Shown piece by piece: positions 1 through 61,127 of a DNA stretch of 61,127 nucleotides; position 1 is the first letter of the stretch; every line of letters starts with the position of its first letter. The stretch comes from Clostridia bacterium (GTDB taxonomy: Bacteria; Bacillota; Clostridia; Oscillospirales; Acutalibacteraceae), in NCBI GenBank assembly GCA_017507805.1, contig JAFWAC010000036.1:1-61127 (forward strand), in the 5' to 3' direction. The notes under the pieces are model-generated. The model had not been told where the DNA came from. It did no database searches and was given only the letters and a program-made list of their open reading frames with translations. The translations under genes were made by a program, and so were the position numbers.

Positions 1-32
1 AGGCAACTTTATGGGTTAGTGTAATGTGATTT

Positions 33-141
33 GTAATGCCGATATTTTCCTAATATTCTACGGCATTTCCGCCTCTAAAAAAGAAGTATCGGCATTACTT
101 TACTTTCGGCATTATTTAAAAAAAGCCGAATTCGGCTTTTT
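33..141. repeat. Inverted repeats abutting a truncated gene
   Basis: A 12-bp perfect inverted repeat (GTAATGCCGATA at 33-44, its complement at 87-98) is followed by a loopless 22-bp palindrome at 120-141 built on AAAAAGCCGAA/TTCGGCTTTTT. The palindrome ends exactly where Gfo/Idh-like coding sequence begins. The structure resembles the folded end of a small mobile element or a terminator brought in by a deletion. No transposase is visible in the window, so the identity is open. Confidence 0.45.
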
Positions 142-730
142 ATGCGGTATGCCGAAAAGTATAGTGGCTTTTTGTGATAACGGCAAATATCACGATATTG
201 ATGTTGAAGATGATGTTACGATATTTGCTCGTTACGAAAATGGTGCCACAGGAACCTTTATAACATCTACAGGAGAATATCCCGGAACTAATCGCCTTGA
301 AATATCGGGTTCAAAAGGAAAAATTGTTTTAGAAAACGGTATTTTAAAGTGGTGGAAATTATGCAAGGATGAGCGAGATGTATGTGTTGAAAGCGATCAA
401 GGATTTGCTGAAATAGACTATGAATATTCAGAAATCACCTGCGATGAACCTGAAAGCGCACACAAAGGTATCTTGCAGAATTTTGTTAATGCCATTTTAT
501 ATGGCGAAGAACTCATAGCACCTGGTACCGACGGTATTTTCGAACTTACTCTTTCCAATGCCGCATATCTGTCAAGTTGGAAAAACAACTGTGAAATCAC
601 AATTCCTTTTGACAGTACAGAATTTGATGAAAAAATTGCTGAATTATCTCAGATTGCAAAAAATTGCAAAGGAGAAATAGAACAAAGCCATTCTTCTGAA
701 TATAAAGAAAGATGGAAAGTTCGATGGTAG
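140..730 (+). pseudogene. 5'-truncated Gfo/Idh/MocA-family oxidoreductase
   Basis: Codons from about 140 on resemble the C-terminal half of Gfo/Idh/MocA NAD(P)-dependent oxidoreductases: CGMPKS, the GKYHDI-VEDDV block, ENGATGTFITSTGE, GTNRLEI, and a C-terminal helix that starts after SAHKGILQNF. About 195 residues remain of a family that is usually 330-380 residues, and the N-terminal Rossmann fold is absent. An in-frame stop lies at 17-19, and no frame upstream of 140 looks like the missing half, so the gene is broken and not merely cut by the window edge. It sits 50 bp upstream of a GH20 gene, suggesting a former amino-sugar catabolic locus. The first ~38 codons of the open frame (26-139) come from the repeat structure and are not family-like. 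Confidence 0.75.
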
Positions 731-783
731 TGAATTTTATCCTTTTTAATTTTATTATTATGTTCTAACAAATGGTGTTTACT

Positions 784-2538
784 ATGAAATATCAAATTTT
801 ACCTTATCCAAAGGAACTGCAAGAAAAAGACGGTTTTTTTAACACTGAAAAAAGCAGTATTTCGGTTATTGGAGATATGGATCCGCGAGTGATGCGCAAG
901 GTTGTTGAACTCAAGGATTTGTTGTGCTGTGTGGACGGAACAAGACATAAGTTGTTTAGGGACGATATTGGTGCAACAAAAATTGTAATAAGAATCGATA
1001 ATAATTTAAAATCAGAGGAATACATATTAGAAATTTCCGAATGTAAACTGCAGTTATCCGGCGGTGATGCGCAGGGTTGTTTTTATGGAATTATAACTTT
1101 AACGCAAATTATAAATTCTTATAAAAATCAATTGCCTGCATTAAGGATAAAAGATTATCCCGATTTCAAATACAGAGGTTTTTACCACGATGCAACAAGA
1201 GGTAGAGTACCTACTGTTGATGGTGTAAAAAGAATTGTTGACCATATTGTTAAGTATAAGGTAAATTCTTTACAATTATATGTTGAACACACCTTTGACT
1301 TTGAAGAATATAAGTCAGTAAACAGAAGTTCGGACGAGTATCTTACTGCGGCAGATATTATTGCAATAGATAATTATTGTTATGAAAATTTCATTGACTT
1401 TATCCCATCTTTGTCCACCTTTGGGCATTTGTATCATCTTTTGGAACTCGATGAATATAAGCATTTGTGTGAACTTGAAAATTATGTTCCTAAACAACAT
1501 TATTGGCGCGAAAGGCAACAGCACCACACGATAGACCCTACAAATCCGGAGAGTTGGGCGGTAGTATCTTCTATGATAGACCAGTATTTGCCGCTTTATA
1601 GGTCGAAATATTTTAATATATGTTGTGATGAAACCTTTGACCTTTGCCATGGACGAAACAAAGGCAAGGATACCGGTGAACTTTATTGTGATTTCGTGGA
1701 AAAGATAATTAATCACGTAACCGCTTGTGGCAAAACAGTGATGATGTGGAATGATGTTGCTCTTAAGCATTCTGAATCATTAAAACGCCTGCCCAACGAT
1801 ACAATACTTCTTAATTGGAGTTATAACGCCGAACCTAGCTTAAATAATATTGACATAATATCAGAATGCGGTATTTCCCAAATTGTTTGTCCCGGAAATT
1901 CCTCTTGGCGCAGATTTATAGAATGTCCGACTATTTCTGTGCCTAATATTACAAAAATGGCTATCAGGGGTTATGAAAAAGGAGCCATAGGACTGCTTAA
2001 TACAAATTGGGGCGACGAAGGTCACCCTTGCTCTTTCGAGTGTGCTCTATACGGTACGGTGATTGGTGCGTGTATGGGTTGGAATGTCTCAACTGTTATA
2101 GACGAGAATTTTGAAAGAAATGTTTCACGTATCGAATACAAAACTGATATCAATATTATCCCACTTATAAAGAAGATATCCAAAGCGAGTGAAATGGTTC
2201 CATGGCACGGTCTGCTTGATTGGAACAGAATAAATAGAAATTTAATTGAAATAGATGTATCGCAAGCTGAACAAAGTATTGCAGAATGTGAAGAAATAAT
2301 CAAGGAACTATCTGCTTTATCGGGTGATAAGCATATCCTTTCACACATCATAACGGCAACACAGGGAATTATTCTGATACTTACAGCGGTCATATATCTG
2401 CTCACAGAATCGGGAGACATTGATCTTTGGCGAAAGCAGATTGGCACTTGGCTTGAGGATTATGAAGCCAAATGGCTTCAAAGCAATAAAAAGAGTGAGT
2501 TGCCTGCGTTAGAAGAGTTTATATATAATATTCTTTAA
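784..2538 (+). CDS. Glycoside hydrolase family 20, beta-N-acetylhexosaminidase-like
   Basis: The 584-residue protein has an N-terminal GH20b-like alpha/beta domain (about 1-130, including LSGGDAQGCFYGI) followed by a TIM-barrel domain. The Asp-Glu pair at residues 282-283 (CCDETFDL) matches the GH20 catalytic pair that positions the substrate acetamido group and donates the proton. The usual reaction is removal of terminal GlcNAc or GalNAc from glycans. No signal peptide is visible, so a cytoplasmic enzyme acting on imported oligosaccharides is likely. The ATG at 784 is preferred to 772, although neither has a strong ribosome binding site. Substrate specificity cannot be read from the sequence. 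It follows the broken oxidoreductase and may be a relic of the same locus. Confidence 0.85.
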   Translation: MKYQILPYPKELQEKDGFFNTEKSSISVIGDMDPRVMRKVVELKDLLCCVDGTRHKLFRDDIGATKIVIRIDNNLKSEEYILEISECKLQLSGGDAQGCFYGIITLTQIINSYKNQLPALRIKDYPDFKYRGFYHDATRGRVPTVDGVKRIVDHIVKYKVNSLQLYVEHTFDFEEYKSVNRSSDEYLTAADIIAIDNYCYENFIDFIPSLSTFGHLYHLLELDEYKHLCELENYVPKQHYWRERQQHHTIDPTNPESWAVVSSMIDQYLPLYRSKYFNICCDETFDLCHGRNKGKDTGELYCDFVEKIINHVTACGKTVMMWNDVALKHSESLKRLPNDTILLNWSYNAEPSLNNIDIISECGISQIVCPGNSSWRRFIECPTISVPNITKMAIRGYEKGAIGLLNTNWGDEGHPCSFECALYGTVIGACMGWNVSTVIDENFERNVSRIEYKTDINIIPLIKKISKASEMVPWHGLLDWNRINRNLIEIDVSQAEQSIAECEEIIKELSALSGDKHILSHIITATQGIILILTAVIYLLTESGDIDLWRKQIGTWLEDYEAKWLQSNKKSELPALEEFIYNIL

Positions 2539-2617
2539 AGTTGTTTCAAAGTAAGCGTCAAACCGAAAACTGATTTTGCAGTGTCGAGGTTTGGCGTTTA
2601 TTGTATTTAAAAATTTC

Positions 2618-2646
2618 TTGACAACATTTTTCGTGTATGTTACACT
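2618..2646 (+). promoter_or_regulatory. Promoter of the fic-recombinase operon
   Basis: TTGACA at 2618-2623 and TACACT at 2641-2646 are separated by 17 bp, about 38 bp before the Fic start codon. A weak imperfect stem (GCGTCAAACC with GGTTTGGCG) just upstream at about 2556-2597 may end the GH20 transcript. Confidence 0.7.
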
Positions 2647-2683
2647 GATATAAACTGATACTAATAATTATTGAGGTTTGTTT

Positions 2684-3844
2684 ATGGATATTAAAGTTTT
2701 CACTAAAATATTAAAGGATAAGCATTTTACAAATTATCAGAAAATGCAATATAAATATGAAGAAGATTTTGATTCTTTTTTGCAGACATTAGAAGATTTG
2801 TATTATAAAACTTTGCCGCTTTCTGATTTTGATGGTAAGGATATTGTTTTTATTGAAAATCACGCGGCGGTAAATCAAAGTGCGGTTAAACTTTTGTTGC
2901 AATCACAAGACCAGCACTATGGGTTTAAAGCAGCAGAAGATGAGATTGTTGCAACTTCTGCTATTGAAAGTATAGATTTCAGTCGTGACAGTGTTCGCAA
3001 AATTCTTAAAGGTATGGCACCGAAAGACGAGCAGGAAAACAGAATAATGGGACTTAAATCAGGACTTGAATTTATTGCTGATACCACCAATAAAATTACC
3101 GAGGAAAATTTATATAAACTTTATATGATGACAGTCGGTAATTTCCTGACAGGTGACGATAGATTAAAGAAAGGCAAACTTTATAGACACGATACTGTTT
3201 ATGTTGTAAGTGACCGTGTTGAACATTCGGGACTTGACTATAAAAAGGTGCCGAAATTTATGAAGTCGCTTATTGCATTTGCAAATGAGGAAGACGCTAT
3301 CAACGATTTAATCAAGGCTGCTATTATTCATTTTTATATCGCATTTGTGCATCCTTATTTTGATGGTAATGGCAGAATTGCAAGACTTGTGCATCTGTGG
3401 TTTCTGATTCAAAAAGGTTACCAATCTGCGCTGTTTATTCCGTTCTCAAGCCAAATTGAAAAAAGCAGAAAAGCGTACTATGATGCCTATACAACCATTG
3501 AGGAAAACAAAAAAATCAGTGGTAAGATAGATGTTACACCGTTTGTTATGTATTTCATAAATAATGTTTACAACAAAATTAACGAAGCTTCCACTACTAT
3601 CGAAACTTTAAGTGTTTATGATGACGCGGTAAAGGCAGGCAAAATAACAGAAAAAGAAACTAAACTCTGGAAGTTTGTGCTTTCGTTCTACGGTACTGAA
3701 GAGTTTTCTACAAAGCGACTTGAAAAAGATTTTGGCGATGCTGCTTATGCAACAATCAGAGGTTTTGTCCTAAAATTTGAAGATTTAGGGCTTCTTTCTT
3801 CTGTAAAATACGGTCCGAGAGTCAAATATAAAGTTATTAAATAA
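2684..3844 (+). CDS. Fic/DOC family protein (probable AMP transferase)
   Basis: Fic enzymes transfer AMP, or another nucleotide monophosphate, to hydroxyl side chains of target proteins. The 386-residue protein carries the catalytic loop HPYFDGNGR at 223-231, matching HPFx(D/E)GNGRxxR. An N-terminal segment TSAIES (91-96) resembles the autoinhibitory helix (S/T)xxxE(G/N), with Ser at the last position. The C-terminal ~70 residues look like a winged-helix domain. The ATG at 2684 is chosen because GAGG lies 7 bp upstream; a TTG lies two codons earlier. It ends 13 bp before the serine recombinase start, so the two are probably one transcript. The target is unknown; it could be a toxin-like or stress regulator carried on a mobile element. 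Confidence 0.85.
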   Translation: MDIKVFTKILKDKHFTNYQKMQYKYEEDFDSFLQTLEDLYYKTLPLSDFDGKDIVFIENHAAVNQSAVKLLLQSQDQHYGFKAAEDEIVATSAIESIDFSRDSVRKILKGMAPKDEQENRIMGLKSGLEFIADTTNKITEENLYKLYMMTVGNFLTGDDRLKKGKLYRHDTVYVVSDRVEHSGLDYKKVPKFMKSLIAFANEEDAINDLIKAAIIHFYIAFVHPYFDGNGRIARLVHLWFLIQKGYQSALFIPFSSQIEKSRKAYYDAYTTIEENKKISGKIDVTPFVMYFINNVYNKINEASTTIETLSVYDDAVKAGKITEKETKLWKFVLSFYGTEEFSTKRLEKDFGDAAYATIRGFVLKFEDLGLLSSVKYGPRVKYKVIK

Positions 3845-3857
3845 GGCGGTGATATTT

Positions 3858-5396
3858 TTGACAGGTGTAATTTATGCGAGATATTCATCAGATAATCAGC
3901 GTGAAGAGTCTATTGAAGGCCAGTTGCGTGAATGTAAGAACTTTGCTGAAAAGAACGGTATACAAATAGTTGGCACATATATTGACCGTGCACTGTCTGC
4001 AAAAACAGATAACCGTCCTGATTTTCAAAAAATGATTAAGGATAGTGCAAAACAGCAATTTGAAACTATCATTGTGTGGAAGCTTGACCGTTTTGCACGT
4101 AACCGTTATGATTCAGCTCATTATAAAAGTATTTTAAAAAGAAACAATGTCCGTGTTCTTTCTGCTACTGAAGCAATTTCTCAAGGTGCAGAAGGCATCA
4201 TTCTTGAATCTGTGTTAGAAGGTATGGCGGAATACTATTCAGCGGAGCTTGCGGAAAAGGTTATCCGTGGGCAAACCGAAAACGCATTGAGTTGCCGTTT
4301 TAACGGAGGTACTGTACCTATAGGATATAACATTGTTAATCAGCATTTTGTTGTTAACAATGAAACAGCACCGATGGTAGTTACGGCATACGAAATGTAT
4401 GAGGACGGTAATACCATGCAGGAAATTGCCGATTACTTAAATGTTCACGGATTGCGAAACACAAGAGGAACAAAACTGACCATCAATACTGTTTCTAACC
4501 TGCTCACCAATAGAAGATATATTGGCGAATATGTTTATCGTGACATTGTTGTGCCTGACGGTATTCCTGCTATCGTTCCTAAAGACTTGTTTGACCGTGT
4601 GCAAGAGAGAATTGTCATAAACAAAAAATCTCCGGCTCGATATAGGGCGGATGAGCAGTATATTTTGTCTACTAAACTGTACTGCGGTAGATGTATGACT
4701 TTTATGCTTGGCGAAAGCGGAACATCAAGAAATAAAGATACCTACCGTTACTATAAATGTCTATCTGCAAAACGCAAAAGCGGTTGCGATAAAAAGGCGG
4801 TTAAAAAGCATTGGATTGAAGATATTGTAATTAACCAAATCTTAAAATGCATTTGGGATGATAATCTTATTGAAGATGTAACTGATCTTATAATGGATAT
4901 GCAGGTTCAGGAAAACAATGCATTGACATTACTTAAAAAACGTCTCAATGAAGTTCAGAAAGGTATTTCTAATATACTTTCTGCAATTGAACAAGGAATT
5001 TTTACCTCCTCTACTAAAGAGCGCCTTGTAGAGTTGGAAAACCAAAAGAACGAAATTGAAATCGAAATCGCACAGGAAAGTATTGCCCGCCCAATGCTTG
5101 ACCGCGACCAAATAAAATTTTGGTTTCATAGATTCAGAAAAATGGATGTAACGCTGTTTGAAAACCGCAGAAGGCTTGTTGATAGCTTTGTGAATTCAAT
5201 AATTTTACACGATGATAGAATCGAATTTTATTTTAATTTCAAAAAGGGTGCAAAAACACTCTCTTTAGCAGATTTAGAAAAAAGTTCGGAAACGCTTGAC
5301 ACACTCCCACCAGCAAAAAGAGCCTTGTCGAAAGACAAGGCTCTTTTTGCAACTAAGTGTGCCTTGCGGCACGATAAGCGCACCTTCGGTGCGTGA
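3858..5396 (+). CDS. Large serine recombinase (resolvase/invertase family)
   Basis: The protein has an N-terminal resolvase domain (about 2-150) with nucleophile Ser10 in ARYSSDNQ and the conserved DRxxR-like block WKLDRFARNRYD. A recombinase domain and a zinc-ribbon (CGRCM...SGCDKKA) follow, then a coiled-coil region around 355-410. At 512 residues the size fits integrases of mobilizable elements. The TTG at 3858 is chosen because AAGGCGGTG lies just upstream; GTG at 3849 overlaps that site. The last ~30 residues are encoded by a terminator stem and the first members of a hairpin array, so the original stop codon seems to have been lost. The matching element ends were not identified. Confidence 0.85.
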   Translation: MTGVIYARYSSDNQREESIEGQLRECKNFAEKNGIQIVGTYIDRALSAKTDNRPDFQKMIKDSAKQQFETIIVWKLDRFARNRYDSAHYKSILKRNNVRVLSATEAISQGAEGIILESVLEGMAEYYSAELAEKVIRGQTENALSCRFNGGTVPIGYNIVNQHFVVNNETAPMVVTAYEMYEDGNTMQEIADYLNVHGLRNTRGTKLTINTVSNLLTNRRYIGEYVYRDIVVPDGIPAIVPKDLFDRVQERIVINKKSPARYRADEQYILSTKLYCGRCMTFMLGESGTSRNKDTYRYYKCLSAKRKSGCDKKAVKKHWIEDIVINQILKCIWDDNLIEDVTDLIMDMQVQENNALTLLKKRLNEVQKGISNILSAIEQGIFTSSTKERLVELENQKNEIEIEIAQESIARPMLDRDQIKFWFHRFRKMDVTLFENRRRLVDSFVNSIILHDDRIEFYFNFKKGAKTLSLADLEKSSETLDTLPPAKRALSKDKALFATKCALRHDKRTFGA

Positions 5397-5519
5397 AGCG
5401 ATGCTTCGCATCGTGAAGTGCCTGCGGGCGTGGGTGGCACACTTAACTTCACTTTGTGCGAAGCACAAAACTTCACTATGCCGTAAGGCATAACTTCACG
5501 CAAGGCAAAGCCTTGCGCT
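5313..5519 (+). repeat. Tandem hairpin array upstream of the four-helix-bundle gene
   Basis: At least seven short perfect hairpins lie in a row: a 17-bp stem with GAAA loop (5313-5350), then stems at 5359-5372, 5379-5393, 5399-5413, 5453-5469, 5477-5492 and 5500-5516, each with a 3-4 base loop. The left part carries GTGAAG between stems and the right part carries CTTCAC, so the halves can also pair with each other into one branched structure. The first stem is a plausible terminator for the recombinase. The array ends 45 bp before the next gene and may be an RNA structure or a site family. Confidence 0.8.
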
Positions 5520-5564
5520 TCACTAATAATTATTGTATAATGCAAATTACAAGGAGTGATATAA

Positions 5565-5915
5565 ATGTCCGACAGCAAATTGCGCGATATATCATTGGAC
5601 TTCGCCGTATCAATTATAAACCTTGTAAAAGAACTCAAACTCAAAAAAGAAAATATCATCTCCAATCAAATCGGCAGAAGCGGTACATCTATCGGCGCAA
5701 ATATCCGCGAGGCGCAATATGCACACGGCAAAGCAGACTTTGTATCGAAACTCCAAATTGCTCTCAAAGAAGCCAACGAAACAGGCTATTGGCTTGAACT
5801 TTTATATAAAACAAATTACATTGATGAGGCAACCCACAAAAGTCTTGACTCAGCTTGCACGAGTATTCGCGTAATGTTGATTTCATCAATAAATACAGTT
5901 AAATCAAAACAATAA
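5565..5915 (+). CDS. Four-helix-bundle protein (S23 / TIGR02436-like)
   Basis: The 116-residue, mostly helical protein matches the family first named for 23S rRNA intervening sequences (S23) and related in fold to the Avd protein of diversity-generating retroelements. Recognisable blocks are NQIGRSGTSIGANIREAQ, KADFVSKLQIALKEANET and WLELL. A strong AAGGAG site lies 9 bp before the ATG. The biochemical role of the free-standing family is unknown; nucleic-acid binding is likely from the Avd relation. It follows the hairpin array directly, an arrangement that suggests the two belong together. No reverse transcriptase or template repeat is present here. Confidence 0.85.
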   Translation: MSDSKLRDISLDFAVSIINLVKELKLKKENIISNQIGRSGTSIGANIREAQYAHGKADFVSKLQIALKEANETGYWLELLYKTNYIDEATHKSLDSACTSIRVMLISSINTVKSKQ

Positions 5916-5956
5916 AAATAGCACCCTTTCCTCAAATGGAATTGGGTGCTATTTTT
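5914..5956. terminator. Bidirectional terminator between convergent genes
   Basis: A 13-bp perfect stem (5914-5926 with 5944-5956), A-rich on one side and T-rich on the other, serves both the four-helix gene and the convergent XRE gene. The XRE stop codon lies inside the stem. Confidence 0.85.
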
Positions 5957-6152
5957 GTTTTCTACCTATGAAATAATCGGCGGATACTTTATAAAAATCA
6001 CAAAGTTTAATGAGATCCTCTATTTTCAGTTCTGCTCTTCCCATTTCAATGTGGTTATAACCTTGTTGAGATTTACTTAATACTTTGGCTATCTGGGCTT
6101 GCGTTAAATCGTTATCTTCGCGAAGTTCACGCATCCGTTCACGATAATCCAA
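5949..6152 (-). CDS. XRE-family transcriptional regulator
   Basis: A small single-domain helix-turn-helix protein: RERMRELREDNDLTQAQIAKVLSKSQQ covers helices 1-3, and the tail ends YKVSADYFIGRKQK, typical of Cro/CI-like regulators. The TTG at 6152 is chosen because the family usually begins (M)DYRERxRELRED and GAGGTG lies upstream; a GTG at 6161 is possible. It is divergent from the 6250 gene. The intergenic region carries two copies of a 19-bp palindrome over both promoters, so it probably represses itself and the divergent operon. Confidence 0.85.
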   Translation of the reverse strand: MDYRERMRELREDNDLTQAQIAKVLSKSQQGYNHIEMGRAELKIEDLIKLCDFYKVSADYFIGRKQK

Positions 6153-6180
6153 GAACCCCACCTCACTTTTTAATTATCAT

Positions 6181-6230
6181 ATCATACTCTAAAATTGAGT
6201 ATTGACAAATACTCAAATATTGAGTATGAT
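6181..6230. promoter_or_regulatory. Back-to-back promoters with two XRE operators
   Basis: The forward promoter is TTGACA (6202-6207), 17 bp, TATGAT (6225-6230). The reverse promoter is TTGTCA (complement of 6203-6208), 16 bp, TATGAT (complement of 6181-6186). Two 19-bp palindromes of the form ATACTCAA-N3-TTGAGTAT cover them: 6209-6227 is perfect and 6184-6202 has one mismatch, with starts 25 bp apart. The layout fits repression of both genes by the XRE protein. Confidence 0.8.
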
Positions 6231-6249
6231 AGTTCTATAGGAGGTACAA

Positions 6250-6471
6250 ATGATGTCAAACAAAGTGGATTTTACAAAGTTTTTGCCGCTGTTGGAATCA
6301 AACGAAGAATTTTCAATTACCGAAAAGCAATATCTCAAAAACACCGGTCGGGAAATGCCGAAGGGTACATATTATCTAAAACATTGTTCAGCATTTTCGA
6401 GAGAAGCTAAAAAACACGGGTACTCAATTGAGGTGAATGAAAGAACAATTATTTTGAAAAAAGCAATATAA
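6250..6471 (+). CDS. Small conserved-looking protein of unknown function
   Basis: A 73-residue basic protein with no membrane segment. The segment EEFSITEKQYLKNTGREMPKG followed by TYYLKHCSAFSREAKKHGYSIEV suggests one small globular domain with a helix and a final strand. TAGGAGGTA lies just before an ATG-ATG start. It is the first gene expressed from the XRE-controlled promoter and precedes a lipoprotein by 22 bp. I do not recognise the family; a DNA-binding or regulatory partner of the XRE protein is possible but not shown. Confidence 0.7.
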   Translation: MMSNKVDFTKFLPLLESNEEFSITEKQYLKNTGREMPKGTYYLKHCSAFSREAKKHGYSIEVNERTIILKKAI

Positions 6472-6493
6472 ATTATATTTGGAGGAATTTAAA

Positions 6494-6985
6494 ATGAAAA
6501 AAACAATTTATTTATTTTTAATTTTATTGTTGATTATCGGTATAGTTGGTTGTTCTAACACAGGTGCTCCCACACAAAATAATACAAATGAAACTATTGA
6601 GAACAAAGAGCAAACAGAAATCGTTTTAACCCCTGAAAACATATATGAGTATTTAACTATAAGTAAAGATATTACGGATGTCGAAAAAGAATATTTGGGT
6701 GCAGATTGTTCAGTTGCCGAAGGAAAACTTACTGTTAAAACCGCACCTAGGAAGCGTGGAGATTTTAGTGATGTTACCATACAGGTTACTCTACATACAA
6801 CTTCTGGTGGTTGGGAAGCCGATGGCAAGTGGGAAATGCGTGAAAAAACGTTTATAATACCATTTGATGGAAAATTTGAAGAGATTTTTAAAATTCGCTC
6901 TAATGTAACTGAGAAGTATATAACTACAACACCAAGTTTTGAAATAATTATTAATTCCGTATCCGGAAAATTTATAGAACAATAG
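6494..6985 (+). CDS. Small lipoprotein of unknown function
   Basis: The 163-residue protein has a lipoprotein signal peptide: MKK, a hydrophobic core, then lipobox IVGC with Cys at about residue 20. A Thr/Asn/Glu-rich linker follows, then a beta-rich domain of about 110 residues with no motif I recognise. The ATG at 6494 follows TGGAGGAA; the upstream TTG in frame is the binding site itself. It probably sits on the outer face of the membrane and is co-transcribed with the 6250 gene under XRE control. Confidence 0.75.
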   Translation: MKKTIYLFLILLLIIGIVGCSNTGAPTQNNTNETIENKEQTEIVLTPENIYEYLTISKDITDVEKEYLGADCSVAEGKLTVKTAPRKRGDFSDVTIQVTLHTTSGGWEADGKWEMREKTFIIPFDGKFEEIFKIRSNVTEKYITTTPSFEIIINSVSGKFIEQ

Positions 6986-6987
6986 AT

Positions 6988-7016
6988 TTGGCATCTTAAT
7001 GGTTCGGAACAGCCAA
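6988..7016 (+). repeat. 29-bp direct repeat, copy 1
   Basis: This copy differs from 9120-9148 at one of 29 positions and shares GGTTCGGAACAGCCAA at its right end. The inner part TGGCATCT-AAT also occurs inverted at 7031-7042 and about 7102-7117. The two direct copies bracket the membrane-protein/TetR module. Confidence 0.8.
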
Positions 7017-7045
7017 GTGTTGTGGTCTATTTAGATGCCACACAG

Positions 7046-7071
7046 AAAAGCCTTGAGAAATCAAGGCTTTT
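7046..7071 (+). terminator. Intrinsic terminator after the lipoprotein gene
   Basis: An 11-bp stem AAAAGCCTTGA / TCAAGGCTTTT with a GAAA loop, followed by a T-rich stretch. Confidence 0.7.
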
Positions 7072-7158
7072 CGCATTTTTTACCCCTATTTTTCAAGTTG
7101 CAATTTCATAGATGCCAACGACCTACAAGGTGGATTCGAACCACCGAAATACAATTAA

Positions 7159-7197
7159 AGGGCAGATTCAGCAATTTTATTTTGCCAAGTCTGCCCT
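7159..7197. terminator. Terminator after the membrane-protein operon
   Basis: Arms AGGGCAGA (7159-7166) and TCTGCCCT (7190-7197) with an extended inner stem, just beyond the stop at 7204 of the minus-strand gene. Flanking A/T runs allow termination from either side. Confidence 0.55.
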
Positions 7198-7203
7198 ATT
7201 TTT

Positions 7204-8022
7204 TTATTTATTCTCTTTCTTCAATCTTGCCTTTGCTTCCTCTACGGTTTCTCCGTCTTTAGTGAGGTAAGCATCTACAAACTTGTCTTCAATTTTAGTG
7301 AAGCCACCAACAACGCCTTGCTCGATTTTTTTATATCCACCAACAACGCCTTTTTCAATTTTCTTGTAACCACTGGTTACCGTCTCGGCGATTTTTTCGT
7401 TTGCCTTTACAATTTTTGATTTAGCCATATCCGTATATTTTCCTCCAATCAGATTGATTCCGAGAAACAGTACAACAATCCATACTGCTGTTCCCGTAAA
7501 TATGTTTAGTAATAAGATTTCGGCCGTTTCCATACCCGGAAAAGTCACGAGCATTGATCTTTGCATTGTGTAAATGGAAACACACGCATCTGCCAACGAT
7601 ATATTACGTAGTGTCTTTATTACCGGAGAAGCGGAATGTTTTGCTTTCACCATACCTATAATTGAAATGGTGATTTTAGTGAATGTATATGTGGCAATGG
7701 CAATCATTACGATTTCGTGAAAGGCTGTGCCTCTATCTTTAACAGCAGACATTATGTTTACGCCTACTATACAGAACGAAAGTACAACCAGTAAAATCCC
7801 TGTAATGCGCCGTGCAAAAAACTCGGTATCATAACTGCCACTTGCTTTTCGTTTAACCTGCAACACAGAAAATCTTGTGATTGCAAGCACGGTATAATAC
7901 GCACCTACTGTAATAAACCACCACGAAAGTGTAAGAAAACCTATAATACAGTTGCCGAAAGCATAAGCAATGTTAAGCGCAAGGCTGGTATAGGGGCTTC
8001 TTACAAGATTTAACGCTTTCAT
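7204..8022 (-). CDS. Polytopic membrane protein with C-terminal repeats
   Basis: The 272-residue protein has about five or six transmembrane segments in its first ~200 residues (YAFGNCIIGFLTLSWWFIT, ITGILLVVLSFCIVGV and others). The cytoplasmic tail holds near-repeats of GYKKIEKGVV / GYKKIEQGVV / GFTKIEDKFV, then a charged end (EEAKARLKKENK). The tail repeats suggest an amphipathic, multimerising or membrane-associating segment. Its start overlaps the stop of the 8019 gene by 4 bp, so the two are translationally coupled. Function unknown; a stress- or efflux-related role is inferred only from the divergent TetR gene. Confidence 0.75.
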   Translation of the reverse strand: MKALNLVRSPYTSLALNIAYAFGNCIIGFLTLSWWFITVGAYYTVLAITRFSVLQVKRKASGSYDTEFFARRITGILLVVLSFCIVGVNIMSAVKDRGTAFHEIVMIAIATYTFTKITISIIGMVKAKHSASPVIKTLRNISLADACVSIYTMQRSMLVTFPGMETAEILLLNIFTGTAVWIVVLFLGINLIGGKYTDMAKSKIVKANEKIAETVTSGYKKIEKGVVGGYKKIEQGVVGGFTKIEDKFVDAYLTKDGETVEEAKARLKKENK

Positions 8023-8387
8023 TTGATGCCTTTAGTCATCGGGATGAGAGCAATCAGCATAATAATTCCGAGCAGACCGATGAGTGTACCCCATATGATT
8101 TGTTCCCATACAAGACACATACACATACCTATGCCAAGTACTAATGCGGCAACAACAGCATAAATAATACGAAAAACATTTTTTGCGTTCATCTTAGGCA
8201 GCTTCTTGTTTTCCATCTTGCACCAAATGAGTGCGGTGATGATACCTAAAACAATACCAATACCGCCAAAGACGACCCCTTCCGTAAATGCGTTCCATTC
8301 CGGCAGGAGTGCCATACACATACCAAGTGCGAAAAGCACCCCACTAACCGTTCCCATTATCAATGCAACAAAACTACTCTTTTTCAT
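8019..8387 (-). CDS. Small four-helix membrane protein
   Basis: The 122-residue protein has four hydrophobic segments arranged as two similar pairs. MGTVSGVLFALGMCMALLPEW resembles AAVVALVLGIGMCMCLVWEQ, so it looks like an internal duplication. The ATG at 8387 has AAAGGAGAT upstream; a longer open frame to 8690 would run through the promoter region and is rejected. It is the first gene of a two-gene operon divergent from the TetR regulator. No specific family is recognised. Confidence 0.75.
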   Translation of the reverse strand: MKKSSFVALIMGTVSGVLFALGMCMALLPEWNAFTEGVVFGGIGIVLGIITALIWCKMENKKLPKMNAKNVFRIIYAVVAALVLGIGMCMCLVWEQIIWGTLIGLLGIIMLIALIPMTKGIK

Positions 8388-8409
8388 TTTGAAATCTCCT
8401 TTCATTAAA

Positions 8410-8533
8410 CCAACACTTGTGTTTTTATTGCAAATATAGTATAATATCTGCGAAAAGGTAAAACAACCAACAAATAAACAACAGTTGTCGGAATAAAAGA
8501 AATTGTGACCATCAAATTTACTATAAGTGTTGG
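8410..8533. promoter_or_regulatory. Divergent control region with TetR half-sites
   Basis: CCAACACTT (8410-8418) and its exact complement AAGTGTTGG (8525-8533) lie next to the two divergent genes, one near each start. Each could be a regulator site for the TetR protein. TATAAT-like sequence lies at about 8449. Confidence 0.45.
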
Positions 8534-8550
8534 AATAATGGAGAAATGTT

Positions 8551-9069
8551 ATGAATGTAAAAAACAACAAACGGCGCAGGGAGTCGCAAGAGAAAATCGA
8601 AAAAGCGTTTATAGAACTACTGCAAACTCGTGAAATTAAGGATATTACCGTTTCAGATCTTATTAAAATGACAGAGTTAAACCGTAGCACCTTTTATGCT
8701 AATTACATTGATATATTTGATCTTGCTGATAAAACGAGAGAAAAACTCGAAAATGAGTTTAGCAATCTGTTTGCCGATTATGATTATTTTAATGAACATA
8801 CCGGTGCATTAAAGATGTTTACTCATATTAAAGAAAACCAAATTTTCTATAAGACATATTTTAAACTTTGTTATGATGACAAACAACTTGTTTCGATATA
8901 TGATACAAGGCGAGCCGAAAAGGAACATATTGATAGCAATATCAAGTATCATATTGAATTTTTCAGAAATGGTCTTAATGCCATTATTAAATTGTGGCTT
9001 GCAGGTGGTTGTCAGGAATCGCCGGAAGAAATGGCAGAGGTTTTGAAACAAGAATATAGAGGTCGATAG
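8551..9069 (+). CDS. TetR/AcrR-family transcriptional regulator
   Basis: The 172-residue protein has an N-terminal TetR helix-turn-helix: RRRESQEKIEKAFIELLQTREIKDITVSDLIKMTELNRSTFYANYID, roughly residues 8-55. The C-terminal ligand/dimer domain belongs to the short type common in Firmicutes. It is transcribed away from two membrane-protein genes and most likely represses them. The inducer is unknown. TGGAGAAA lies 7 bp before the ATG. Confidence 0.88.
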   Translation: MNVKNNKRRRESQEKIEKAFIELLQTREIKDITVSDLIKMTELNRSTFYANYIDIFDLADKTREKLENEFSNLFADYDYFNEHTGALKMFTHIKENQIFYKTYFKLCYDDKQLVSIYDTRRAEKEHIDSNIKYHIEFFRNGLNAIIKLWLAGGCQESPEEMAEVLKQEYRGR

Positions 9070-9119
9070 AAAATATTTTTGGGGATTAGAAAAACACCTG
9101 TTTTTTTCAAAAAACAAAG

Positions 9120-9148
9120 TTGGCATCTAAATGGTTCGGAACAGCCAA
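9120..9148 (+). repeat. 29-bp direct repeat, copy 2
   Basis: This matches 6988-7016 at 28 of 29 positions. The two copies are 2.13 kb apart and flank exactly the two membrane-protein genes and the TetR gene, as a recombination or target-site scar might. Confidence 0.8.
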
Positions 9149-9154
9149 AAAAGG

Positions 9155-9186
9155 AACGACAAGTTTCGACAGAAGCTTGTCGTTTT
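9155..9186 (+). terminator. Terminator after the TetR gene
   Basis: AACGACAAG (9155-9163) pairs with CTTGTCGTT (9176-9184), followed by T residues. Confidence 0.6.
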
Positions 9187-9241
9187 CAGTTATGACCAAA
9201 ATATATTTCATTGCATAGCATGTTGCGGAGGGGATTGCTTT

Positions 9242-9724
9242 ATGCGGGAATTTGCTTACAACAGAGAAGCCGCCGTTGACTATGCTCGCAGATGGGCGCT
9301 TGACCGAAACAGCGCCTACTATGATTTTGAAAGCCTTGGAGGGGATTGCACAAATTATGCTTCGCAGGCGGTTTTTGCAGGAGCAGGCGTAATGAATTAC
9401 AAGGCGGTTACAGGCTGGTATTACCGTTCGGCTTCCGACCGCACCGCATCATGGACAGGTGTGGAATATTTTTATAAATTTCTTGTGAATAACCGTTGGG
9501 CAGGGCCGTATGGGCGTATTGTGCAGCAAAATGAGGTAAAGCCGGGTGATATAGTGCAGCTCGGCAGACAGGACGGAAGCTTTTATCACTCGCCCGTTAT
9601 AACTGCTGTCTATCCAACCTTACTCGTTGCAGCCCACAGCTTTGATGCCTTGGACAGACCGCTTTCTACCTATATATATAATACGGCACGATTTATTCAT
9701 ATAGAGGGTGTGAGGCGATGGTGA
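9242..9724 (+). CDS. Putative amidase-domain protein (Amidase_6-like)
   Basis: The 160-residue protein begins with an aromatic YNREAAVDYARRWAL segment. It carries GGDCTNYASQ, the putative nucleophile Cys of the amidase_6 group, and a likely catalytic His in FYHSPVIT. These proteins are thought to be papain-like peptidases or amidases acting on cell-wall peptides. No signal peptide is visible at the ATG chosen (9242, GGAGGGG 6 bp upstream). The open frame continues to 9131, but that part comes from the repeat and terminator region. It stands alone between repeats. Confidence 0.75.
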   Translation: MREFAYNREAAVDYARRWALDRNSAYYDFESLGGDCTNYASQAVFAGAGVMNYKAVTGWYYRSASDRTASWTGVEYFYKFLVNNRWAGPYGRIVQQNEVKPGDIVQLGRQDGSFYHSPVITAVYPTLLVAAHSFDALDRPLSTYIYNTARFIHIEGVRRW

Positions 9725-9749
9725 GAAAGTGCTTTGCGGCAGTTAAAAC

Positions 9750-9874
9750 AAATTATAGTTTATTGGGGTTGTTTGTAGGGGACGATGCCCACATCGTCCC
9801 GTTTGGTTTCTGCAAATTCTGGCGGGACGATGTGGGCATCGTCCCCTACGAAAGGTCTATTAAATTAGCGCGCT
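9750..9874. repeat. Intergenic inverted-repeat element (copy A)
   Basis: It starts with AAATTATAGTTTA (9750-9762). A perfect 27-bp inverted repeat follows: 9775-9801 pairs with 9823-9849, with outer ends GTAGGGG and CCCCTAC. Each arm is itself palindromic around GGGACGATG/CATCGTCCC, so the DNA can form a double hairpin. No coding potential is seen. Confidence 0.8.
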
Positions 9875-9892
9875 ATTTAGAAAGCTGAAACC

Positions 9893-10030
9893 TTGCCTCC
9901 CTTTGACGAGGGAGGTGGGTTTGCGGAGCAAACTCGGAGGGAAAGAAAGAACTGAAACACCGATAAAGGCTGGTTTTTTTCTCTCCCTCAGTCACCTTAC
10001 AGTGACAGCTCCCTCGTCAGAGGGAGCCAA
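9893..10030. repeat. Intergenic element with 24-bp inverted ends
   Basis: The left end at 9893-9916 (TTGCCTCCCTTTGACGAGGG...) and the right end at 10007-10030 are inverted copies with about three mismatches. The interior has a further CTCCCTC/GAGGGA-type pairing. It resembles non-autonomous palindromic elements scattered in gut Clostridia. With the preceding element it fills the 518-bp gap between 9724 and 10243. Confidence 0.7.
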
Positions 10031-10181
10031 TGTTGAAAAAAGGTCGTTAATTTTGTGTTTTAACCTTATTGAGACAGTTGCTTTCTTTTTATTTGCTGCG
10101 TATAGAGTTTTGATTCATAATTGTTATTAATAATGTTTAGCCATAATAAATTATACATGGTGTCTGAGTATACATAATCAT

Positions 10182-10210
10182 TTGACTATAGTATTTTTAG
10201 ATGTTATAAT
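10182..10210 (+). promoter_or_regulatory. Promoter of the 10243 gene
   Basis: TTGACT (10182-10187), a 17-bp spacer and TATAAT (10205-10210), 33 bp before the start codon. Confidence 0.75.
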
Positions 10211-10242
10211 AAACTATAATCAATCAGCAAGGAGAAAAAATT

Positions 10243-10485
10243 ATGACAACAGCTATTTTAGGTAAAAAACTAAGAGAAATGTATGAAACCCCAGGAGCAA
10301 ACAAAGCCACTATGATACACTTATTTGGCGTTATTTATGCTGAGCAAATACAAGTTGAAAAAATCACACCGGCAGCTATTATAAAAGCCGCTAATATGAA
10401 ATGCTCATATGTAACCGAAATAAACAAAGGAATTAATCTTGCAAAATACGTTACCCCAAAACCTGAATATATCGATAAATTCTAA
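10243..10485 (+). CDS. Small HTH-like protein of unknown function
   Basis: The 80-residue protein is mainly helical: ILGKKLREMYETP, KATMIHLFGVIYAEQI, TPAAIIKAANMKCSYVTEINKGINLAKYV. From memory this resembles small proteins annotated as HTH-like in Clostridia; the order of helices with SYVTEINKG would suit DNA recognition. AAGGAG lies 10 bp before the ATG, and a consensus promoter stands alone in front, so it is a single-gene unit. A 9-bp inverted pair (10524-10532 and 10562-10570) follows in the 143-bp gap and may end the transcript. Confidence 0.65.
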   Translation: MTTAILGKKLREMYETPGANKATMIHLFGVIYAEQIQVEKITPAAIIKAANMKCSYVTEINKGINLAKYVTPKPEYIDKF

Positions 10486-10628
10486 ATATAATTCAACTAT
10501 GAATATAAATAAAAAGGCAAGAGAAATACACTCCTCATTGACATCAATATCGTTTATAAGAAGTGTATTTGGGGGACACAAAATAACGCTCTTGTTGCTG
10601 TATCACTGAGAACAAAATAATAGATAAA

Positions 10629-11116
10629 TCATATAAAATCCGACTGTATAGCAATATTTATGATTATCTTTTCTTGCTTTATAGCATAATCGAGGGCGAT
10701 TTTGGTGCCGCTTTTGCGAATGGTAGGGGCGTTTTGTTCATCGTAATAGATAATGCAAAAGCGGCTTTTGTTTATCATCTCGTAATTGCGCTCAATATAG
10801 ACCGCCTTGCCTGAGCCGATGATATGCTCAGGATAATAGGTTTCCTCATAGCTTTTCAAAAGATACTCCTTATAATGCCCGTTTATATCCGCATATTCCG
10901 CCCGTACATAAACTCGTTTTATGTGCGGGTATTTTTCCTTTAATTCGGTAACGGTTTCTTGGCACAGGCTGTTAATCGGCTCTTGCTTCCGAAAAGAAAT
11001 GTATCAACCGAGCTTTCAGCAATTAGTTTTTCGATAATTTTGCATAGCCGTTCCTTTAGTTCCGCCGTTTCGTTTATAGTTCTGTGACCAAAAAAGCAAC
11101 AGGTTCTTTCTTTCAT
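10629..11116 (-). pseudogene. Frameshifted SLOG/DUF1273-like small protein
   Basis: The N-terminal piece (MKERTCCFFGHRTINETAELKE onward) breaks after LFGSKSR. In the next frame the protein resumes as NSLCQETVTELKEKYPH and continues to SGKAVYIERNYEMINKSRFCIIYYDEQ. Inserting one T near 10980 restores a single ~160-residue frame. The CCFFGHR start, a Rossmann-like middle and a Lys/Ala end resemble SLOG-type nucleotide-binding proteins of unknown role. GGAGG precedes the ATG at 11116. The lesion could be a real mutation or a sequencing error. It is divergent from the XRE gene at 11244. Confidence 0.65.
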
Positions 11117-11127
11117 ATTTTCATCCT

Positions 11128-11233
11128 CCGTATACGACATATCGCAATTATAACATAAAAAATCGAAGTTTGCGATATATCCCACACGATATATTGAATA
11201 TTTTTATAAAATCATTGTAACGATATATCGTAG
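11128..11233. promoter_or_regulatory. Divergent operator region with CGATATATC repeats
   Basis: Related sites lie at about 11133-11145 (ACGACATATCGCA), 11171-11181 (TGCGATATATC), 11187-11195 (ACGATATAT) and 11220-11231 (ACGATATATCGT, a perfect palindrome). The last lies just before the XRE ribosome binding site. The spacing suits cooperative binding by the adjacent regulator. Confidence 0.6.
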
Positions 11234-11243
11234 AGGTAAATTT

Positions 11244-11486
11244 ATGAATACTAAAAATGCTGTTGCACAACGCATTATCAATTTGTGTAATCAAAAGAAT
11301 ATTGCAATAAATGCTTTAGCAAATATGGCAGGCATATCTCCGTCCACTCTTTATAGTGTTTTGAATGAAAAGAGTCAAAATCCCGGTGTTGTTACTATCA
11401 AGAAATTATGTGACGGATTAGAAATTTCGCTTCGCGAGTTTTTTGATGATGACATTTTTGATGATATTGAGCAAGAAATTAAATAA
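11244..11486 (+). CDS. XRE-family transcriptional regulator
   Basis: The 80-residue protein is a single helix-turn-helix domain (AVAQRIINLCNQKNIAINALANMAGISPSTLYSVLNEK) with an acidic tail. It is clearly paralogous to the minus-strand protein at 31538-31780: the same length, the NI-IN-LAN--G--PST-YS core and the VTIKK/ITIKK-CDGLEI--- EFF block are shared. TAGAGGTA lies upstream of the ATG. It probably controls itself and the divergent broken gene through the CGATATATC sites. Confidence 0.85.
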   Translation: MNTKNAVAQRIINLCNQKNIAINALANMAGISPSTLYSVLNEKSQNPGVVTIKKLCDGLEISLREFFDDDIFDDIEQEIK

Positions 11487-11499
11487 TTCTTTATTAACC

Positions 11500-11535
11500 A
11501 AAGCTCTCTACCGTAACGGAGAGTTTTAGTTTTTA
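11500..11535 (+). terminator. Weak terminator after the XRE gene
   Basis: GCTCTC and GAGAGT arms around a short loop, followed by a T-rich tract. Confidence 0.45.
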
Positions 11536-11570
11536 TGGGGGAAATAAGCGATATAAGCGGCAGCAAAAAC

Positions 11571-11728
11571 AAATTATAGTTTATTTGGGTCATTCCCTAC
11601 GAAATCTTATTTTCATCTCTGCGATAAACTATAATTCAGGTGTATTTATACCATCGTGGTATAGGGTTGTAATTTTGCAGAATAAAAAGGCGGGTTGACC
11701 GCCGCGGCACGCGGCAAACTATAATTTA
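11571..11728. repeat. Intergenic repeat element (copies B1/B2)
   Basis: AAATTATAGTTTA-type ends lie at 11571-11583 (one orientation) and at 11625-11636 and 11715-11728 (the other). The part from about 11640 to 11728 is homologous to 50960-51049, including GCAGAATAAAAAGGCGG. It looks like two nested or tandem copies of the same small element, just upstream of the rplJ promoter. Confidence 0.75.
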
Positions 11729-11760
11729 TGCCGCTATTTTCTGAATTTTATAAAAAAAGC

Positions 11761-11789
11761 TTGACAATAGCTTTATTGTGTTGTATAAT
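11761..11789 (+). promoter_or_regulatory. rplJ-rplL promoter
   Basis: Perfect TTGACA (11761-11766), 17 bp, TATAAT (11784-11789). Confidence 0.9.
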
Positions 11790-11796
11790 CACTGAT

Positions 11797-11938
11797 GTTG
11801 CATTCCAAAGACAGTAGGTGGTCGCAAGACCGTAAGCTTTTCGCCTACCGAGGTACGCGCTTAAATTGATTGTTTTTATAGTCTTTTTATGCCTATCTCT
11901 GTCTTGGGGATAGGCATTTACTGTTTTTGTCGGAGGTG
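11797..11938 (+). promoter_or_regulatory. Ribosomal protein L10 leader
   Basis: The transcript between the promoter and rplJ carries the hallmark AAAGACAGTAGGTGG...CGCCTACCGAGGT fold of the L10 leader. This is the RNA to which L10(L12)4 binds to repress its own operon. A second stem (GCCTATC...GATAGGC, about 11890-11917) follows and may act in attenuation. The leader ends at the GGAGGTGA ribosome binding site. Confidence 0.85.
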
Positions 11939-11945
11939 AATCACA

Positions 11946-12452
11946 TTGCCAAACGCATTAGTATTAGAAAAGAAGCAACAGCAGGTTGCAGCTCTTACTG
12001 AAAAGCTTTCCGCAGCAATTACCGGCGTTATCGTTGATTACAAGGGTATCACCGTGGCTGACGATACTGCTTTGCGTAAAGAGCTTCGCGAAAACGGTGT
12101 TGATTATTTCGTAGTTAAGAACACTATCCTTCGCCGCGCCATCGCAGGCACCGAGCTTGAGGAAATGAGTTCTGTACTTGAGGGCACAACAGCTATCGCC
12201 CTTTGTAACGATGATTACACCGCTGCTGCAAGAATTCTCGGCAAGTTTGCTGAGTCTCACGAAAACTTTAAGGTTAAATCAGGTTTTCTTGATGGTAAGG
12301 TTGTTGATGTTGCAACTATCGACTCTCTTGCCAAGCTGCCTTCCAAGGAGGTTCTCCTTGCCACGGTATGCAGTGCTTTCCAGGCACCTATTGCGGCATT
12401 TGCCCGCGCAGTTCAGGCTATCGTTGATAAAGAAGACGGTTCTGCCGAATAA
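11946..12452 (+). CDS. rplJ: Large-subunit ribosomal protein L10
   Basis: The 168-residue protein has typical L10 blocks: the N-terminal rRNA-binding domain (VIVDYKGITVADDTALRKELRENGVDYFVVKNTILRRAI) and a C-terminal helix that carries L12 dimers. It forms the base of the ribosomal stalk. The start is TTG at 11946, 7 bp after GGAGGTGA. It is co-transcribed with rplL 43 bp downstream and controlled by the leader. Confidence 0.97.
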   Translation: MPNALVLEKKQQQVAALTEKLSAAITGVIVDYKGITVADDTALRKELRENGVDYFVVKNTILRRAIAGTELEEMSSVLEGTTAIALCNDDYTAAARILGKFAESHENFKVKSGFLDGKVVDVATIDSLAKLPSKEVLLATVCSAFQAPIAAFARAVQAIVDKEDGSAE

Positions 12453-12495
12453 TTATTAAATTAAAACTAAAAAACTTTTATGGAGGAAATTTAAA

Positions 12496-12873
12496 ATGGC
12501 ATCTGAGAAAATTACAGCTATGATTGAAGAGCTTAAGACTCTTACCGTTCTCGAGCTTTCTGAGCTCGTAAAAGCAGTTGAGGAAGAATTCGGCGTATCT
12601 GCCGCTGCAGCAGTAGCAGTAGCAGCTCCCGCAGCAGGCGCAGCTGCAGCCGCTGAGGAGAAGACTGAGTTTGACGTTATCCTCAAGGAAGTTGGCGCAG
12701 AAAAGATTAAGGTTATTAAGGTTGTTCGCGAGATCACCGGTCTCGGTCTTGCTGAGGCTAAGGCTTTGGTTGACGGCGCTCCTAAAACCCTTAAGGAAGC
12801 TGCTGCTAAGGAAGAAGCTGAAGAAATCAAGGCTAAGCTCGCTGAGGTTGGCGCTACTGTTGAGCTTCAGTAA
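12496..12873 (+). CDS. rplL: Large-subunit ribosomal protein L7/L12
   Basis: The 125-residue stalk protein has an N-terminal dimerisation helix ([30 protein letters not shown]), an Ala-rich hinge (about 35-53) and the C-terminal factor-binding domain with [21 protein letters not shown]. It recruits translational GTPases to the ribosome. TGGAGGAA precedes the ATG. Confidence 0.98.
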
Positions 12874-12901
12874 TTATTCGCTTGAGCGAAAACATAAGCT
12901 T

Positions 12902-12939
12902 AAATCCCCTGTAAGGCTACTGCCTTGCAGGGGATTTTC
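12902..12939 (+). terminator. Terminator of the rplJ-rplL operon
   Basis: AATCCCCTG-TAAGGC pairs with GCCTTG-CAGGGGATT, followed by TTTTCT. Confidence 0.9.
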
Positions 12940-12949
12940 TCATTTGTGC

Positions 12950-13441
12950 TTAATAAATTCTCATTAACTTGCCCTTACATTTACCGCAACGGTACTTGTG
13001 AGGATTTTTAATTACCTCGGTTTCTCTTTGACGATATATCATCTGTCCGCAGGCTTCACAGCGGAGGGAATATTTATACTGAATATCGGGCTTAATTCCC
13101 TGCTCAGCATAGCTGATACTGCATTTGACCTCATACTGCGGAAGGGCTGAATTAACCTTTTCGGCAAGCCGCTTCCATTTTCCTTTATGCCCGTGACAGC
13201 CATCGACTGTGTGCAACAGCTCGTGTATAATAGTATTCTTTGCCTTTTGGTCGTCAAGCTCATCGGCTAAAAGCTCTGCCGAGATACTTATATCGAACAA
13301 GCCCGGCGCTATTGTTTTACAGCACCCCCAACGGCTTGTGGCGCGTGTATTAACCGACCAATTGTGCACCTTACGGTATTTTATACCCAAAAAATCAAGG
13401 TCGGCTTCACATTCGGCTACCAGCTTTAACAGGTCTTTCAT
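12950..13441 (-). CDS. SprT-like zinc metallopeptidase-domain protein
   Basis: The 163-residue protein has HELLH in IIHELLHTVDGCHGHKGKWK, a zincin active site with a further His-x-x-His downstream as in the SprT/Spartan family. A C-terminal zinc ribbon (CEACG...CGKCKG) follows. Eukaryotic relatives cleave DNA-protein crosslinks; the bacterial role is unsettled. It starts 6 bp after the stop of the YgiQ-type gene and shares its transcript. Confidence 0.85.
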   Translation of the reverse strand: MKDLLKLVAECEADLDFLGIKYRKVHNWSVNTRATSRWGCCKTIAPGLFDISISAELLADELDDQKAKNTIIHELLHTVDGCHGHKGKWKRLAEKVNSALPQYEVKCSISYAEQGIKPDIQYKYSLRCEACGQMIYRQRETEVIKNPHKYRCGKCKGKLMRIY

Positions 13442-13447
13442 TGATTA

Positions 13448-15322
13448 TCACCGTTTTTTTGGTTTGTGAATATTTCTTATTGTTTTTTTGTTTTTAGGCT
13501 TCTGCTTTTGATTGGCATTACCTTTTTCAGGCAGGGCAAGACAGTTTTTATCCGTACCGATAAGGTCAAACCGTCCCGCCTTTTTAAGTGCCGCCAGAAC
13601 AAACTGTCTGTTTTCGGGCTTATAATACTGCAAAAGCGCCCTTTGCTGTGCCTTTTCCTCGGGAGTGCGCGGAACATAAACCTTTTGCATTGTATAGGGG
13701 TCAAGACCGGTATAAAACATACAGGTGGAAACAGTACCGGGTGTGGGATAAAAATCCTGCACCTGCTCAGGTCTTAGGTTATTGCGTTTTAAAAACAGGG
13801 AAAGCTCAATCGCGTCCTTTAAGGTACTGCCCGGGTGCGAGGACATAAGATAAGGCACCAGATACTGCCTTTTCCCCTCGGATTTAGTAAGCTCGTAAAA
13901 GCGCTTTTCAAACCTTGAATACACCTTAAACGGCGGCTTGCCCATATATTTCAAAACATTATCCGAGCAATGCTCGGGAGCTACCTTTAGCTGTCCGCTT
14001 ATATGATGCTTTACGAGCTCCTTAAAAAATTCCTCATCCTCGTCAGCCGAAAGATAATCAAATCTTATGCCCGAGCGAATAAACACCTTTTTTATACCCG
14101 GCAGGGCACGAAGCTCACGCAAAAGCTTAAGATAATCGGAATGAGACACCTTAACTGCTGGGCACATTTCGGGGGCAAGGCACTTTTTATCCGCGCACAT
14201 ACCCTTTCTCTCCTGACCTTTACAGGAGGGTGCCCTGAAATTCGCAGTGGGACCGCCAACATCGTGTATATAGCCCTTGAAATCGGGCATTTTCGTAATT
14301 TTTTCAGCTTCCTCGATAACCGATTGATGACTTCGCACCGAAATCTGTCTGCCCTGATGGTATGCCAAGGAACAGAAGTTGCAGGCACCAAAACAGCCGC
14401 GGTTGTGGATTATTGAAAATTTAACCTCCTCAATTCCCGGAACACCGCCAAGTGCCTTATAGCTTGGGTGATAATCACGCATAAAGGGCAAGGAATATAC
14501 CCTGTCCATCTCCTCGGTGGAAAGAGGAGTATCGGGCGGATTTTGCACCACGATAAATCCGCCGTGCTTCTGGATAACCGTTTTCCCTCTTACGGGATCG
14601 TGCTCTGTCTGCTGGAGACGGCAGGAAATTGCATAATTGCGTTTGGATTGCTCGGTGTTCTCGCTCACAAGCTCAAAGGACGGACATTCCTTAGCTCCGG
14701 AAACGGGCTTATATTCGGAAGCCGCCACCGCATAGCAGGTGCCGCGTATATCGGTCAATTCATTCATTTTCTCGCCGTTTTTCAAGCGGTTAGCAATCTC
14801 GACAATATGCTTCTCGCCCATACCGTACATAAGAATATCCGCACCTGACGAAATCAGAACCGAGGGGTGTACCCTATCGTCCCAATAATCATAATGCGCA
14901 AACCGTCTGAGTGAAGCCTCAATACCGCCTATACCGATAGCCACATCACCAAAGATGCGGCGGAGGGTTTTGGTATAAACAGTGACCGCCCTGTCAGGTC
15001 GGGCCCCTGCCCTGCCGCCGGGAGTGTAAGCATCGTCACTGCGTCGTTTTTTGGCGGCGGTATAGTGGGCTACCATTGAATCTATATTTCCGCTGTTGAC
15101 CAAAAAAGCATAGCGCGGTTTTCCGAAACGCGTATAATCCTCATCTGTGCGCGGTTGCGGAATTATACACACCTTATAGCCCTCTGCCTCAAGCACACGG
15201 GATATTATAGCTGTGCCGAAGCTGGGGTGATCAACATAAGCGTCCCCCGTTACAATGATAAAATCTGCAGCATCCCAGCCCAAGACACGCATTTCCTTTT
15301 TGGTTATAGGTAAAAATGGCAT
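13448..15322 (-). CDS. YgiQ-family radical SAM protein
   Basis: The 624-residue protein has a cobalamin-binding-like N-terminus. The radical-SAM cluster CFGACNFC places the three Cys at 310, 314 and 317, and GRQISVRSHQSVIEE follows. The length and the LAPEMCPA, APEHCSDNVLKYMGKP and PYLMSSHPG blocks are characteristic of YgiQ/UPF0313. The reaction is unknown. The ATG at 15322 is preferred because AGGGGGAT lies just upstream; a longer frame begins at 15349. The C-terminus is a Lys/Asn-rich basic tail. Confidence 0.92.
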   Translation of the reverse strand: MPFLPITKKEMRVLGWDAADFIIVTGDAYVDHPSFGTAIISRVLEAEGYKVCIIPQPRTDEDYTRFGKPRYAFLVNSGNIDSMVAHYTAAKKRRSDDAYTPGGRAGARPDRAVTVYTKTLRRIFGDVAIGIGGIEASLRRFAHYDYWDDRVHPSVLISSGADILMYGMGEKHIVEIANRLKNGEKMNELTDIRGTCYAVAASEYKPVSGAKECPSFELVSENTEQSKRNYAISCRLQQTEHDPVRGKTVIQKHGGFIVVQNPPDTPLSTEEMDRVYSLPFMRDYHPSYKALGGVPGIEEVKFSIIHNRGCFGACNFCSLAYHQGRQISVRSHQSVIEEAEKITKMPDFKGYIHDVGGPTANFRAPSCKGQERKGMCADKKCLAPEMCPAVKVSHSDYLKLLRELRALPGIKKVFIRSGIRFDYLSADEDEEFFKELVKHHISGQLKVAPEHCSDNVLKYMGKPPFKVYSRFEKRFYELTKSEGKRQYLVPYLMSSHPGSTLKDAIELSLFLKRNNLRPEQVQDFYPTPGTVSTCMFYTGLDPYTMQKVYVPRTPEEKAQQRALLQYYKPENRQFVLAALKKAGRFDLIGTDKNCLALPEKGNANQKQKPKNKKTIRNIHKPKKR

Positions 15323-15391
15323 AATATCCCCCTGAGAATTAATATACATTATTGTATCACAATTACAGGATTTCTACAAGGGGATTTATAT

Positions 15392-15613
15392 ATGGATGAA
15401 AACGAAATCTTATCAAAACCTAAAAACCGCTTTCCCGATATAATCATAACACAGGCGGTCTGCGTTATAATCATTTTACTGACGCTGACGGTTATGAAAT
15501 ATTTTTTTAAAGGTCACTTTAAAAAAATAGAAAAATGGTATAATCTCCATATTTGCTCGGATACCAACATAAGCGAAATTTTAAGTTCGGACGGTGGAAC
15601 GGATGAAAATTAG
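15392..15613 (+). CDS. Short SpoIVFA-position membrane protein
   Basis: The 73-residue protein has one transmembrane segment (IIITQAVCVIIILLTLTVMKYF) and a short outer tail ending NISEILSSDGGTDEN. In relatives the gene before the SpoIVFB-like protease is a SpoIVFA/M23-type protein with a LytM domain. Here only the anchor and linker remain, with no LytM domain. It overlaps the protease start by 11 bp, indicating translational coupling. AAGGGGATT precedes the ATG. Whether it still regulates the protease is an inference from position. Confidence 0.65.
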   Translation: MDENEILSKPKNRFPDIIITQAVCVIIILLTLTVMKYFFKGHFKKIEKWYNLHICSDTNISEILSSDGGTDEN

Positions 15614-16196
15614 GCTTTTGGGCACCGAAATATACATTTCCTTTCTTTTTGCGGCAGTTATAACCGTAATGTTAGCTACCGACCGCACAGGACTTTGCCT
15701 GCCCTCGCTTTTTGCAGTGATAATGCACGAAATCGGACATCTTTTCGCCATGTGGGTATTGGATTGCTCCCCCAAGGGTGTTCGTCTGATACCCGCCTCT
15801 GTGCAGATTACAAGCAGTTTTTCAAGGGGCTACCGCAACGATATTATTATTGCGGTTTGCGGTCCGTTAGTTAATTTCATTCTTTTTTTAACCCTTTATT
15901 TCAATTATCTTGCCTTTAAAAATCAGTTGACGCTTTATTACGGTCTCTTAAATCTTGTAATAGGGCTTTTTAATTCCCTTCCGGTTTTAGGGCTTGACGG
16001 CGGAACGGTGCTTTTTTCGGTGTTGGCAAAAAAAACAAACCTTAACCGCGCGGCGCTTACAGTGCGAATAATAACGCTGATATGTGCGGCGGCAGTTATA
16101 ATTTCGGCTGTCACACTTACCGTGAGAGGAAAAATAAATATCTCACTTTACATAATAGGAATTTATCTTTTAATTATGAGTATTATGAAAATATAG
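15603..16196 (+). CDS. SpoIVFB-like M50 site-2 membrane metalloprotease
   Basis: The 197-residue protein has several transmembrane segments. HEIGH (in AVIMHEIGHLFAMW) gives the zinc site and LGLDGG the third ligand, as in the SpoIVFB subgroup of site-2 proteases. In Bacillus, SpoIVFB cleaves pro-sigma-K during sporulation. Position next to a SpoIVFA-like gene and the TIGR03960 pair supports the same lineage. The ATG at 15603 is used; GTG at 15594 is an alternative. Confidence 0.85.
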   Translation: MKIRLLGTEIYISFLFAAVITVMLATDRTGLCLPSLFAVIMHEIGHLFAMWVLDCSPKGVRLIPASVQITSSFSRGYRNDIIIAVCGPLVNFILFLTLYFNYLAFKNQLTLYYGLLNLVIGLFNSLPVLGLDGGTVLFSVLAKKTNLNRAALTVRIITLICAAAVIISAVTLTVRGKINISLYIIGIYLLIMSIMKI

Positions 16197-16256
16197 TTGA
16201 AAGATTTAAAATTGTGTTGTAAAATGATGTTACTAACGGTAAAGGAACTTTTAAAA

Positions 16257-18098
16257 ATGGATACTAAAAAATTTGAGGCTTTACTGCTTTCGGTTCAGAA
16301 GCCGGGCAGATACTCCGGAGGAGAAATCGGAAGTGTTATAAAGGATAAACAGGAGGTTGATGTGCGTTTTGCATTCTGCTTCCCCGATACATACGAAATC
16401 GGTATGTCCCATTTGGGAATGAAAATTCTTTATTCACAGTTTAATTCAAGAGACGATATATGGTGTGAAAGGGTGTTCGCACCCTGGCAGGACTTTGAGG
16501 AGGTAATGCGCAGGGAAAATATTCCTCTTTTTGCACTTGAAAGCCGTGACCCCATAAAGGAATTTGATTTTATAGGCTTTACTCTGCAGTATGAAATGTC
16601 CTATACGAATGTTTTGAATATGCTTGACCTTGCAGGGCTTCCCGTCCGTTCTGCTGACAGGCAGTCTTTAAGCCCCTTGGTTGTGGCAGGCGGTCCCTGC
16701 GCCTGCAATCCTGAGCCTATTGCCGATTTTATTGACCTTTTTTTCCTTGGCGAGGGTGAGGAGGTTGACCTTGAATTAATCGACCTTTATAAAAAATTCA
16801 AGGCAGAGGGCAAATCCAAAAAAGAATTTTTGATTGAGGCGGCAAAAATCGAGGGTGTTTATGTTCCTTCTCTTTATGAGCTTTCATATAATGATGACGG
16901 CACGGTAGCGCAAATCACATCAAATAACGCGCCGGCAACCGTCAAAAAGCGCATAATTAAGGACTTGAACAGTGCCTTTTATCCCGAACAGCTTGTCGTG
17001 CCTTATATTGAAATCGTGCACGACCGCGTTGTTCAAGAGGTTTTCCGCGGTTGTATAAGGGGTTGCCGTTTTTGTCAGGCGGGCTTTATTTACCGCCCTG
17101 TAAGGGAAAAAAGCTCTGACACGGTAAACCGTCAGGCAAAAGCGCTTTGCGAAAACACCGGCTATGACGAAATCTCCCTTTCCTCTTTGAGCACCAGCGA
17201 CTACCGCGAAATCGAGCCGCTTTTGGGCAAGCTTTTGGAATGGACTCAGGATTCGCACATAAGCATTGCGTTGCCTTCACTCAGAATTGACAATTTCTCG
17301 GACGAGCTTTTAGAAAAAATAAAGCACATCAGAAAAAGCGGTTTAACCTTTGCTCCCGAAGCGGGTACCCAGAGACTTCGTGATGTTATAAATAAAAACC
17401 TGACCGAGGACGAAATTTTAACCGCCTGCAAAACCGCCTTTGCCGGCGGCTACACCGCTGTAAAGCTTTATTTTATGTTAGGACTTCCCACCGAAACAGA
17501 CGAGGATTTGAAGGGCATTGCCGATTTAGGGCAAAAAATCGTTAATCTTTATTATGATATGCCAAACCGTCCAAAGGGCAAATCGGTTTCGGTTTCCATA
17601 AGCGTTTCAACCTTTGTGCCCAAGCCTTTTACCCCATTCCAATTTGAACCTCAGATAGACGAGCAGGAAATCCGCCGCAGGCAGGAATATCTTAAATCCT
17701 GCATTACCACCAAAAAGATTTCTTTGAGCTATCACGACTCTGCCACAAGCTTTCTTGAGGGCGTGCTTGCGCGCGGCGACCGCCGCCTTGGTGCGGTGCT
17801 TGAAGCCGCATTCAAAAGAGGCTGTAAATTTGATAGCTGGAACGAATGCTTCTGCCTTGAAAAATGGCTTGACGCATTTAAGGAATGTGAAATTTCGCCC
17901 GAATTCTATGCCAACAGACTGCGAAGCTTTGATGAGATAAATCCTTGGGACCACTTGGACTACGGCGTGACAAAAAAATTCCTTGTCTGCGAAAACCGCT
18001 TGGCACATGAGGCAAAAACCACGCCTAATTGCCGCGAAAAATGCTCCGGCTGTGGTGCCGCCTGCTATGGGGAGGGTGTTTGCTTTGAAAACCGTTAG
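16257..18098 (+). CDS. TIGR03960-family B12-binding-like radical SAM protein
   Basis: The 613-residue protein has an N-terminal B12-binding-like domain (FAFCFPDTYEIGMSHLGMKIL). The radical-SAM core carries CIRGCRFC with Cys 266, 270 and 273, and a C-terminal region ends in a Cys-rich tail (CREKCSGCGAACYGEGVCF). The family is paired with TIGR03936 proteins across Clostridia; the reaction is not established, though RNA or ribosome modification has been suggested from context. The ATG at 16257 follows AAAGGAA; an earlier TTG at 16197 lacks a binding site. It overlaps the next gene by 14 bp. Confidence 0.9.
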   Translation: MDTKKFEALLLSVQKPGRYSGGEIGSVIKDKQEVDVRFAFCFPDTYEIGMSHLGMKILYSQFNSRDDIWCERVFAPWQDFEEVMRRENIPLFALESRDPIKEFDFIGFTLQYEMSYTNVLNMLDLAGLPVRSADRQSLSPLVVAGGPCACNPEPIADFIDLFFLGEGEEVDLELIDLYKKFKAEGKSKKEFLIEAAKIEGVYVPSLYELSYNDDGTVAQITSNNAPATVKKRIIKDLNSAFYPEQLVVPYIEIVHDRVVQEVFRGCIRGCRFCQAGFIYRPVREKSSDTVNRQAKALCENTGYDEISLSSLSTSDYREIEPLLGKLLEWTQDSHISIALPSLRIDNFSDELLEKIKHIRKSGLTFAPEAGTQRLRDVINKNLTEDEILTACKTAFAGGYTAVKLYFMLGLPTETDEDLKGIADLGQKIVNLYYDMPNRPKGKSVSVSISVSTFVPKPFTPFQFEPQIDEQEIRRRQEYLKSCITTKKISLSYHDSATSFLEGVLARGDRRLGAVLEAAFKRGCKFDSWNECFCLEKWLDAFKECEISPEFYANRLRSFDEINPWDHLDYGVTKKFLVCENRLAHEAKTTPNCREKCSGCGAACYGEGVCFENR

Positions 18099-18729
18099 AA
18101 TATTTTATGAAAAAAGGGGACGCCTGAAATTTGTCTCCCACCTTGATATGACTCGTTTTATGTCAAGGCTTTTGGCAAAATCCAAAATCCCCGTATGGTA
18201 TACGGAGGGCTTTAATCAGCACATCTATATGAATTTTGCACTGCCGCTTTCTCTTGGATTTGAGGGACTTTATGAAATACTTGAAATCCGTCTTACCGAT
18301 GACGGCTATGATTTGAATAAGTGCCTCGAAGCCCTTAAAGGGGTTGCTCCCCCCGACATTGATTTTATCAGCGTGGACGAGCCTGTGACAGCAATGAAGG
18401 ATATCGGCTTTGCAACCTTCCGGCTTGATTTTGATGAGATTGACCAAGGTCTTGCAAAAAGTCTTACGGACTTTTTCGAAAGTGATTCGGTAATCTGCCA
18501 AAAGGCGGGCAAAAAGGGCAAAATTAAGGAGTTTGATATAATCCCGAAAATCTGTTCCTATGAAATAAACGGTAACCGCCTGATACTTGTGGTTGTGGCA
18601 GGTAATGAGGATAATCTCAACCCCACCCTGATTATGAATGCCTTTTTTGAAAAAACGGGTATAAGCCCACCGTTTTACACAGTAAGCCGCGTTGCAATTA
18701 TGGATAAACAAGGAAATTTATTCCGATAA
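18085..18729 (+). CDS. TIGR03936-family (DUF2344) radical-SAM-associated protein
   Basis: The 214-residue protein starts MKTVRIFYEKRGRLKFVSHLDMTRFMSRLLAKSKIPVWYTEGFN, the signature of the DUF2344 partner of TIGR03960 proteins. The TTG at 18085 is chosen because GGGAGGG lies 9 bp upstream, inside the end of the preceding gene. The pair is split here as in most Clostridia, but fused in some lineages. The two overlapping frames imply a 1:1 complex; the substrate is unknown. In related genomes rng and rplU follow, but here a gene on the other strand does. Confidence 0.88.
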   Translation: MKTVRIFYEKRGRLKFVSHLDMTRFMSRLLAKSKIPVWYTEGFNQHIYMNFALPLSLGFEGLYEILEIRLTDDGYDLNKCLEALKGVAPPDIDFISVDEPVTAMKDIGFATFRLDFDEIDQGLAKSLTDFFESDSVICQKAGKKGKIKEFDIIPKICSYEINGNRLILVVVAGNEDNLNPTLIMNAFFEKTGISPPFYTVSRVAIMDKQGNLFR

Positions 18730-19278
18730 AAAAACATTCACAGGTGAAAACGGGTCAATAATATAGTCTGATACATCACACTCCTTTATTGGCTTCTTTT
18801 CGGTTTTTGTTGCAGGTATAATTAGAATTGATGTGTTTGTTTTAAGCTCTTTAAAGGCAGTTATTTTCAGCACATCAATTAACGGGCGGCAGGCATCAAG
18901 CTCTGCCGCCCTTGCCTTTATCGCTATTTTACCCCTGTGTGAATAAACAAATATTTTTTCTGCACTGCAGCAAAGCAAAAGCAATAATGCCTCAAACCCC
19001 TTTTTATCAATGAGAAACACCTCGCTGACCGAAACCGAAAAGCTGAAGCGCCGCCCTTTCTCCAAAAGCTTTATATATGCCGCCTGCAAAAGTCCCGATG
19101 AAAGCTCGGATATATCTACAGGCTCAGGGCACCGCTTGGCAAAAACCGCTTGAGCAAGGGTGATTTTTTTCATTAATCTTAAATGCCCCTTTAATATTCC
19201 TTTTCTTAAAATGCGGCTCTGTATATCATTCCGCAACGCGGAGAGAAAACGAAAAAAATTGTTTGGCAAAAATATCAA
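18718..19278 (-). CDS. Degenerate histidine-kinase-like or Spo0B-like protein
   Basis: The 186-residue soluble protein has a helical N-terminus (FFRFLSALRNDIQSRILRKGILKGHLRLMKKI) like a histidine-kinase dimerisation hairpin. A region follows reading DISELSSGLLQAAYIKLLEKGRRFSFSV and GFEALLLLLCCSAEKIFVYSHRGKIAIKA, which follows the HATPase fold order. The N and G boxes for ATP binding are missing, and the usual phospho-His position reads RND rather than RHD. The TTG at 19278 has GGGGGT 7 bp upstream. It converges on the TIGR03936 gene with a 12-bp overlap. A Spo0B-like phosphorelay or anti-sigma role is speculative. Confidence 0.5.
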   Translation of the reverse strand: MIFLPNNFFRFLSALRNDIQSRILRKGILKGHLRLMKKITLAQAVFAKRCPEPVDISELSSGLLQAAYIKLLEKGRRFSFSVSVSEVFLIDKKGFEALLLLLCCSAEKIFVYSHRGKIAIKARAAELDACRPLIDVLKITAFKELKTNTSILIIPATKTEKKPIKECDVSDYIIDPFSPVNVFLSE

Positions 19279-19357
19279 ATTGTAACCCCCTGACATATAA
19301 AATTATTATGCCAAATTATAAAATTATAAAAATACTGTTAAAAATTAAACAAATAGC

Positions 19358-19386
19358 TTGAAAATGAGGACAAAATGGGGTAAAAT
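19358..19386 (+). promoter_or_regulatory. gap promoter
   Basis: TTGAAA (19358-19363), 17 bp, TAAAAT (19381-19386), 31 bp before the start codon. Confidence 0.7.
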
Positions 19387-19417
19387 ATACACAGTAAAAT
19401 TTAGGAGGTTTTTTCCA

Positions 19418-20428
19418 ATGGTTAAAGTTGCTATTAATGGTTTCGGCCGTATCGGTCGTCTCGCATTCCGCCAGATGTTCGGCGCAGAAGGCTATGAGAT
19501 TGTTGCTATCAACGATCTTACCAGCCCCAAGATGCTCGCTCACTTATTAAAGTATGACTCTGCACAGGGCAGATATGCTCTTGCTGATACTGTTGTTGCA
19601 GGTGAGGACAGCATCACTGTTGACGGCAAGACCATCAAAATCTATGCTGAGAAAAACGCTGCTGACCTTCCTTGGGGCGAAATCGGCGTTGATGTTGTTC
19701 TTGAGTGCACAGGCTTCTACTGCTCAAAGGACAAGTCTCAGGCTCATATCGATGCAGGTGCTAAAAAGGTTGTTATTTCTGCTCCCGCAGGCTCCGACCT
19801 TAAGACTATTGTTTACAGCGTAAACGAGGATACTCTTACTGCAGATGACACCATCATTTCTGCTGCTTCCTGCACCACCAACTGCTTGGCTCCCATGGCT
19901 GATACTTTGAATAAGTATGCTCCCATCCAGAGTGGTATCATGACCACCGTTCATGCTTGGACAGGCGACCAGATGGTACTTGACGGCCCCCACAGAAAGG
20001 GCGACCTTCGCCGCGCACGCGCTGCTGCTTGCAACATCGTTCCTAACTCCACCGGCGCTGCTAAGGCTATCGGTCTTGTAATTCCTGAGCTTAACGGTAA
20101 GCTTATCGGTTCTGCTCAGCGTGTTCCTGTTCCTACAGGCTCAACAACCATCCTCGTTGCTGTTGTTAAGGGCAAGGATGTTACTAAGGAAGGTATCAAT
20201 GCTGCTATGAAGGCTGCTTCAAGCGCTTCCTTCGGTTACACTGAGGAGGAGCTCGTTTCCTCTGATATTATCGGTATCACCTACGGTTCTTTGTTCGATG
20301 CAACACAGACTATGGTTACTAAGATTGATGACGATACCTATCAGGTACAGGTTGTTTCTTGGTATGACAACGAGAACAGCTACACCAGCCAGATGGTTCG
20401 TACAATTAAGTACTTCGCTGAAATCTAA
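19418..20428 (+). CDS. gap: Glyceraldehyde-3-phosphate dehydrogenase
   Basis: The 336-residue glycolytic enzyme has the NAD-binding INGFGRIGR motif near the N-terminus. The catalytic cysteine lies in [11 protein letters not shown] and the substrate region is HAWTGDQ...RRARAAA.NIVP. It oxidises glyceraldehyde 3-phosphate to 1,3-bisphosphoglycerate. The ATG at 19418 follows a strong TAGGAGG. It stands alone with its own promoter and terminator, and its codon use is strongly biased (GCT, GTT, AAG), as expected of a highly expressed gene. Confidence 0.97.
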
Positions 20429-20449
20429 TAACGGTTTTCCGTTTCAAAT

Positions 20450-20486
20450 AACGCTTCCACCGAAAGGTTGGAAGCGTTATTTTTTG
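20450..20486 (+). terminator. gap terminator
   Basis: AACGCTTCCA pairs with TGGAAGCGTT across CCGAAAGGT, followed by ATTTTTT. Confidence 0.9.
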
Positions 20487-20584
20487 CGAAATTCCCCTTT
20501 AAAAATCTCAATATTCAAATTAATAATATAAAATCAGATAGATGTAACCTTATTATTATCATATAAAAATGAAGGTATATAGCA

Positions 20585-20614
20585 TTGACTTATTACTGCT
20601 TTATGTGTTATATT
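20585..20614 (+). promoter_or_regulatory. Methyltransferase promoter
   Basis: TTGACT (20585-20590), 18 bp, TATATT (20609-20614), leaving a leader of about 80 nt before the methyltransferase start. Confidence 0.6.
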
Positions 20615-20701
20615 AGATTTAAACAAATTTATGTGCATTACACCACTTTCTATAAACATCCATGTAAAAATCATTAAGCATATACCGAGGGAAAACCAAC
20701 C

Positions 20702-21538
20702 ATGAATGAAACATTATCTTTTTACAAAGAAGGAATAGAACTTAATAATATTTATTGCGAAAACTGCATTTCTTTTATGCAAAAATTGCCGGATAATATT
20801 ATTGATTTAACCGTAACTTCTCCACCGTATGACGATTTGAGAAATTATAACGGTTATTCCTTTGATTGTGAAAGCATAGCCAAACAATTATACCGTATCA
20901 CAAAAAAAGGCGGAGTTGTGGTCTGGGTAGTTGGCGACAAAATTATAAAAGGCAATAAAACATTAACCAGTTTTAAGCAAGCCTTGCTTTTTCAACAAAT
21001 AGGTTTTAATGTTCATGATACTATGATTTATAAAAAAAAGAACACTCCTTTCATGCGCTCAAATGCATATACAAACTGTTTTGAATTTATGTTTATCTTT
21101 TCAAAAGGAGCTCCGAAAACCTTTAATCCCTTAAAAACAAAAACTGTTCGCTCGGGTGAAGAAATGCTGGTCTGCAATAAAAAAGCAGATGGTATTAACA
21201 AAAAAATATTAGGAAAACTAAATGAGGAAAAAACCAAAACCAATATTTGGGAATACGCAGTAGGCTTAGGTGGAACCACAAAAGACAAAATTGCTTTTAG
21301 ACATCCGGCCATATTTCCGGAAAAAATGTGCCAAGATCATATTTTAAGCTGGACCAATAAGGGCGACCTCGTTTTTGATCCCATGTGCGGTAGCGGTACC
21401 ACCTGCAAAATGGCATTATTAAACGGCAGACAGTATCTCGGCTGTGATATTTCCGAGGAATATGTATCTATTTCAAAAGAAAGATTGAACAGTTATTTGA
21501 ATTTCCCCCAACAAATACCATTATTTTCCGAAAATTAA
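20702..21538 (+). CDS. Type II DNA methyltransferase, class beta (N4-C or N6-A)
   Basis: The 278-residue protein carries motif IV as TSPPYDD near residue 39 and motif I as FDPMCGSGTT near the C-terminus, the order of class beta amino-methyltransferases. SPPY favours N4-cytosine but also occurs in N6-adenine enzymes. It converges on an HNH endonuclease gene preceded by a small control-protein gene, forming a complete type II restriction-modification system. CGAGGGAAAA precedes the ATG. The recognition sequence cannot be read here; if the nuclease is Hpy99I-like, CGWCG is the first candidate. Confidence 0.88.
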   Translation: MNETLSFYKEGIELNNIYCENCISFMQKLPDNIIDLTVTSPPYDDLRNYNGYSFDCESIAKQLYRITKKGGVVVWVVGDKIIKGNKTLTSFKQALLFQQIGFNVHDTMIYKKKNTPFMRSNAYTNCFEFMFIFSKGAPKTFNPLKTKTVRSGEEMLVCNKKADGINKKILGKLNEEKTKTNIWEYAVGLGGTTKDKIAFRHPAIFPEKMCQDHILSWTNKGDLVFDPMCGSGTTCKMALLNGRQYLGCDISEEYVSISKERLNSYLNFPQQIPLFSEN

Positions 21539-21573
21539 AAGAGACATCCGATTTAATCGGGTGTCTCTTTTTG
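21537..21573. terminator. Bidirectional terminator between methyltransferase and endonuclease
   Basis: AAAAGAGACA-CCGAT type stem with GGGTGTCTCTTTTT; it separates the convergent M and R genes. Confidence 0.85.
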
Positions 21574-21579
21574 TCTTTA

Positions 21580-22146
21580 TTACTTCTTTTCAAGATATTC
21601 AATAGCGCTGTTCAATAATTCAATATCGTCCTTAAAACGACCTAAACCCGTGTTACAGCTATCACAAATCCATGCTCTTGGCAAACCGGTTTTATGGTCA
21701 TGGTCGCAAACCACCTTACTTGTAAGACCGGGAATGGTTGTTTTTTTACAAATTGGGCATGTCCAAATTTCCATATGTGGTTTTATTTGTTCCATACGCC
21801 TTTTATCTGCCGCAGTCATATCAACACCATCAATTATTTCCCGACACTCCTTGCATGAGGGACGTCTTACAACGCGGTTATTCTTTCCGTTCTGATTTTT
21901 CTGAAATTGTTCAACATCCAATAACCTGTTACACACGTTACATACCTTTTTTGAAAACTGATCACCGGTTTTTTCAGGGTCAAAGAAAGAAACCCACCCT
22001 TTGTCAACCTCAAATGTACGGTTACTGCACGCAAAGGTTATTACATACTTTGAAACGTCCTCCCTCTCAAGTGTTCCAACCTCAAATTTACGAATAACTC
22101 CTCCTTCGTATTTAAGGTCTTGATTAGCATAAACAAACTGTTTCAT
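21580..22146 (-). CDS. HNH (beta-beta-alpha-Me) restriction endonuclease, Hpy99I-like
   Basis: The 188-residue protein has two zinc sites: C69-x2-C72 with C98-x2-C101, and C130-x2-C133 with C161-x2-C164. The T4 endonuclease VII-type core reads VCDHDHKTGLPRAWICDSCNTGLG, with D148, H149 and N165 as likely metal and general-base residues. From memory these are the same residues, even the same numbers, as in the type II enzyme Hpy99I. It lies 16 bp downstream of the control gene and converges on the methyltransferase. AAGGGG precedes the ATG. It probably cuts the unmodified target of the neighbouring methyltransferase. Confidence 0.75.
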   Translation of the reverse strand: MKQFVYANQDLKYEGGVIRKFEVGTLEREDVSKYVITFACSNRTFEVDKGWVSFFDPEKTGDQFSKKVCNVCNRLLDVEQFQKNQNGKNNRVVRRPSCKECREIIDGVDMTAADKRRMEQIKPHMEIWTCPICKKTTIPGLTSKVVCDHDHKTGLPRAWICDSCNTGLGRFKDDIELLNSAIEYLEKK

Positions 22147-22162
22147 AGCTTAATCCCCTTTT

Positions 22163-22372
22163 TTATTTTTCCACAAACAATTTATATGTTTCTATTTCCA
22201 ATGCATCTGCTATACGTTGCACATTTTCAATTGAGATATTACGTTGGCAACGCTCCACACCGCTTATATATGTACGGTGTAAACCGCATTTTTCCGCAAA
22301 TTTTTCTTGCGATAAACCGGATGAAATCCTATACTTTTTCATATTTGCAGCAAAAATCTTGATAATATCCAC
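22163..22372 (-). CDS. XRE control (C) protein of the restriction-modification system
   Basis: The 69-residue helix-turn-helix protein (NMKKYRISSGLSQEKFAEKCGLHRTYISGVERCQRN, then ISIENVQRIADALEIETYKLF) has the size and sequence style of C proteins that delay endonuclease expression on entry to a new host. GTG start with ACAGGAG upstream. It is first in a C-R operon. An imperfect palindrome TAGACTTATTAATCTA at about 22419-22434 may be its operator. Confidence 0.82.
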   Translation of the reverse strand: MDIIKIFAANMKKYRISSGLSQEKFAEKCGLHRTYISGVERCQRNISIENVQRIADALEIETYKLFVEK

Positions 22373-22573
22373 TTTTTTACTCCTGTAACCTTAAACTTCT
22401 TTAAAAACATTCTACATAAAATAGACTTATTAATCTACATACGATAAGTAACATAAAATCAAAATTACATTCCTTGTTTAATATCAGTTTTCTATTTCGA
22501 CATCTAAAATTTTTTTCATATTTTGTTAGATTTGTGGAAAAGTATAAAAAGAAATCTTTTTGGAGGTTATAAA

Positions 22574-23914
22574 ATGAAACGAAAACTATTATCAATATTT
22601 ACAGCACTTATATGTGTCTTATCCTGCCTTAGTCTGGCAGGCTGTGGCAAAAAAAACAAATCTCAGGTATATTTTCTTAACTTCAAGCCCGAATCCGCTT
22701 CGGTTTATGAGGAGCTTGCAAAAAAATACAAGGAGGAAACGGGTGTTACCGTTAAGGTTGTAACCGCTGCAGCTAACAATTACGAGCAAACCTTAAAGTC
22801 CGAAATTGCCAAGTCGGATGCACCCACCATCTTTCAGGTCAACGGCCCTGTCGGATATGCCGCTTGGGATGATTACTGCCTTGACATTAAAGACAGCAAG
22901 CTTTATTCCTACCTTACAGACAAATCACTTGCGATAACCGAGGACGGCGGAGTCTATGCTATCCCCTATGTTGTTGAGGGCTACGGTATAATTTATAACG
23001 ATGCCATAATGAAAAAATATTTTGCCTTGGGCAACAAAAAAAGTAAGCTTACCTCTGCAGACGAGATTGACAGCTTTGACAAGCTCAAAACCGTGGTGGA
23101 GGATATGACCGCACACGCAAAGGAGCTTGGTATCAAGGGTGTATTTGCATCCACCTCCCTTTCTTCCGGCGAGGATTGGCGTTGGCAGACACATTTGCTT
23201 AATGTTCCGTTATATTACGAGATGTCGGAAATGGGCGAGGAGTTAGACCCCTCACTTTCCCTGCTTGATGCAAAGGAAATTTCTTACAAGTATTCAAAAA
23301 ACTTTGAAAATCTTTTTGACCTTTATATAAATAACTCTGTAACCGCAAAAACCCTTTTAGGCTCTAAATCGGTTGCCGATTCTATGGCAGAGTTTGCCAC
23401 CGGTCAGGCAGCTATGGTGCAAAACGGAAATTGGGCTTGGTCACAGATTTCGGGTGTAGACGGCAATGTGGTTAAAGAGAATGACATTAAAATGCTTCCC
23501 CTTTATACAGGTGTTGAGGGCGAAAAGGGACAAGGCATTTGCATTGGTACTGAAAACTATTTTGCAATAAATAAAAATGCAGACGAGGAACAGCAAAAGG
23601 CATCTCTTGCATTTTTGGAATGGCTGTTTTCAAGTGAAACCGGAAAGCGTTATGTTACCGAAAAGCTCAATTTCATAACCCCCTTTAGCACCTTCACCGA
23701 GGATGAGCTTCCCAACGATCCCTTGGCAAAAGAAATATCACGCTATATGAAGGATGACTCCATTAAAAACATTCCTTGGACCTTCACCGCCTTCCCGAGC
23801 GATACCTATAAAAAAGAGGTTGGCAGTGCGCTTCTCGATTATGTTCAGGGAGATAAAAAATGGGAATATGTAAGAAAAACTATCAAAGACACATGGAAGA
23901 GTGAACGCGATTAA
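22574..23914 (+). CDS. ABC sugar transporter, substrate-binding lipoprotein
   Basis: The 446-residue family-1 solute-binding protein has a lipoprotein signal (SLAGC, Cys at about 22). The LNFKPESASVYEELAKKYKEETGVTVKVVTAA start and the AAMVQNGNWAW and NYFAINKNADEE blocks are typical of maltodextrin or oligosaccharide binders. It would capture sugar at the membrane surface for the two permeases that follow at once. The ATG at 22574 has TGGAGGT upstream. The operon ends with malQ, which points to alpha-glucans. No ATPase gene is present, so a shared MsmK-type ATPase elsewhere is expected. Confidence 0.88.
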   Translation: MKRKLLSIFTALICVLSCLSLAGCGKKNKSQVYFLNFKPESASVYEELAKKYKEETGVTVKVVTAAANNYEQTLKSEIAKSDAPTIFQVNGPVGYAAWDDYCLDIKDSKLYSYLTDKSLAITEDGGVYAIPYVVEGYGIIYNDAIMKKYFALGNKKSKLTSADEIDSFDKLKTVVEDMTAHAKELGIKGVFASTSLSSGEDWRWQTHLLNVPLYYEMSEMGEELDPSLSLLDAKEISYKYSKNFENLFDLYINNSVTAKTLLGSKSVADSMAEFATGQAAMVQNGNWAWSQISGVDGNVVKENDIKMLPLYTGVEGEKGQGICIGTENYFAINKNADEEQQKASLAFLEWLFSSETGKRYVTEKLNFITPFSTFTEDELPNDPLAKEISRYMKDDSIKNIPWTFTAFPSDTYKKEVGSALLDYVQGDKKWEYVRKTIKDTWKSERD

Positions 23915-24759
23915 TGAACAATCCGGCAAAACGATATTTCCCTATATTTGTCATGCCCACACTCATAGCCTTTTTGATAGCCTTTGCCGTACCGTTTGCT
24001 TTGGGTTTGTTTCTGTCCTTCACAGAATTCCGCACCGTAAGCGATGCCGAGTTTGTCGGTTTGCAAAACTATATCCGCGCATTTACTGATGATACGGATT
24101 TTTTATCCTCGCTTTGGTTCACTGTGAAATTTGCAGTTATGTCGGTCATAAGCATAAATGTCTTTGCCTTTTTGCTGGCGCTTATGCTGACAAGAACTGT
24201 TCCCGGAACAAAATTTTTCAGAACGGTTTTCTTTATGCCTAATCTTATCGGAGGAATAGTTTTAGGCTATATATGGCAGGTTATCATAAACGGTGTGCTT
24301 TACCGTTTCGGTTATTCAATAACCTCCAATTCTGTTTTCGGATATTGGGGACTTATCGTCCTTATGAATTGGCAAATGATAGGTTATATGATGATAATTT
24401 ATATCGCAGGGATACAGAACATCCCCACCGATATAATGGAGGCGGCCCGTGTAGATGGTGCAGGCTCGCTTACAACCCTTTTCAGAATTACCATACCCTC
24501 GGTAATGCCATCTATAACAATCTGCCTGTTTCTCACCATCACAAATTCCTTCAAGCTGTTTGACCAAAACCTTGCCCTCACCGCCGGAGCGCCCGGAAAG
24601 CGCACCCAGATGGTGGCACTCGACATTTATAACACCTTTTATTCCCGAACGGGATATGAGGGTGTCGGTCAGGCAAAGGCGGTTGTCTTTTTCCTTATAG
24701 TGGCGGTAATCGCATTGGCACAGCTTCGTTTCACAAGGTCGAAAGAGGTGGAAAGCTGA
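23914..24759 (+). CDS. ABC sugar transporter permease (MalF-like)
   Basis: The 281-residue inner-membrane protein has six transmembrane segments and the EAA loop (NIPTDIMEAARVDGAGSLTTLFRITIPSVMP) that docks the ATPase. Its ATG shares a base with the stop of the binding-protein gene, so translation is coupled. The N-terminus PAKRYFPIFVMPTLIAFLIAF is typical of the MalF/UgpA class. It pairs with the next permease. Confidence 0.9.
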   Translation: MNNPAKRYFPIFVMPTLIAFLIAFAVPFALGLFLSFTEFRTVSDAEFVGLQNYIRAFTDDTDFLSSLWFTVKFAVMSVISINVFAFLLALMLTRTVPGTKFFRTVFFMPNLIGGIVLGYIWQVIINGVLYRFGYSITSNSVFGYWGLIVLMNWQMIGYMMIIYIAGIQNIPTDIMEAARVDGAGSLTTLFRITIPSVMPSITICLFLTITNSFKLFDQNLALTAGAPGKRTQMVALDIYNTFYSRTGYEGVGQAKAVVFFLIVAVIALAQLRFTRSKEVES

Positions 24760-24760
24760 T

Positions 24761-25591
24761 ATGCAGACAAAAATATTTGACAGAATACTTTTTGTTATTC
24801 TTTTGGCAGTGGCGGCAATATTTATCTTTCCGGTGCTGATTGTGCTTATAAATTCCTTTAAGCAAAAGTTTTCTATCTCCTCCGACCCTTTTTCTCTCCC
24901 GACCGAGAATACCTTTGTGGGACTTTCAAACTACACCCAAGGAATAGATAACACGGGCTTCCCCACCGCCTTTGGATGGTCGCTGTTTATAACAGTTTTC
25001 TCGGTTGCGGCTATTATCATATTCACCTCTATGACAGCCTGGTATATAACAAGGGTAAAAAGCCGTTTTAACACCATTCTTTACTATGCCTTGGTATTTT
25101 CAATGATCGTTCCGTTCCAGATGGTAATGTTCACGATGTCAAAAACCGCAAATGTGTTGGGGCTTGACAATCCGCTTGGCATAATCCTTATTTATTTAGG
25201 CTTTGGTGCAGGGCTTTCTGTATTTATGTTTTCGGGCTTTATTAAAACCGTGCCTTTAGGAATTGAGGAAGCCGCAACCATTGACGGCTGCAATACCTTA
25301 CAGGTCTTTTGGAAAGTGGTTTTCCCGATTCTCACCCCCACAGCCATAACGGTAGCAATCCTTAATACAATGTGGATATGGAATGACTATCTGCTGCCTT
25401 ATCTCGTTATAGGTAACGATTATAAAACCATTCCCATTGCCATACAGTATCTCAAGGGCGGCTACGGCTCTGTGGATATGGGAGCTATGATGGCGATGCT
25501 GGTGCTTTCAATCATTCCTGTTGTGGTTTTTTATCTTTCAAGTCAAAAATATATTATAAAAGGGGTAGCTGCAGGTGCTGTTAAAGGCTAA
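24761..25591 (+). CDS. ABC sugar transporter permease (MalG-like)
   Basis: The 276-residue protein has six transmembrane segments, with the EAA motif as GIEEAATIDGCNTLQVFWKVVFPILTP. The C-terminus YLSSQKYIIKGVAAGAVKG is the usual end of MalG/UgpE proteins. It starts 1 bp after the stop of the partner permease and overlaps malQ by 17 bp. Confidence 0.9.
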   Translation: MQTKIFDRILFVILLAVAAIFIFPVLIVLINSFKQKFSISSDPFSLPTENTFVGLSNYTQGIDNTGFPTAFGWSLFITVFSVAAIIIFTSMTAWYITRVKSRFNTILYYALVFSMIVPFQMVMFTMSKTANVLGLDNPLGIILIYLGFGAGLSVFMFSGFIKTVPLGIEEAATIDGCNTLQVFWKVVFPILTPTAITVAILNTMWIWNDYLLPYLVIGNDYKTIPIAIQYLKGGYGSVDMGAMMAMLVLSIIPVVVFYLSSQKYIIKGVAAGAVKG

Positions 25592-27062
25592 TGAACCTAA
25601 ATACAAAAGGCTTAGCGGTATTCTGTTAAGCCTTAGCTCTCTCCCCTCTGATTACGGTATAGGAAGCTTCGGCAGGGAAGCCTTTAGCTTTGTAGATTTT
25701 CTGAAAAAATGCAGGCAAAGCTATTGGCAGCTCTTGCCCCTTTGTCCTGTGGGCAAAGGCAACTCGCCCTATTGCTCACAAAGCACCTTTGCAGGAGAAA
25801 TCCTGTTGATAGATATTGACGGGCTTGCAGACCTGGGACTTCTCGACAAAGATGATATACCTCAGGCGGAATTTCCAAAGAATGCCGATTACTCTGCTGT
25901 CAGAAAATTCAAACTGCCGCTTCTTAAAAAAGCGGCAGATAATTTTAATGTGAAGGACAGCGATTTCATCAAATTCAAATCCGAAAACAAGCCTTGGCTT
26001 GAGGATTATGCGCTTTTTATGGCAATTAAGGACAGCATCTGCGGACTGCCCTTTTACCGTTGGCCCGAGCCGCTTAAATACCGCATACCCGATGCCTTAA
26101 AAAGCTTTCGCGATGAACATTCAGAGGAAATATTATTTTATGAAATAACCCAATATATATTTCACCGTCAATTTTCCGAGCTTAAGAGCTATGCCCGTCA
26201 AAACGGTGTTAAGCTTATCGGAGATATTCCCTTTTATGTGTCGCTTGACAGCGCAGATGTGTGGAGCAATCCCAACTGCTTCAGGCTTGGCAGAGATATG
26301 ACACCCGTTTTAGTGGCAGGTGTTCCGCCCGATGTTTTTTCAAGTGACGGTCAGCTATGGGGAAATCCGATATACGATTGGGATTTTCACAAAAAAAGCG
26401 GTTTTTTGTGGTGGAAAAACCGTTTGCAGCACAATGCCAAGCTATATGATGTTATAAGAATTGACCACTTCCGCGCCTTTGCCGACTATTACACTATTCC
26501 CTACGGCTCTCCCGATGCCAAGGGCGGAAAATGGGAAAAGGGCCCGGGAATTTATTTTTGGAATACGGTTAAGCCTGCTATTGCAAACACCGAAATCATT
26601 GCAGAGGATTTGGGCGGAGAAACGCGTGAAGTCAGAGAGCTTATCGAGCAAACAGGATTTCCTAATATGAAGGTATTGCAGTTTGCCTTCGACTCCGACC
26701 TCAAAGACCCGTTTTTACCCAAAAATTTTCAACGCAACTGCGTTTGCTACACCGGGACACACGACAATGACACAACCCTTGGGTGGTACAAAACCTCAAC
26801 CACGCAGGAACGGCTTTTGTTCTCAAAGCTTGTAGCTGTTGACAAAAGCAGTTCACCTGCCCTTAGCCTTATCGCCTTTGGTATGAAATCAAAGGCAAGA
26901 ACAGTTATTATACCCTTGCAGGATTATATGTGTTTACCCTCAAAGGACCGAATGAATACTCCCGGCACAGGCGAAGGAAATTGGGAATGGCGGTTTGAGC
27001 GCGGTGCCCTCACAGAGGAGCTTTGTAATACGGTACTTCGCCTCTCTAAAGGGAGAAACTAA
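25575..27062 (+). CDS. malQ: 4-alpha-glucanotransferase (GH77, amylomaltase)
   Basis: The 495-residue GH77 enzyme transfers alpha-1,4-glucan segments between maltodextrins in the cytoplasm. Key regions are GDIPFYVSLDSADVW, VIRIDHFRAF (nucleophile Asp), IIAEDLGG (acid/base Glu) and GTHDNDTT. The N-terminus (RLSGILLSLSSLPSDYGIGSFG) is canonical and full length. The GTG at 25575 lies in the end of the permease gene, about 10 bp after AAGGGG. Its place in the ABC operon indicates that imported maltodextrin is processed here. Confidence 0.95.
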   Translation: MLLKANEPKYKRLSGILLSLSSLPSDYGIGSFGREAFSFVDFLKKCRQSYWQLLPLCPVGKGNSPYCSQSTFAGEILLIDIDGLADLGLLDKDDIPQAEFPKNADYSAVRKFKLPLLKKAADNFNVKDSDFIKFKSENKPWLEDYALFMAIKDSICGLPFYRWPEPLKYRIPDALKSFRDEHSEEILFYEITQYIFHRQFSELKSYARQNGVKLIGDIPFYVSLDSADVWSNPNCFRLGRDMTPVLVAGVPPDVFSSDGQLWGNPIYDWDFHKKSGFLWWKNRLQHNAKLYDVIRIDHFRAFADYYTIPYGSPDAKGGKWEKGPGIYFWNTVKPAIANTEIIAEDLGGETREVRELIEQTGFPNMKVLQFAFDSDLKDPFLPKNFQRNCVCYTGTHDNDTTLGWYKTSTTQERLLFSKLVAVDKSSSPALSLIAFGMKSKARTVIIPLQDYMCLPSKDRMNTPGTGEGNWEWRFERGALTEELCNTVLRLSKGRN

Positions 27063-27086
27063 AAAATTATATAACAACCCATTAAA

Positions 27087-27128
27087 AATGCGGTAGAAGG
27101 TCAGTTAAACCTCTACCGCATTGTTTTT
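27087..27128. terminator. Bidirectional terminator between malQ and khpB
   Basis: AATGCGGTAGA (27087-27097) pairs with TCTACCGCATT, followed by GTTTTTT; an inner GGT/ACC pair extends it. Confidence 0.9.
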
Positions 27129-27135
27129 TATCTGT

Positions 27136-28122
27136 TTAGTTGATTTTTCCGTAAAGCGGAGTGTCGCTGTCCCTCTTGGGCTCTCTTATCGGAGCATCCG
27201 AAGCAACAGCTTGTGTTCTTGGCTTTGAGGAAGGTCTCCTACCGCCGGAACGGCGCCTGTCATTATAACGGGGAGGTCTTACCTCTGCGCCCTCGGGTGA
27301 GATTATTACCCTTCTGCCAACACCCTCACCGTAGGAGTTGGAAACAACGCCCTCGATTTCCTGAACAGCAGTGTGTATAATTCTGCGCTCATAAGGGTTC
27401 ATCGGCTCTAAGGTGCGGCTTTTGCCTGTCTTTAGCACCTGCGCTGAAATGCGCTTTGCAAGATTTGTGAGGGTTTCCTCGCGTCTCTCGCGGTAATTGC
27501 CGATATTGATTGAAATTTTGTAGTGACCGCCGCCGTTATTTGCGGCAAGGCACGCAAGGTACTGCAAGGCATCAAGTGTTTCACCGCGTCTGCCGATGAT
27601 AACACTTAAATCCTCACCATTAAGGTGAATGAGTGAACCGTTTTCACGACTTGCAACCTTTATATCAATATCCTTACAGTCAAGTGAATTGAGAACCGTT
27701 TTAATATAGGCAACTGCCCTTCCTGCGTTAGAATCTGCAGGGATTTCCGATTGGTCAACCGGCTCGCTGTATTCATCAGAAACGCGGGGCTGTGGCTTTT
27801 GAGGCGCCTCAGCCTTCTTTTCCTCCTTGGAAGCTTTTTCTACCGGTGGCTTTGCAGGTGCCGCTTCCTTTTTGGGAGCTTCCTCCTTGCGGTTCTTAGG
27901 CTTGGGTTGGTTCTTTTTTGCAGGCTTGTTCTTTTTCTCGGGCACCTCAATAAAAGCCCTTACCTCTGCCTTACTGCCGCCGAAAAGACCAAGCACCTTT
28001 TTCTTAGGCATTGCTATTACATCAAACTGTATATCATCAAGCTCAGATGCATTAAGCTGAGCTATCGCATTTTCCTTTGCTTCGTCAATCGTGTTACCGA
28101 AGCCTCTTGCTTCCTTAATCAA
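27136..28122 (-). CDS. khpB: RNA-binding protein KhpB/Jag (SpoIIIJ-associated)
   Basis: The 328-residue protein has an N-terminal Jag domain (about 1-55, with PKKKVLGLFGG). A long charged Lys/Pro/Ala-rich linker (about 60-125) follows, then a KH domain (SVIIGRRGETLDALQYLACLA) and an R3H domain (EPMNPYERRIIHTAVQ). An Arg-rich tail follows. It binds RNA and affects cell elongation and division in Gram-positives. The TTG at 28122 follows GGAGG. It is cotranscribed after yidC, the conserved order. Confidence 0.95.
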   Translation of the reverse strand: MIKEARGFGNTIDEAKENAIAQLNASELDDIQFDVIAMPKKKVLGLFGGSKAEVRAFIEVPEKKNKPAKKNQPKPKNRKEEAPKKEAAPAKPPVEKASKEEKKAEAPQKPQPRVSDEYSEPVDQSEIPADSNAGRAVAYIKTVLNSLDCKDIDIKVASRENGSLIHLNGEDLSVIIGRRGETLDALQYLACLAANNGGGHYKISINIGNYRERREETLTNLAKRISAQVLKTGKSRTLEPMNPYERRIIHTAVQEIEGVVSNSYGEGVGRRVIISPEGAEVRPPRYNDRRRSGGRRPSSKPRTQAVASDAPIREPKRDSDTPLYGKIN

Positions 28123-28136
28123 GAAAAATCCTCCTT

Positions 28137-29057
28137 TTAATTGTTTTCATTATCCTCTGCCACGTCTATTTTCTTTAACTGACCGGCTTCAAAGTCACAT
28201 TGCTTTACAAGCTCCTTCATGCGTTCGCGCGAGAGCATCTTGTGGGGACCGTAAAAATTCTGAACTGCCAACTGAATAAAACCGCCGATAAGGGATGAGC
28301 ATGCCCAATAGAAGGTAACACCGCCGGGCAATGTGAAACCGATAAAGAGCGAAATAAGCGGCATGGTGAGCAGCATTCCCGACATATTCGGGGCTTCGGG
28401 GTTGAGCTTCTTTTGCATTCTCATCGAAAGCACACTGCTGAGCATCTGTGCCGCAAAGGCAAGCAGAGGCATAATCCAGATAAGCTGTGCTTCATGGAAA
28501 ATATCGAAAGAAAATTTTGGGGTTTGCGTAAGGTTAATACCAAGAAAATTAAAATCAATTGTTCCCAATTTTTCGGCAATCTCAGGAAAATCGATTTTCC
28601 CTGTGTTTACAGCCTCAATTATCTGAAGCTCGGTACCTCTTGCGTTTTTGGTGATTGCCTTGGCAGCCTCAGCTATTATCTCGGAATTGATATGCATAAG
28701 ATAGGTAAGCGGTTGCATTATGAGATAATAAATACTCATCATCAGCACCAGACGGAAAATCATTGGCAGGCATCCGCCCGACATTGAAACGCCCTCCTCC
28801 TGGTAGAGCTTTTGCATAGCCTCGCTGTACTTTTGCTTATCGTCACCGTAACGCTTTTTAAGATCATCAAGCTTGGGCTTGATTCTTGTCTGCTGTACGG
28901 AGGATTTTTGACTTTTAATACTAAGCGGTATCAGCACCAGATTGATTATAAGGGTGAAAACAAATACCGCGGCGGCAAAATTACCGCTGAATATACTTGC
29001 AATGTTTTCAAGCACCCAACCGAGTGGCTTGTTTATAATATTAAATAAGGTTTGCAT
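28137..29057 (-). CDS. yidC: Membrane protein insertase YidC/OxaA/SpoIIIJ
   Basis: The 306-residue insertase has a first transmembrane segment followed by the cytoplasmic coiled-coil hairpin (KPKLDDLKKRYGDDKQKYSEAMQKLYQEEGV). The core helices carry PMIFRLVLMMSIYYLI and GVTFYWACSSLIGGFIQ. It inserts membrane proteins alone or with Sec. Unlike many Gram-positive YidC proteins it shows no lipoprotein Cys at the start. An insertion of about 60 residues sits between two core helices. Confidence 0.93.
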   Translation of the reverse strand: MQTLFNIINKPLGWVLENIASIFSGNFAAAVFVFTLIINLVLIPLSIKSQKSSVQQTRIKPKLDDLKKRYGDDKQKYSEAMQKLYQEEGVSMSGGCLPMIFRLVLMMSIYYLIMQPLTYLMHINSEIIAEAAKAITKNARGTELQIIEAVNTGKIDFPEIAEKLGTIDFNFLGINLTQTPKFSFDIFHEAQLIWIMPLLAFAAQMLSSVLSMRMQKKLNPEAPNMSGMLLTMPLISLFIGFTLPGGVTFYWACSSLIGGFIQLAVQNFYGPHKMLSRERMKELVKQCDFEAGQLKKIDVAEDNENN

Positions 29058-29095
29058 CTATGCACCATCCATTTTCCGGCCTTGTGTGCCAACGG

Positions 29096-29338
29096 TTATT
29101 TTGATTTTGCCGGTCGCTTTTCCGGTACGGGGTCATATCCCCCGCGGCAAAAGGGATTGCACCTTAAAATTCGCCAAAATGCCAAGCCCAACCCTTTGAT
29201 ACAGCCATGTGTCTCAATTGCAACAATCGCATATTCCGAACAGGTGGGTGTGAAACGGCAACAGGGAATTTTGTGCGGTGAAATAAATTTCCTGTAAAAA
29301 CGGATAAGCTTAATCAACAAGTTTCTCATTTTCTTCAT
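29096..29338 (-). CDS. yidD: Membrane protein insertion efficiency factor YidD
   Basis: The 80-residue protein is typical Yid[55 protein letters not shown]. It is membrane-associated through an amphipathic N-terminal helix. The start overlaps the end of rnpA by 29 bp; the ATG at 29338 is used, with another at 29329 possible. Confidence 0.93.
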
Positions 29339-29666
29339 ATACACCGGCAGATATAAACAGCTTCCTTAGCGAAGCCTCAACCACCGTGCTTTTCACGGTT
29401 AATATACGCGGCCTTGCAACGATAATAAAATCATAACCGCACATAAGCTGCGGCAGACAGCCCGAAAATGCTGCCCTTATTACCCTTTTTGCACGGTTGC
29501 GGGCGACCGCACCGCCGACCTTTTTGCCGGCAGTAATCCCCAACCGAATGTTGTTGGCGCGGTTTTTCAGCAGATAAACCACGGCATAGGGTGAAACAAA
29601 GGATTTTCCCCTGCCGTATATGCGCCTGAAATCGCGGTTTTCCTTAATTTTAATAAAAGCCTTCAT
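29310..29666 (-). CDS. rnpA: Ribonuclease P protein component
   Basis: The 118-residue basic protein has the RnpA signature ([21 protein letters not shown] and [20 protein letters not shown]). It helps RNase P RNA mature tRNA 5' ends. The ATG at 29666 with AAAGG upstream is chosen; the frame extends three codons further to a TTG. Confidence 0.95.
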
Positions 29667-29707
29667 AATTCGCAACCTTTATAAGCTTTAATTAGCCTTA
29701 ATAAAAG

Positions 29708-29731
29708 GAAAAGCCACGCAGAGTGGCTTTA
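29708..29731 (-). terminator. Hairpin at the end of rpmH
   Basis: On the minus strand AAAGCCAC pairs with GTGGCTTT, followed by T residues, and it begins at the rpmH stop codon. It may partly terminate and so raise L34 output over rnpA. Confidence 0.7.
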
Positions 29732-29863
29732 GTATGTCAGTTGCTTTCTTCCCTTAGCTCTGCGGCGAGCAAGTACCTTGCGACCGTTAGCAGTTGCCAT
29801 TCTCTTTAAAAAGCCGTGCTCCTTTTTACGGTGGAGCTTTTTAGGTTGATATGTCCTTTTCAT
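29729..29863 (-). CDS. rpmH: Large-subunit ribosomal protein L34
   Basis: The 44-residue protein reads [18 protein letters not shown] at the start and [13 protein letters not shown] at the end, the complete L34 sequence. AAGGAGGTTTC lies upstream of the ATG at 29863. It heads the rpmH-rnpA-yidD-yidC-khpB operon. In many bacteria this operon lies next to dnaA and the origin; here a short-chain dehydrogenase gene is upstream instead. Confidence 0.98.
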
Positions 29864-29934
29864 CGTGAAACCTCCTTATCATGCATTGGCGGATATGCCA
29901 CCTATTTTAATATGACATAACCTATCGATTTTAA

Positions 29935-29964
29935 ATTATACCCTAAAACACTACCTTCTGTCAA
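29935..29964 (-). promoter_or_regulatory. rpmH operon promoter
   Basis: On the minus strand TTGACA (complement of 29959-29964), 18 bp, TATAAT (complement of 29935-29940). Confidence 0.8.
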
Positions 29965-30057
29965 CAAAAATTTTTACAAACCCCTTAAAATAACCTCTAC
30001 TTGATTTAATTTAGTGCAGGTAGTATAATATAATTAAAATATAGAGGGGTGATTTTC

Positions 30058-30816
30058 TTGAAAATAGCAGTTATAACAGGCGCATCGTCCGGACTTGGTG
30101 AGCAATATGCGCTTGAAATTGACAGGACACGGAATGATATAGAGGAAATATGGCTTATTGCAAGGCGCGAGGACCGCTTAGCCGCACTTGCGCAAAGGCT
30201 TGAAAAGAAAACCGAAGTATTACCCTTGGATATTACGGACAGCGAATGTATCGCAAAATATTCTGCCCTGCTTGAAAATAAATCCGCAAGGGTTGCCTTG
30301 CTCGTAAATAATGCAGGCTTTGGAAAATTGGGTGAATTTTGTTCTATGCCCGCTTGTGACGGTGCAGATATGATTAAGCTTAACTGTGAAGCCTTAACGG
30401 TTATGACCTCCGTAACACTGCCCTTTATGGAAAAGGACAGTGAAATAATCAATTCCTGCTCCATTGCTTCCTTTGCTCCGAATACAGGAATGGCGGTTTA
30501 TTCCTCAACCAAGGCTTATGTTATGAGCCTTTCAAGAGCATTGCGTGCAGAGCTTAAGTCTCAAAAAATCAATGTTTTAGCCGTTTGTCCGGGACCTATG
30601 GATACCGAATTTCTGCCCCTTGCCGGAATTACACCCGGCAAGAGCCGCACCTTTGACACTCTGCCTCGGGTTAATCCCACAGCGGTTGCAAGAAAATCGC
30701 TTGTTGCATCCAAAAGAAAAAAAGCGGTCTATACAAACCGCCTGTTTTATAAATTCTACCGCCTTTTAGCCAAATTACTGCCCCACAGCATTGTAATGAA
30801 GCTCGCAGGCACCTGA
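30058..30816 (+). CDS. Short-chain dehydrogenase/reductase
   Basis: The 252-residue classical SDR has the nucleotide site TGASSGLGEQYA, the NNAG motif (LLVNNAGFGKLG), and the catalytic Ser and YSSTK (Tyr-x-x-x-Lys). PGPMDTEF follows. The substrate is unknown; the basic C-terminal tail (FYRLLAKLLPHSIVMKL) may bind a membrane. The TTG at 30058 follows GAGGGG by 8 bp. It precedes the cytidylate-kinase-like gene by 48 bp. Confidence 0.88.
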   Translation: MKIAVITGASSGLGEQYALEIDRTRNDIEEIWLIARREDRLAALAQRLEKKTEVLPLDITDSECIAKYSALLENKSARVALLVNNAGFGKLGEFCSMPACDGADMIKLNCEALTVMTSVTLPFMEKDSEIINSCSIASFAPNTGMAVYSSTKAYVMSLSRALRAELKSQKINVLAVCPGPMDTEFLPLAGITPGKSRTFDTLPRVNPTAVARKSLVASKRKKAVYTNRLFYKFYRLLAKLLPHSIVMKLAGT

Positions 30817-30864
30817 TTTACACTTTAACCTTAATACACAATCAAAAAAGAAGGGGATTTTACT

Positions 30865-31482
30865 ATGAAAATAATTACGATAAGCCGTGAATTCGGAAGT
30901 GGCGGCAGAGAGCTTGGAAAGCGCCTTGCCGATATTTTGGGGTTTGATTATTACGACCGCGAAATAATCACCGCCATTGCCGAGAAAAAGGGACTTGATG
31001 AAAATTATGTTGAAAATGCGCTGGAGAACCATTTGTGGCAAACCGTTCCCCTTACATACCACCATTCCTTTGCAACACCCATTCTTGTTCACACTCCGCC
31101 CACAGAGCTGATTGCCGAACAGACAAGTATTCTCGAAAGAATTGCCAAAAGCGGTAAGGACTGCATTATCGTAGGGCGAAATGCCGACTTTTTGCTCAGA
31201 AAGCAAAAGCCGCTTAATCTTTTTGTCTGTGCCGAGATGGAGGAAAAAATCAAGCGCTGTATGGACCGCGCGGAGGACGAACACCTGACCTACAAGCAGA
31301 TCAAGCAAAAAATTAAGCGCATAGACCGCAACCGCGCAAAAACACGAAATATAATTTCGGGCAGCAAATGGGGACACCGCGCAACCTACCACCTTATTGT
31401 CAACACCACCGATTGGAGCATTAAAGAATTGGCACCCGCCATTGCCGAATACGCAAACCGTTTCTTTGAAAAAAATAAATAA
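30865..31482 (+). CDS. Cytidylate-kinase-like protein (AAA_26 family)
   Basis: The 205-residue P-loop kinase-fold protein begins MKIITISREFGSGGRELGKRLAD; the SREFGSGG loop is the nucleotide site of the family. IIVGRNADFLL and the Arg-rich lid (DRNRAKTRNIISG) follow. The family resembles Cmk but its true substrate is not established. AAGGGGAT precedes the ATG. It ends in a perfect 16-bp terminator stem. Confidence 0.85.
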   Translation: MKIITISREFGSGGRELGKRLADILGFDYYDREIITAIAEKKGLDENYVENALENHLWQTVPLTYHHSFATPILVHTPPTELIAEQTSILERIAKSGKDCIIVGRNADFLLRKQKPLNLFVCAEMEEKIKRCMDRAEDEHLTYKQIKQKIKRIDRNRAKTRNIISGSKWGHRATYHLIVNTTDWSIKELAPAIAEYANRFFEKNK

Positions 31483-31496
31483 GGAACTAACTTTAT

Positions 31497-31535
31497 AAAC
31501 CCAAAGGCGACCTCTGCGGTCGCCTTTGGGTTTAT
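31497..31535 (+). terminator. Perfect terminator after the kinase-like gene
   Basis: A 16-bp perfect stem (31497-31512 with 31518-31533) around TCTGC; it also serves the convergent XRE gene. Confidence 0.92.
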
Positions 31536-31537
31536 AT

Positions 31538-31780
31538 TCAATATATTTCTTGCTCCAGACTATCAAACTCAGGGGTTGAAAAAAACTCACCCAAAGTAAT
31601 TTCCAAACCGTCACAAAATTTTTTTATTGTAATTATTGATATATCCCTTCTTGTCTCATCCATCATACTGTATGCCGTTGACGGTGTCACACCCGAAATA
31701 TTAGCCAATTCATTAATTTTTATATTTCTCTCCTGACACAAAGCTTTAAATCTTTGCACTACAACATCTTTGACACTCAT
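31538..31780 (-). CDS. XRE-family transcriptional regulator (paralogue of 11244)
   Basis: The 80-residue helix-turn-helix protein (VQRFKALCQERNIKINELANISGVTPSTAYSMMDE) shares its whole length with the protein at 11244-11486, including the ITIKKFCDGLEITLGEFF block. TGAGGTGAG lies upstream of the ATG. It is divergent from a 44-residue gene across a region with a perfect palindrome, likely its operator. Confidence 0.85.
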   Translation of the reverse strand: MSVKDVVVQRFKALCQERNIKINELANISGVTPSTAYSMMDETRRDISIITIKKFCDGLEITLGEFFSTPEFDSLEQEIY

Positions 31781-31827
31781 GGTCTCACCTCAAAAATATT
31801 GTATGCAATTTTACATTTGTGCGTATA

Positions 31828-31860
31828 CGCACTTGCGTAATGCTAAAAAATATGTTATAC
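31828..31860 (+). promoter_or_regulatory. Palindromic operator and promoter of the 31911 gene
   Basis: GTGCGTATACGCAC (about 31828-31841) is a perfect 14-bp palindrome. It abuts TTGCGT (31843-31848), which with a 17-bp (approximate) spacer leads to TATACT near 31860. A repressor on the palindrome would occlude the -35 box. Confidence 0.65.
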
Positions 31861-31910
31861 TGTTTTCGCAATACTTTTTTGCAAATATTATAAATCTATG
31901 GAGGTATAAA

Positions 31911-32045
31911 ATGGCAGACTATAAACAAATGTATCTAACCCTGTTAGATGAAGTTGAAAACACGATTAACAGACTTACTACCATTCAAAAAGCATGTAAA
32001 GAATTATACATTCATTCTTCAAATTGTAATGATGAAGTAGAATAA
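31911..32045 (+). CDS. 44-residue helical protein of unknown function
   Basis: The ATG follows TGGAGGTA at good spacing. The product is acidic and mostly one long helix (YKQMYLTLLDEVENTINRLTTIQKACKELYIHS), consistent with a coiled coil. Similar tiny proteins occur in gut Firmicutes by memory, without known role. It has its own promoter and operator and is followed by a perfect terminator, so it looks like a real single-gene unit controlled by the divergent XRE protein. Confidence 0.7.
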   Translation: MADYKQMYLTLLDEVENTINRLTTIQKACKELYIHSSNCNDEVE

Positions 32046-32047
32046 TC

Positions 32048-32091
32048 GCAAAAAGCAAGCTTTCCCAAAAAGGAAAGCTTGCTTTTTGCTA
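32048..32091. terminator. Bidirectional terminator before mutS2
   Basis: An 18-bp perfect stem (32048-32065 with 32072-32089), A-rich then T-rich, ends both the small gene and the convergent mutS2. Confidence 0.95.
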
Positions 32092-34479
32092 TCACTTCAG
32101 CTCTGCTATTGTAACACCGTTTTCGCCCTCGCCAAAGGTACCTAAACGGAAGCTTTTTACCGCCCTGTGCGTGCGCAGATGTGTCTGGACACTCTGCCTT
32201 AACACTCCTGTGCCCTTGCCGTGGATAATCCGCACCGTTTCAAGCCCCGAAACCAAGGCATTATCTATATAGCGGTCAAGCTCTAAAATAGCCTCATCCG
32301 AAGCCATACCCCTAAGGTCAATTTCACCCGACACCTCGCGCTGAGCGCGGGATTGCATTCCTGTCACGCGGCGTGTTTTTTTCACTTCGGTTGAGGGTGC
32401 GTTTTGGGACTTGTACCTCAAATTATCAAACGAAACCCACATTTTAATTGAGCCTGACATTACAAAAGCCTGTTTTTTATCGGGCTTGACATCAATCACC
32501 GTAGCATCCCTGCCTATATCGGCAACCGTTACAATATCTCCCTTGCTAAGGCTTGTAACCGTCTCACCGACAGCCGTTTGCTTCACAACGGGGTCAGCCG
32601 TTTCCTCAAGCTCCTTAAGGGTTGACCTGTAAGCGGCTCTTGCCCTTTCCGCCATACTCGCGGCATTTTCGCTTGTCATTCCCTTTTTCAATTCCTCAAG
32701 CTCATTGAGAAGCTGACTTGACTTATACCGCGCGCTCTCTATTATGCCGTTAGCCGTCTCGCGGGTTTTTTCCATAAGCTTTTCACGGCTTTTCCTTAGC
32801 TCCTCCTCCCTTTGCTCGGCTTTTTTCTTGGTTGCCTCCAGCTCGGAGCGAAGCTTCATAACCTTTTTCTGCTCCTCCTCGGCAGAGTGCCTTGCATTTT
32901 CAAGAGCCTCTACAACCCTTTCAAAACGCAAATCCTCCTCACTGACCTGACTGCGCGCAGCTTCAATAACCGCTTCATCAAGCCCTAACCGCTTGGAAAT
33001 AGCAAAGGCGTTAGACCTGCCCGGCATACCGATAATAAGCCTGTATGTAGGCTTAAGTGTTGAAACATCAAACTCGCAGGAAGCATTTTCAACACCGCTG
33101 TTATCAATCGCATAAGCCTTAAGCTCGGGATAGTGTGTGGTTGCCACAACCCTCGAGCCGTATGCCGCAAGGCGCATCAGTATAGCCTTAGCGAGCGCCG
33201 CACCCTCAACAGGGTCGGTGCCGGCGCAAAGCTCGTCAAACAGCACCAAGGAATTATCATCAGCATTTTCCAATATAGATATTATATTTTTCATATGTGA
33301 TGAAAAGGTTGATAGCGACTGCTCAATGCTCTGCTCGTCCCCTATATCGGCAAAAACCTTATCGAAAACGGCGATTTTGCTACCGTCATCGGCAGGTATC
33401 ATAAGACCGCACATTGCCATAAGGGTAAGCAAGCCCACCGTTTTAAGGGTTACGGTTTTACCGCCCGTATTTGGGCCGGTTATAACGAGGGTGTTATACT
33501 GCTCACCCAACCCCACAGTAATCGGCACCACCGATTTATAGTGTATAAGCGGATGTCGGGCATTTTTAAGATAAATTTGTCCCTTTGAATTGATTTGGGG
33601 TACTATCGCCCTCATTTTATAGGCAAGCCTTGCCTTGGCAAAAACGAGATTTAACTGCACAAGCGATTTGTAAGAGGCGATTATGCCCTCCGCAAAGCTA
33701 CCTGCCTCCGCAGAAAGCTCTGCAAGGATGCGTTCGATTTCCTCCTGCTCGCGCAGGCGCAAAACCCTGATTTCATTATTGGTTTCCACAACCGACATCG
33801 GCTCAATAAAAACGGTTGACCCTGTGGAGGAGGTATCGTGAACGATACCTGCAAGCTGTCCCTTGCACTCTGCCTTAAGGGGCACAACAAATCTGCCGTC
33901 ACGCTGAGTAACAATCGCCTCCTGCAGATATTTGGCTGTGGGACCGCGGACGATTTTATCAAGTATATCGCGGATTTTCCCCGATTTTGCAATTATTTTG
34001 CGGCGGATATCGTAAAGCGCAGGGGAGGCATTATCATTAAGCTCCTCGGCGCTTTTAATCGCAAAGCTTATCTTTTCCTCAAGATATTTATTGGGAATAA
34101 GCCCCTCAAAAAGATATTCTATTGAGGTGTTAATAAGACCTGTGCAGTCATCGCGCCATTCCTTAACAGAGCGTACCACCCTCAGGGTTTCTGCAATGTC
34201 AAGCAGCTCCTGCATCGATAGCACCGCTGAAGCCTGTGCCCTTATCAGCGGATTTGAAACATTTACAGCCGCGCCGAAGGAGGGTGCCTGATACCTCGAC
34301 ATAAAGGTATAGGCGTCCTGCGTTTGGTCAAGGCTTTTTTGAACCGCGTCAAGCTCGGTTTGCGGAGTGACCTCGCGCGCCAGAGCCGCGCCGTCCGAAA
34401 GGGTTGCTTCATTAGCCAAAAGCTCCAATATTTTATCAAGCTCTAAGGTTTTTAAATATCTTTCGATATTGTAGCTCAT
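32092..34479 (-). CDS. mutS2: Endonuclease MutS2
   Basis: The 795-residue protein has MutS-like core helices, Walker A TGPNTGGKTVTLKT and Walker B region VLFDELCAGTDP. A long coiled coil (about 520-620) follows, then a C-terminal Smr nuclease domain (EIDLRGMASDEAI...IIHGKGTGVLR). MutS2 suppresses homologous recombination and rescues collided ribosomes in Bacillus. TAAGGAG precedes the ATG. It is last in the phoH-ybeY-era-recO-mutS2 block. Confidence 0.96.
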   Translation of the reverse strand: MSYNIERYLKTLELDKILELLANEATLSDGAALAREVTPQTELDAVQKSLDQTQDAYTFMSRYQAPSFGAAVNVSNPLIRAQASAVLSMQELLDIAETLRVVRSVKEWRDDCTGLINTSIEYLFEGLIPNKYLEEKISFAIKSAEELNDNASPALYDIRRKIIAKSGKIRDILDKIVRGPTAKYLQEAIVTQRDGRFVVPLKAECKGQLAGIVHDTSSTGSTVFIEPMSVVETNNEIRVLRLREQEEIERILAELSAEAGSFAEGIIASYKSLVQLNLVFAKARLAYKMRAIVPQINSKGQIYLKNARHPLIHYKSVVPITVGLGEQYNTLVITGPNTGGKTVTLKTVGLLTLMAMCGLMIPADDGSKIAVFDKVFADIGDEQSIEQSLSTFSSHMKNIISILENADDNSLVLFDELCAGTDPVEGAALAKAILMRLAAYGSRVVATTHYPELKAYAIDNSGVENASCEFDVSTLKPTYRLIIGMPGRSNAFAISKRLGLDEAVIEAARSQVSEEDLRFERVVEALENARHSAEEEQKKVMKLRSELEATKKKAEQREEELRKSREKLMEKTRETANGIIESARYKSSQLLNELEELKKGMTSENAASMAERARAAYRSTLKELEETADPVVKQTAVGETVTSLSKGDIVTVADIGRDATVIDVKPDKKQAFVMSGSIKMWVSFDNLRYKSQNAPSTEVKKTRRVTGMQSRAQREVSGEIDLRGMASDEAILELDRYIDNALVSGLETVRIIHGKGTGVLRQSVQTHLRTHRAVKSFRLGTFGEGENGVTIAELK

Positions 34480-34500
34480 AAATTACTCCTTAAAATTTCA

Positions 34501-35271
34501 TCATTCGGATAAAACATAGTTATTGTAAAATTCCAATGCAGAGAAGCGGTGCTCGGTTTGCATTGTCAGGTAGCCCGAGGTTATTTTTGAAAGGCGGCGC
34601 GCGCTCTCCACAGGGATTTCAAATGAATAAAGCTTGCCAAGCTGTGAAAAAGAAATATGTCTCAAGGCTGAAAGCAGGGTTCTGTCCACAGCAACCTCAT
34701 CGTTCCCCTTCGGGCAGTCTTTACAGCGCAGACTGCCGTCACGCAGGCTGAAATACATCACATCGTCCTCAAATTTGCCGCAGACAGGGCAGGCAACAAG
34801 GTCGGGCATATATCCCGAAATCACCGCAACGCGAAGCTCGGTTATAGCCTTGATAAGCTCGGGCTGTCGCTTTTCCTTTACAAGAAAATGCAGGGAGTTG
34901 AGTATAAGGCGCAGAAGCTCCGTGTTAGGGTTGCCGCTTTCGCCAAACTCGCCTGCAAGCTCACAGAAATATTGGCAGATGGTGATTACGGCAATATCAC
35001 CGTCAAGTGTGAAAAATGCCGTTATGGGAGATGCCTCATAAATGCGGTAAATATCCCCTCTTTTCTGAATGGAAAAGCTTGAATATGTAAGCAAAGCTGT
35101 GGCAGGCGCTCTTTTTGATTTAACCGATTTCACACCCGGCGCAAATGCCTTAATAATACCGTAATCACGAGTAAAGAGAGTAACCAAACGGTCACTCTCC
35201 CCCACGCTCATTTCCTTTATTACCAAGCCCTCGGTTGTAAACCGTGTTTGTAATTCCGTCACTGATTTCAT
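34501..35271 (-). CDS. recO: DNA repair protein RecO
   Basis: The 256-residue protein has an N-terminal OB fold (TEGLVIKEMSVGESDRLVTLFTRDYGIIKAFAPGVK), a helical middle and a zinc site CPVC...CKDC. It loads RecA at gaps together with RecF/RecR. The ATG at 35271 has AAGGAG only 2 bp away; a GTG three codons on is better spaced and may be used. Its 5' end overlaps a small out-of-frame ORF. Confidence 0.93.
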   Translation of the reverse strand: MKSVTELQTRFTTEGLVIKEMSVGESDRLVTLFTRDYGIIKAFAPGVKSVKSKRAPATALLTYSSFSIQKRGDIYRIYEASPITAFFTLDGDIAVITICQYFCELAGEFGESGNPNTELLRLILNSLHFLVKEKRQPELIKAITELRVAVISGYMPDLVACPVCGKFEDDVMYFSLRDGSLRCKDCPKGNDEVAVDRTLLSALRHISFSQLGKLYSFEIPVESARRLSKITSGYLTMQTEHRFSALEFYNNYVLSE

Positions 35272-35356
35272 TCTCCTTGCAGGAATTCACATAGTTTAAA
35301 TAATCGGCAACCTTGCCGCTTTTGATAAATCTGATCCAACTTTTATCGGTGTCCAT
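35192..35356 (-). CDS. 54-residue ORF between era and recO
   Basis: On the minus strand an ATG at 35356 opens a 54-codon frame reading MDTDKSWIRFIKSGKVADYL, NYVNSCKENEIS and onward to 35192. It overlaps the start of recO by 80 bp in another frame. GGAAGTGA lies upstream. The pattern W-x-x-F-x-x-(S/T)GK-V-x-DYL is what I recall of small proteins at this place in Clostridia, where Bacillus has yqzL. The first ~30 codons, before recO, are the credible part. It may couple translation of recO. Confidence 0.5.
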   Translation of the reverse strand: MDTDKSWIRFIKSGKVADYLNYVNSCKENEISDGITNTVYNRGLGNKGNERGGE

Positions 35357-35426
35357 TCAAGCTTCACTTCCCATAAATAGCTTGTGAAGCTTAAATTAAA
35401 ATATAATAGGAAAATTTGAGCAAAAA

Positions 35427-36347
35427 TCAGTCCAGCCCAAAGGTATGGATAAGTCCCTGACGGTTTCGCCAATCCTCCTTGACCTTTACCCAAAGCTTGA
35501 CATTGGCTCTTATACCGAAAAATTCCTCAATATCCTTGCGCGCCATCATACCTATCCTTTTAAGGGTGGCGCCGCCCTTGCCGATTATGATACCCTTGTG
35601 GGAATCCTTTTCGCAGATAACGGTTGCCTCAACCTCTACGATAAGCTCTCCCGAGGCAGTGTCGCGCTCGACAAAGCGCTCAAGGTCAACCGCAATACCG
35701 TGAGGCACCTCTTTATCAAGAATACGGAGCATTTTTTCCCTTATCATTTCGGCAACCATAACCTTTTCAGGCTGGTCGGTAATATCCTCGGCAGGGAAAT
35801 AATGGGGAGCCTCCTTTGCAAAGCGCTTAAGCTCACCTATCAAGCGCTCCACACCGTCCCCCGTCTTTGCCGAAAGGGGTACAACCGCCTCAAAATCAAG
35901 CAGAGAGGTATATTTTGTTATAATTTTAAGCAAATCCTCTTTTTTTGCAAGCAGGTCAATTTTATTTATAACAAGTATCGGGCGAAGCCGGCGGCGCTTG
36001 ATTTCGGCTATAAGCTCAGCCTCGGCAGGGGGTAATTCCTCACCGTCCGATTTAAATGCCGTGACCGCTTCGATTACCAGAGCCGCGGCATCAACATCCG
36101 CCATACCCTCACCCACAGCCTTGTTCATATTGCGGTCAAGCTCGTTTCTGGGCTTGTGAAAGCCGGGTGTATCGATAAAGACAAGCTGGGTTTCCTCGCG
36201 TGTGTATATACCCATTATGCGCGTACGGGTGGTTTGCGGCTTGTTGGAAACGATCGCCACCTTTTGCCCCAGCATATTATTCATAAGAGATGATTTGCCG
36301 ACATTCGGTCTGCCGATAATGGCAATAAAAGCTGATTTTTGTTTCAT
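35427..36347 (-). CDS. era: GTPase Era
   Basis: The 306-residue GTPase carries G1 GRPNVGKSSL, G3 DTPGFHKP and G4 NKID, then a C-terminal KH domain (GIIIGKGGATLKRIG). It assists 16S rRNA maturation and 30S assembly. It starts 10 bp after ybeY, in the conserved order. Confidence 0.97.
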   Translation of the reverse strand: MKQKSAFIAIIGRPNVGKSSLMNNMLGQKVAIVSNKPQTTRTRIMGIYTREETQLVFIDTPGFHKPRNELDRNMNKAVGEGMADVDAAALVIEAVTAFKSDGEELPPAEAELIAEIKRRRLRPILVINKIDLLAKKEDLLKIITKYTSLLDFEAVVPLSAKTGDGVERLIGELKRFAKEAPHYFPAEDITDQPEKVMVAEMIREKMLRILDKEVPHGIAVDLERFVERDTASGELIVEVEATVICEKDSHKGIIIGKGGATLKRIGMMARKDIEEFFGIRANVKLWVKVKEDWRNRQGLIHTFGLD

Positions 36348-36357
36348 ACCAATTACT

Positions 36358-36840
36358 CTATACCTTATTTATTGCAAGTCCAAGCGCGGAAAGCACATTT
36401 TCTTCCTTTTCGCGCATCACGGTCTGCTCAAGACCGCCGTTTTCGTGGTCATAGCCCAACAAATGAAGCATTGAATGAACGGTTAAAAATGCAATTTCAC
36501 GCTCGATTGTGTGACCGTAAAGCTCTGCCTGCGAAAAGGCGTGGTCAATAGAAATCACTATATCTCCAAGCATTTTTGCCCCTGTTTCGGGATTTGTGTC
36601 AAAATCACCGTCACTGCCCAAGGGGAAGGAAAGCACATCGGTAGCGGTATCAATATTGCGGAATTTGGTGTTCATTTCCTTTATTTCGTCATCATTGACA
36701 ATGGTAACATCCACCTCTGCCGAATCCTCAAAGCCTTCCAATTTCAAGGTTGCTGTGCAAGCCTTTCTTATAAGCAGGCGCGCTCCCGTGGGAAGCTTCA
36801 CCCTTTTCTGTTTAGAAACAATATTAACCTTTACACTCAT
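36358..36840 (-). CDS. ybeY: Endoribonuclease YbeY
   Basis: The 160-residue protein has the zinc motif HSMLHLLGYDHE (H-x3-H-x5-H) near residue 130 and the NDDEIKEMN block. It acts in 16S rRNA 3'-end maturation and ribosome quality control. Its start overlaps the phoH stop by 4 bp. Confidence 0.96.
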   Translation of the reverse strand: MSVKVNIVSKQKRVKLPTGARLLIRKACTATLKLEGFEDSAEVDVTIVNDDEIKEMNTKFRNIDTATDVLSFPLGSDGDFDTNPETGAKMLGDIVISIDHAFSQAELYGHTIEREIAFLTVHSMLHLLGYDHENGGLEQTVMREKEENVLSALGLAINKV

Positions 36841-37796
36841 TTCTTTTCTTCACTTCTTTCATAAGCCTTTATTATTTCCTGCACAAGTCTGTGCCTTACA
36901 ACATCCTTACCCGAAAGACGGGAAATTGCAATATCATCAATATTCTTTAGTATGCGGACAGCATCCTTAAGACCTGATTTTTTACCGTCAGGCAGGTCGA
37001 TTTGGGTAATGTCACCCGTAACCACCGCCTTTGAATTAAAGCCAAGCCTTGTTAAAAACATTTTCATTTGCTCGCAGGTGGTGTTCTGCGCCTCGTCAAG
37101 AATAATGAAGCTGTCATCAAGGGTGCGGCCTCTCATATAAGCCAAGGGAGCAACCTCAATGTCGCCCCTTTCCTGACATTTCTGAAAATTTTCAGCCCCG
37201 AGCATATCAAAAAGTGCATCGTAAAGCGGACGCAGATAAGGATCTATTTTCTGTTGCAGGTCGCCCGGCAAAAAGCCCAGCCTTTCACCTGCTTCAACGG
37301 CAGGTCTTGTCAAAATTATGCGGTTGACCTGCTTTGCGCGAAAGGCGCTTACCGCCTGCGCCACCGCCAAGTAGGTTTTACCCGTTCCCGCAGGGCCCAC
37401 ACCTATCGTTACGGTGTTATTCCTTATCGCCTCAACATACTGCTTCTGCCCCAAGGTTTTAGGCTTTACAGGCTTGCCCTTTGAGGTTATACAGATACAG
37501 TCCGCATCGGTTATATCGGAAATCTTACTATCCTGACCGTCCTCCACAAGAGACGCCACATAGTTAATATTCTGGTCGGTTATCTGCTCGCCCTTATTTA
37601 TCATTGAGATAAGTCCCTCAATGGTTCGCTTGGCAGAAATCACCCCGTCAACCTCGCCCTTTATGCGTATCTGACTTCCGTGTGAGGTAATCGACACATC
37701 ATACCTTTTTTCAATGCGTTTAATATTTTCATCAAAATTACCGAACAGGTTGACAAGCTGTTCTATTCGTTCAATATCAACGGTTTGCTCAAACAA
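36837..37796 (-). CDS. phoH: PhoH-family ATPase (YbeZ-like)
   Basis: The 319-residue protein has an N-terminal KH-like region and a helicase-like P-loop, GVGPAGTGKTYLA, with DEAQN as Walker B. The TTG at 37796 is chosen: a consensus promoter at 37836-37864 would start RNA at about 37829, leaving the ATG at 37826 almost without leader, while AGGGAG lies 10 bp before the TTG. It heads the ribosome-maturation and repair operon. Confidence 0.93.
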   Translation of the reverse strand: MFEQTVDIERIEQLVNLFGNFDENIKRIEKRYDVSITSHGSQIRIKGEVDGVISAKRTIEGLISMINKGEQITDQNINYVASLVEDGQDSKISDITDADCICITSKGKPVKPKTLGQKQYVEAIRNNTVTIGVGPAGTGKTYLAVAQAVSAFRAKQVNRIILTRPAVEAGERLGFLPGDLQQKIDPYLRPLYDALFDMLGAENFQKCQERGDIEVAPLAYMRGRTLDDSFIILDEAQNTTCEQMKMFLTRLGFNSKAVVTGDITQIDLPDGKKSGLKDAVRILKNIDDIAISRLSGKDVVRHRLVQEIIKAYERSEEKK

Positions 37797-37835
37797 TATG
37801 CATTTTCTCCCTATAAAGAATTTCATATCTAAAGT

Positions 37836-37864
37836 ATTATAACACAAAAAAGAGGACTTTTCAA
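37836..37864 (-). promoter_or_regulatory. phoH operon promoter
   Basis: On the minus strand TTGAAA (complement of 37859-37864), 17 bp, TATAAT (complement of 37836-37841). Confidence 0.8.
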
Positions 37865-37950
37865 TAAAATTTTACATTTTTTTAGACTAAAATTAACAAA
37901 AAAGGTGATTTCATACAATTCATTTAGTATGTATTGTAAGGGATTTTTAT

Positions 37951-37990
37951 AAAAAAGCGGCGCCTGCATAATATGCACAAGCACCGCATA
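37951..37990 (-). terminator. Terminator after the ClpP-like gene
   Basis: On the minus strand GCGGTGCTTGTGCAT pairs imperfectly with ATGCAGGCGCCGC, followed by TTTTTT. Confidence 0.75.
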
Positions 37991-37994
37991 AAGC

Positions 37995-38675
37995 TTAATT
38001 GCTGCCTTCAATCATCTCATAAAGCCCGTCTATAACATTGCTAAGGGTACCTATGCTGTCGATAAGTCCCTCCTTGACCGCCTTTTCACCCGAAAGCACC
38101 GAGCCCACATCGGTCACCATTTCTCCCGTGTTCATCATAAGCTCGGTAAAGCGCTCGGTGGAAATCTTGGAATTTTGCGCCACAAAATCGGTAATCCGTC
38201 CTTGCATGCGGGCAAAATGGTTCATCATTTGCGGAACACCGATTACAAGACCGTTTGTTCTTACAGGATGCACCGTCATCGTAGCCGAGGGGGCTATATA
38301 TGACCTTTTTGCCGAAACGGCAAGCGGCACACCGATTGAATGTCCGCCGCCCAAAACAAAGGAAACTGTCGGCTTTTTCATACCCGAAATCAGCTCTGCA
38401 ATGGCAAGCCCTGCCTCAACATCACCGCCTACAGTGTTAAGAATAACCAACAAGCCCTCAATTTCGCTACTTTCCTCAATGGCTACAAGCTGTGGTATTA
38501 CATGCTCATATTTAGTGGTTTTGCTTTGCTCTGGCAGGACACTGTGTCCCTCTATTTCACCGATTATTGTCAGGCAATAAATTTTATGCCTGCCCCCAAA
38601 GGTCTGCAGAGAGCCAAGCTCCTTGATTTCATCGAGTGTCTCGTTTTGGGAATTTATTTCGTTTTTATCGCTCAT
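37995..38675 (-). CDS. ClpP-class serine protease (TepA-like)
   Basis: The 226-residue ClpP-fold protein has LVILNTVGGDVEAGLAIAELI and a nucleophile Ser in GGGHSIGVPLAVSAKRSYIAPSATMTVHPV. This is the form seen in Firmicute TepA/YmfB proteins rather than housekeeping ClpP. TepA is linked to protein export and spore processes in Bacillus. No membrane segment or signal peptide is visible, so it is cytoplasmic. It has its own terminator. Confidence 0.85.
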   Translation of the reverse strand: MSDKNEINSQNETLDEIKELGSLQTFGGRHKIYCLTIIGEIEGHSVLPEQSKTTKYEHVIPQLVAIEESSEIEGLLVILNTVGGDVEAGLAIAELISGMKKPTVSFVLGGGHSIGVPLAVSAKRSYIAPSATMTVHPVRTNGLVIGVPQMMNHFARMQGRITDFVAQNSKISTERFTELMMNTGEMVTDVGSVLSGEKAVKEGLIDSIGTLSNVIDGLYEMIEGSN

Positions 38676-38771
38676 ACCTTTGCCCTTTCTCTCAATCCAA
38701 ATAATAATGCTTATTTTAGTATTGGAAAAAAAGCAAAATTAATACTATATTTTTAAAATATGGCTGTAAGA

Positions 38772-38966
38772 GATTATAGTTTATTGGGTTTATTTGTAGG
38801 GACAGGCGTTCCCGACTGTCCGTTGATTCAGATGTTTTTTGCGGGCAGTCGAGGACGAAGACTCCCTCACAGTGTGAGGGAGATGTCGCGAAGCGACAGA
38901 GGGAGACGGGCTGTCAGCCTGCCCCTACAATATATCATATCGATTAGTGCGCTAAACTATAATTTA
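38772..38966. repeat. Intergenic repeat element (copy C)
   Basis: It is bounded by ATTATAGTTTA (38772-38783) and TAAACTATAATTTA (38953-38966), with inner GTAGGGACAGGC...GCCTGCCCCTAC ends. Nested stems include CTCCCTCACAGTGTGAGGGAG and TGTCGCGAAGCGACA. The right two thirds are homologous, in inverted orientation, to 55650-55760. It fills the 294-bp gap between 38676 and 38969; no gene is seen there. Confidence 0.8.
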
Positions 38967-38969
38967 TTT

Positions 38970-39545
38970 TTAGCCTTCGTTCAGGCTTTTCCATTTGATT
39001 TGGTAATCATCACCTGTGGCTTTTCCCAATTCGGTAATATAATTTTCTATCAATCTCTTAGCATTTTCCTCTGCCTTAATAAACAGCATTTTATTATCCT
39101 TAACCGCTTTTTCCATTTTCTCTTGCCCTTGTTGGATAATCTGTTCCTGTTCCTCTGCTGTTATTTTATTTTTGATAATAAAGCCGTCCTCTGAAATTTT
39201 GTATGAATTTTCATTTAATGTTTCTACAACCGGTTTTATCTCCAAAAGCTTTGCTTCAGGTAATGTGATAATTATTTCATTACCGCTTATTTTCATAGAT
39301 ACCAGGGACATATCAATGCCTATTGTTGCCATACCCTCGTATTCTATCCACATTTTTCTGTCCCTTTGCAAAAAATTGCCCTCGTCCCCTAATTTACCTA
39401 CATTATTATAGTAACATTCTACCGTTGCCAATTCACTGATTGCTCTGATTTCACCAATATCCGGTGTCTTTTGCTCACCGCAGCCACACAACACCAAAAG
39501 GGGTAAAACCACCATTAAAATTATTTTTAAAGAATTTCTAAGCAT
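38970..39545 (-). CDS. DUF4230-family lipoprotein
   Basis: The 191-residue protein has a lipoprotein signal (LVLCGC, Cys at about 21-23). A DUF4230-like domain follows, with the ISELATVECYYNNV start and KISGNEIIITLPEAKLLEIKPVVETL in the middle. A helical C-terminal part is rich in Glu/Gln/Lys (TAEEQEQIIQQGQEKMEKAVKDN). The role is unknown. It lies 11 bp downstream of a second DUF4230 gene, so the pair forms an operon. TAAGGAGG precedes the ATG. Confidence 0.8.
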   Translation of the reverse strand: MLRNSLKIILMVVLPLLVLCGCGEQKTPDIGEIRAISELATVECYYNNVGKLGDEGNFLQRDRKMWIEYEGMATIGIDMSLVSMKISGNEIIITLPEAKLLEIKPVVETLNENSYKISEDGFIIKNKITAEEQEQIIQQGQEKMEKAVKDNKMLFIKAEENAKRLIENYITELGKATGDDYQIKWKSLNEG

Positions 39546-39556
39546 TTTTATCCTCC

Positions 39557-40132
39557 TTAATTACCCGCGGTTTTAATTTCAACGGAATAGCCCTTTTTCA
39601 ATTTCTTTTCCCAAGGTTTAATAAGCGCTTTTACTGTTTCAATCGCACTGTCCTCCGCCGTCTTATTAAGGGTTTCGTTATTCTTTGCCTTTTCCTTTAA
39701 ATCCTTAACGCAGGCGCTGTAAGCTTCCTGATATGTGTTTTCCTTTTCATATTTTTTCTTGGTGAACATATATTCCATATTTTCATCTACATCTACCGAA
39801 ATAATATCAACCTCAGGAATGGTTATTGTTATTTTTTTATCCTTTTCGGTTACATCTATTTTTTCAAAATCAAAGCCGGCTTTAACCGTCCCCTCGTATG
39901 CAACATAATACTTCACATTTTCCTTTTCCATAACCGTGGCAATGGAATTATATGTATATTCAGCTGTCGAGAAATCCGCGCTGTCCAACACCTTTTTCAG
40001 GCTTGTTTTTGATGCGAATTCGGCTGAATCAGGACTGCTTAAAAGCACACACACCGCAGCAATAATCATCATCACAGCCGAAACCGCTATTGCTGAAATT
40101 TTTTTAGATTTGAATACATCCTTTATATTCAT
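39557..40132 (-). CDS. DUF4230-family membrane-anchored protein
   Basis: The 191-residue protein has an N-terminal anchor (ISAIAVSAVMMIIAAVCVLL) and an outer domain similar in layout to the downstream lipoprotein (LKKVLDSADFSTAEYTYNSI, KITITIPEVDIISVDVDE, helical C-terminus). The ATG at 40132 has AAGGGGAATT upstream; a longer frame to 40228 crosses the promoter and is rejected. A consensus promoter overlapped by GAGCATA repeats lies upstream, so the XRE gene divergent from it is the likely repressor. Confidence 0.78.
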   Translation of the reverse strand: MNIKDVFKSKKISAIAVSAVMMIIAAVCVLLSSPDSAEFASKTSLKKVLDSADFSTAEYTYNSIATVMEKENVKYYVAYEGTVKAGFDFEKIDVTEKDKKITITIPEVDIISVDVDENMEYMFTKKKYEKENTYQEAYSACVKDLKEKAKNNETLNKTAEDSAIETVKALIKPWEKKLKKGYSVEIKTAGN

Positions 40133-40187
40133 TACAATTCCCCTTTTTTTAAAAACGAATATATGCTCTATAAAGCGAGCATACTGT

Positions 40188-40238
40188 ATTATACTCTTTT
40201 TATAGAGCATTGTCAAGAAAAAGAGCATACCTTATTAT
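40188..40238. promoter_or_regulatory. Overlapping divergent promoters with GAGCATA repeats
   Basis: The minus-strand promoter is TTGACA (complement of 40211-40216), 17 bp, TATAAT (complement of 40188-40193). The plus-strand promoter is TTGTCA (40210-40215), 17 bp, TATTAT (40233-40238). Copies of GAGCAT/ATGCTC lie at about 40163-40168, 40177-40182, 40205-40210 and 40223-40228. The architecture repeats that at 6181-6230. Confidence 0.78.
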
Positions 40239-40261
40239 TGGTATAGAGGTGACTTGAAAAT

Positions 40262-40465
40262 ATGATTTCGTATGAACCTTTATACAAGACACTAAAGAGC
40301 CGAAATATATCAACCTATAAGCTTATAAATCAATACGGAATAAGCCGTAGCTTGCTTGACAGGCTAAAACATAACAAGCCTATAAGCACAGTGACCTTAA
40401 ATGATTTGTGTAATATTTTGCACTGTAAGGTTGAGGATGTAATATTATTTATTGAGGACAAATAA
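40262..40465 (+). CDS. XRE/YozG-like small transcriptional regulator
   Basis: The 67-residue helix-turn-helix protein (YKTLKSRNISTYKLINQYGISRSLLDRLKHNKPISTVTLNDLCNILHCKVEDVI) belongs to the minimal XRE group. TAGAGGTGA lies upstream of the ATG. It probably controls itself and the divergent DUF4230 pair. The stop codon touches the terminator stem that follows. Confidence 0.85.
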   Translation: MISYEPLYKTLKSRNISTYKLINQYGISRSLLDRLKHNKPISTVTLNDLCNILHCKVEDVILFIEDK

Positions 40466-40494
40466 CCCCGCCGATTGAAGTCGGCGGGGTTAGC
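40464..40494. terminator. Bidirectional terminator before queH
   Basis: AACCCCGCCGA (40464-40474) pairs perfectly with TCGGCGGGGTT (40481-40491). Confidence 0.88.
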
Positions 40495-40495
40495 T

Positions 40496-41059
40496 TTATT
40501 CCGAATATTTTTCCCTGTCGCGGGTTATTTGCTTTATATAGCGTTCCTCCTCGGAAAAGATACAGCCGCAATATTTCTGCATATAAAGCCCTGCTTCGCG
40601 TGCTGTTTGATTGCCTTGCCTGAATTGAGGGCGGAAATCTCTGTAAAAAAATTCCACGCCGTATTTTTGGGCAAAGGCTTTGCCTGCCGCGGCAATCTGC
40701 TCGTGTTGCTGATAAACGCTTGCAAGCAGCGTTGTGGTGAATGCCTTAAAGCCCTTTTGAGCCGCAACCTGCGCGGTGCGCTCTAATCGGTGCTCATAGC
40801 AATACCTGCATCTGCCGTTAATATCATCGACTACATTGATAACAAACTGTCTCAGCCCGTAATCCTCACAGACAATCAAGGGCATTTCGGTTTGCTTTGC
40901 GAACTCTACAAGACATTCCCTGCGCGCTTCATACTCCTTGAAGGGGTGTATATTTGGATTATACCAAAAAGCGGTTGGATTTATACCCTCCCTGCGAAGC
41001 GGCTCCACACAGGAAACCGAGCAAGGGGCGCAACAACAGTGCAGTAAAACCTCGGTCAT
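40496..41059 (-). CDS. queH: Epoxyqueuosine reductase QueH
   Basis: The 187-residue protein has the paired cysteine motifs of QueH: HCCCAPCS at the N-terminus, RCRYCYEHRLERTA in the middle and YCGCIFSEEER at the end. These bind an iron-sulfur cluster and metal. It performs the last step of queuosine formation in tRNA. Its start shares one base with the stop of the upstream prohibitin-like gene. Confidence 0.93.
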   Translation of the reverse strand: MTEVLLHCCCAPCSVSCVEPLRREGINPTAFWYNPNIHPFKEYEARRECLVEFAKQTEMPLIVCEDYGLRQFVINVVDDINGRCRYCYEHRLERTAQVAAQKGFKAFTTTLLASVYQQHEQIAAAGKAFAQKYGVEFFYRDFRPQFRQGNQTAREAGLYMQKYCGCIFSEEERYIKQITRDREKYSE

Positions 41060-41865
41060 TAGTCTGCCCTGCCTGTAATGCTGTCTATATCCATTATATA
41101 ATCGCCGTCACCCATAACGGTTGGAAGCTTGCCGTCCCACTTGTTCCACTTTATGTACTCAACATAATCGGGGGAAGCGGTAAGCGCCTCCTGAATAAGC
41201 TTAATGCTCTCAGCCTCAGCCTCTGCCTGAGTTACCTTCTGTTTGGCTTCTATCTCAATTCTTGCCAAGTCCTGCTCTGCTTTAAGGGCGTTTTGCTGAG
41301 CTGTCTGCTTAGCCTCAACCGCGGCATTAAATTCCTCGGAAAAATCGAAGTTTATTATATTGAATATTTCAACATTAATACCGTACTGACCGATTTTTTC
41401 CTCTAAAGCCGCCTTGATTTCGGTGCTTACATCCTGTCTCTTGGTAATAAGCTCCTCGGCGGTATACTGAGCAGTAACCGCCTTTATGCTTTCCTGAATG
41501 GCAGGTGTGATAATTACACTCTCATAGCTTCTGCCGATATTCTTATAAAGCGAAGCAGAGGAATTATGGTCTATGCGGTAGTTTACGGCTACAACATAGG
41601 AAATTATCTGCAAATCCTTTGATGAAGCCGAGCCATCGGTTTCAATTTTTTGTGTTCTGTTGTTTATCTGCACAACCTGCTGAACAAAGGGAGCTTTAAA
41701 GTGCAAGCCCTCTGCCAAAACCTTGTTCGAAACGGCGCCCATTGTTACAACAACGCCCGTATTACCTGCTCCTACCACCGTTACAGAGGATAAAACCACC
41801 ACCAAAACGGCGAAAATAATTATAGCGGGAAGTACGATTTTTTTAAAATTCTTTTTCATTTTCAT
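41059..41865 (-). CDS. Prohibitin/SPFH-domain membrane protein
   Basis: The 268-residue protein has one N-terminal transmembrane segment and an SPFH domain (GNTGVVVTMGAVSNKVLAEGLHFKAPFVQQVVQINNRTQKIE). An Ala/Glu-rich coiled coil follows (AAVEAKQTAQQNALKAEQDLARIEIEAKQKVTQAEAEAESI). Such proteins form ring scaffolds on membranes and often bind FtsH-type proteases. AAAGGAG precedes the start; two ATGs three codons apart are possible. It starts 9 bp after secA. Confidence 0.9.
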   Translation of the reverse strand: MKMKKNFKKIVLPAIIIFAVLVVVLSSVTVVGAGNTGVVVTMGAVSNKVLAEGLHFKAPFVQQVVQINNRTQKIETDGSASSKDLQIISYVVAVNYRIDHNSSASLYKNIGRSYESVIITPAIQESIKAVTAQYTAEELITKRQDVSTEIKAALEEKIGQYGINVEIFNIINFDFSEEFNAAVEAKQTAQQNALKAEQDLARIEIEAKQKVTQAEAEAESIKLIQEALTASPDYVEYIKWNKWDGKLPTVMGDGDYIMDIDSITGRAD

Positions 41866-41874
41866 TTCTCCTTT

Positions 41875-44604
41875 TTAGTCCTCGTCCTTACCGCAGCAAC
41901 GCTTGTATTTTTTGCCGCTGCCGCAGGGACAAAGCGCGTTTTTACTTACAGCACCGCTTCCGCGCACGGTAAGAGGCTTATCCCCTGCCGAGGTTTCCTC
42001 TGCAACCTTTTCGCGCTTGACCTCCCCATCGCGGCGCACCCTTACGGTGAGCACCAGCTTTGCGGTTTGTTCGCGGATGGTATTGGTCATTGCCTCAAAC
42101 ATATCGAAGCTGTCGTTTCTGTATTCCACAACAGGGTCGTGCTGACCGTAAGCCCTCAGTCCTATACCCTGACGGAGCTGATCCATATTATCAATATGAT
42201 CCATCCAATTAGAGTCAACGCTTCTGAGCAACATTACGCGTTCAACCTCGCGCATTGCATCAGAGCCCAATTCAGCTTCTTTCTGCTCATAAAGCTCCCT
42301 TGCCCTTTGCTTCAGAGAGTCTGCAACCTCCTCGCGTGAGGTGTCCCCAAGCTCGGCAGGAGTGAAATGCAAGTCCTCGGGGGTAGTTATCCAACCAAGG
42401 AAATATTCACGCAGGCTGTTTATCTCCCAATTATCGTGAACGGCATCATCGGCAAGGAATATTGCGCAATAGGCATCAACCGTTTCATCTATCATTCCGA
42501 GAATTGTATCCTTAAGATTTTCTCCGTCAAGCACCTTGTTACGCTGGGCATAAATAAGCTCACGCTGTTTGTTCATAACATCGTCATACTGCAAAACATT
42601 CTTGCGTATAGCGAAGTTCATACCCTCCTTCTTTTTCTGGGCGCCCTCTATTGTGTGTGAAAGCATACCGCTTTCAAGGGGCATATCCTCCTCAACCTTA
42701 AGGGTATTCATGATGCTTGTAATTCTCTCACCGCCGAAAAGGCGCATAAGGTCATCCTCTAAGGATACGAAAAACTGTGTATTACCCGGGTCGCCCTGAC
42801 GGCCTGCACGACCTCTTAGCTGGTTGTCAATTCGTCTTGAATCGTGGCGCTCTGTACCGATTATGGCAAGACCGCCGGCGTTGCGAACCTGCTCAGCCTC
42901 GGGAGCGATTTCCGCCTTATATTTTTCGTAATATTCCTTATATAGCTCACGCGCGGAAAGGATATCCGTATCATCGGTTTCAGCAAAGCCGGTTGCCTCG
43001 GTTATCATATCCTCGCTGAGCCCGTCATGGCGGAGCGCCGCCTTTGCAAGATATTCGGCATTACCGCCAAGCATTATATCGGTACCGCGGCCTGCCATAT
43101 TCGTAGCTATTGTAACCGCGCCGAATTTACCTGCCTGAGCAATAATCTCGGCTTCCTTTTCGTGGTGCTTTGCGTTAAGCACATTGTGCTTTATGCCCTT
43201 TCTCTTAAGCATTGAGGACAAAAGCTCGGATTTTTCGATTGTAACTGTACCCACAAGCACCGGCTGTCCCTTTGCGTTACAAGCGACAATTTTCTCTATA
43301 ACCGCGTTGAATTTTGCCCTTTCGGTCTTGTAAACCACATCATTTTCGTCTATACGGGCAAGGGGCTTGTTGGTGGGAATTTCAATAACATCGAGGTTGT
43401 AAATCTGCTGAAATTCGGCTTCCTCGGTCATTGCGGTACCCGTCATACCCGAAAGCTTGTTATAAAGTCTGAAAAAGTTTTGGAATGTAATGGTTGCGAG
43501 GGTTTTGGACTCCTTAGCCACCTTTACTCCTTCTTTGGCTTCTATTGCCTGATGCAGTCCCTCGTTGTACCTTCTGCCGTACATAAGGCGGCCGGTAAAT
43601 TCGTCAACGATTATAACCTCGCCGTCCTTAACCACATAGTCAACATCGCGCTTCATAACACCGTGTGCGCGGATTGCCTGATTAATGTGGTGAGCAATAG
43701 CGATGTTTTCCGAATCGTTAAGATTTTCAATCTGGAAAAAGCTTTCCGCCTTTTCAACCCCCGAGGGTGTAAGGGTTGCGGTGTGCGCCTTTTCGTCAAC
43801 AACATAGTCACCGTCATAATTGGTGACATCATCGCTTACCTTGTCGTCCATTTCCTTAACCTTTATCATTCTGAGAGAACGCGCAAAGCTGTTTGCGGTG
43901 GTATAAAGGTCGGTGGATTTACTGCTCTGTCCCGAAATGATAAGGGGTGTACGCGCCTCGTCTATCAAAATAGAGTCCACCTCGTCAACAACGGCAAAAT
44001 TGTGACCGCGTTGCACCTTTTGCTCCTTATAAATCACCATATTGTCGCGCAGATAGTCAAAGCCCAGCTCGTTATTGGTGCAGTAGGTGATATCCGCATT
44101 GTAAGCCGCTTTTTTGGCTTCGTGGTCCATTCCGTGGATGATAAGACCAACACTCAAACCCATAAAACGGTAGAGCTTACCCATCCATTCAGAGTCACGC
44201 TTGGCAAGATAGTCATTAACCGTAACGATATGAACACCCTTGCCCGAAAGCGCATTTAAATATGCAGGCAGGGTTGCCACAAGGGTTTTACCCTCACCTG
44301 TTTTCATCTCGGCAATTCTGCCCTGATGCAGAATTATACCGCCGATAATCTGAACGGGGAAATGTCTCATTCCAAGCACACGGTCGCCCGCCTCACGGCA
44401 GGCGGCAAATGCCTCGGGCAGAATATCGTCAAGCGTTTCGCCAAGCTCTAATCTTTCCTTAAATTCATCTGTTTTTGCCCTTAACTGCTCATCCGAAAGA
44501 GCGCGATACTCCTCCTCCAGGTCAAGCACTTTTCTCTGCATTGGTAATATTCTTTTAATTTCCTTGGTGCTGTAATCACCGAATATAGCTCTTAATAAAC
44601 TCAT
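41875..44604 (-). CDS. secA: Preprotein translocase ATPase SecA
   Basis: The 909-residue motor is complete. It has [20 protein letters not shown] as Walker [21 protein letters not shown] as DEAD region and preprotein cross-linking domain, and [10 protein letters not shown]. The C-terminal zinc-binding tail reads [14 protein letters not shown]. It drives export through SecYEG. AAAGG precedes the ATG. It is followed closely by the SPFH and queH genes. Confidence 0.98.
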
Positions 44605-44627
44605 ATTTATAAAAACCTTTCAATAAT

Positions 44628-45578
44628 TTACTTTAAGTATATGGTATTTTTTTTCATATAAAGACCTGCAGTCAGGGTAATATTTCCGCTACGGTCAATA
44701 AAAACCGCCTGTGTGTCGGTTTGGTTTTCTATGATTTCGGTTGCCTTTTCCTTTCCCAAAAGCATACAAACAGTTGAAAGCGCATCACATTCAAGGGAGC
44801 TGTCTCCGATAACCGTAACACTCGCAAGCTCGTTTTCCACTCCGTAACCCGTTTCGGGGTCGATTATATGGTGGTATATTTTATCACCCGATTTGATATA
44901 CCGTTCATAAATGCCTGCTGTTACAGCCGATTTATCCCTTAAACGGATAACGGCGATAACATCATCGCCAAAAGGGCGTTTGATACCCACATTGTATTCC
45001 TCACCGAAAACCGCAACATTGCCGCCTAAATTGACGATTCCTTTCTTTACACCCTTTTCTTTAAAAAAGGAAGCTATTTCATCTGCAACATAGCCCTTGG
45101 CTATACCGCCCAGGTCTATTTTTTTGCCGTTAAGGTTGACGGTGCTGTCCTTTATCTCGATATCCTCATAATCAATATTTTTTAATGCCTCTGCAATTTC
45201 ATCCTTAGAGGGGATTACCTGATTGTTAAAATCCCAAAGCTCACTTACGGGGCAGACGGTAATATCAAATTTACCGCCCGAAAGCTCGGAAAAATAAAGT
45301 GAGCGCTCAATTATTTTTACGGTATCCTCGCTAACCGACACAAAGCCTTCAGAATTATTAAGTCTGTAAACCTCGCTGTCTGTATCAGTTCGGCTTAACA
45401 GCTTATCATACCCTTCGCACAGCTCAAAAGCACCGTTAAGTGTCTCACTGTCACAATCGGCAGTAAGGGTTACTACGGTGTCCATAACAAAGCGGGTTTC
45501 GCTTTGTCCGTTATCGGCTTCACATCCGCAAAGAATGAAAAGCAGCATTAAAATATATGCAATGTCAACTTTTTTCAT
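44628..45578 (-). CDS. apbE: FAD:protein FMN transferase (ApbE family), lipoprotein
   Basis: The 316-residue protein has a signal peptide with lipobox LCGC (Cys at about 18). The ApbE domain carries MDTVVTLTADC, KIDLGGIAKGYVAD and the GGNVAVFG strand. It attaches FMN to Thr side chains of flavoproteins such as Rnf/Nqr subunits. The ATG at 45578 lies only 6 bp after a TATACT box with no ribosome binding site, suggesting a leaderless message. It is divergent from a NusG-domain-II protein, a frequent partner. Confidence 0.9.
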   Translation of the reverse strand: MKKVDIAYILMLLFILCGCEADNGQSETRFVMDTVVTLTADCDSETLNGAFELCEGYDKLLSRTDTDSEVYRLNNSEGFVSVSEDTVKIIERSLYFSELSGGKFDITVCPVSELWDFNNQVIPSKDEIAEALKNIDYEDIEIKDSTVNLNGKKIDLGGIAKGYVADEIASFFKEKGVKKGIVNLGGNVAVFGEEYNVGIKRPFGDDVIAVIRLRDKSAVTAGIYERYIKSGDKIYHHIIDPETGYGVENELASVTVIGDSSLECDALSTVCMLLGKEKATEIIENQTDTQAVFIDRSGNITLTAGLYMKKNTIYLK

Positions 45579-45584
45579 AAATAC

Positions 45585-45612
45585 AGTATACCACACTTTT
45601 ATTTTTTGTAAA
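45585..45612 (-). promoter_or_regulatory. apbE promoter, leaderless configuration
   Basis: On the minus strand TTTACA (complement of 45607-45612), 16 bp, TATACT (complement of 45585-45590). Transcription would start at or next to the ATG. Confidence 0.55.
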
Positions 45613-45660
45613 GATGTGTTACAATCAAAGTTGTAAATTTTTTTGAAAAGGCGGTGCTGT

Positions 45661-45975
45661 ATGAAAAAGGGAGATATTGCCGTAATCCTTTCGGTGTTGG
45701 CAGTTACGGCAGCCGCTTTTTGCATAATCCGTTTTACGGGCGTCCGCGGCACAACCGTAAAAATAAGCCAAAATAACACCACACTTTACGAGCTTTCGCT
45801 TTTTGAGGATAAAAAAATTGCCCTTTCGGGCAATACGGTAGAAATAAAAAACGGTGCTGTAAGTGTTATCTCTGCAGACTGCAAAAACCAAATCTGCGTA
45901 AACCACAAGGCAATATCTAAAAAGGGCGAAAGCATTGCCTGCCTGCCCAATAAGGTTATTGTTGAGATAGAATAA
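45661..45975 (+). CDS. NusG domain II-containing exported protein
   Basis: The 104-residue protein has one N-terminal membrane segment (DIAVILSVLAVTAAAFCIIRF). A domain with CKNQICVNHKAISKKGESIACLPNKVIVEI follows, the signature of membrane-anchored NusG domain II proteins. These commonly accompany ApbE and Rnf or heptaprenyl-synthesis genes. The paired cysteines suggest a disulfide or metal site. The ATG at 45661 follows AAGGCGGTG. Confidence 0.88.
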   Translation: MKKGDIAVILSVLAVTAAAFCIIRFTGVRGTTVKISQNNTTLYELSLFEDKKIALSGNTVEIKNGAVSVISADCKNQICVNHKAISKKGESIACLPNKVIVEIE

Positions 45976-45997
45976 AACAAAATATCTTTAAATTTTC

Positions 45998-46064
45998 GTA
46001 GGGGAGGGGTTTCCCCTCCCGTAAAAACGCAAAAGGCAAACGGGAGGCGAGACGCCTCCCCTGC
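45998..46064. repeat. Short intergenic double-hairpin repeat
   Basis: It runs from GTAGGGGAGGGG to GCCTCCCCTGC. Each arm is a hairpin (GGGAGGGG-TTT-CCCCTCCC and GGGAGGCGAGACGCCTCCC), and the arms also pair with each other. The plan is that of the element at 9775-9849. Confidence 0.75.
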
Positions 46065-46124
46065 AAATAATCAATTTAATTTATGTTATAAATAAAAATT
46101 TGTTTTCGCAAATGCAAAGAAATT

Positions 46125-46772
46125 TTACCCCTTCTTTTGCGCCTGAAGCTGATAGCACTCGTCACACATTTTTGCCACCTGCGGCGAATGGCTTACAAGA
46201 ATTACGCATTTCCCGTTATCTGCCAGACGGCGGAAAATCTCCATAATTTCTGCCTGAGTTTCGGTGTCGAGATTGCCTGTCGGCTCATCGGCAAGAATAA
46301 TATCGGGGTTGTAGGAAAGCGCGCGCGCAATGGCAACGCGCTGTTGCTGACCGCCCGAAAGCATAAGCACGCGGCGGTTTGCCTCGTCACTGTCAAGCCC
46401 TACCTCGGCTAAAAGCTCTGCCGCTTTTTTTGCCCTTTGCTTATCCTTAACACCTGCAATATCCATTGAAAGCATAACATTTTCCAAGGCGGTAAATTTG
46501 GTTATCAAGTTAAAGCTTTGAAAAATAACACCCATATATTTGCTTCTGAATTTATATTTATCTATTTTGGCAATATCCTCGTCCTTATAAAATATACTGC
46601 CGCTTCCCGGAGCCGCCAAGCCTGACAAAATAGACAGCAGGGTGGTTTTTCCTGCTCCCGATTTTCCGGTTATGCAGTACATCTTACCAGCTTCAAAATC
46701 ATAGGTTATATCATTCAATATGATTTTTTTGCCGTAAGAAAAGCTTATATTCTTAAGTGAAAGTAAAGACAT
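46125..46772 (-). CDS. ABC transporter ATP-binding protein (MacB/LolD-like)
   Basis: The 215-residue ATPase has Walker A GKSGAGKTTLL, signature LSGGQQQRVAIARAL, Walker B DIILADEPTGNLD and the H-loop ILVSHSPQ. It pairs with the MacB-type permease 11 bp upstream. AGGAGGGG precedes the ATG. Such pairs export peptides or lipoproteins, or transmit envelope signals. Confidence 0.92.
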   Translation of the reverse strand: MSLLSLKNISFSYGKKIILNDITYDFEAGKMYCITGKSGAGKTTLLSILSGLAAPGSGSIFYKDEDIAKIDKYKFRSKYMGVIFQSFNLITKFTALENVMLSMDIAGVKDKQRAKKAAELLAEVGLDSDEANRRVLMLSGGQQQRVAIARALSYNPDIILADEPTGNLDTETQAEIMEIFRRLADNGKCVILVSHSPQVAKMCDECYQLQAQKKG

Positions 46773-46783
46773 AAATTCCCCTC

Positions 46784-48400
46784 CTAATCTCTGTTAGAAA
46801 GTATGCGCAACGGCTCATACCTCATAATAAACAGCATTGAAGCCATACCGGCAATCAGTGTAAGCAAAACCGCTATTCCAAGCATCTGAAGCAAAACTGT
46901 AACATCGGTTGCGGAATTAATTTCTGTGATATATTCTGTGGGGTTGCCGATAAAATCCTTCATAAATCCGCCCTGTGGCATACCTCCCATATTTCCCGGC
47001 ATACCTGTTTCACCTTTATCTCCTCTGCCGAAGCCCTGCTCCATATTCTGGAATTGCTGTTCCTTGGCAGTGGTCTGATTTTCAAGCAGGGTATTTGCCA
47101 CAGGCACAGAAGCCACCGCGCCTACCGCGGCACCTATGATTACCGAAACAAGCGTAACCATAAAAATTTCCGCCATAAACTGCATTGCCACCTTGGTTTT
47201 TTTCATACCCATTGCAGTTAAAACACCAATTTCATACTTTCTTTCACGGACACTGAAAATATTTAAAACCACAAGAATTACCGCGCCGATAATTAAAATA
47301 ACGATTAGAAAATATCCTGCAGTTTTGCTGAGTGTGGTAAGGGGTGTAAGGCTGTTTTCAAAGGCTGTAATATCGGTTGAGGAAACGGTGTAGCTTTCAT
47401 CAAGCCCCATTTCCCTTACATCGCTTTCAAACTGCTCAAAGCCCTCCACATCGGCAAAGGAATATGTAGCCGAAAGTGTACCTGTTAAGGCAGTTTCAAA
47501 TTCTCTGCCGGTGTCCTCGTCTGTCTTTGTTTCGGAAACACCTTCAGAAGCCTCCACCATCGCCTGCAATGCGTTATAGCTCATATAAATTTTGTTTGCA
47601 GGGTCGTTTGAGGTCATACCCATCATAGAAAAGCTGTTTTCATTAGCAGTAGTATCAGTGTAAAATCCCGTAACGGTGAGGATGTAGCTTTCGGTCTCGC
47701 TGTTGGGATTGATAACCGTTATGCTGTCGCCCACCGAAAGATTATTATATGTAGCCAATTCCTCGGAAATTATACATTCATAATCCTTCGTGCCTTCGGC
47801 GAAAACCTCGCCTGTTGTAACCGAAGCTGTACCGTTTATAAAATCAGTCATAGCGGTCTCACTGCTATATCCCACAACGGTGAAATCGCTCTGCGCTCCC
47901 ATAACGCGGTCAAAACCGCCCATACCGCCGGGCATCATACCGCCAAAGCCGCCTTTGTTATTCTCGGTATCATCCTCGGTTTGAGTATCCTCTGAGGAAA
48001 CCGGCAGCAGATTATCGTCACCGTCCAAGGAAACCGAAAGCGAGTAATAAAAATCCTTAACCGTTTGCGCCTTGGCATAGGTCTCGTATTCCTCAAGGGT
48101 AAGCGCCGATGATGAGCCCATCATTTCGGCAAACTGTGAACGGTCAAACTCAGGCGGTGAGCTCATATCTCCACCCTGTGTCGGCGGTGTCATATTACTC
48201 ATAGCAGATTGCCTGTCAAAAGAAATGGTTGCCGTTACAGACATTCCGTCAAGCGTTTCCTTTCTGGCATTCTCTGCTGCCTGACGGATAGAAAGCCCTA
48301 TACACGCAGACACAGCAATAACCAAAACAATTATTCCGATAAGAATATTCCTGCCCTTGCTTCTGCTTATACAGCGCAAGGCATTTTTGAAAATATACAT
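46784..48400 (-). CDS. ABC transporter permease (MacB/FtsX-like)
   Basis: The 538-residue protein has one transmembrane segment near the N-terminus (NILIGIIVLVIAVSACIGLSI), a large outer domain of about 330 residues, and three more segments with FtsX features (ILIIGAVILVVLNIFSVRERKYEIGVLTAMGMKK). The outer domain holds an acidic Gly/Met-rich stretch (DDTENNKGGFGGMMPGGMGGFD), and a second Met/Gly/Gln-rich loop lies near the last segments (PGNMGGMPQGGF). The ATG at 48400 has AAGGAGACGG upstream; a longer frame to 48532 is not used. Confidence 0.9.
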   Translation of the reverse strand: MYIFKNALRCISRSKGRNILIGIIVLVIAVSACIGLSIRQAAENARKETLDGMSVTATISFDRQSAMSNMTPPTQGGDMSSPPEFDRSQFAEMMGSSSALTLEEYETYAKAQTVKDFYYSLSVSLDGDDNLLPVSSEDTQTEDDTENNKGGFGGMMPGGMGGFDRVMGAQSDFTVVGYSSETAMTDFINGTASVTTGEVFAEGTKDYECIISEELATYNNLSVGDSITVINPNSETESYILTVTGFYTDTTANENSFSMMGMTSNDPANKIYMSYNALQAMVEASEGVSETKTDEDTGREFETALTGTLSATYSFADVEGFEQFESDVREMGLDESYTVSSTDITAFENSLTPLTTLSKTAGYFLIVILIIGAVILVVLNIFSVRERKYEIGVLTAMGMKKTKVAMQFMAEIFMVTLVSVIIGAAVGAVASVPVANTLLENQTTAKEQQFQNMEQGFGRGDKGETGMPGNMGGMPQGGFMKDFIGNPTEYITEINSATDVTVLLQMLGIAVLLTLIAGMASMLFIMRYEPLRILSNRD

Positions 48401-48532
48401 ATTTACCGTCTCCTTTTCGTCAAACAGTTTATAACCTGATTTTTGTATTGGGGTGATATAAAAATTAACGATTTGTAAACGATTGTGTAATTTGTTTAAA
48501 TTGCCGAAAATGCTTTTAAGCGCAAAAAACAC

Positions 48533-48561
48533 TTTACAACTTTATCATAATAAAGTATAAT
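48533..48561 (+). promoter_or_regulatory. Promoter of the amino-acid ABC operon
   Basis: TTTACA (48533-48538), 17 bp, TATAAT (48556-48561), 34 bp before the start codon of the binding protein. Confidence 0.8.
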
Positions 48562-48595
48562 AAGGCGGTAAACTTTTTAAAAAGGGGTTATAAAA

Positions 48596-49384
48596 ATGAA
48601 AAAACTTTTAGCACTTATTTTATGTCTCATTATGGTATTTGCCGTTGCCGGCTGCGGTAACAGCGAAAAAATCCTTGTGGCAGAAAAGGAATCCGCAGGC
48701 GAAGCAGTTGCTACAACTGAGGATGATTTCAAGGATTATACCTACACTGCAGTTGACACACAGGCTAAGGCTCTTATGGAGGTAAGCGCCGGCACTGCTG
48801 ACGCTGCTGTTGTTGACTATGTAATGTCCATTGGCTCCATTGGCGAGGGTACCGATTACACCGACCTCGTTGTTGAGGGTGACGGTTATTCCGAGGAGGA
48901 GTACGGTATCGCATTCAGAAAGGGCTCCGACCTTACTGCTAAAATCAACGAGATTATAAGAGAGCTTAAATCCGAGGGCAAGCTCACCGAAATTGCAAAA
49001 ACCTATAAGCTTGAAAACATCCTTTTGGGCACCGAGGAAACCGAAGCCTTTGTTCAGGCTGAAACCGATTCGGATTACAAATATGTAATGGATAAGGGCG
49101 AGCTTGTTATTGGTATTACCTATTTTGCTCCTATGAATTATGAGAATGAGGACGGCGAGCTCGTTGGCTTTGAGACCGAGTTTGCAAAGGCCGTTTGCGA
49201 GAAGCTTGGTGTTACCGCTAAATTCCAGGAGATAAGCTGGTCTGCAAAGGAGACCGAGCTTGCAGCTAAGAATATTGACTGCATCTGGAACGGTATGACC
49301 ATCACCGAGGAAAGAGAAGCAAATATGAGCATTTCCATTCCTTATATGCAGAATAAGCAGGTTAAGATAGTAAAGGCTGACTAA
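48596..49384 (+). CDS. Amino-acid ABC binding lipoprotein with circularly permuted halves
   Basis: The 262-residue lipoprotein has signal peptide 1-19 and Cys20 in VAGC. The halves of the SBP_bac_3 fold appear in swapped order. Residues 26-144 are the usual second half: VAEKESAGEAVA, ALMEVSAGTADAAVVDYVMS, YGIAFRKGSDLTAKINEII and KLTEIAKTYKLENILL. A 16-residue linker (145-160) follows. Residues 161-262 are the usual first half: GELVIGITYFAPMNY, GFETEFAKAVCEKLGV, NIDCIWNGMTITEER and YMQNKQVKIV. Both ligand residues expected of the family (Arg in TITEER, Asp74) are present. It heads an intact permease-ATPase operon, so a working polar amino-acid importer is likely. Confidence 0.85.
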   Translation: MKKLLALILCLIMVFAVAGCGNSEKILVAEKESAGEAVATTEDDFKDYTYTAVDTQAKALMEVSAGTADAAVVDYVMSIGSIGEGTDYTDLVVEGDGYSEEEYGIAFRKGSDLTAKINEIIRELKSEGKLTEIAKTYKLENILLGTEETEAFVQAETDSDYKYVMDKGELVIGITYFAPMNYENEDGELVGFETEFAKAVCEKLGVTAKFQEISWSAKETELAAKNIDCIWNGMTITEEREANMSISIPYMQNKQVKIVKAD

Positions 49385-49416
49385 TTTTAAATTCATTTTA
49401 AGAGGTTTAATATATA

Positions 49417-50058
49417 ATGTCTTTTCAGCAGGTTAGCTTAAGCCTTGCTGCGGGATTTTTAGAAAATTGCAGGTTGTTTTTTGAAACCCTGCTTTTTTCT
49501 ATCCCGTTAGGATTGCTAATAAGCTTTTGTACTATGTCAAAATTCAAGCCTTTGAGCTTTGTTTTCAAAATTATTGTTTGGTGCATAAGGGGAACTCCGC
49601 TTATGCTCCAGCTTTTTGTTGTTTTCTATGTTCCGGGGCTTGTTTTCGGCATACCTATGCGCAACAGGATGTTGGCGGCGCTTATCGCCTTCGTAATTAA
49701 CTATGCCTGCTATTTTTCCGAGATTTTCCGCGGAGGAATAGAAAGTATCTCAAAGGGACAGTATGAAGCGGGGCAGGTTTTAGGTCTTACCAAAAGACAG
49801 ATTTTTACCAAAATCATTCTTTTGCAGGTAACCAAAAGGATAGTTCCTCCAATGAGTAACGAAATAATTACCCTTGTGAAGGATACCTCCCTTGCCAGAG
49901 TAATCGCGGTGGGTGAAATCCTGCTTGCCGCAGAACGCTTTGCAGGAAAAGGCGTTATCTGGCCGCTTTTCTTTACAGGCGTATATTTCCTCGCATTTTG
50001 CGGTCTGCTTACCCTACTTTTCGGTTATATCGAAAAGAAGCTAAGCTATTTTAACTAA
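49417..50058 (+). CDS. Amino-acid ABC transporter permease
   Basis: The 213-residue HisM/GlnP-type permease has CTMSKFKPLSFVFKIIVWCIRGTPLMLQLFVVFY and the EAA-like loop GQYEAGQVLGLTKRQIFTKIILLQ. Several transmembrane segments are visible. It begins 32 bp after the permuted binding protein. AAGAGG lies 11 bp before the ATG, a weak site. Confidence 0.92.
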   Translation: MSFQQVSLSLAAGFLENCRLFFETLLFSIPLGLLISFCTMSKFKPLSFVFKIIVWCIRGTPLMLQLFVVFYVPGLVFGIPMRNRMLAALIAFVINYACYFSEIFRGGIESISKGQYEAGQVLGLTKRQIFTKIILLQVTKRIVPPMSNEIITLVKDTSLARVIAVGEILLAAERFAGKGVIWPLFFTGVYFLAFCGLLTLLFGYIEKKLSYFN

Positions 50059-50070
50059 GGGGGCAGAAAA

Positions 50071-50820
50071 GTGTCTGTATTAGAGGTAAAAAACATTAAA
50101 AAAAGCTTTGGCAAGACCGAGGTTTTAAAGGGCATCAGCTTTTCCCTTGAAAAGGGCGAGGTGCTGTCCATTATCGGCTCCTCAGGCAGCGGTAAAACCA
50201 CATTGCTCAGATGCCTTAACTTTCTGGAATTTGCGGACGGCGGAACAATCTCTGTGGACGGTGAAACAATTTTTGACGCATCCTCTGTCAAAAAACTTAG
50301 TGACAGCCAAATCAGAGACAATAGGCTCAGGTTCGGTCTGGTTTTTCAATCCTTTAACCTTTTTCCGCAATATAATGTGCTGAAAAATATCACTCTGGCG
50401 CCAAGTCTTTTGAAACGCGGTACATCCGAACAAATCGAGCAGGAAGCGCTTGCCCTTATTGAACGGGTAGGGCTTCTTGAAAAAAAGGAAAATTACCCCT
50501 GCCAGCTTTCAGGCGGTCAGCAGCAACGCGTTGCCATTGCAAGAGCATTAGCATTGAAGCCTGATATTCTCTGCTTTGACGAGCCGACCTCCGCGCTCGA
50601 CCCTGAGCTTACAGGTGAGGTTTTGAAGGTTATCCGCGACCTTAAAAGCGGTGACAGTACCATGATAGTTGTAACCCACGAAATGGAGTTTGCCCGAAGC
50701 GTTTCGGACAAGGTAATTTTCATGGCAGACGGCGTTATAGAGGAAATGGGCACACCCGAGCAGATTTTCGGCAATCCCAAATCACCAAAAACAAAAAGCT
50801 TTTTAAATCAGATAGTTTAA
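50071..50820 (+). CDS. Amino-acid ABC transporter ATP-binding protein
   Basis: The 249-residue GlnQ-type ATPase has Walker A GSSGSGKTTLLRCLN, signature LSGGQQQRVAIARALAL, Walker B ILCFDEPTSALDPEL and H-loop VVTHEMEFA. The GTG at 50071 has AAGGGGGC upstream. It completes the three-gene importer and is followed by a terminator. Confidence 0.94.
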   Translation: MSVLEVKNIKKSFGKTEVLKGISFSLEKGEVLSIIGSSGSGKTTLLRCLNFLEFADGGTISVDGETIFDASSVKKLSDSQIRDNRLRFGLVFQSFNLFPQYNVLKNITLAPSLLKRGTSEQIEQEALALIERVGLLEKKENYPCQLSGGQQQRVAIARALALKPDILCFDEPTSALDPELTGEVLKVIRDLKSGDSTMIVVTHEMEFARSVSDKVIFMADGVIEEMGTPEQIFGNPKSPKTKSFLNQIV

Positions 50821-50849
50821 TTAAAAAGCGCGTAAAATCACTAAAAACG

Positions 50850-50888
50850 AACGCGGAAGAAGCAAAATAAAGCTTCCTCCGCGTTTTT
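50850..50888 (+). terminator. Terminator of the amino-acid ABC operon
   Basis: AACGCGGAAGAAGC pairs with GCTTCCTCCGCGTT (one mismatch), followed by TTTT. Confidence 0.88.
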
Positions 50889-50912
50889 GCGTTTATTATC
50901 CTATTTCATATA

Positions 50913-51049
50913 TAAATTATAGTTTAGCGCACTAATCAATATGATATATTGTAGGGTAGAGGTATTTACACCATCGGGGTATTAGGTTGCGAGTTTGCAG
51001 AATAAAAAGGCGGAATGACCGCGGGGGCACCCCGCTAAACTATAATTTG
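50913..51049. repeat. Intergenic repeat element (copy D)
   Basis: TAAATTATAGTTTA (50913-50926) and TAAACTATAATTTG (51036-51049) form inverted ends. The interior from about 50960 is homologous to 11640-11728, and its left part (GCGCACTAATCAATAT) is shared with elements C and E. It is a mosaic of both element types. Confidence 0.82.
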
Positions 51050-51069
51050 TTTTTTACAGCTTTTCTCAT

Positions 51070-52098
51070 TTATATCAACACAAGTGTAATTAAAAGCATA
51101 ACAGCAATAAAACCGATTTTTATCATACCCGTGAAATTCGGCAAAGCCTCCATAAGCTTGTCTGCCGCTTCGGGGTTGGCATTTGACAGCGCGTCACCCA
51201 AAATATTGTCAACCTTGTCGCCCGACTGTTCGGGTGAGGTGTTCGGTGTGAGCTCCTCACCGGGGTACTGCTCCTTAAAAATTTCCTCTGCAAATTTGTC
51301 GGTCACAGGTATCTGAGTGCCCGGCTTGTTTTCAATTTTTCCTTCCTCACTCTGTTCAAGATTGAAGGTTATGCGGTCAACCGTTTTAGAGCATCTTATG
51401 CAGTGGCGGGACATCTCGCCCGGCGCTTCCTTTGTAGCTTCCTTATCAACCGTCCATTGGTCGGAATATTCGTGACCGATAGGATCGGTATCGCGAAGCT
51501 TGACATTTCCGCATTTTTGACACACTGCCTGCTCGGCTCCCTTTTCCTCACAGGAGGGCTCTGCCGCAACGGTCCATTCCCCATATTTCTTATGTGAGCA
51601 GTTATTCCCGTTGAAAGCAACATCCACACCACCGGTTGTAACCTCGGGCATTATTTTATCCAAATCCCAATTACAGAAATCACCCTCGCTGTATTCCAGA
51701 CCTATTTCGTGAAGCTCAGCCTCAGCATCCTCCTTAATCTTAAAGCGCAGATAAAGCAAAACACCGTCCTTATTAATATCCGAGGACTCACAGTTTACAA
51801 AGCGGATAATATTTTTATCGGGGTGAGCCACAACGGTGTAATCCTCAATAACATTTCCAAGGTAAAACTTTTCATAGGTCAGCGCTTTGGAATTGTATGT
51901 TATGGAAACGGTTATCGCCATTATTCCGGGGTTGTCTTTAATCCTCACAGCAACTAAAACAGAATTTCCCGTGACACCCGAAACGGTATCAATTTTAATG
52001 TGTCCGCCCCTAATTACCTCAGCAGAGGCGTTAATTCCAAAAACACCGCCAAATATGAGGCATATACACAAAATAAGAACAGCAAGCCTTTTAAGCAT
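51070..52098 (-). CDS. Membrane-anchored cohesin-domain surface protein
   Basis: The 342-residue protein has a signal peptide (1 to about 26). A cohesin-like beta-sandwich (about 33-160) follows: KIDTVSGVTGNSVLVAVRIKDNPGIMAITVSITYNSKAL, then IRFVNCESSDINKDGVLLYLRFKI and an end at VDVAFNG. Two Cys-rich repeats typical of Ruminococcus surface proteins follow (CSHKKYGEWTV...CQKCGNV and HEYSDQWTV...CIRCSKT). An acidic linker and a C-terminal transmembrane anchor complete it. Cohesins bind dockerin-bearing enzymes, but free cohesin-like domains also serve other roles. No dockerin is seen in the window. Confidence 0.78.
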   Translation of the reverse strand: MLKRLAVLILCICLIFGGVFGINASAEVIRGGHIKIDTVSGVTGNSVLVAVRIKDNPGIMAITVSITYNSKALTYEKFYLGNVIEDYTVVAHPDKNIIRFVNCESSDINKDGVLLYLRFKIKEDAEAELHEIGLEYSEGDFCNWDLDKIMPEVTTGGVDVAFNGNNCSHKKYGEWTVAAEPSCEEKGAEQAVCQKCGNVKLRDTDPIGHEYSDQWTVDKEATKEAPGEMSRHCIRCSKTVDRITFNLEQSEEGKIENKPGTQIPVTDKFAEEIFKEQYPGEELTPNTSPEQSGDKVDNILGDALSNANPEAADKLMEALPNFTGMIKIGFIAVMLLITLVLI

Positions 52099-52174
52099 AG
52101 TCCTTCTCCTTTAAATTTAGTAAGTATATCAATTATAATTTAATTTTGCTAAAGCTACTTAGAAAGTGGCTTAT

Positions 52175-52196
52175 CGAAACACTTTTGAGTGTTTCG
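52175..52196. other. Perfect hairpin between divergent genes
   Basis: CGAAACACT-TTTG-AGTGTTTCG sits between the cohesin gene and the esterase gene, after a weaker AGCTACTT...AAGTGGCT stem at about 52153-52172. It lacks a T-tract, so it is more likely a protein or RNA site than a terminator. The rest of this 239-bp gap shows nothing clear. Confidence 0.5.
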
Positions 52197-52337
52197 ACTA
52201 ACTACAATTATTATAACATTTCATTTCGGCTGTGTCAACACACAGGTATGGGTAAAACGGTCGGATTATCTATTGACCGCAACCTTTTATTTTGATATAA
52301 TGGACTTGCAATAATTTCACAAAGGGGATACCCGTAA

Positions 52338-52982
52338 ATGTATGAAAAACGGAAATGGCAATCAGATATATATTATAACTTTAATTATGTTGAATATCTG
52401 CCAAAGGACTTTGATAAAACCCAAAAGTACCCCTTGGTATTTTTCCTGCACGGCGCAGGGGAAAGAGGGGACGATTTAGAGCTGGCTTCAACCCACGGTT
52501 TTATGAAGCATGTCAGGGAGGAAAACAAGGAATACCCCTTTATTTTTATTGCTCCGCAGTGCCCGCAGGATAAGTATTGGGGCTGCTACACCGAATCCTT
52601 GCTCAAATTCCTGGATTACATCTGTGACACCCTTCCTGTGGACAGGGACAGGATTTACCTCACAGGCTTAAGCATGGGCGGCACGGGAACATGGATGCTG
52701 GCAATGGCAGACCCCGAAAGATTTGCGGCAATAGCGCCCGTTTGCGGCAGCGGTATTTATTGGTATGGTTGCAGTCTTGTCAACACCCCTGTTTTTATGT
52801 ACCACGGAGATTGTGATGAGGTTGTCCCCATTCAGGAAAGTATCTCAATGCTTAACTCAATTAACAAGCACGGCGGTAACGCAAGGCTTAAAATATGCTA
52901 CGGTGTAGGGCATAACGCGTGGAATATTGCCTACTCAGGAGACGAGCTTGTGAATTGGTTTTTAAGCCACAAAAAGCAGTAA
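52338..52982 (+). CDS. Alpha/beta hydrolase (phospholipase/carboxylesterase-like)
   Basis: The 214-residue protein has oxyanion region FFLHGAGERGDD, nucleophile elbow GLSMGGTGTW, acid HGDCDEVVP and base His in GVGHNAW. It resembles the CE1-like or predicted peptidase esterases often encoded in polysaccharide degraders. No signal peptide is visible, so it acts inside the cell, perhaps on acylated sugars. AAAGGGGATA precedes the ATG. rlmD starts 19 bp downstream. Confidence 0.87.
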   Translation: MYEKRKWQSDIYYNFNYVEYLPKDFDKTQKYPLVFFLHGAGERGDDLELASTHGFMKHVREENKEYPFIFIAPQCPQDKYWGCYTESLLKFLDYICDTLPVDRDRIYLTGLSMGGTGTWMLAMADPERFAAIAPVCGSGIYWYGCSLVNTPVFMYHGDCDEVVPIQESISMLNSINKHGGNARLKICYGVGHNAWNIAYSGDELVNWFLSHKKQ

Positions 52983-53001
52983 AGGAAGCATAGAGACGGC
53001 T

Positions 53002-54345
53002 ATGCAGAAAAACGATGAAATTATTTTGAAAATCACCGATGTCACTGCCGAGGGCAGCGGTATCGGAAAATATAACGGTATGGCAATTTTTGTACCTCTT
53101 ACCGCTGTCGGAGACACCGCAAGGGTGAAAATTCTTAAGGTCAAGAAAACCTATGCCTACGGCAAGGTGATAGAAATAACCGAGCCCTCGCCCGACCGCA
53201 TTTTCCCCGATTGTGACTGCTTTAACAGGTGCGGCGGCTGTGCCTACCGCCATATAAGCTACCAAGCAGAGTTAAGGCTCAAATCCCAAAAGGTTTATGA
53301 GGTTATAAAGCGTATAGGCGGCGTTGATATGGAGCCGCAGCCCATTATAAGCCCCTCTTTGCCCGACCGTTACCGAAACAAGGCTCAATACCCCGTAAGT
53401 CCTGACGGTAAGGCAGGCTTTTATGCCTTTCATTCCCACAGAATTGTTCCTTGCGGCGATTGCCTTTTACAGCCACAGCTTTTCACCGAGGTTTTAACCG
53501 AAACCGAAAAATGGATTGATGAAAACAATATAAGTATTTACGATGAAGCCACCCAAAAGGGACTTCTTCGCCATATATATTTAAGGTATGCCGAAAAAAC
53601 AGACGAGCTTATGTTCACTGCCGTTATAAACGGGGATACTCTTCCCTTTTGGCAGGAGCTTGTCACAGCCCTTAAGGGCTTGTGCGAATATCGCCTTAAA
53701 AGTGTTCAGATAAATAAAAACAAATCAAAAACAAATGTGATTTTAGGCGAGGAATGTGCCACCCTTTACGGCGAGGACTTTATCACCGATATTTTGTGCG
53801 GCATAAAGGTGAGGCTTTCCCCGCTATCCTTTTATCAGGTAAACCGCAATATGGCAGAAAGGCTTTATCAAAAGGCGGCAGAATATGCGAAGCCTGAGGG
53901 CAAAAACATTCTCGACCTCTACTGCGGCGCCGGAACTATCGGACTTTCTATGGCTAACCAAGCTAAATCGATTATCGGAGTGGAAATAATACCCCAAGCC
54001 GTTAAGGATGCACAGTTTAATGCCGAAAATAACGGGATTAAAAACGCAAGGTTTATCTGCGGAGATGCTTCTGCCGCAGCCGAACAGCTTTCTAAAGAAG
54101 GTATCACTCCCGATACCGTAATAGTGGATCCGCCCCGAAAGGGTATCACTCCCGAATTAATATCTATTATAGCTCAAAAATTCAAGCCTGAACAGGTAAT
54201 TTATGTTTCCTGCGACCCCGCAACCTTAGCAAGAGATATAAAGCTGTTTGCTCAGCAAAACTACACGCTTGTAGAATACACCCCTGCCGACCTGTTCCCA
54301 AGAACAGCGCATGTTGAAACGGTAGCTTTTTTAAGTAGGAAATAA
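53002..54345 (+). CDS. rlmD: 23S rRNA (uracil-C5)-methyltransferase RlmD/RlmCD-like
   Basis: The 447-residue protein has an N-terminal TRAM domain (about 3-58), an iron-sulfur site (CDCFNRCGGC and the later Cys in VPCGDC) and a SAM-binding fold (ILDLYCGAGTIGLSMA). DPPRKG follows, and the catalytic Cys lies in YVSCDPATLARD. It methylates U1939, and in Gram-positives also U747, of 23S rRNA. Confidence 0.93.
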   Translation: MQKNDEIILKITDVTAEGSGIGKYNGMAIFVPLTAVGDTARVKILKVKKTYAYGKVIEITEPSPDRIFPDCDCFNRCGGCAYRHISYQAELRLKSQKVYEVIKRIGGVDMEPQPIISPSLPDRYRNKAQYPVSPDGKAGFYAFHSHRIVPCGDCLLQPQLFTEVLTETEKWIDENNISIYDEATQKGLLRHIYLRYAEKTDELMFTAVINGDTLPFWQELVTALKGLCEYRLKSVQINKNKSKTNVILGEECATLYGEDFITDILCGIKVRLSPLSFYQVNRNMAERLYQKAAEYAKPEGKNILDLYCGAGTIGLSMANQAKSIIGVEIIPQAVKDAQFNAENNGIKNARFICGDASAAAEQLSKEGITPDTVIVDPPRKGITPELISIIAQKFKPEQVIYVSCDPATLARDIKLFAQQNYTLVEYTPADLFPRTAHVETVAFLSRK

Positions 54346-54371
54346 AAAATAATATACAAAGGAGAAATTTT

Positions 54372-55475
54372 ATGGAATTTTTAAGCTGTAACCCTATTGT
54401 GTTTGTAATAGACAAGGAGTATGAAATACTTGTAAACACGGTAGAAAACGGAATTGTCACAATCGAGGTCGGCGGAAATATTTATTATGAGGAGAATGCA
54501 GGTGTGCTGTATTCCGAAAAAAATCATACCAAAATCCGAGTTCCTTCCGAGGTGCTGAACAGGGAAAAAAGCTACACCGTTATTTATCGCCGCACAATCG
54601 AGAAAAAGGCATACTATTCTGAGTTTGAGGAGCCTCGAACCGCAGAATTTGTATTTTCACCCCTTTTAAAGGAAGAAAATATAAATATTTATCACCTTGC
54701 CGATGTGCATTACCGCTTTGGTACAGCCGAAAAGACCGGACGGTATTTTGGGGACGACCTTGACCTTATTATTATGAACGGTGATATAGGCGAGGTTGAA
54801 AGCCTTGAAAGCTATCTCAATGTCTGCAAATTTGCAGGCAGGCTGTCTGAGGGCAGAATTCCCGTAATATTTGCAAGAGGAAATCACGATACACGCGGCA
54901 AATTGGCAGAGTTGTTTACCGATTTTTTCCCTGCCAACGGAAAAAATACATATTACACATTCGAGATTGGAAAGCTTTGGGGTGTTGTTCTTGATTGCGG
55001 TGAGGATAAGCTTGATGACCACCCCGAGTACAGCAGGACAAATATTTTTGAGGCATTCCGCAGAAGGGAAACCGATTTCCTGAAGCAAATCGAGCCTCCA
55101 AAGGATAAGCTTTGCTTTGCAATAAGCCACATCTGCCCGGCGCAGACCACACATGAGCCTAACCCTTATTGTGATATTGAGCACGATGTTTACAGCGCTT
55201 GGAACACCGAGCTTGCCCGTATTGGAATTAAGTTTATGATTAACGGACATATACATCAGGCTTATTTGCTCCCCAAAAACAGCGAAAGAAGCATCCTTCC
55301 TCACGAATATCCGGTAATTGTCGGCTCTGCTATTGATTATAACGACTCCTATCTCTGGGGCACCGCCCTTACCGTCAACAAGGATACACTTGATGTCAAA
55401 TTCACCGATAACAACCAAGAAGTTAAAGAAGCTTATGTAATTGAGCTTAAAACAGGGAATATTATAAAATCCTGA
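54372..55475 (+). CDS. Calcineurin-like metallophosphoesterase
   Basis: The 367-residue protein has an N-terminal beta-sandwich of about 90 residues (purple-acid-phosphatase style). A metallophosphoesterase domain follows: LADVHYR (D-x-H), MNGDIGE (GD), ARGNHDTRG (GNHD), AISHICP (H) and NGHIHQ (GHxH). No signal peptide, so cytoplasmic. The substrate is unknown. AAAGGAGAA lies upstream of the ATG. Confidence 0.9.
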   Translation: MEFLSCNPIVFVIDKEYEILVNTVENGIVTIEVGGNIYYEENAGVLYSEKNHTKIRVPSEVLNREKSYTVIYRRTIEKKAYYSEFEEPRTAEFVFSPLLKEENINIYHLADVHYRFGTAEKTGRYFGDDLDLIIMNGDIGEVESLESYLNVCKFAGRLSEGRIPVIFARGNHDTRGKLAELFTDFFPANGKNTYYTFEIGKLWGVVLDCGEDKLDDHPEYSRTNIFEAFRRRETDFLKQIEPPKDKLCFAISHICPAQTTHEPNPYCDIEHDVYSAWNTELARIGIKFMINGHIHQAYLLPKNSERSILPHEYPVIVGSAIDYNDSYLWGTALTVNKDTLDVKFTDNNQEVKEAYVIELKTGNIIKS

Positions 55476-55504
55476 ACAAAGAGCCATTTTATAATGTTTC
55501 AATT

Positions 55505-55554
55505 AAAAAAGCTTTATATCTCCGGCAGCCTTAGCAAGAGATATAAAGCTTTTT
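55505..55554 (+). terminator. Terminator after the metallophosphoesterase
   Basis: AAAAAGCTTTATATCTC pairs with GAGATATAAAGCTTTTT across a 15-base loop. Confidence 0.85.
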
Positions 55555-55649
55555 CTGTTACATCTGTTATTTGTTTTTTCTCATAGCTTTTTACCTCGCA
55601 ATTTAAAAAAGCTCAAAAAATGACCTTAAAAAACTTAATTATCCTTTAT

Positions 55650-55804
55650 CGCACTAATCAATATAGTATATCGTAGGGACAGGCTGACAGCCCGTCTCCC
55701 TCTGTCGCTTCGCGACATCTTCCTCACACTGTGAGGGAGTCTTCGTCCTCGACTGTCCGTAAAATACATCTAAATCTGCGGACAGTCGGGACGCCTGTCC
55801 CTAC
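55650..55804. repeat. Intergenic repeat element (copy E, inverted relative to C)
   Basis: It begins CGCACTAATCAATATAGTATATCGTAGGG and ends GCCTGTCCCTAC, and contains TGTCGCTTCGCGACA and CTCACACTGTGAGGGAG. The left two thirds match element C (38772-38966) in reverse. It fills most of the 371-bp gap between 55476 and 55846 and lies at the boundary of the phage-like block. Confidence 0.8.
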
Positions 55805-55846
55805 AAAACATCAATTTTTAATTTTCTGATTTAACGGGCTTTTTAT

Positions 55847-56509
55847 TTAATCGTCTATTTCCCTTAATAAAAGCTTCGGTATTCCCAGCACGCGGCAATG
55901 CTCAAGCTCCTCATTAACTATTTTTATCGGCGGAAAGGCAGGATTTACCGGCACTAAGCGCATCCAATCCTCACCGTAATTATACTCCACCCTTTTCAGG
56001 GTTGCCATATCATCATTATAAAGCACAACCCCGACCTGACCGCTATGATTTAAAGTAGTTTGCCTTAAAACCAAAACCTTGTCCCCGTCCTGATATGCAG
56101 GATACATACTGTCACCCTTTACCTTAAGGACAAAGAAATCGTTATAGCCTCTGCCGCGCAGGTAGGAATTCGGAATATCCACCGTTTCCCCTTCCCAATC
56201 CTCTAATGCGGGGTAATCATATCCGGCGGCAACCTCACCGATTACAGGAAAGGTTGTATAATCCTCGGTGATTTTCGGGGTGGGGGTTTTTGCATCCCAT
56301 CCCATTATTTCGGCGGCAGAGCTACCCACTGCTTGGGCAATTTTTTCAAGCCTCTCAAGCGGGATTTTAGGTGTTTCGCCGCTTATGTATCTGTGAACGG
56401 CAGATTTCGGTATGCCTGTTAATGCTGCAATCTCCCCATAAGAAAGACCGCTTTTTTCCATAGCACGCTGTAATTTAAAAACAATATTATTTAAACTCTC
56501 TGTATTCAT
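55847..56509 (-). CDS. Phage-type repressor, XRE-HTH plus S24 peptidase
   Basis: The 220-residue protein has an N-terminal HTH (KSGLSYGEIAALTGIPKSAVHRYISGETPKIP) and a C-terminal LexA/CI-like peptidase domain. The nucleophile Ser is in GDSMYPAYQDGD and the general-base Lys in MATLKRVEY. The usual Ala-Gly cleavage site appears as VAAGYDYP. It would hold the adjacent phage-like genes silent and self-cleave with RecA after DNA damage. GGAGAGGA precedes the ATG. Confidence 0.9.
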   Translation of the reverse strand: MNTESLNNIVFKLQRAMEKSGLSYGEIAALTGIPKSAVHRYISGETPKIPLERLEKIAQAVGSSAAEIMGWDAKTPTPKITEDYTTFPVIGEVAAGYDYPALEDWEGETVDIPNSYLRGRGYNDFFVLKVKGDSMYPAYQDGDKVLVLRQTTLNHSGQVGVVLYNDDMATLKRVEYNYGEDWMRLVPVNPAFPPIKIVNEELEHCRVLGIPKLLLREIDD

Positions 56510-56600
56510 ATTATCCTCTCCTCAGGATAAAGCTAAACTCCGCCTTCTAAAAACGAGGCTCAAATTATTTGCTCTACACTATGCTTATTTTAGCACATCT

Positions 56601-56785
56601 GTCCCAAAAAAGCAACAAAAATAATTTTTTTAGAAAAATCGTCCCATTTTTGCTTGACAAATTTGGTAAAATATGTTATTATAGGCTCGTCCCAAAAATA
56701 GAACGGGCGGTGATTTATCTTTCTTTATTTAGCTTTTTCAAAAGGAAAAGCAAATTTTTTATTTGTTTCGTCCTTGATTTGGGAC
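56601..56785. promoter_or_regulatory. Phage-like promoter and GTCCCA operators
   Basis: The early promoter is TTGACA (56654-56659), 17 bp, TATTAT (56677-56682). GTCCCA(A/T)-type sites lie at 56601-56610, 56641-56650 and 56689-56698, with an inverted copy TTTGGGAC at 56778-56785. Two flank the promoter directly. This fits binding by the divergent S24 repressor. The remaining leader to 56820 shows no convincing gene. Confidence 0.72.
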
Positions 56786-56819
56786 AAAACAGTATTCCAA
56801 TCAAAAAGACGGTGAAAAA

Positions 56820-57146
56820 ATGAACAAATCAAAAAAAGGAATAGTGTTGCACCCGAAAAAATGCACGCTTTGCCAAAAAAGCTTTCAAACCGCAGACAGG
56901 CGGATTAAGGTTTGTCTTGCCTGCAAAGCAAGGATTGAAAGAATTAAAAGGGAAAAAATCAACGAACACAAACGCAAGCTGTTGCAAAAAAGGTTTGCTG
57001 AGCTTTCGATTGGTGAGCTTTTAGCAGTTGCCGAGGGCTACAACAAAAAGCACAAAACCAGCTTTTCTTACGGAAAATTTATAGCATACGCTGAAAACGG
57101 TTTAATTGAAACGGAGGAATTTATTAATGGTATTCGACCGACTTAA
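56820..57146 (+). CDS. Small zinc-ribbon protein, first gene of the phage-like block
   Basis: The 108-residue basic protein has C-x2-C (CTLCQKSF) and C-x2-C (CLACKARI) spaced by about 16 residues. A Lys/Arg-rich helix follows (IERIKREKINEHKRKLLQKRF) and a C-terminal region with GKFIAYAENGLIETEEF. It is probably DNA- or RNA-binding. GACGGTGA lies before the ATG. It overlaps the next gene by 20 bp. I do not recognise a named family. Confidence 0.68.
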   Translation: MNKSKKGIVLHPKKCTLCQKSFQTADRRIKVCLACKARIERIKREKINEHKRKLLQKRFAELSIGELLAVAEGYNKKHKTSFSYGKFIAYAENGLIETEEFINGIRPT

Positions 57147-57399
57147 CAAATACCAAAAATGCCTGAAGGCAGAAAAACTGATGCACAAGAAAAGTCTTGC
57201 GGAGCTGAAACGCCTTAACCGCTTTATCGCCTCCTGCCGTGACCCACTTGTGCGTTGCATAATGCTTAACCGCTTTGTAAAGGGACTTTCATGGGTGGCG
57301 GTTGCACAGAAAATCGGCGGAAATATTTCGGCAGATAATTGCCGTATGCTGACGGCGAGATATTTGCAGGCAGTCAAAAGAATTGAAAAAAATTCCTAA
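57127..57399 (+). CDS. ArpU/sigma-like late regulator (putative)
   Basis: The 90-residue helical basic protein reads RLNKYQKCLKAEKLMHKKSLAELKRLN, then LVRCIMLNRFVKGLSWVAVAQKIGGNISADNCRMLTARYL. The C-terminal part resembles the sigma-region-4-like HTH found in phage ArpU/RinA late regulators. The ATG at 57127 has GGAGGAA 8 bp upstream. It is followed by 162 bp without a gene that contain inverted pairs (CGGGCTTTC area and GTGTGACA...TGCCACAC), possibly a packaging or control site before terS. Confidence 0.6.
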   Translation: MVFDRLNKYQKCLKAEKLMHKKSLAELKRLNRFIASCRDPLVRCIMLNRFVKGLSWVAVAQKIGGNISADNCRMLTARYLQAVKRIEKNS

Positions 57400-57561
57400 A
57401 GCTGTTCGTTTTTGCTGAAAAAAACACATTATTATTATTTTCGGACAACGGAAAGCCCGTTGGGAGGGAGCCGTATTTTTTACGGGCAATGTCAGGGGAA
57501 CGGCATTGCAAAAAAAACAGTGTGACAGAACTTGAACCTGCCACACTAAGGCGGTGAGAAA

Positions 57562-57918
57562 ATGGCAACCGATAAGAAAAAAGCTTTTACCAAAAAGCAA
57601 ATCCTTGCCGCCGAAATTTTAACCGACCCCGCCTTTTCGGGCGATATTGCCGAGCTGTGTGAAAAGCTTCATATAAAGCCGAGCGAATTTTATCTTTGGC
57701 TTGAAAATCCTGATTACTGCAAATATCTGAACGGCGCAATTGAGCACTATACCGACAGTGAGCTGTGCAGGGTGTGGAAATCCTTAATTTCAAACGCAGT
57801 CTCAGGAAACGCAACAGCGCAAAAGCTTTATTTTGAAATGAAGGGAAAATACAAGCAAACGGCAGACCACACAGGCGGAGTGGTATTTATAAGCGGCGAG
57901 GAGGAAATTCTTGAATGA
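57562..57918 (+). CDS. Terminase small subunit-like / phBC6A51-type HTH protein
   Basis: The 118-residue protein has an N-terminal HTH (FTKKQILAAEILTDPAFSGDIAELCEKLHIKPSEFYLWLENPDY) and a helical oligomerisation part, then MKGKYKQTADHTGG before the end. It overlaps the large terminase gene by 8 bp, the usual TerS position. It should recognise the packaging site. AAGGCGGTGAG precedes the ATG. Confidence 0.75.
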   Translation: MATDKKKAFTKKQILAAEILTDPAFSGDIAELCEKLHIKPSEFYLWLENPDYCKYLNGAIEHYTDSELCRVWKSLISNAVSGNATAQKLYFEMKGKYKQTADHTGGVVFISGEEEILE

Positions 57919-59242
57919 AAAAAGAGTTTATCTGCCCGACATCGTAGGCAGTGGCTACGGCAAATTCTGGCGAGATACCGGCAGATACAGGGTATTAAAG
58001 GGCGGTAAGGGCAGCAAAAAAAGCACAACCACAGCCCTTAACCTTATTTACCGATTAATGAAATACCCTGACAGCAACCTTTTGGTTGTGCGCGCGGTTA
58101 TGAACACACACCGCGACAGCACCTTTGCACAGCTTAAATGGGCGCAGGAACGGTTGGGAGTTTCCCACCTGTGGCACAATACCGTATCATCAATGGAAAT
58201 GGTTTATACCCCCACAGGTCAGAAAATACTTTTCCGCGGCTTTGACGATGTTTTAAAGCTTGCCTCCACCACGGTTTCAATCGGTCACCTTTGTTGGGTA
58301 TGGATTGAGGAGGCTTACGAGCTGGAAAGTGAAGCCGACTTTGAAAAGCTTGACCTTTCTGTTCCGCGAGGTAATATCCCTCCTCACCTTTTCAAGCAAA
58401 CCACCCTTACATTTAATCCCTGGTCGGAGCATCATTGGCTTAAAAGGCGTTTTTTTGACCATCCTTCCGAAAACATTTCCACCTATTCAACCAATTATCT
58501 ATGCAACGAATGGCTGGATGCTACCGACAAGGCTGTCTTTGAGCAGATGAAGGAGCGAAATTACCGCCGATATACAGTGGCGGGCTTGGGAGAATGGGGT
58601 ATTGCGGAGGGGCTTGTCTATGAAAATTGGGAGGTTTTGGAGTTTGAAGCCGATAAATTGGGTGTCGAGGACAAAACCGATTGGCAATACAAGCACTTTT
58701 TCGGGCTTGATTACGGCTACACCAACGACCCTACGGCATTTATTGCCTTTGCCGCCAACCCCCTGACACGCGAGCTTTACATATATGACGAGCATTACGA
58801 GCGTAAAATGCTCAACTGTGATATTGCTGATATGCTGAAGCGCAAGGGCTATGCCAAGGAGCGCATCCGCGCCGATGCGGCAGAGCCGAAATCCAACGAG
58901 GATTTAAGGCGGTTAGGGATAGGCAGGATAACCCCGAGTGTTAAGGGTAAGGACAGCATAATAAACGGTATTGCCGGCCTTCAGGAATACAAAATTTATG
59001 TCTCCCCTGCCTGCAAAAGCACGATTGCGGAATTATCAAGCTACTGCTGGAAAAAGGATATTCAAACCGAAAAAGTAACCAACGAGCCGGAGGACAGCAA
59101 CAACCATTTAATGGATGCATTGAGATATGCCTTTTACGATGTGCGCTTTTTTAAACCTGATAACCGTACCGCGGGCAGGCGCACACGGGGCATTTCAAGC
59201 TCGAACATATCCGGCGAGGATTTTTCAGGTGAATGGAGCTGA
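57911..59242 (+). CDS. Phage terminase large subunit (PBSX family)
   Basis: The 443-residue packaging motor has Walker A KGGKGSKKSTT, Walker B-like CWVWIEEAYE, and a C-terminal RNase H-fold nuclease with acidic residues in FGLDYGYTNDP, RADAAEPKS and NNHLMDALRYA. All regions are present and in order, so it appears intact. The TTG/ATG choice is clear: ATG at 57911 overlapping terS. Confidence 0.92.
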   Translation: MNEKRVYLPDIVGSGYGKFWRDTGRYRVLKGGKGSKKSTTTALNLIYRLMKYPDSNLLVVRAVMNTHRDSTFAQLKWAQERLGVSHLWHNTVSSMEMVYTPTGQKILFRGFDDVLKLASTTVSIGHLCWVWIEEAYELESEADFEKLDLSVPRGNIPPHLFKQTTLTFNPWSEHHWLKRRFFDHPSENISTYSTNYLCNEWLDATDKAVFEQMKERNYRRYTVAGLGEWGIAEGLVYENWEVLEFEADKLGVEDKTDWQYKHFFGLDYGYTNDPTAFIAFAANPLTRELYIYDEHYERKMLNCDIADMLKRKGYAKERIRADAAEPKSNEDLRRLGIGRITPSVKGKDSIINGIAGLQEYKIYVSPACKSTIAELSSYCWKKDIQTEKVTNEPEDSNNHLMDALRYAFYDVRFFKPDNRTAGRRTRGISSSNISGEDFSGEWS

Positions 59243-59275
59243 CAAATTATTACCTTTTCAAAAAGGGGGGATTGA

Positions 59276-59485
59276 ATGATTTATTCTGCATTGACCGCCT
59301 GTCTTGTGCTTATCTGTCTGTTGTGCTTTTTTATTTGCTTTTTGGCAGGCTTTATTTTTTCCGACCGCAAACAGCAAAACAAAAGCAAGCTCACAGCCGA
59401 GCTTTCCGAGGAGGAAAAAGAGAAGCTTAAAAGACAGCGCCGTGAATATGAAAACTTTTTGAAGTATGACGGAAGCCGACAATAG
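59276..59485 (+). CDS. Small single-span membrane protein
   Basis: The 69-residue protein has one strong hydrophobic segment (LVLICLLCFFICFLAGFIF) and a charged helical tail (LSEEEKEKLKRQRREYENFLKYDG). AAAAGGGGGG precedes the ATG. It sits where a portal gene would be expected between terL and the capsid genes, but is far too small. A holin-like role is conceivable; nothing confirms it. Confidence 0.68.
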   Translation: MIYSALTACLVLICLLCFFICFLAGFIFSDRKQQNKSKLTAELSEEEKEKLKRQRREYENFLKYDGSRQ

Positions 59486-59506
59486 GCTTAAAGGAGTGAA
59501 ATCTAT

Positions 59507-59893
59507 ATGAAAAAGAAAACAACTGAAGCTCTCTCAGATGAAGCAACGGTCGAGACACCCGTTTCGGCAGCAAGCCCCGAGCCGCCTCCCCCTGCCGTTT
59601 CGGAAAAAGTTGCTACTTCCGAATACGAACAGCTCACAGAGGAATTTCCCGAGCTTAAGGGAAAGAGCTTTGATGACCTGCCGCAGGAGGTAAGGCAGGC
59701 GGCGGAGCAGGGCGAAAAGCTTTTAACAGCTTATCTTTATTACCGCCACGAGGAAGCTAAACGGATTTCTGAGGCAACCAAAACAGCGGCACTTGCTGAT
59801 GAGAAATCGGCAGGGTCGATGAAAAGTCATTTTACGGACGGCATCTCGGAAGCCAACCGCAGGTATCTCAATGCTCTGTGGGGCAGGTCTTAA
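59507..59893 (+). CDS. Putative capsid scaffold-like protein
   Basis: The 128-residue acidic protein has a Pro/Ala/Ser-rich N-terminus (about 12-36), then a helical part (YEQLTEEFPELKGKSFDDLPQEVRQAAEQGEKLLTAYLYYRHEEAKRISEATK) and a C-terminus NRRYLNALWGRS. Size, composition and place just before the capsid gene are those of phage scaffold or head-assembly proteins. AAAGGAGTG precedes the ATG. Confidence 0.62.
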   Translation: MKKKTTEALSDEATVETPVSAASPEPPPPAVSEKVATSEYEQLTEEFPELKGKSFDDLPQEVRQAAEQGEKLLTAYLYYRHEEAKRISEATKTAALADEKSAGSMKSHFTDGISEANRRYLNALWGRS

Positions 59894-59970
59894 GGTAAGA
59901 GATAAGAAGTAAGAAGTGCCGATGGCACATATTAAAACAGTTTATTTTGATTTAAAGGAGATTAAAAATT

Positions 59971-60873
59971 ATGTCAAATGTTATTTCTTGTACAAGCAAA
60001 TACGCAGGCGAGCTTGACAAAATGATTGCTCAGGGCGCCAAAATCGGATTTTTAGCCGATAATGTATTCAAGGCAAAGTTTTCGGGAGCAAAAACAGTAT
60101 TTTTGCCCGAAATTTCCATGGTGGGCTTAGGAAACTATGACCGTGTGGGCGGATTTTCCAAAGGTGATGTAACCCTTACTCACACCGCATACACCCTCAC
60201 CAAGGAGCGTTCCCGTCAGCTTTATATCGATGCTCAGGATGCAGACGAAAGCGGTGTTGCAGACCTTGCAGGCAAGCTTGTTGGCGAATATACCCGCACA
60301 CAGGTAATCCCTGAAATCGATGCATATTCCATTTCCAAGCTCTACGGTGTGGCTAACGAAAACAACAATGTTGTCACCTTCAGCGCAGACAGCGCCATTA
60401 CCGATCTTCTTGAAACCATCAACAAGGCAGAGGCGGCAATGGAATATGACGGCAACACCTCACTCGTTGCGCTTGTTGACCCCACACTCTATAATCTGCT
60501 TATGAGCTCCCCCGAATTACAGCGCTTTATCGCAATCAGCGATTTCCGTCAGGGCGAGCTTGATACAAAGGTTAAGAATATTAACGGCTGTGCAATTATA
60601 CCGGTTGCCGCAAGCCGTATGAAATCGGAATTTATCTTTGACGAGGGCTCCGAAACCAACAAGGGCGGCTTCAGCGCGGCAGACGGTGCCGCCGAAATCA
60701 GAGCAATTGTATTGCCCAAAGATTCCGCATCCCTTGTTAAGAAGGTAGATAAGGTGGATATGCATGGCCGCGGTGAGGACATCAACCGTGACGGCTATAC
60801 CATAAACTACCGCCTTTATTACGATATGTTCGTAAAGAACAGCCGCAAAGGCACCATCTTTGCAATAGCATAA
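59971..60873 (+). CDS. Phage major capsid protein (HK97-fold-like)
   Basis: The 300-residue protein has the plan of a small HK97-type capsid protein. A variable N-terminus is followed by TVFLPEISMVGLGNYDRVGGFSKGDVTLTHTAYTLTKERSRQLYIDAQDADESG, a P-domain with DAYSISKLYGVA, and later NGCAIIPVAASRM and GYTINYRLYYDMFVKNSRKGTIFAIA. The opening resembles capsids that lack a protease-cleaved delta domain. AAAGGAGATT precedes the ATG. It is the last gene of the block. Confidence 0.8.
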   Translation: MSNVISCTSKYAGELDKMIAQGAKIGFLADNVFKAKFSGAKTVFLPEISMVGLGNYDRVGGFSKGDVTLTHTAYTLTKERSRQLYIDAQDADESGVADLAGKLVGEYTRTQVIPEIDAYSISKLYGVANENNNVVTFSADSAITDLLETINKAEAAMEYDGNTSLVALVDPTLYNLLMSSPELQRFIAISDFRQGELDTKVKNINGCAIIPVAASRMKSEFIFDEGSETNKGGFSAADGAAEIRAIVLPKDSASLVKKVDKVDMHGRGEDINRDGYTINYRLYYDMFVKNSRKGTIFAIA

Positions 60874-60911
60874 GCAACCAAGCTAAGCTTAATCGCTTCA
60901 ATAAAACATAT

Positions 60912-60945
60912 AAAGGCTTTGGACGAAAGACGCCAAAGCCTTTTT
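60912..60945 (+). terminator. Terminator after the capsid gene
   Basis: AAAGGCTTTGG pairs with CCAAAGCCTTT, followed by TT; it stands between the capsid gene and the tRNA remnant. Confidence 0.85.
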
Positions 60946-60948
60946 GTA

Positions 60949-60993
60949 TGGGGTGGAAGATGGGACTCGAACCCACAGTCTCCAGAGCCACAA
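60949..60993 (-). pseudogene. 3' half of a tRNA-His-like gene (probable att core)
   Basis: On the minus strand the sequence runs TTGTGGC (an anticodon loop with GTG), then TCTGG and GTGGGTTCGAGTCCCATC (a T-arm with the GTTCGAG loop), and ends CTTCCACCCCA. This is the 3' half of a tRNA with a His anticodon. The 5' anticodon-stem strand, D-arm and 5' acceptor strand are absent, because the sequence beyond 60993 does not pair. Integration of elements into tRNA genes leaves exactly such 3' copies. Confidence 0.7.
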
Positions 60994-61127
60994 CCCCGAA
61001 TTTAATATTTTTCTAATCCTTTATAGGCATTTCGGGCACTTTTCGTTAGAAATAAAATACTCTATAACCATCTTATTTCCACTAAATCCGTTCATTCCAA
61101 TTTTATCTATGGGATGTTATGTGGTCG
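60994..61127. other. Unassigned A/T-rich sequence at the window end
   Basis: No open frame of note on either strand, no further tRNA part and no clear repeat are seen. It could be element interior or host DNA beyond the att site. Confidence 0.5.

What the first reader, a model, noticed from the sequence alone, without database searches (positions are those of the whole stretch)
48596..49384. Natural circular permutation of an amino-acid ABC binding protein
After a normal lipoprotein signal peptide, the second half of the SBP_bac_3 fold (residues 26-144, from VAEKESAGE to KTYKLENILL) comes first. A 16-residue acidic linker and then the first half (161-262, from GELVIGITYFAPMNY to NKQVKIVKAD) follow. 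The cut coincides with the first inter-lobe crossing, and the original ends are joined by the linker, as expected for a working permutant. No second copy of either half lies in the 195 bp upstream or the 32 bp downstream. Promoter, ribosome binding sites, permease and ATPase are intact. I know of no such permuted family in standard annotation, but I could not search. The general fold, ligand residues and half order are established family knowledge; function is inference.
Basis: partly seen in the sequence, partly recalled or inferred. Interest (0 to 1): 0.78.

Follow-up and report, generated by a model that had tools for sequence, protein, structure and literature searches.

The report
Recurrently permuted amino-acid binding proteins
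This gut-bacterial nutrient-capture protein really has its two halves in swapped order, and relatives in other bacteria of the same phylum appear to have made the same kind of swap several separate times, at three different places in the chain.

Summary
ORF 48596-49384 is a lipoprotein of family SBP_bac_3 whose segments run b-c-linker-a instead of a-b-c (a = first half of lobe I, b = lobe II, c = second crossing plus rest of lobe I). Rotation turns two out-of-order profile matches (156 and 194 bits) into one of 342 bits. It is not an assembly error: 11 other loci carry the same order, under purifying selection, next to the same permease and ATPase. The six nearest normal-order relatives are 65-68% identical after rotation. 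The larger result lies outside the window: three cut points occur in this family (b-c-a, c-a-b, and a cut inside lobe II). On trees of 159-162 rotated proteins, order switches 14-19 times, at least 8-9 on starred branches; on segment a alone at least 6. A single origin of b-c-a (p-AU 4e-7) and of c-a-b (7e-4) is rejected. Natural permutation of binding proteins is known (TpMglB-2; betaine-binding proteins); ten searches showed none for this family. AlphaFold models were too poor to show the fold. Ligand and any advantage are inference.

The parts
48533..48561 (+). promoter-like site TTTACA-17-TATAAT
   Evidence: 11 of 12 consensus matches; pattern match only
48596..49384 (+). circularly permuted SBP_bac_3 lipoprotein, 262 aa, order signal peptide - b - c - linker - a
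48596..48655 (+). lipoprotein signal peptide with lipobox VAGC (Cys 20)
   Evidence: read from the translation
48668..48844 (+). segment b: lobe II (about residues 25-83), normally in the middle of the protein
   Evidence: segment profile, 90 bits
48845..49024 (+). segment c: second crossing and last part of lobe I (about residues 84-143), normally the C-terminus
   Evidence: segment profile, 87 bits
49028..49075 (+). 16-residue acidic linker joining the original C-terminus to the original N-terminus (residues 145-160)
   Evidence: by profile boundaries the c-to-a linker is 14-22 residues in 25 b-c-a proteins
49076..49381 (+). segment a: first half of lobe I up to the first crossing (residues 161-262), normally the N-terminus
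   Evidence: segment profile, 172 bits; PF00497 positions 2-92
49417..50058 (+). HisM/GlnP-type ABC permease
   Evidence: BPD_transp_1 2-183/184; TIGR01726 above cut-off
50071..50820 (+). GlnQ-type ABC ATPase
   Evidence: ABC_tran 1-137/137

Best explanation
The gene encodes a working, membrane-anchored binding protein of a polar amino-acid ABC importer (SBP, permease, ATPase in one operon). Its fold is the ordinary two-lobe SBP_bac_3 fold read from a new starting point. The chain begins in lobe II, crosses once into lobe I, completes lobe I through a short linker that joins the old C- and N-termini, and ends at the broken first crossing. Each lobe thus becomes one unbroken stretch, and one covalent strand instead of two spans the hinge (inferred from the order of segments). 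The likely route is tandem duplication and in-frame fusion (a-b-c-a-b-c), then loss of the first a and the last b-c: fused doubles of that kind exist, and the linker reads like an old C-terminal tail plus an old mature N-terminal lead. The same family has switched order repeatedly, at three cut points. Shown: order, conservation, purifying selection, operon, repeated changes of order on trees. Inferred: folding, ligand (an alpha-amino acid; cystine or histidine type is a guess), transport, and the duplication route.
For: Rotation restores one collinear 342-bit match, best cut at the linker. Same order in 11 other loci at 68-89% identity to the window protein. The 12 loci form one branch in the quick trees (SH-aLRT 100 and 98), and the 10 of them given to the careful tree do so at 100/99. 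In the 12 loci pN/pS is 0.20 (a 0.15, b 0.18, c 0.25, linker 0.35). The permease follows on the same strand in 42 of 42 b-c-a rows, duplicates included. D74, P179, G191, D228 and Y250 are identical in 73 of 73 permuted and 85 of 85 normal rows; R240 in 12 of 12 window-clade rows (roles of R240 and D74 in ligand binding recalled from LAO/HisJ). L080 (b-c-a) and L102 (normal), 80% identical after rotation, are sisters in the a-half and in the b+c-half tree. Repeated switching, permuted against normal: 19 changes (at least 9 forced by starred branches) with 162 rows, 14 (at least 8) without three long rows, 16 (at least 6) on segment a alone. AU tests reject one clade of 15 b-c-a rows (p 3.9e-7) and of 41 c-a-b rows (p 6.8e-4). 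Fused double SBPs in L106 and L168.
Against: The window clade cannot be told apart from the one other b-c-a row L107 as a shared origin (p-AU 0.31) and only weakly from L077-79 (p 0.035). Counts of changes cannot tell gain from reversal. The 159-162-row trees are quick ones with long branches, which the tree program warns about, and segment a alone has few columns (100). No half-way form such as a-b-c-a was among the orders found. The genome is incomplete (87.6%), so a second normal-order copy could be missing. The 7 named b-c-a records are all metagenome-assembled genomes.
Confidence: 0.86

Rival explanations
1. Assembly or binning artefact that joins two halves in the wrong order.
For: The genome is a 36-contig, 87.6% complete assembly, and the 7 named b-c-a relatives are metagenome-assembled genomes.
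Against: The same order recurs in 11 other loci of the clade from different hosts and assemblies, on contigs up to 141 kb, and in other lineages.
Confidence: 0.01
2. A chimera of half-genes from two different binding proteins rather than a permutation of one gene.
For: Half-trees have few columns (99 and 134) and many open forks, so fine mixing of close paralogues would not be seen. For L107 the nearest rows differ between the halves (b-c-a row L012 in the a tree, normal row L020 in the b+c tree), without supported placement.
Against: Both halves of the window protein are close to the same group of normal-order proteins (64-74% for a, 53-62% for b+c against L014-L020 and L022), and L080 has the same 99%-supported sister, L102, in both half-trees.
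Confidence: 0.05
3. One or few old permutations followed by repeated return to the normal order, or recombination between permuted and normal genes, instead of many independent permutations.
For: Parsimony counts have no direction, and the window clade joined with L107 is not rejected.
Against: Cut points differ: the 12-15 residue loop is lost in the window clade, kept at the N-terminus in L077-L079 and at the C-terminus in L080 and partly in L107. A return would need the same multi-step change backwards (inference). No solved chain shown (60 rows each of 89, 105 and 331 matches) matches in one stretch across a permuted order, except the fused double 6h30. Transfer of whole genes would move protein and order together and would not mix orders on a protein tree.
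Confidence: 0.12
4. A decaying or non-functional duplicate.
For: Unusual order; no structure.
Against: pN/pS 0.20 with many synonymous sites near saturation (20 of 66 pairs saturated), conserved ligand-site residues, intact operon, and no closer SBP_bac_3 copy found in the genome: the only other one over the cut-off is L001, a distant normal-order paralogue.
Confidence: 0.02

Closest known systems
Canonical SBP_bac_3 amino-acid binding proteins (GlnH, HisJ, LAO, cystine SBP type; PF00497)
   Same: Homologous over every segment; PF00497 over its cut-off; ligand-site Asp and Arg kept; operon with HisM/GlnP-type permease and GlnQ-type ATPase
   Different: Segment order b-c-a instead of a-b-c; old termini joined by a linker; new termini at the first crossing; 12-15 residue loop lost
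TpMglB-2 (Tp0684), glucose-binding lipoprotein of Treponema pallidum, 'Type Ic' (PMC4990184, abstract and passages seen)
   Same: A natural, solved circular permutant of an ABC-importer binding lipoprotein that still binds ligand and changes shape; relatives in Gram-positive gut bacteria
   Different: Type I (sugar) fold, other family, other cut; the passages describe one subclass with two main clades, not repeated recent events
Glycine betaine-binding proteins related by circular permutation among themselves and to molybdate-binding proteins and CysB (PMC2395249, section 11 and passages read)
   Same: Two-lobe binding proteins related by permutation
   Different: Pairs under 24% identical, found by structure comparison; here permuted and normal forms are up to 80% identical and sit on one tree
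Tandem substrate-binding domains of a glutamine importer (PDB 6h30; 'GlnPQ' recalled)
   Same: Solved chain of 460 residues that my queries match across a c-a junction (P0001 101-253 to chain 185-322), the arrangement needed as an intermediate
   Different: Two complete copies in normal order (order recalled and inferred, not tested copy by copy)

Membership tests
SBP_bac_3 (PF00497) | profile score over the curated cut-off | tested here: met
   107.4 bits against 26.4
SBP_bac_3 (PF00497) | segments in the order lobe I first half - lobe II - lobe I second half | tested here: not met
   order is b-c-a; homologous to the family, but not a collinear member
SBP_bac_3 (PF00497) | conserved alpha-amino-acid contacts (Arg after the TxxER motif, Asp in lobe II; roles recalled) | tested here: met
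   R240 and D74 in 12 of 12 window-clade rows; over all rows D74 158 of 158, R240 51 of 73 permuted and 74 of 85 normal
SBP_bac_3 (PF00497) | two-lobe type II fold with a hinge | tested here: inconclusive
   AF2 mean pLDDT 50.8 and 52.0
Polar amino-acid ABC importer operon | permease and ATPase next to the SBP | tested here: met
Polar amino-acid ABC importer operon | assignment to a named substrate (NCBIfam equivalogs) | tested here: not met
   substrate-specific models shown are all below cut-off (25 of 194 shown for the ATPase); cystine models rank first for SBP and ATPase, second for the permease
Natural circular permutation | one rotation restores collinearity with relatives | tested here: met
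   342.3 bits in one domain after rotation
Natural circular permutation | both halves descend from the same ancestral gene | tested here: inconclusive
   consistent half identities; half-trees for the window clade poorly resolved, clear only for L080
Natural circular permutation | same three-dimensional fold kept | tested here: inconclusive
Type Ic binding proteins (TpMglB-2) | type I sugar-binding fold in permuted order | tested here: not met
   sequence belongs to PF00497, an amino-acid family of type II (type assignment recalled)

The most novel reading that the evidence does not exclude
SBP_bac_3 binding proteins of this bacterial class (NCBI-named relatives are Clostridia) form a natural family in which chain order has switched many times, through all three cyclic orders of its lobe segments plus a cut inside lobe II. 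The switching is adaptive: it puts the lipid anchor at the hinge and leaves one covalent strand between the lobes, tuning opening, ligand release or docking to the permease.
Probability: 0.3. Interest if true: 0.9.

Novelty: new variant of a known kind. Interest (0 to 1): 0.75.

Why it matters
The natural permutations of binding proteins that I found in print are distant relationships seen by structure comparison. Here permuted and normal orders coexist at up to 80% identity, in the same operon setting, with several origins and three cut points. That makes how a permutation arises, how many steps it takes, and what it does to a hinge-bending receptor directly testable with natural pairs. It also matters for annotation: profile searches report such proteins as two partial hits, and standard names hide the change. 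The repeated origins suggest that this fold tolerates, or gains from, moving its ends to the lobe boundary, which is useful for biosensor design (inference).

Tried and rejected

Artefact, chimera and pseudogene readings were tested and set low (see rivals). A single origin of 15 b-c-a rows (of 25) and of 41 c-a-b rows (of 43) was tested and rejected. A shared origin of the window clade with L107 was tested and not rejected (p 0.31), and L077-L079 as one clade was not rejected (p 0.45).

Wider census: the relatives, order, class and phylum samples list only the best rows, so permuted proteins are lower bounds. The ratio of permuted to normal rows in my set is not a prevalence: loci were chosen partly because they matched permuted queries.

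Rows dropped before the 162-row tree: duplicates of the same locus; ORFs open at a contig end (L029, L099, L163); L059 (partial); the truncated copy of the G756 normal gene in L085. Three long rows (L179, L039 4750-5667, L167) were dropped for the 159-row trees. The careful 39-row tree holds 35 of the 40 rows of the window's branch plus 4 outgroup rows, chosen by me. L152, whose b segment was not detected, was filed as b-c-a by its kin L153-L155.

Paper searches: (all 10 allowed; listings seen), plus term look-ups in PMC12667903 and PMC11757225 (none of the terms found) and in PMC2395249. 'None described for this family' rests on these only; most subscription papers are not held.

Full report
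What is there. ORF 48596-49384 (+) encodes 262 residues with a lipoprotein signal peptide. It is followed 32 bp later by a HisM/GlnP-type permease and then by a GlnQ-type ATPase, both nearly full length in Pfam. Against solved SBP_bac_3 chains the protein matches in two stretches in the wrong order: 157-259 to residues 25-128 and 26-135 to 144-252 of 6det. I name three segments: a, the first half of lobe I; b, lobe II; c, the second crossing and the rest of lobe I (lobe names are family knowledge). Normal relatives run a-b-c; the window protein runs signal-b-c-linker-a.

Rotation test. A profile of 15 normal-order relatives gives the native chain two out-of-order domains of 155.6 and 194.0 bits (plus a 9.8-bit signal-peptide match), and the rotated chain one domain of 342.3 bits over profile positions 35-270. 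The summed whole-sequence scores are nearly equal (346.3 and 343.6), as expected when only the order differs. Over 200 random cuts the best single-domain score peaks at 349-351 bits for cuts at 145-158 and falls to 166 bits far from it.

Not an artefact. A search of 198 genomes, the window's own included and 69 others of the same genus, found full-length b-c-a proteins at 68-89% identity in 9 other genomes (8 of the same genus, 1 of another genus of the family). A separate collection gave 13 loci, 7 of them b-c-a; two of the 7 (L039, L040) were additional. The 7 records are metagenome-assembled genomes titled Clostridia, Clostridiales or Oscillospiraceae; five titles name cattle, roe deer, goat or water buffalo gut. 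The 12 loci show pN/pS 0.20 over 237 codon columns. They form one branch in quick trees (SH-aLRT 100 and 98); ten of them were given to the careful tree (support 100/99). All 42 b-c-a rows, duplicates counted, have the permease next on the same strand; so do 39 of 48 c-a-b and 75 of 92 a-b-c rows, some of which lack flanking sequence. In the window's genome (87.6% complete) the only other SBP_bac_3 gene over the cut-off is a distant normal-order one, L001.

Anatomy of the junctions. By profile boundaries the c-to-a linker is 14-22 residues in 25 b-c-a proteins, 12-30 in 43 c-a-b proteins and 17-18 in 5 proteins cut inside lobe II (medians 18, 18 and 17). By eye it is the old C-terminal tail followed by the old mature N-terminal lead; L080 against L102 shows this best. 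The 11 normal relatives printed have a 12-15 residue loop between a and b. The window clade has lost it, L077-L079 keep it at the new N-terminus, and L080 and partly L107 keep it at the new C-terminus.

Ligand site. D74, P179, G191, D228 and Y250 are identical in 73 of 73 permuted and 85 of 85 normal rows; R240 is kept in 12 of 12 window-clade rows, 51 of 73 permuted and 74 of 85 normal rows. That the Arg and Asp bind the amino-acid carboxylate and amino group is recalled from LAO and HisJ. The substrate-specific NCBIfam models shown fall below cut-off; cystine models come first for the SBP and ATPase and second for the permease. A polar alpha-amino acid is the best guess.

The larger finding. 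Segment profiles run over ORFs of 190 loci gave, among ORFs with an a-segment, 92 a-b-c, 42 b-c-a, 48 c-a-b, 4 a-b-c-a-b-c, 2 a-b, 1 b-c-a-b and 1 c-a, duplicates included. Without duplicates and partial ORFs the tree set has 85 normal rows, 25 b-c-a, 43 c-a-b, 5 cut inside lobe II, and 4 units of two fused doubles (162 rows). On the rotated proteins, permuted against normal order (fused doubles counted as normal) changes 19 times, at least 9 forced by starred branches; without three long rows 14, at least 8; on segment a alone, which is never cut, 16, at least 6. By type, b-c-a changes 8 times (at least 5), c-a-b 11 (at least 7), the lobe II cut once; without the long rows 6 (5), 9 (6) and 1. 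AU tests reject one clade of the 15 b-c-a rows in a 39-row careful tree (p 3.9e-7), of the window clade with L080 (2.4e-7) and, weakly, with L077-L079 (0.035), but not with L107 (0.31); one clade of the 41 c-a-b rows among 159 is rejected (6.8e-4). The clearest pair is L080 (b-c-a) and L102 (normal): sisters at 100/100, 80% identical over 245 columns after rotation, and sisters in both half-trees. Outside the class (383 of the 398 genomes of the phylum sample), permuted proteins were confirmed in six genomes of two family codes (f118, f157), again a lower bound.

How it likely arises and works. Fused doubles exist (L106, with a permease in the same 787-residue ORF; L168, 528 residues), and L168 groups with a 12-row c-a-b clade at SH-aLRT 92, below the starred level. 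Loss of one a in front and of b-c behind yields b-c-a. In both permuted orders each lobe is unbroken and one covalent strand spans the hinge; in the window protein the lipid anchor enters at lobe II beside the hinge. These are inferences from segment order. Whether this changes opening or docking is unknown.

Known or new. Natural permutation of ABC binding proteins is known: TpMglB-2 (PMC4990184, passages read) and betaine-binding proteins (PMC2395249, section 11 and passages read). Ten library searches showed none for SBP_bac_3. I file it as a new variant of a known kind; the repeated, recent switching is the surprising part.

Noticed in passing
L039:4750-5667 (+): Downstream of the b-c-a operon of this goat metagenome-assembled genome lies a second, distant SBP that is also permuted, in the c-a-b order.
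   Followed up: partly
L108:1855-2712; L157-L160: Five proteins are cut inside lobe II: the start of lobe II sits at the C-terminus and the rest of it at the N-terminus. They form one branch (SH-aLRT 99).
   Followed up: partly
L106:901-3264 (-): One 787-residue ORF holds two closely similar SBP units fused to a permease.
   Followed up: partly
L168:1088-2674 (-): A 528-residue ORF with two fused SBP units in normal order; groups next to a c-a-b clade (SH-aLRT 92).
   Followed up: partly
L186:1598-4176 (+): A normal-order SBP gene (1598-2428) lies upstream of a b-c-a SBP gene (3262-4176).
   Followed up: partly
PDB 5jkq: Plasmodium PfVFT1 matches the contiguous c-linker-a part of a weak model with a higher Z than the bacterial SBPs listed; it may itself have a permuted order.
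   Followed up: no
window 51070-52098 (-): Cohesin-domain protein (PF00963, 49.4 bits) with a signal-like N-terminus and a hydrophobic C-terminus.
   Followed up: no
window 46125-48532 (-): Divergently transcribed ABC ATPase and FtsX-type permease pair next to the operon.
   Followed up: no
PF00497.25: The current Pfam SBP_bac_3 model is only 132 positions; in the window protein, matches to it cover positions 2-94 (segment a) and 97-129, so lobe II appears to be mostly left out.
   Followed up: no
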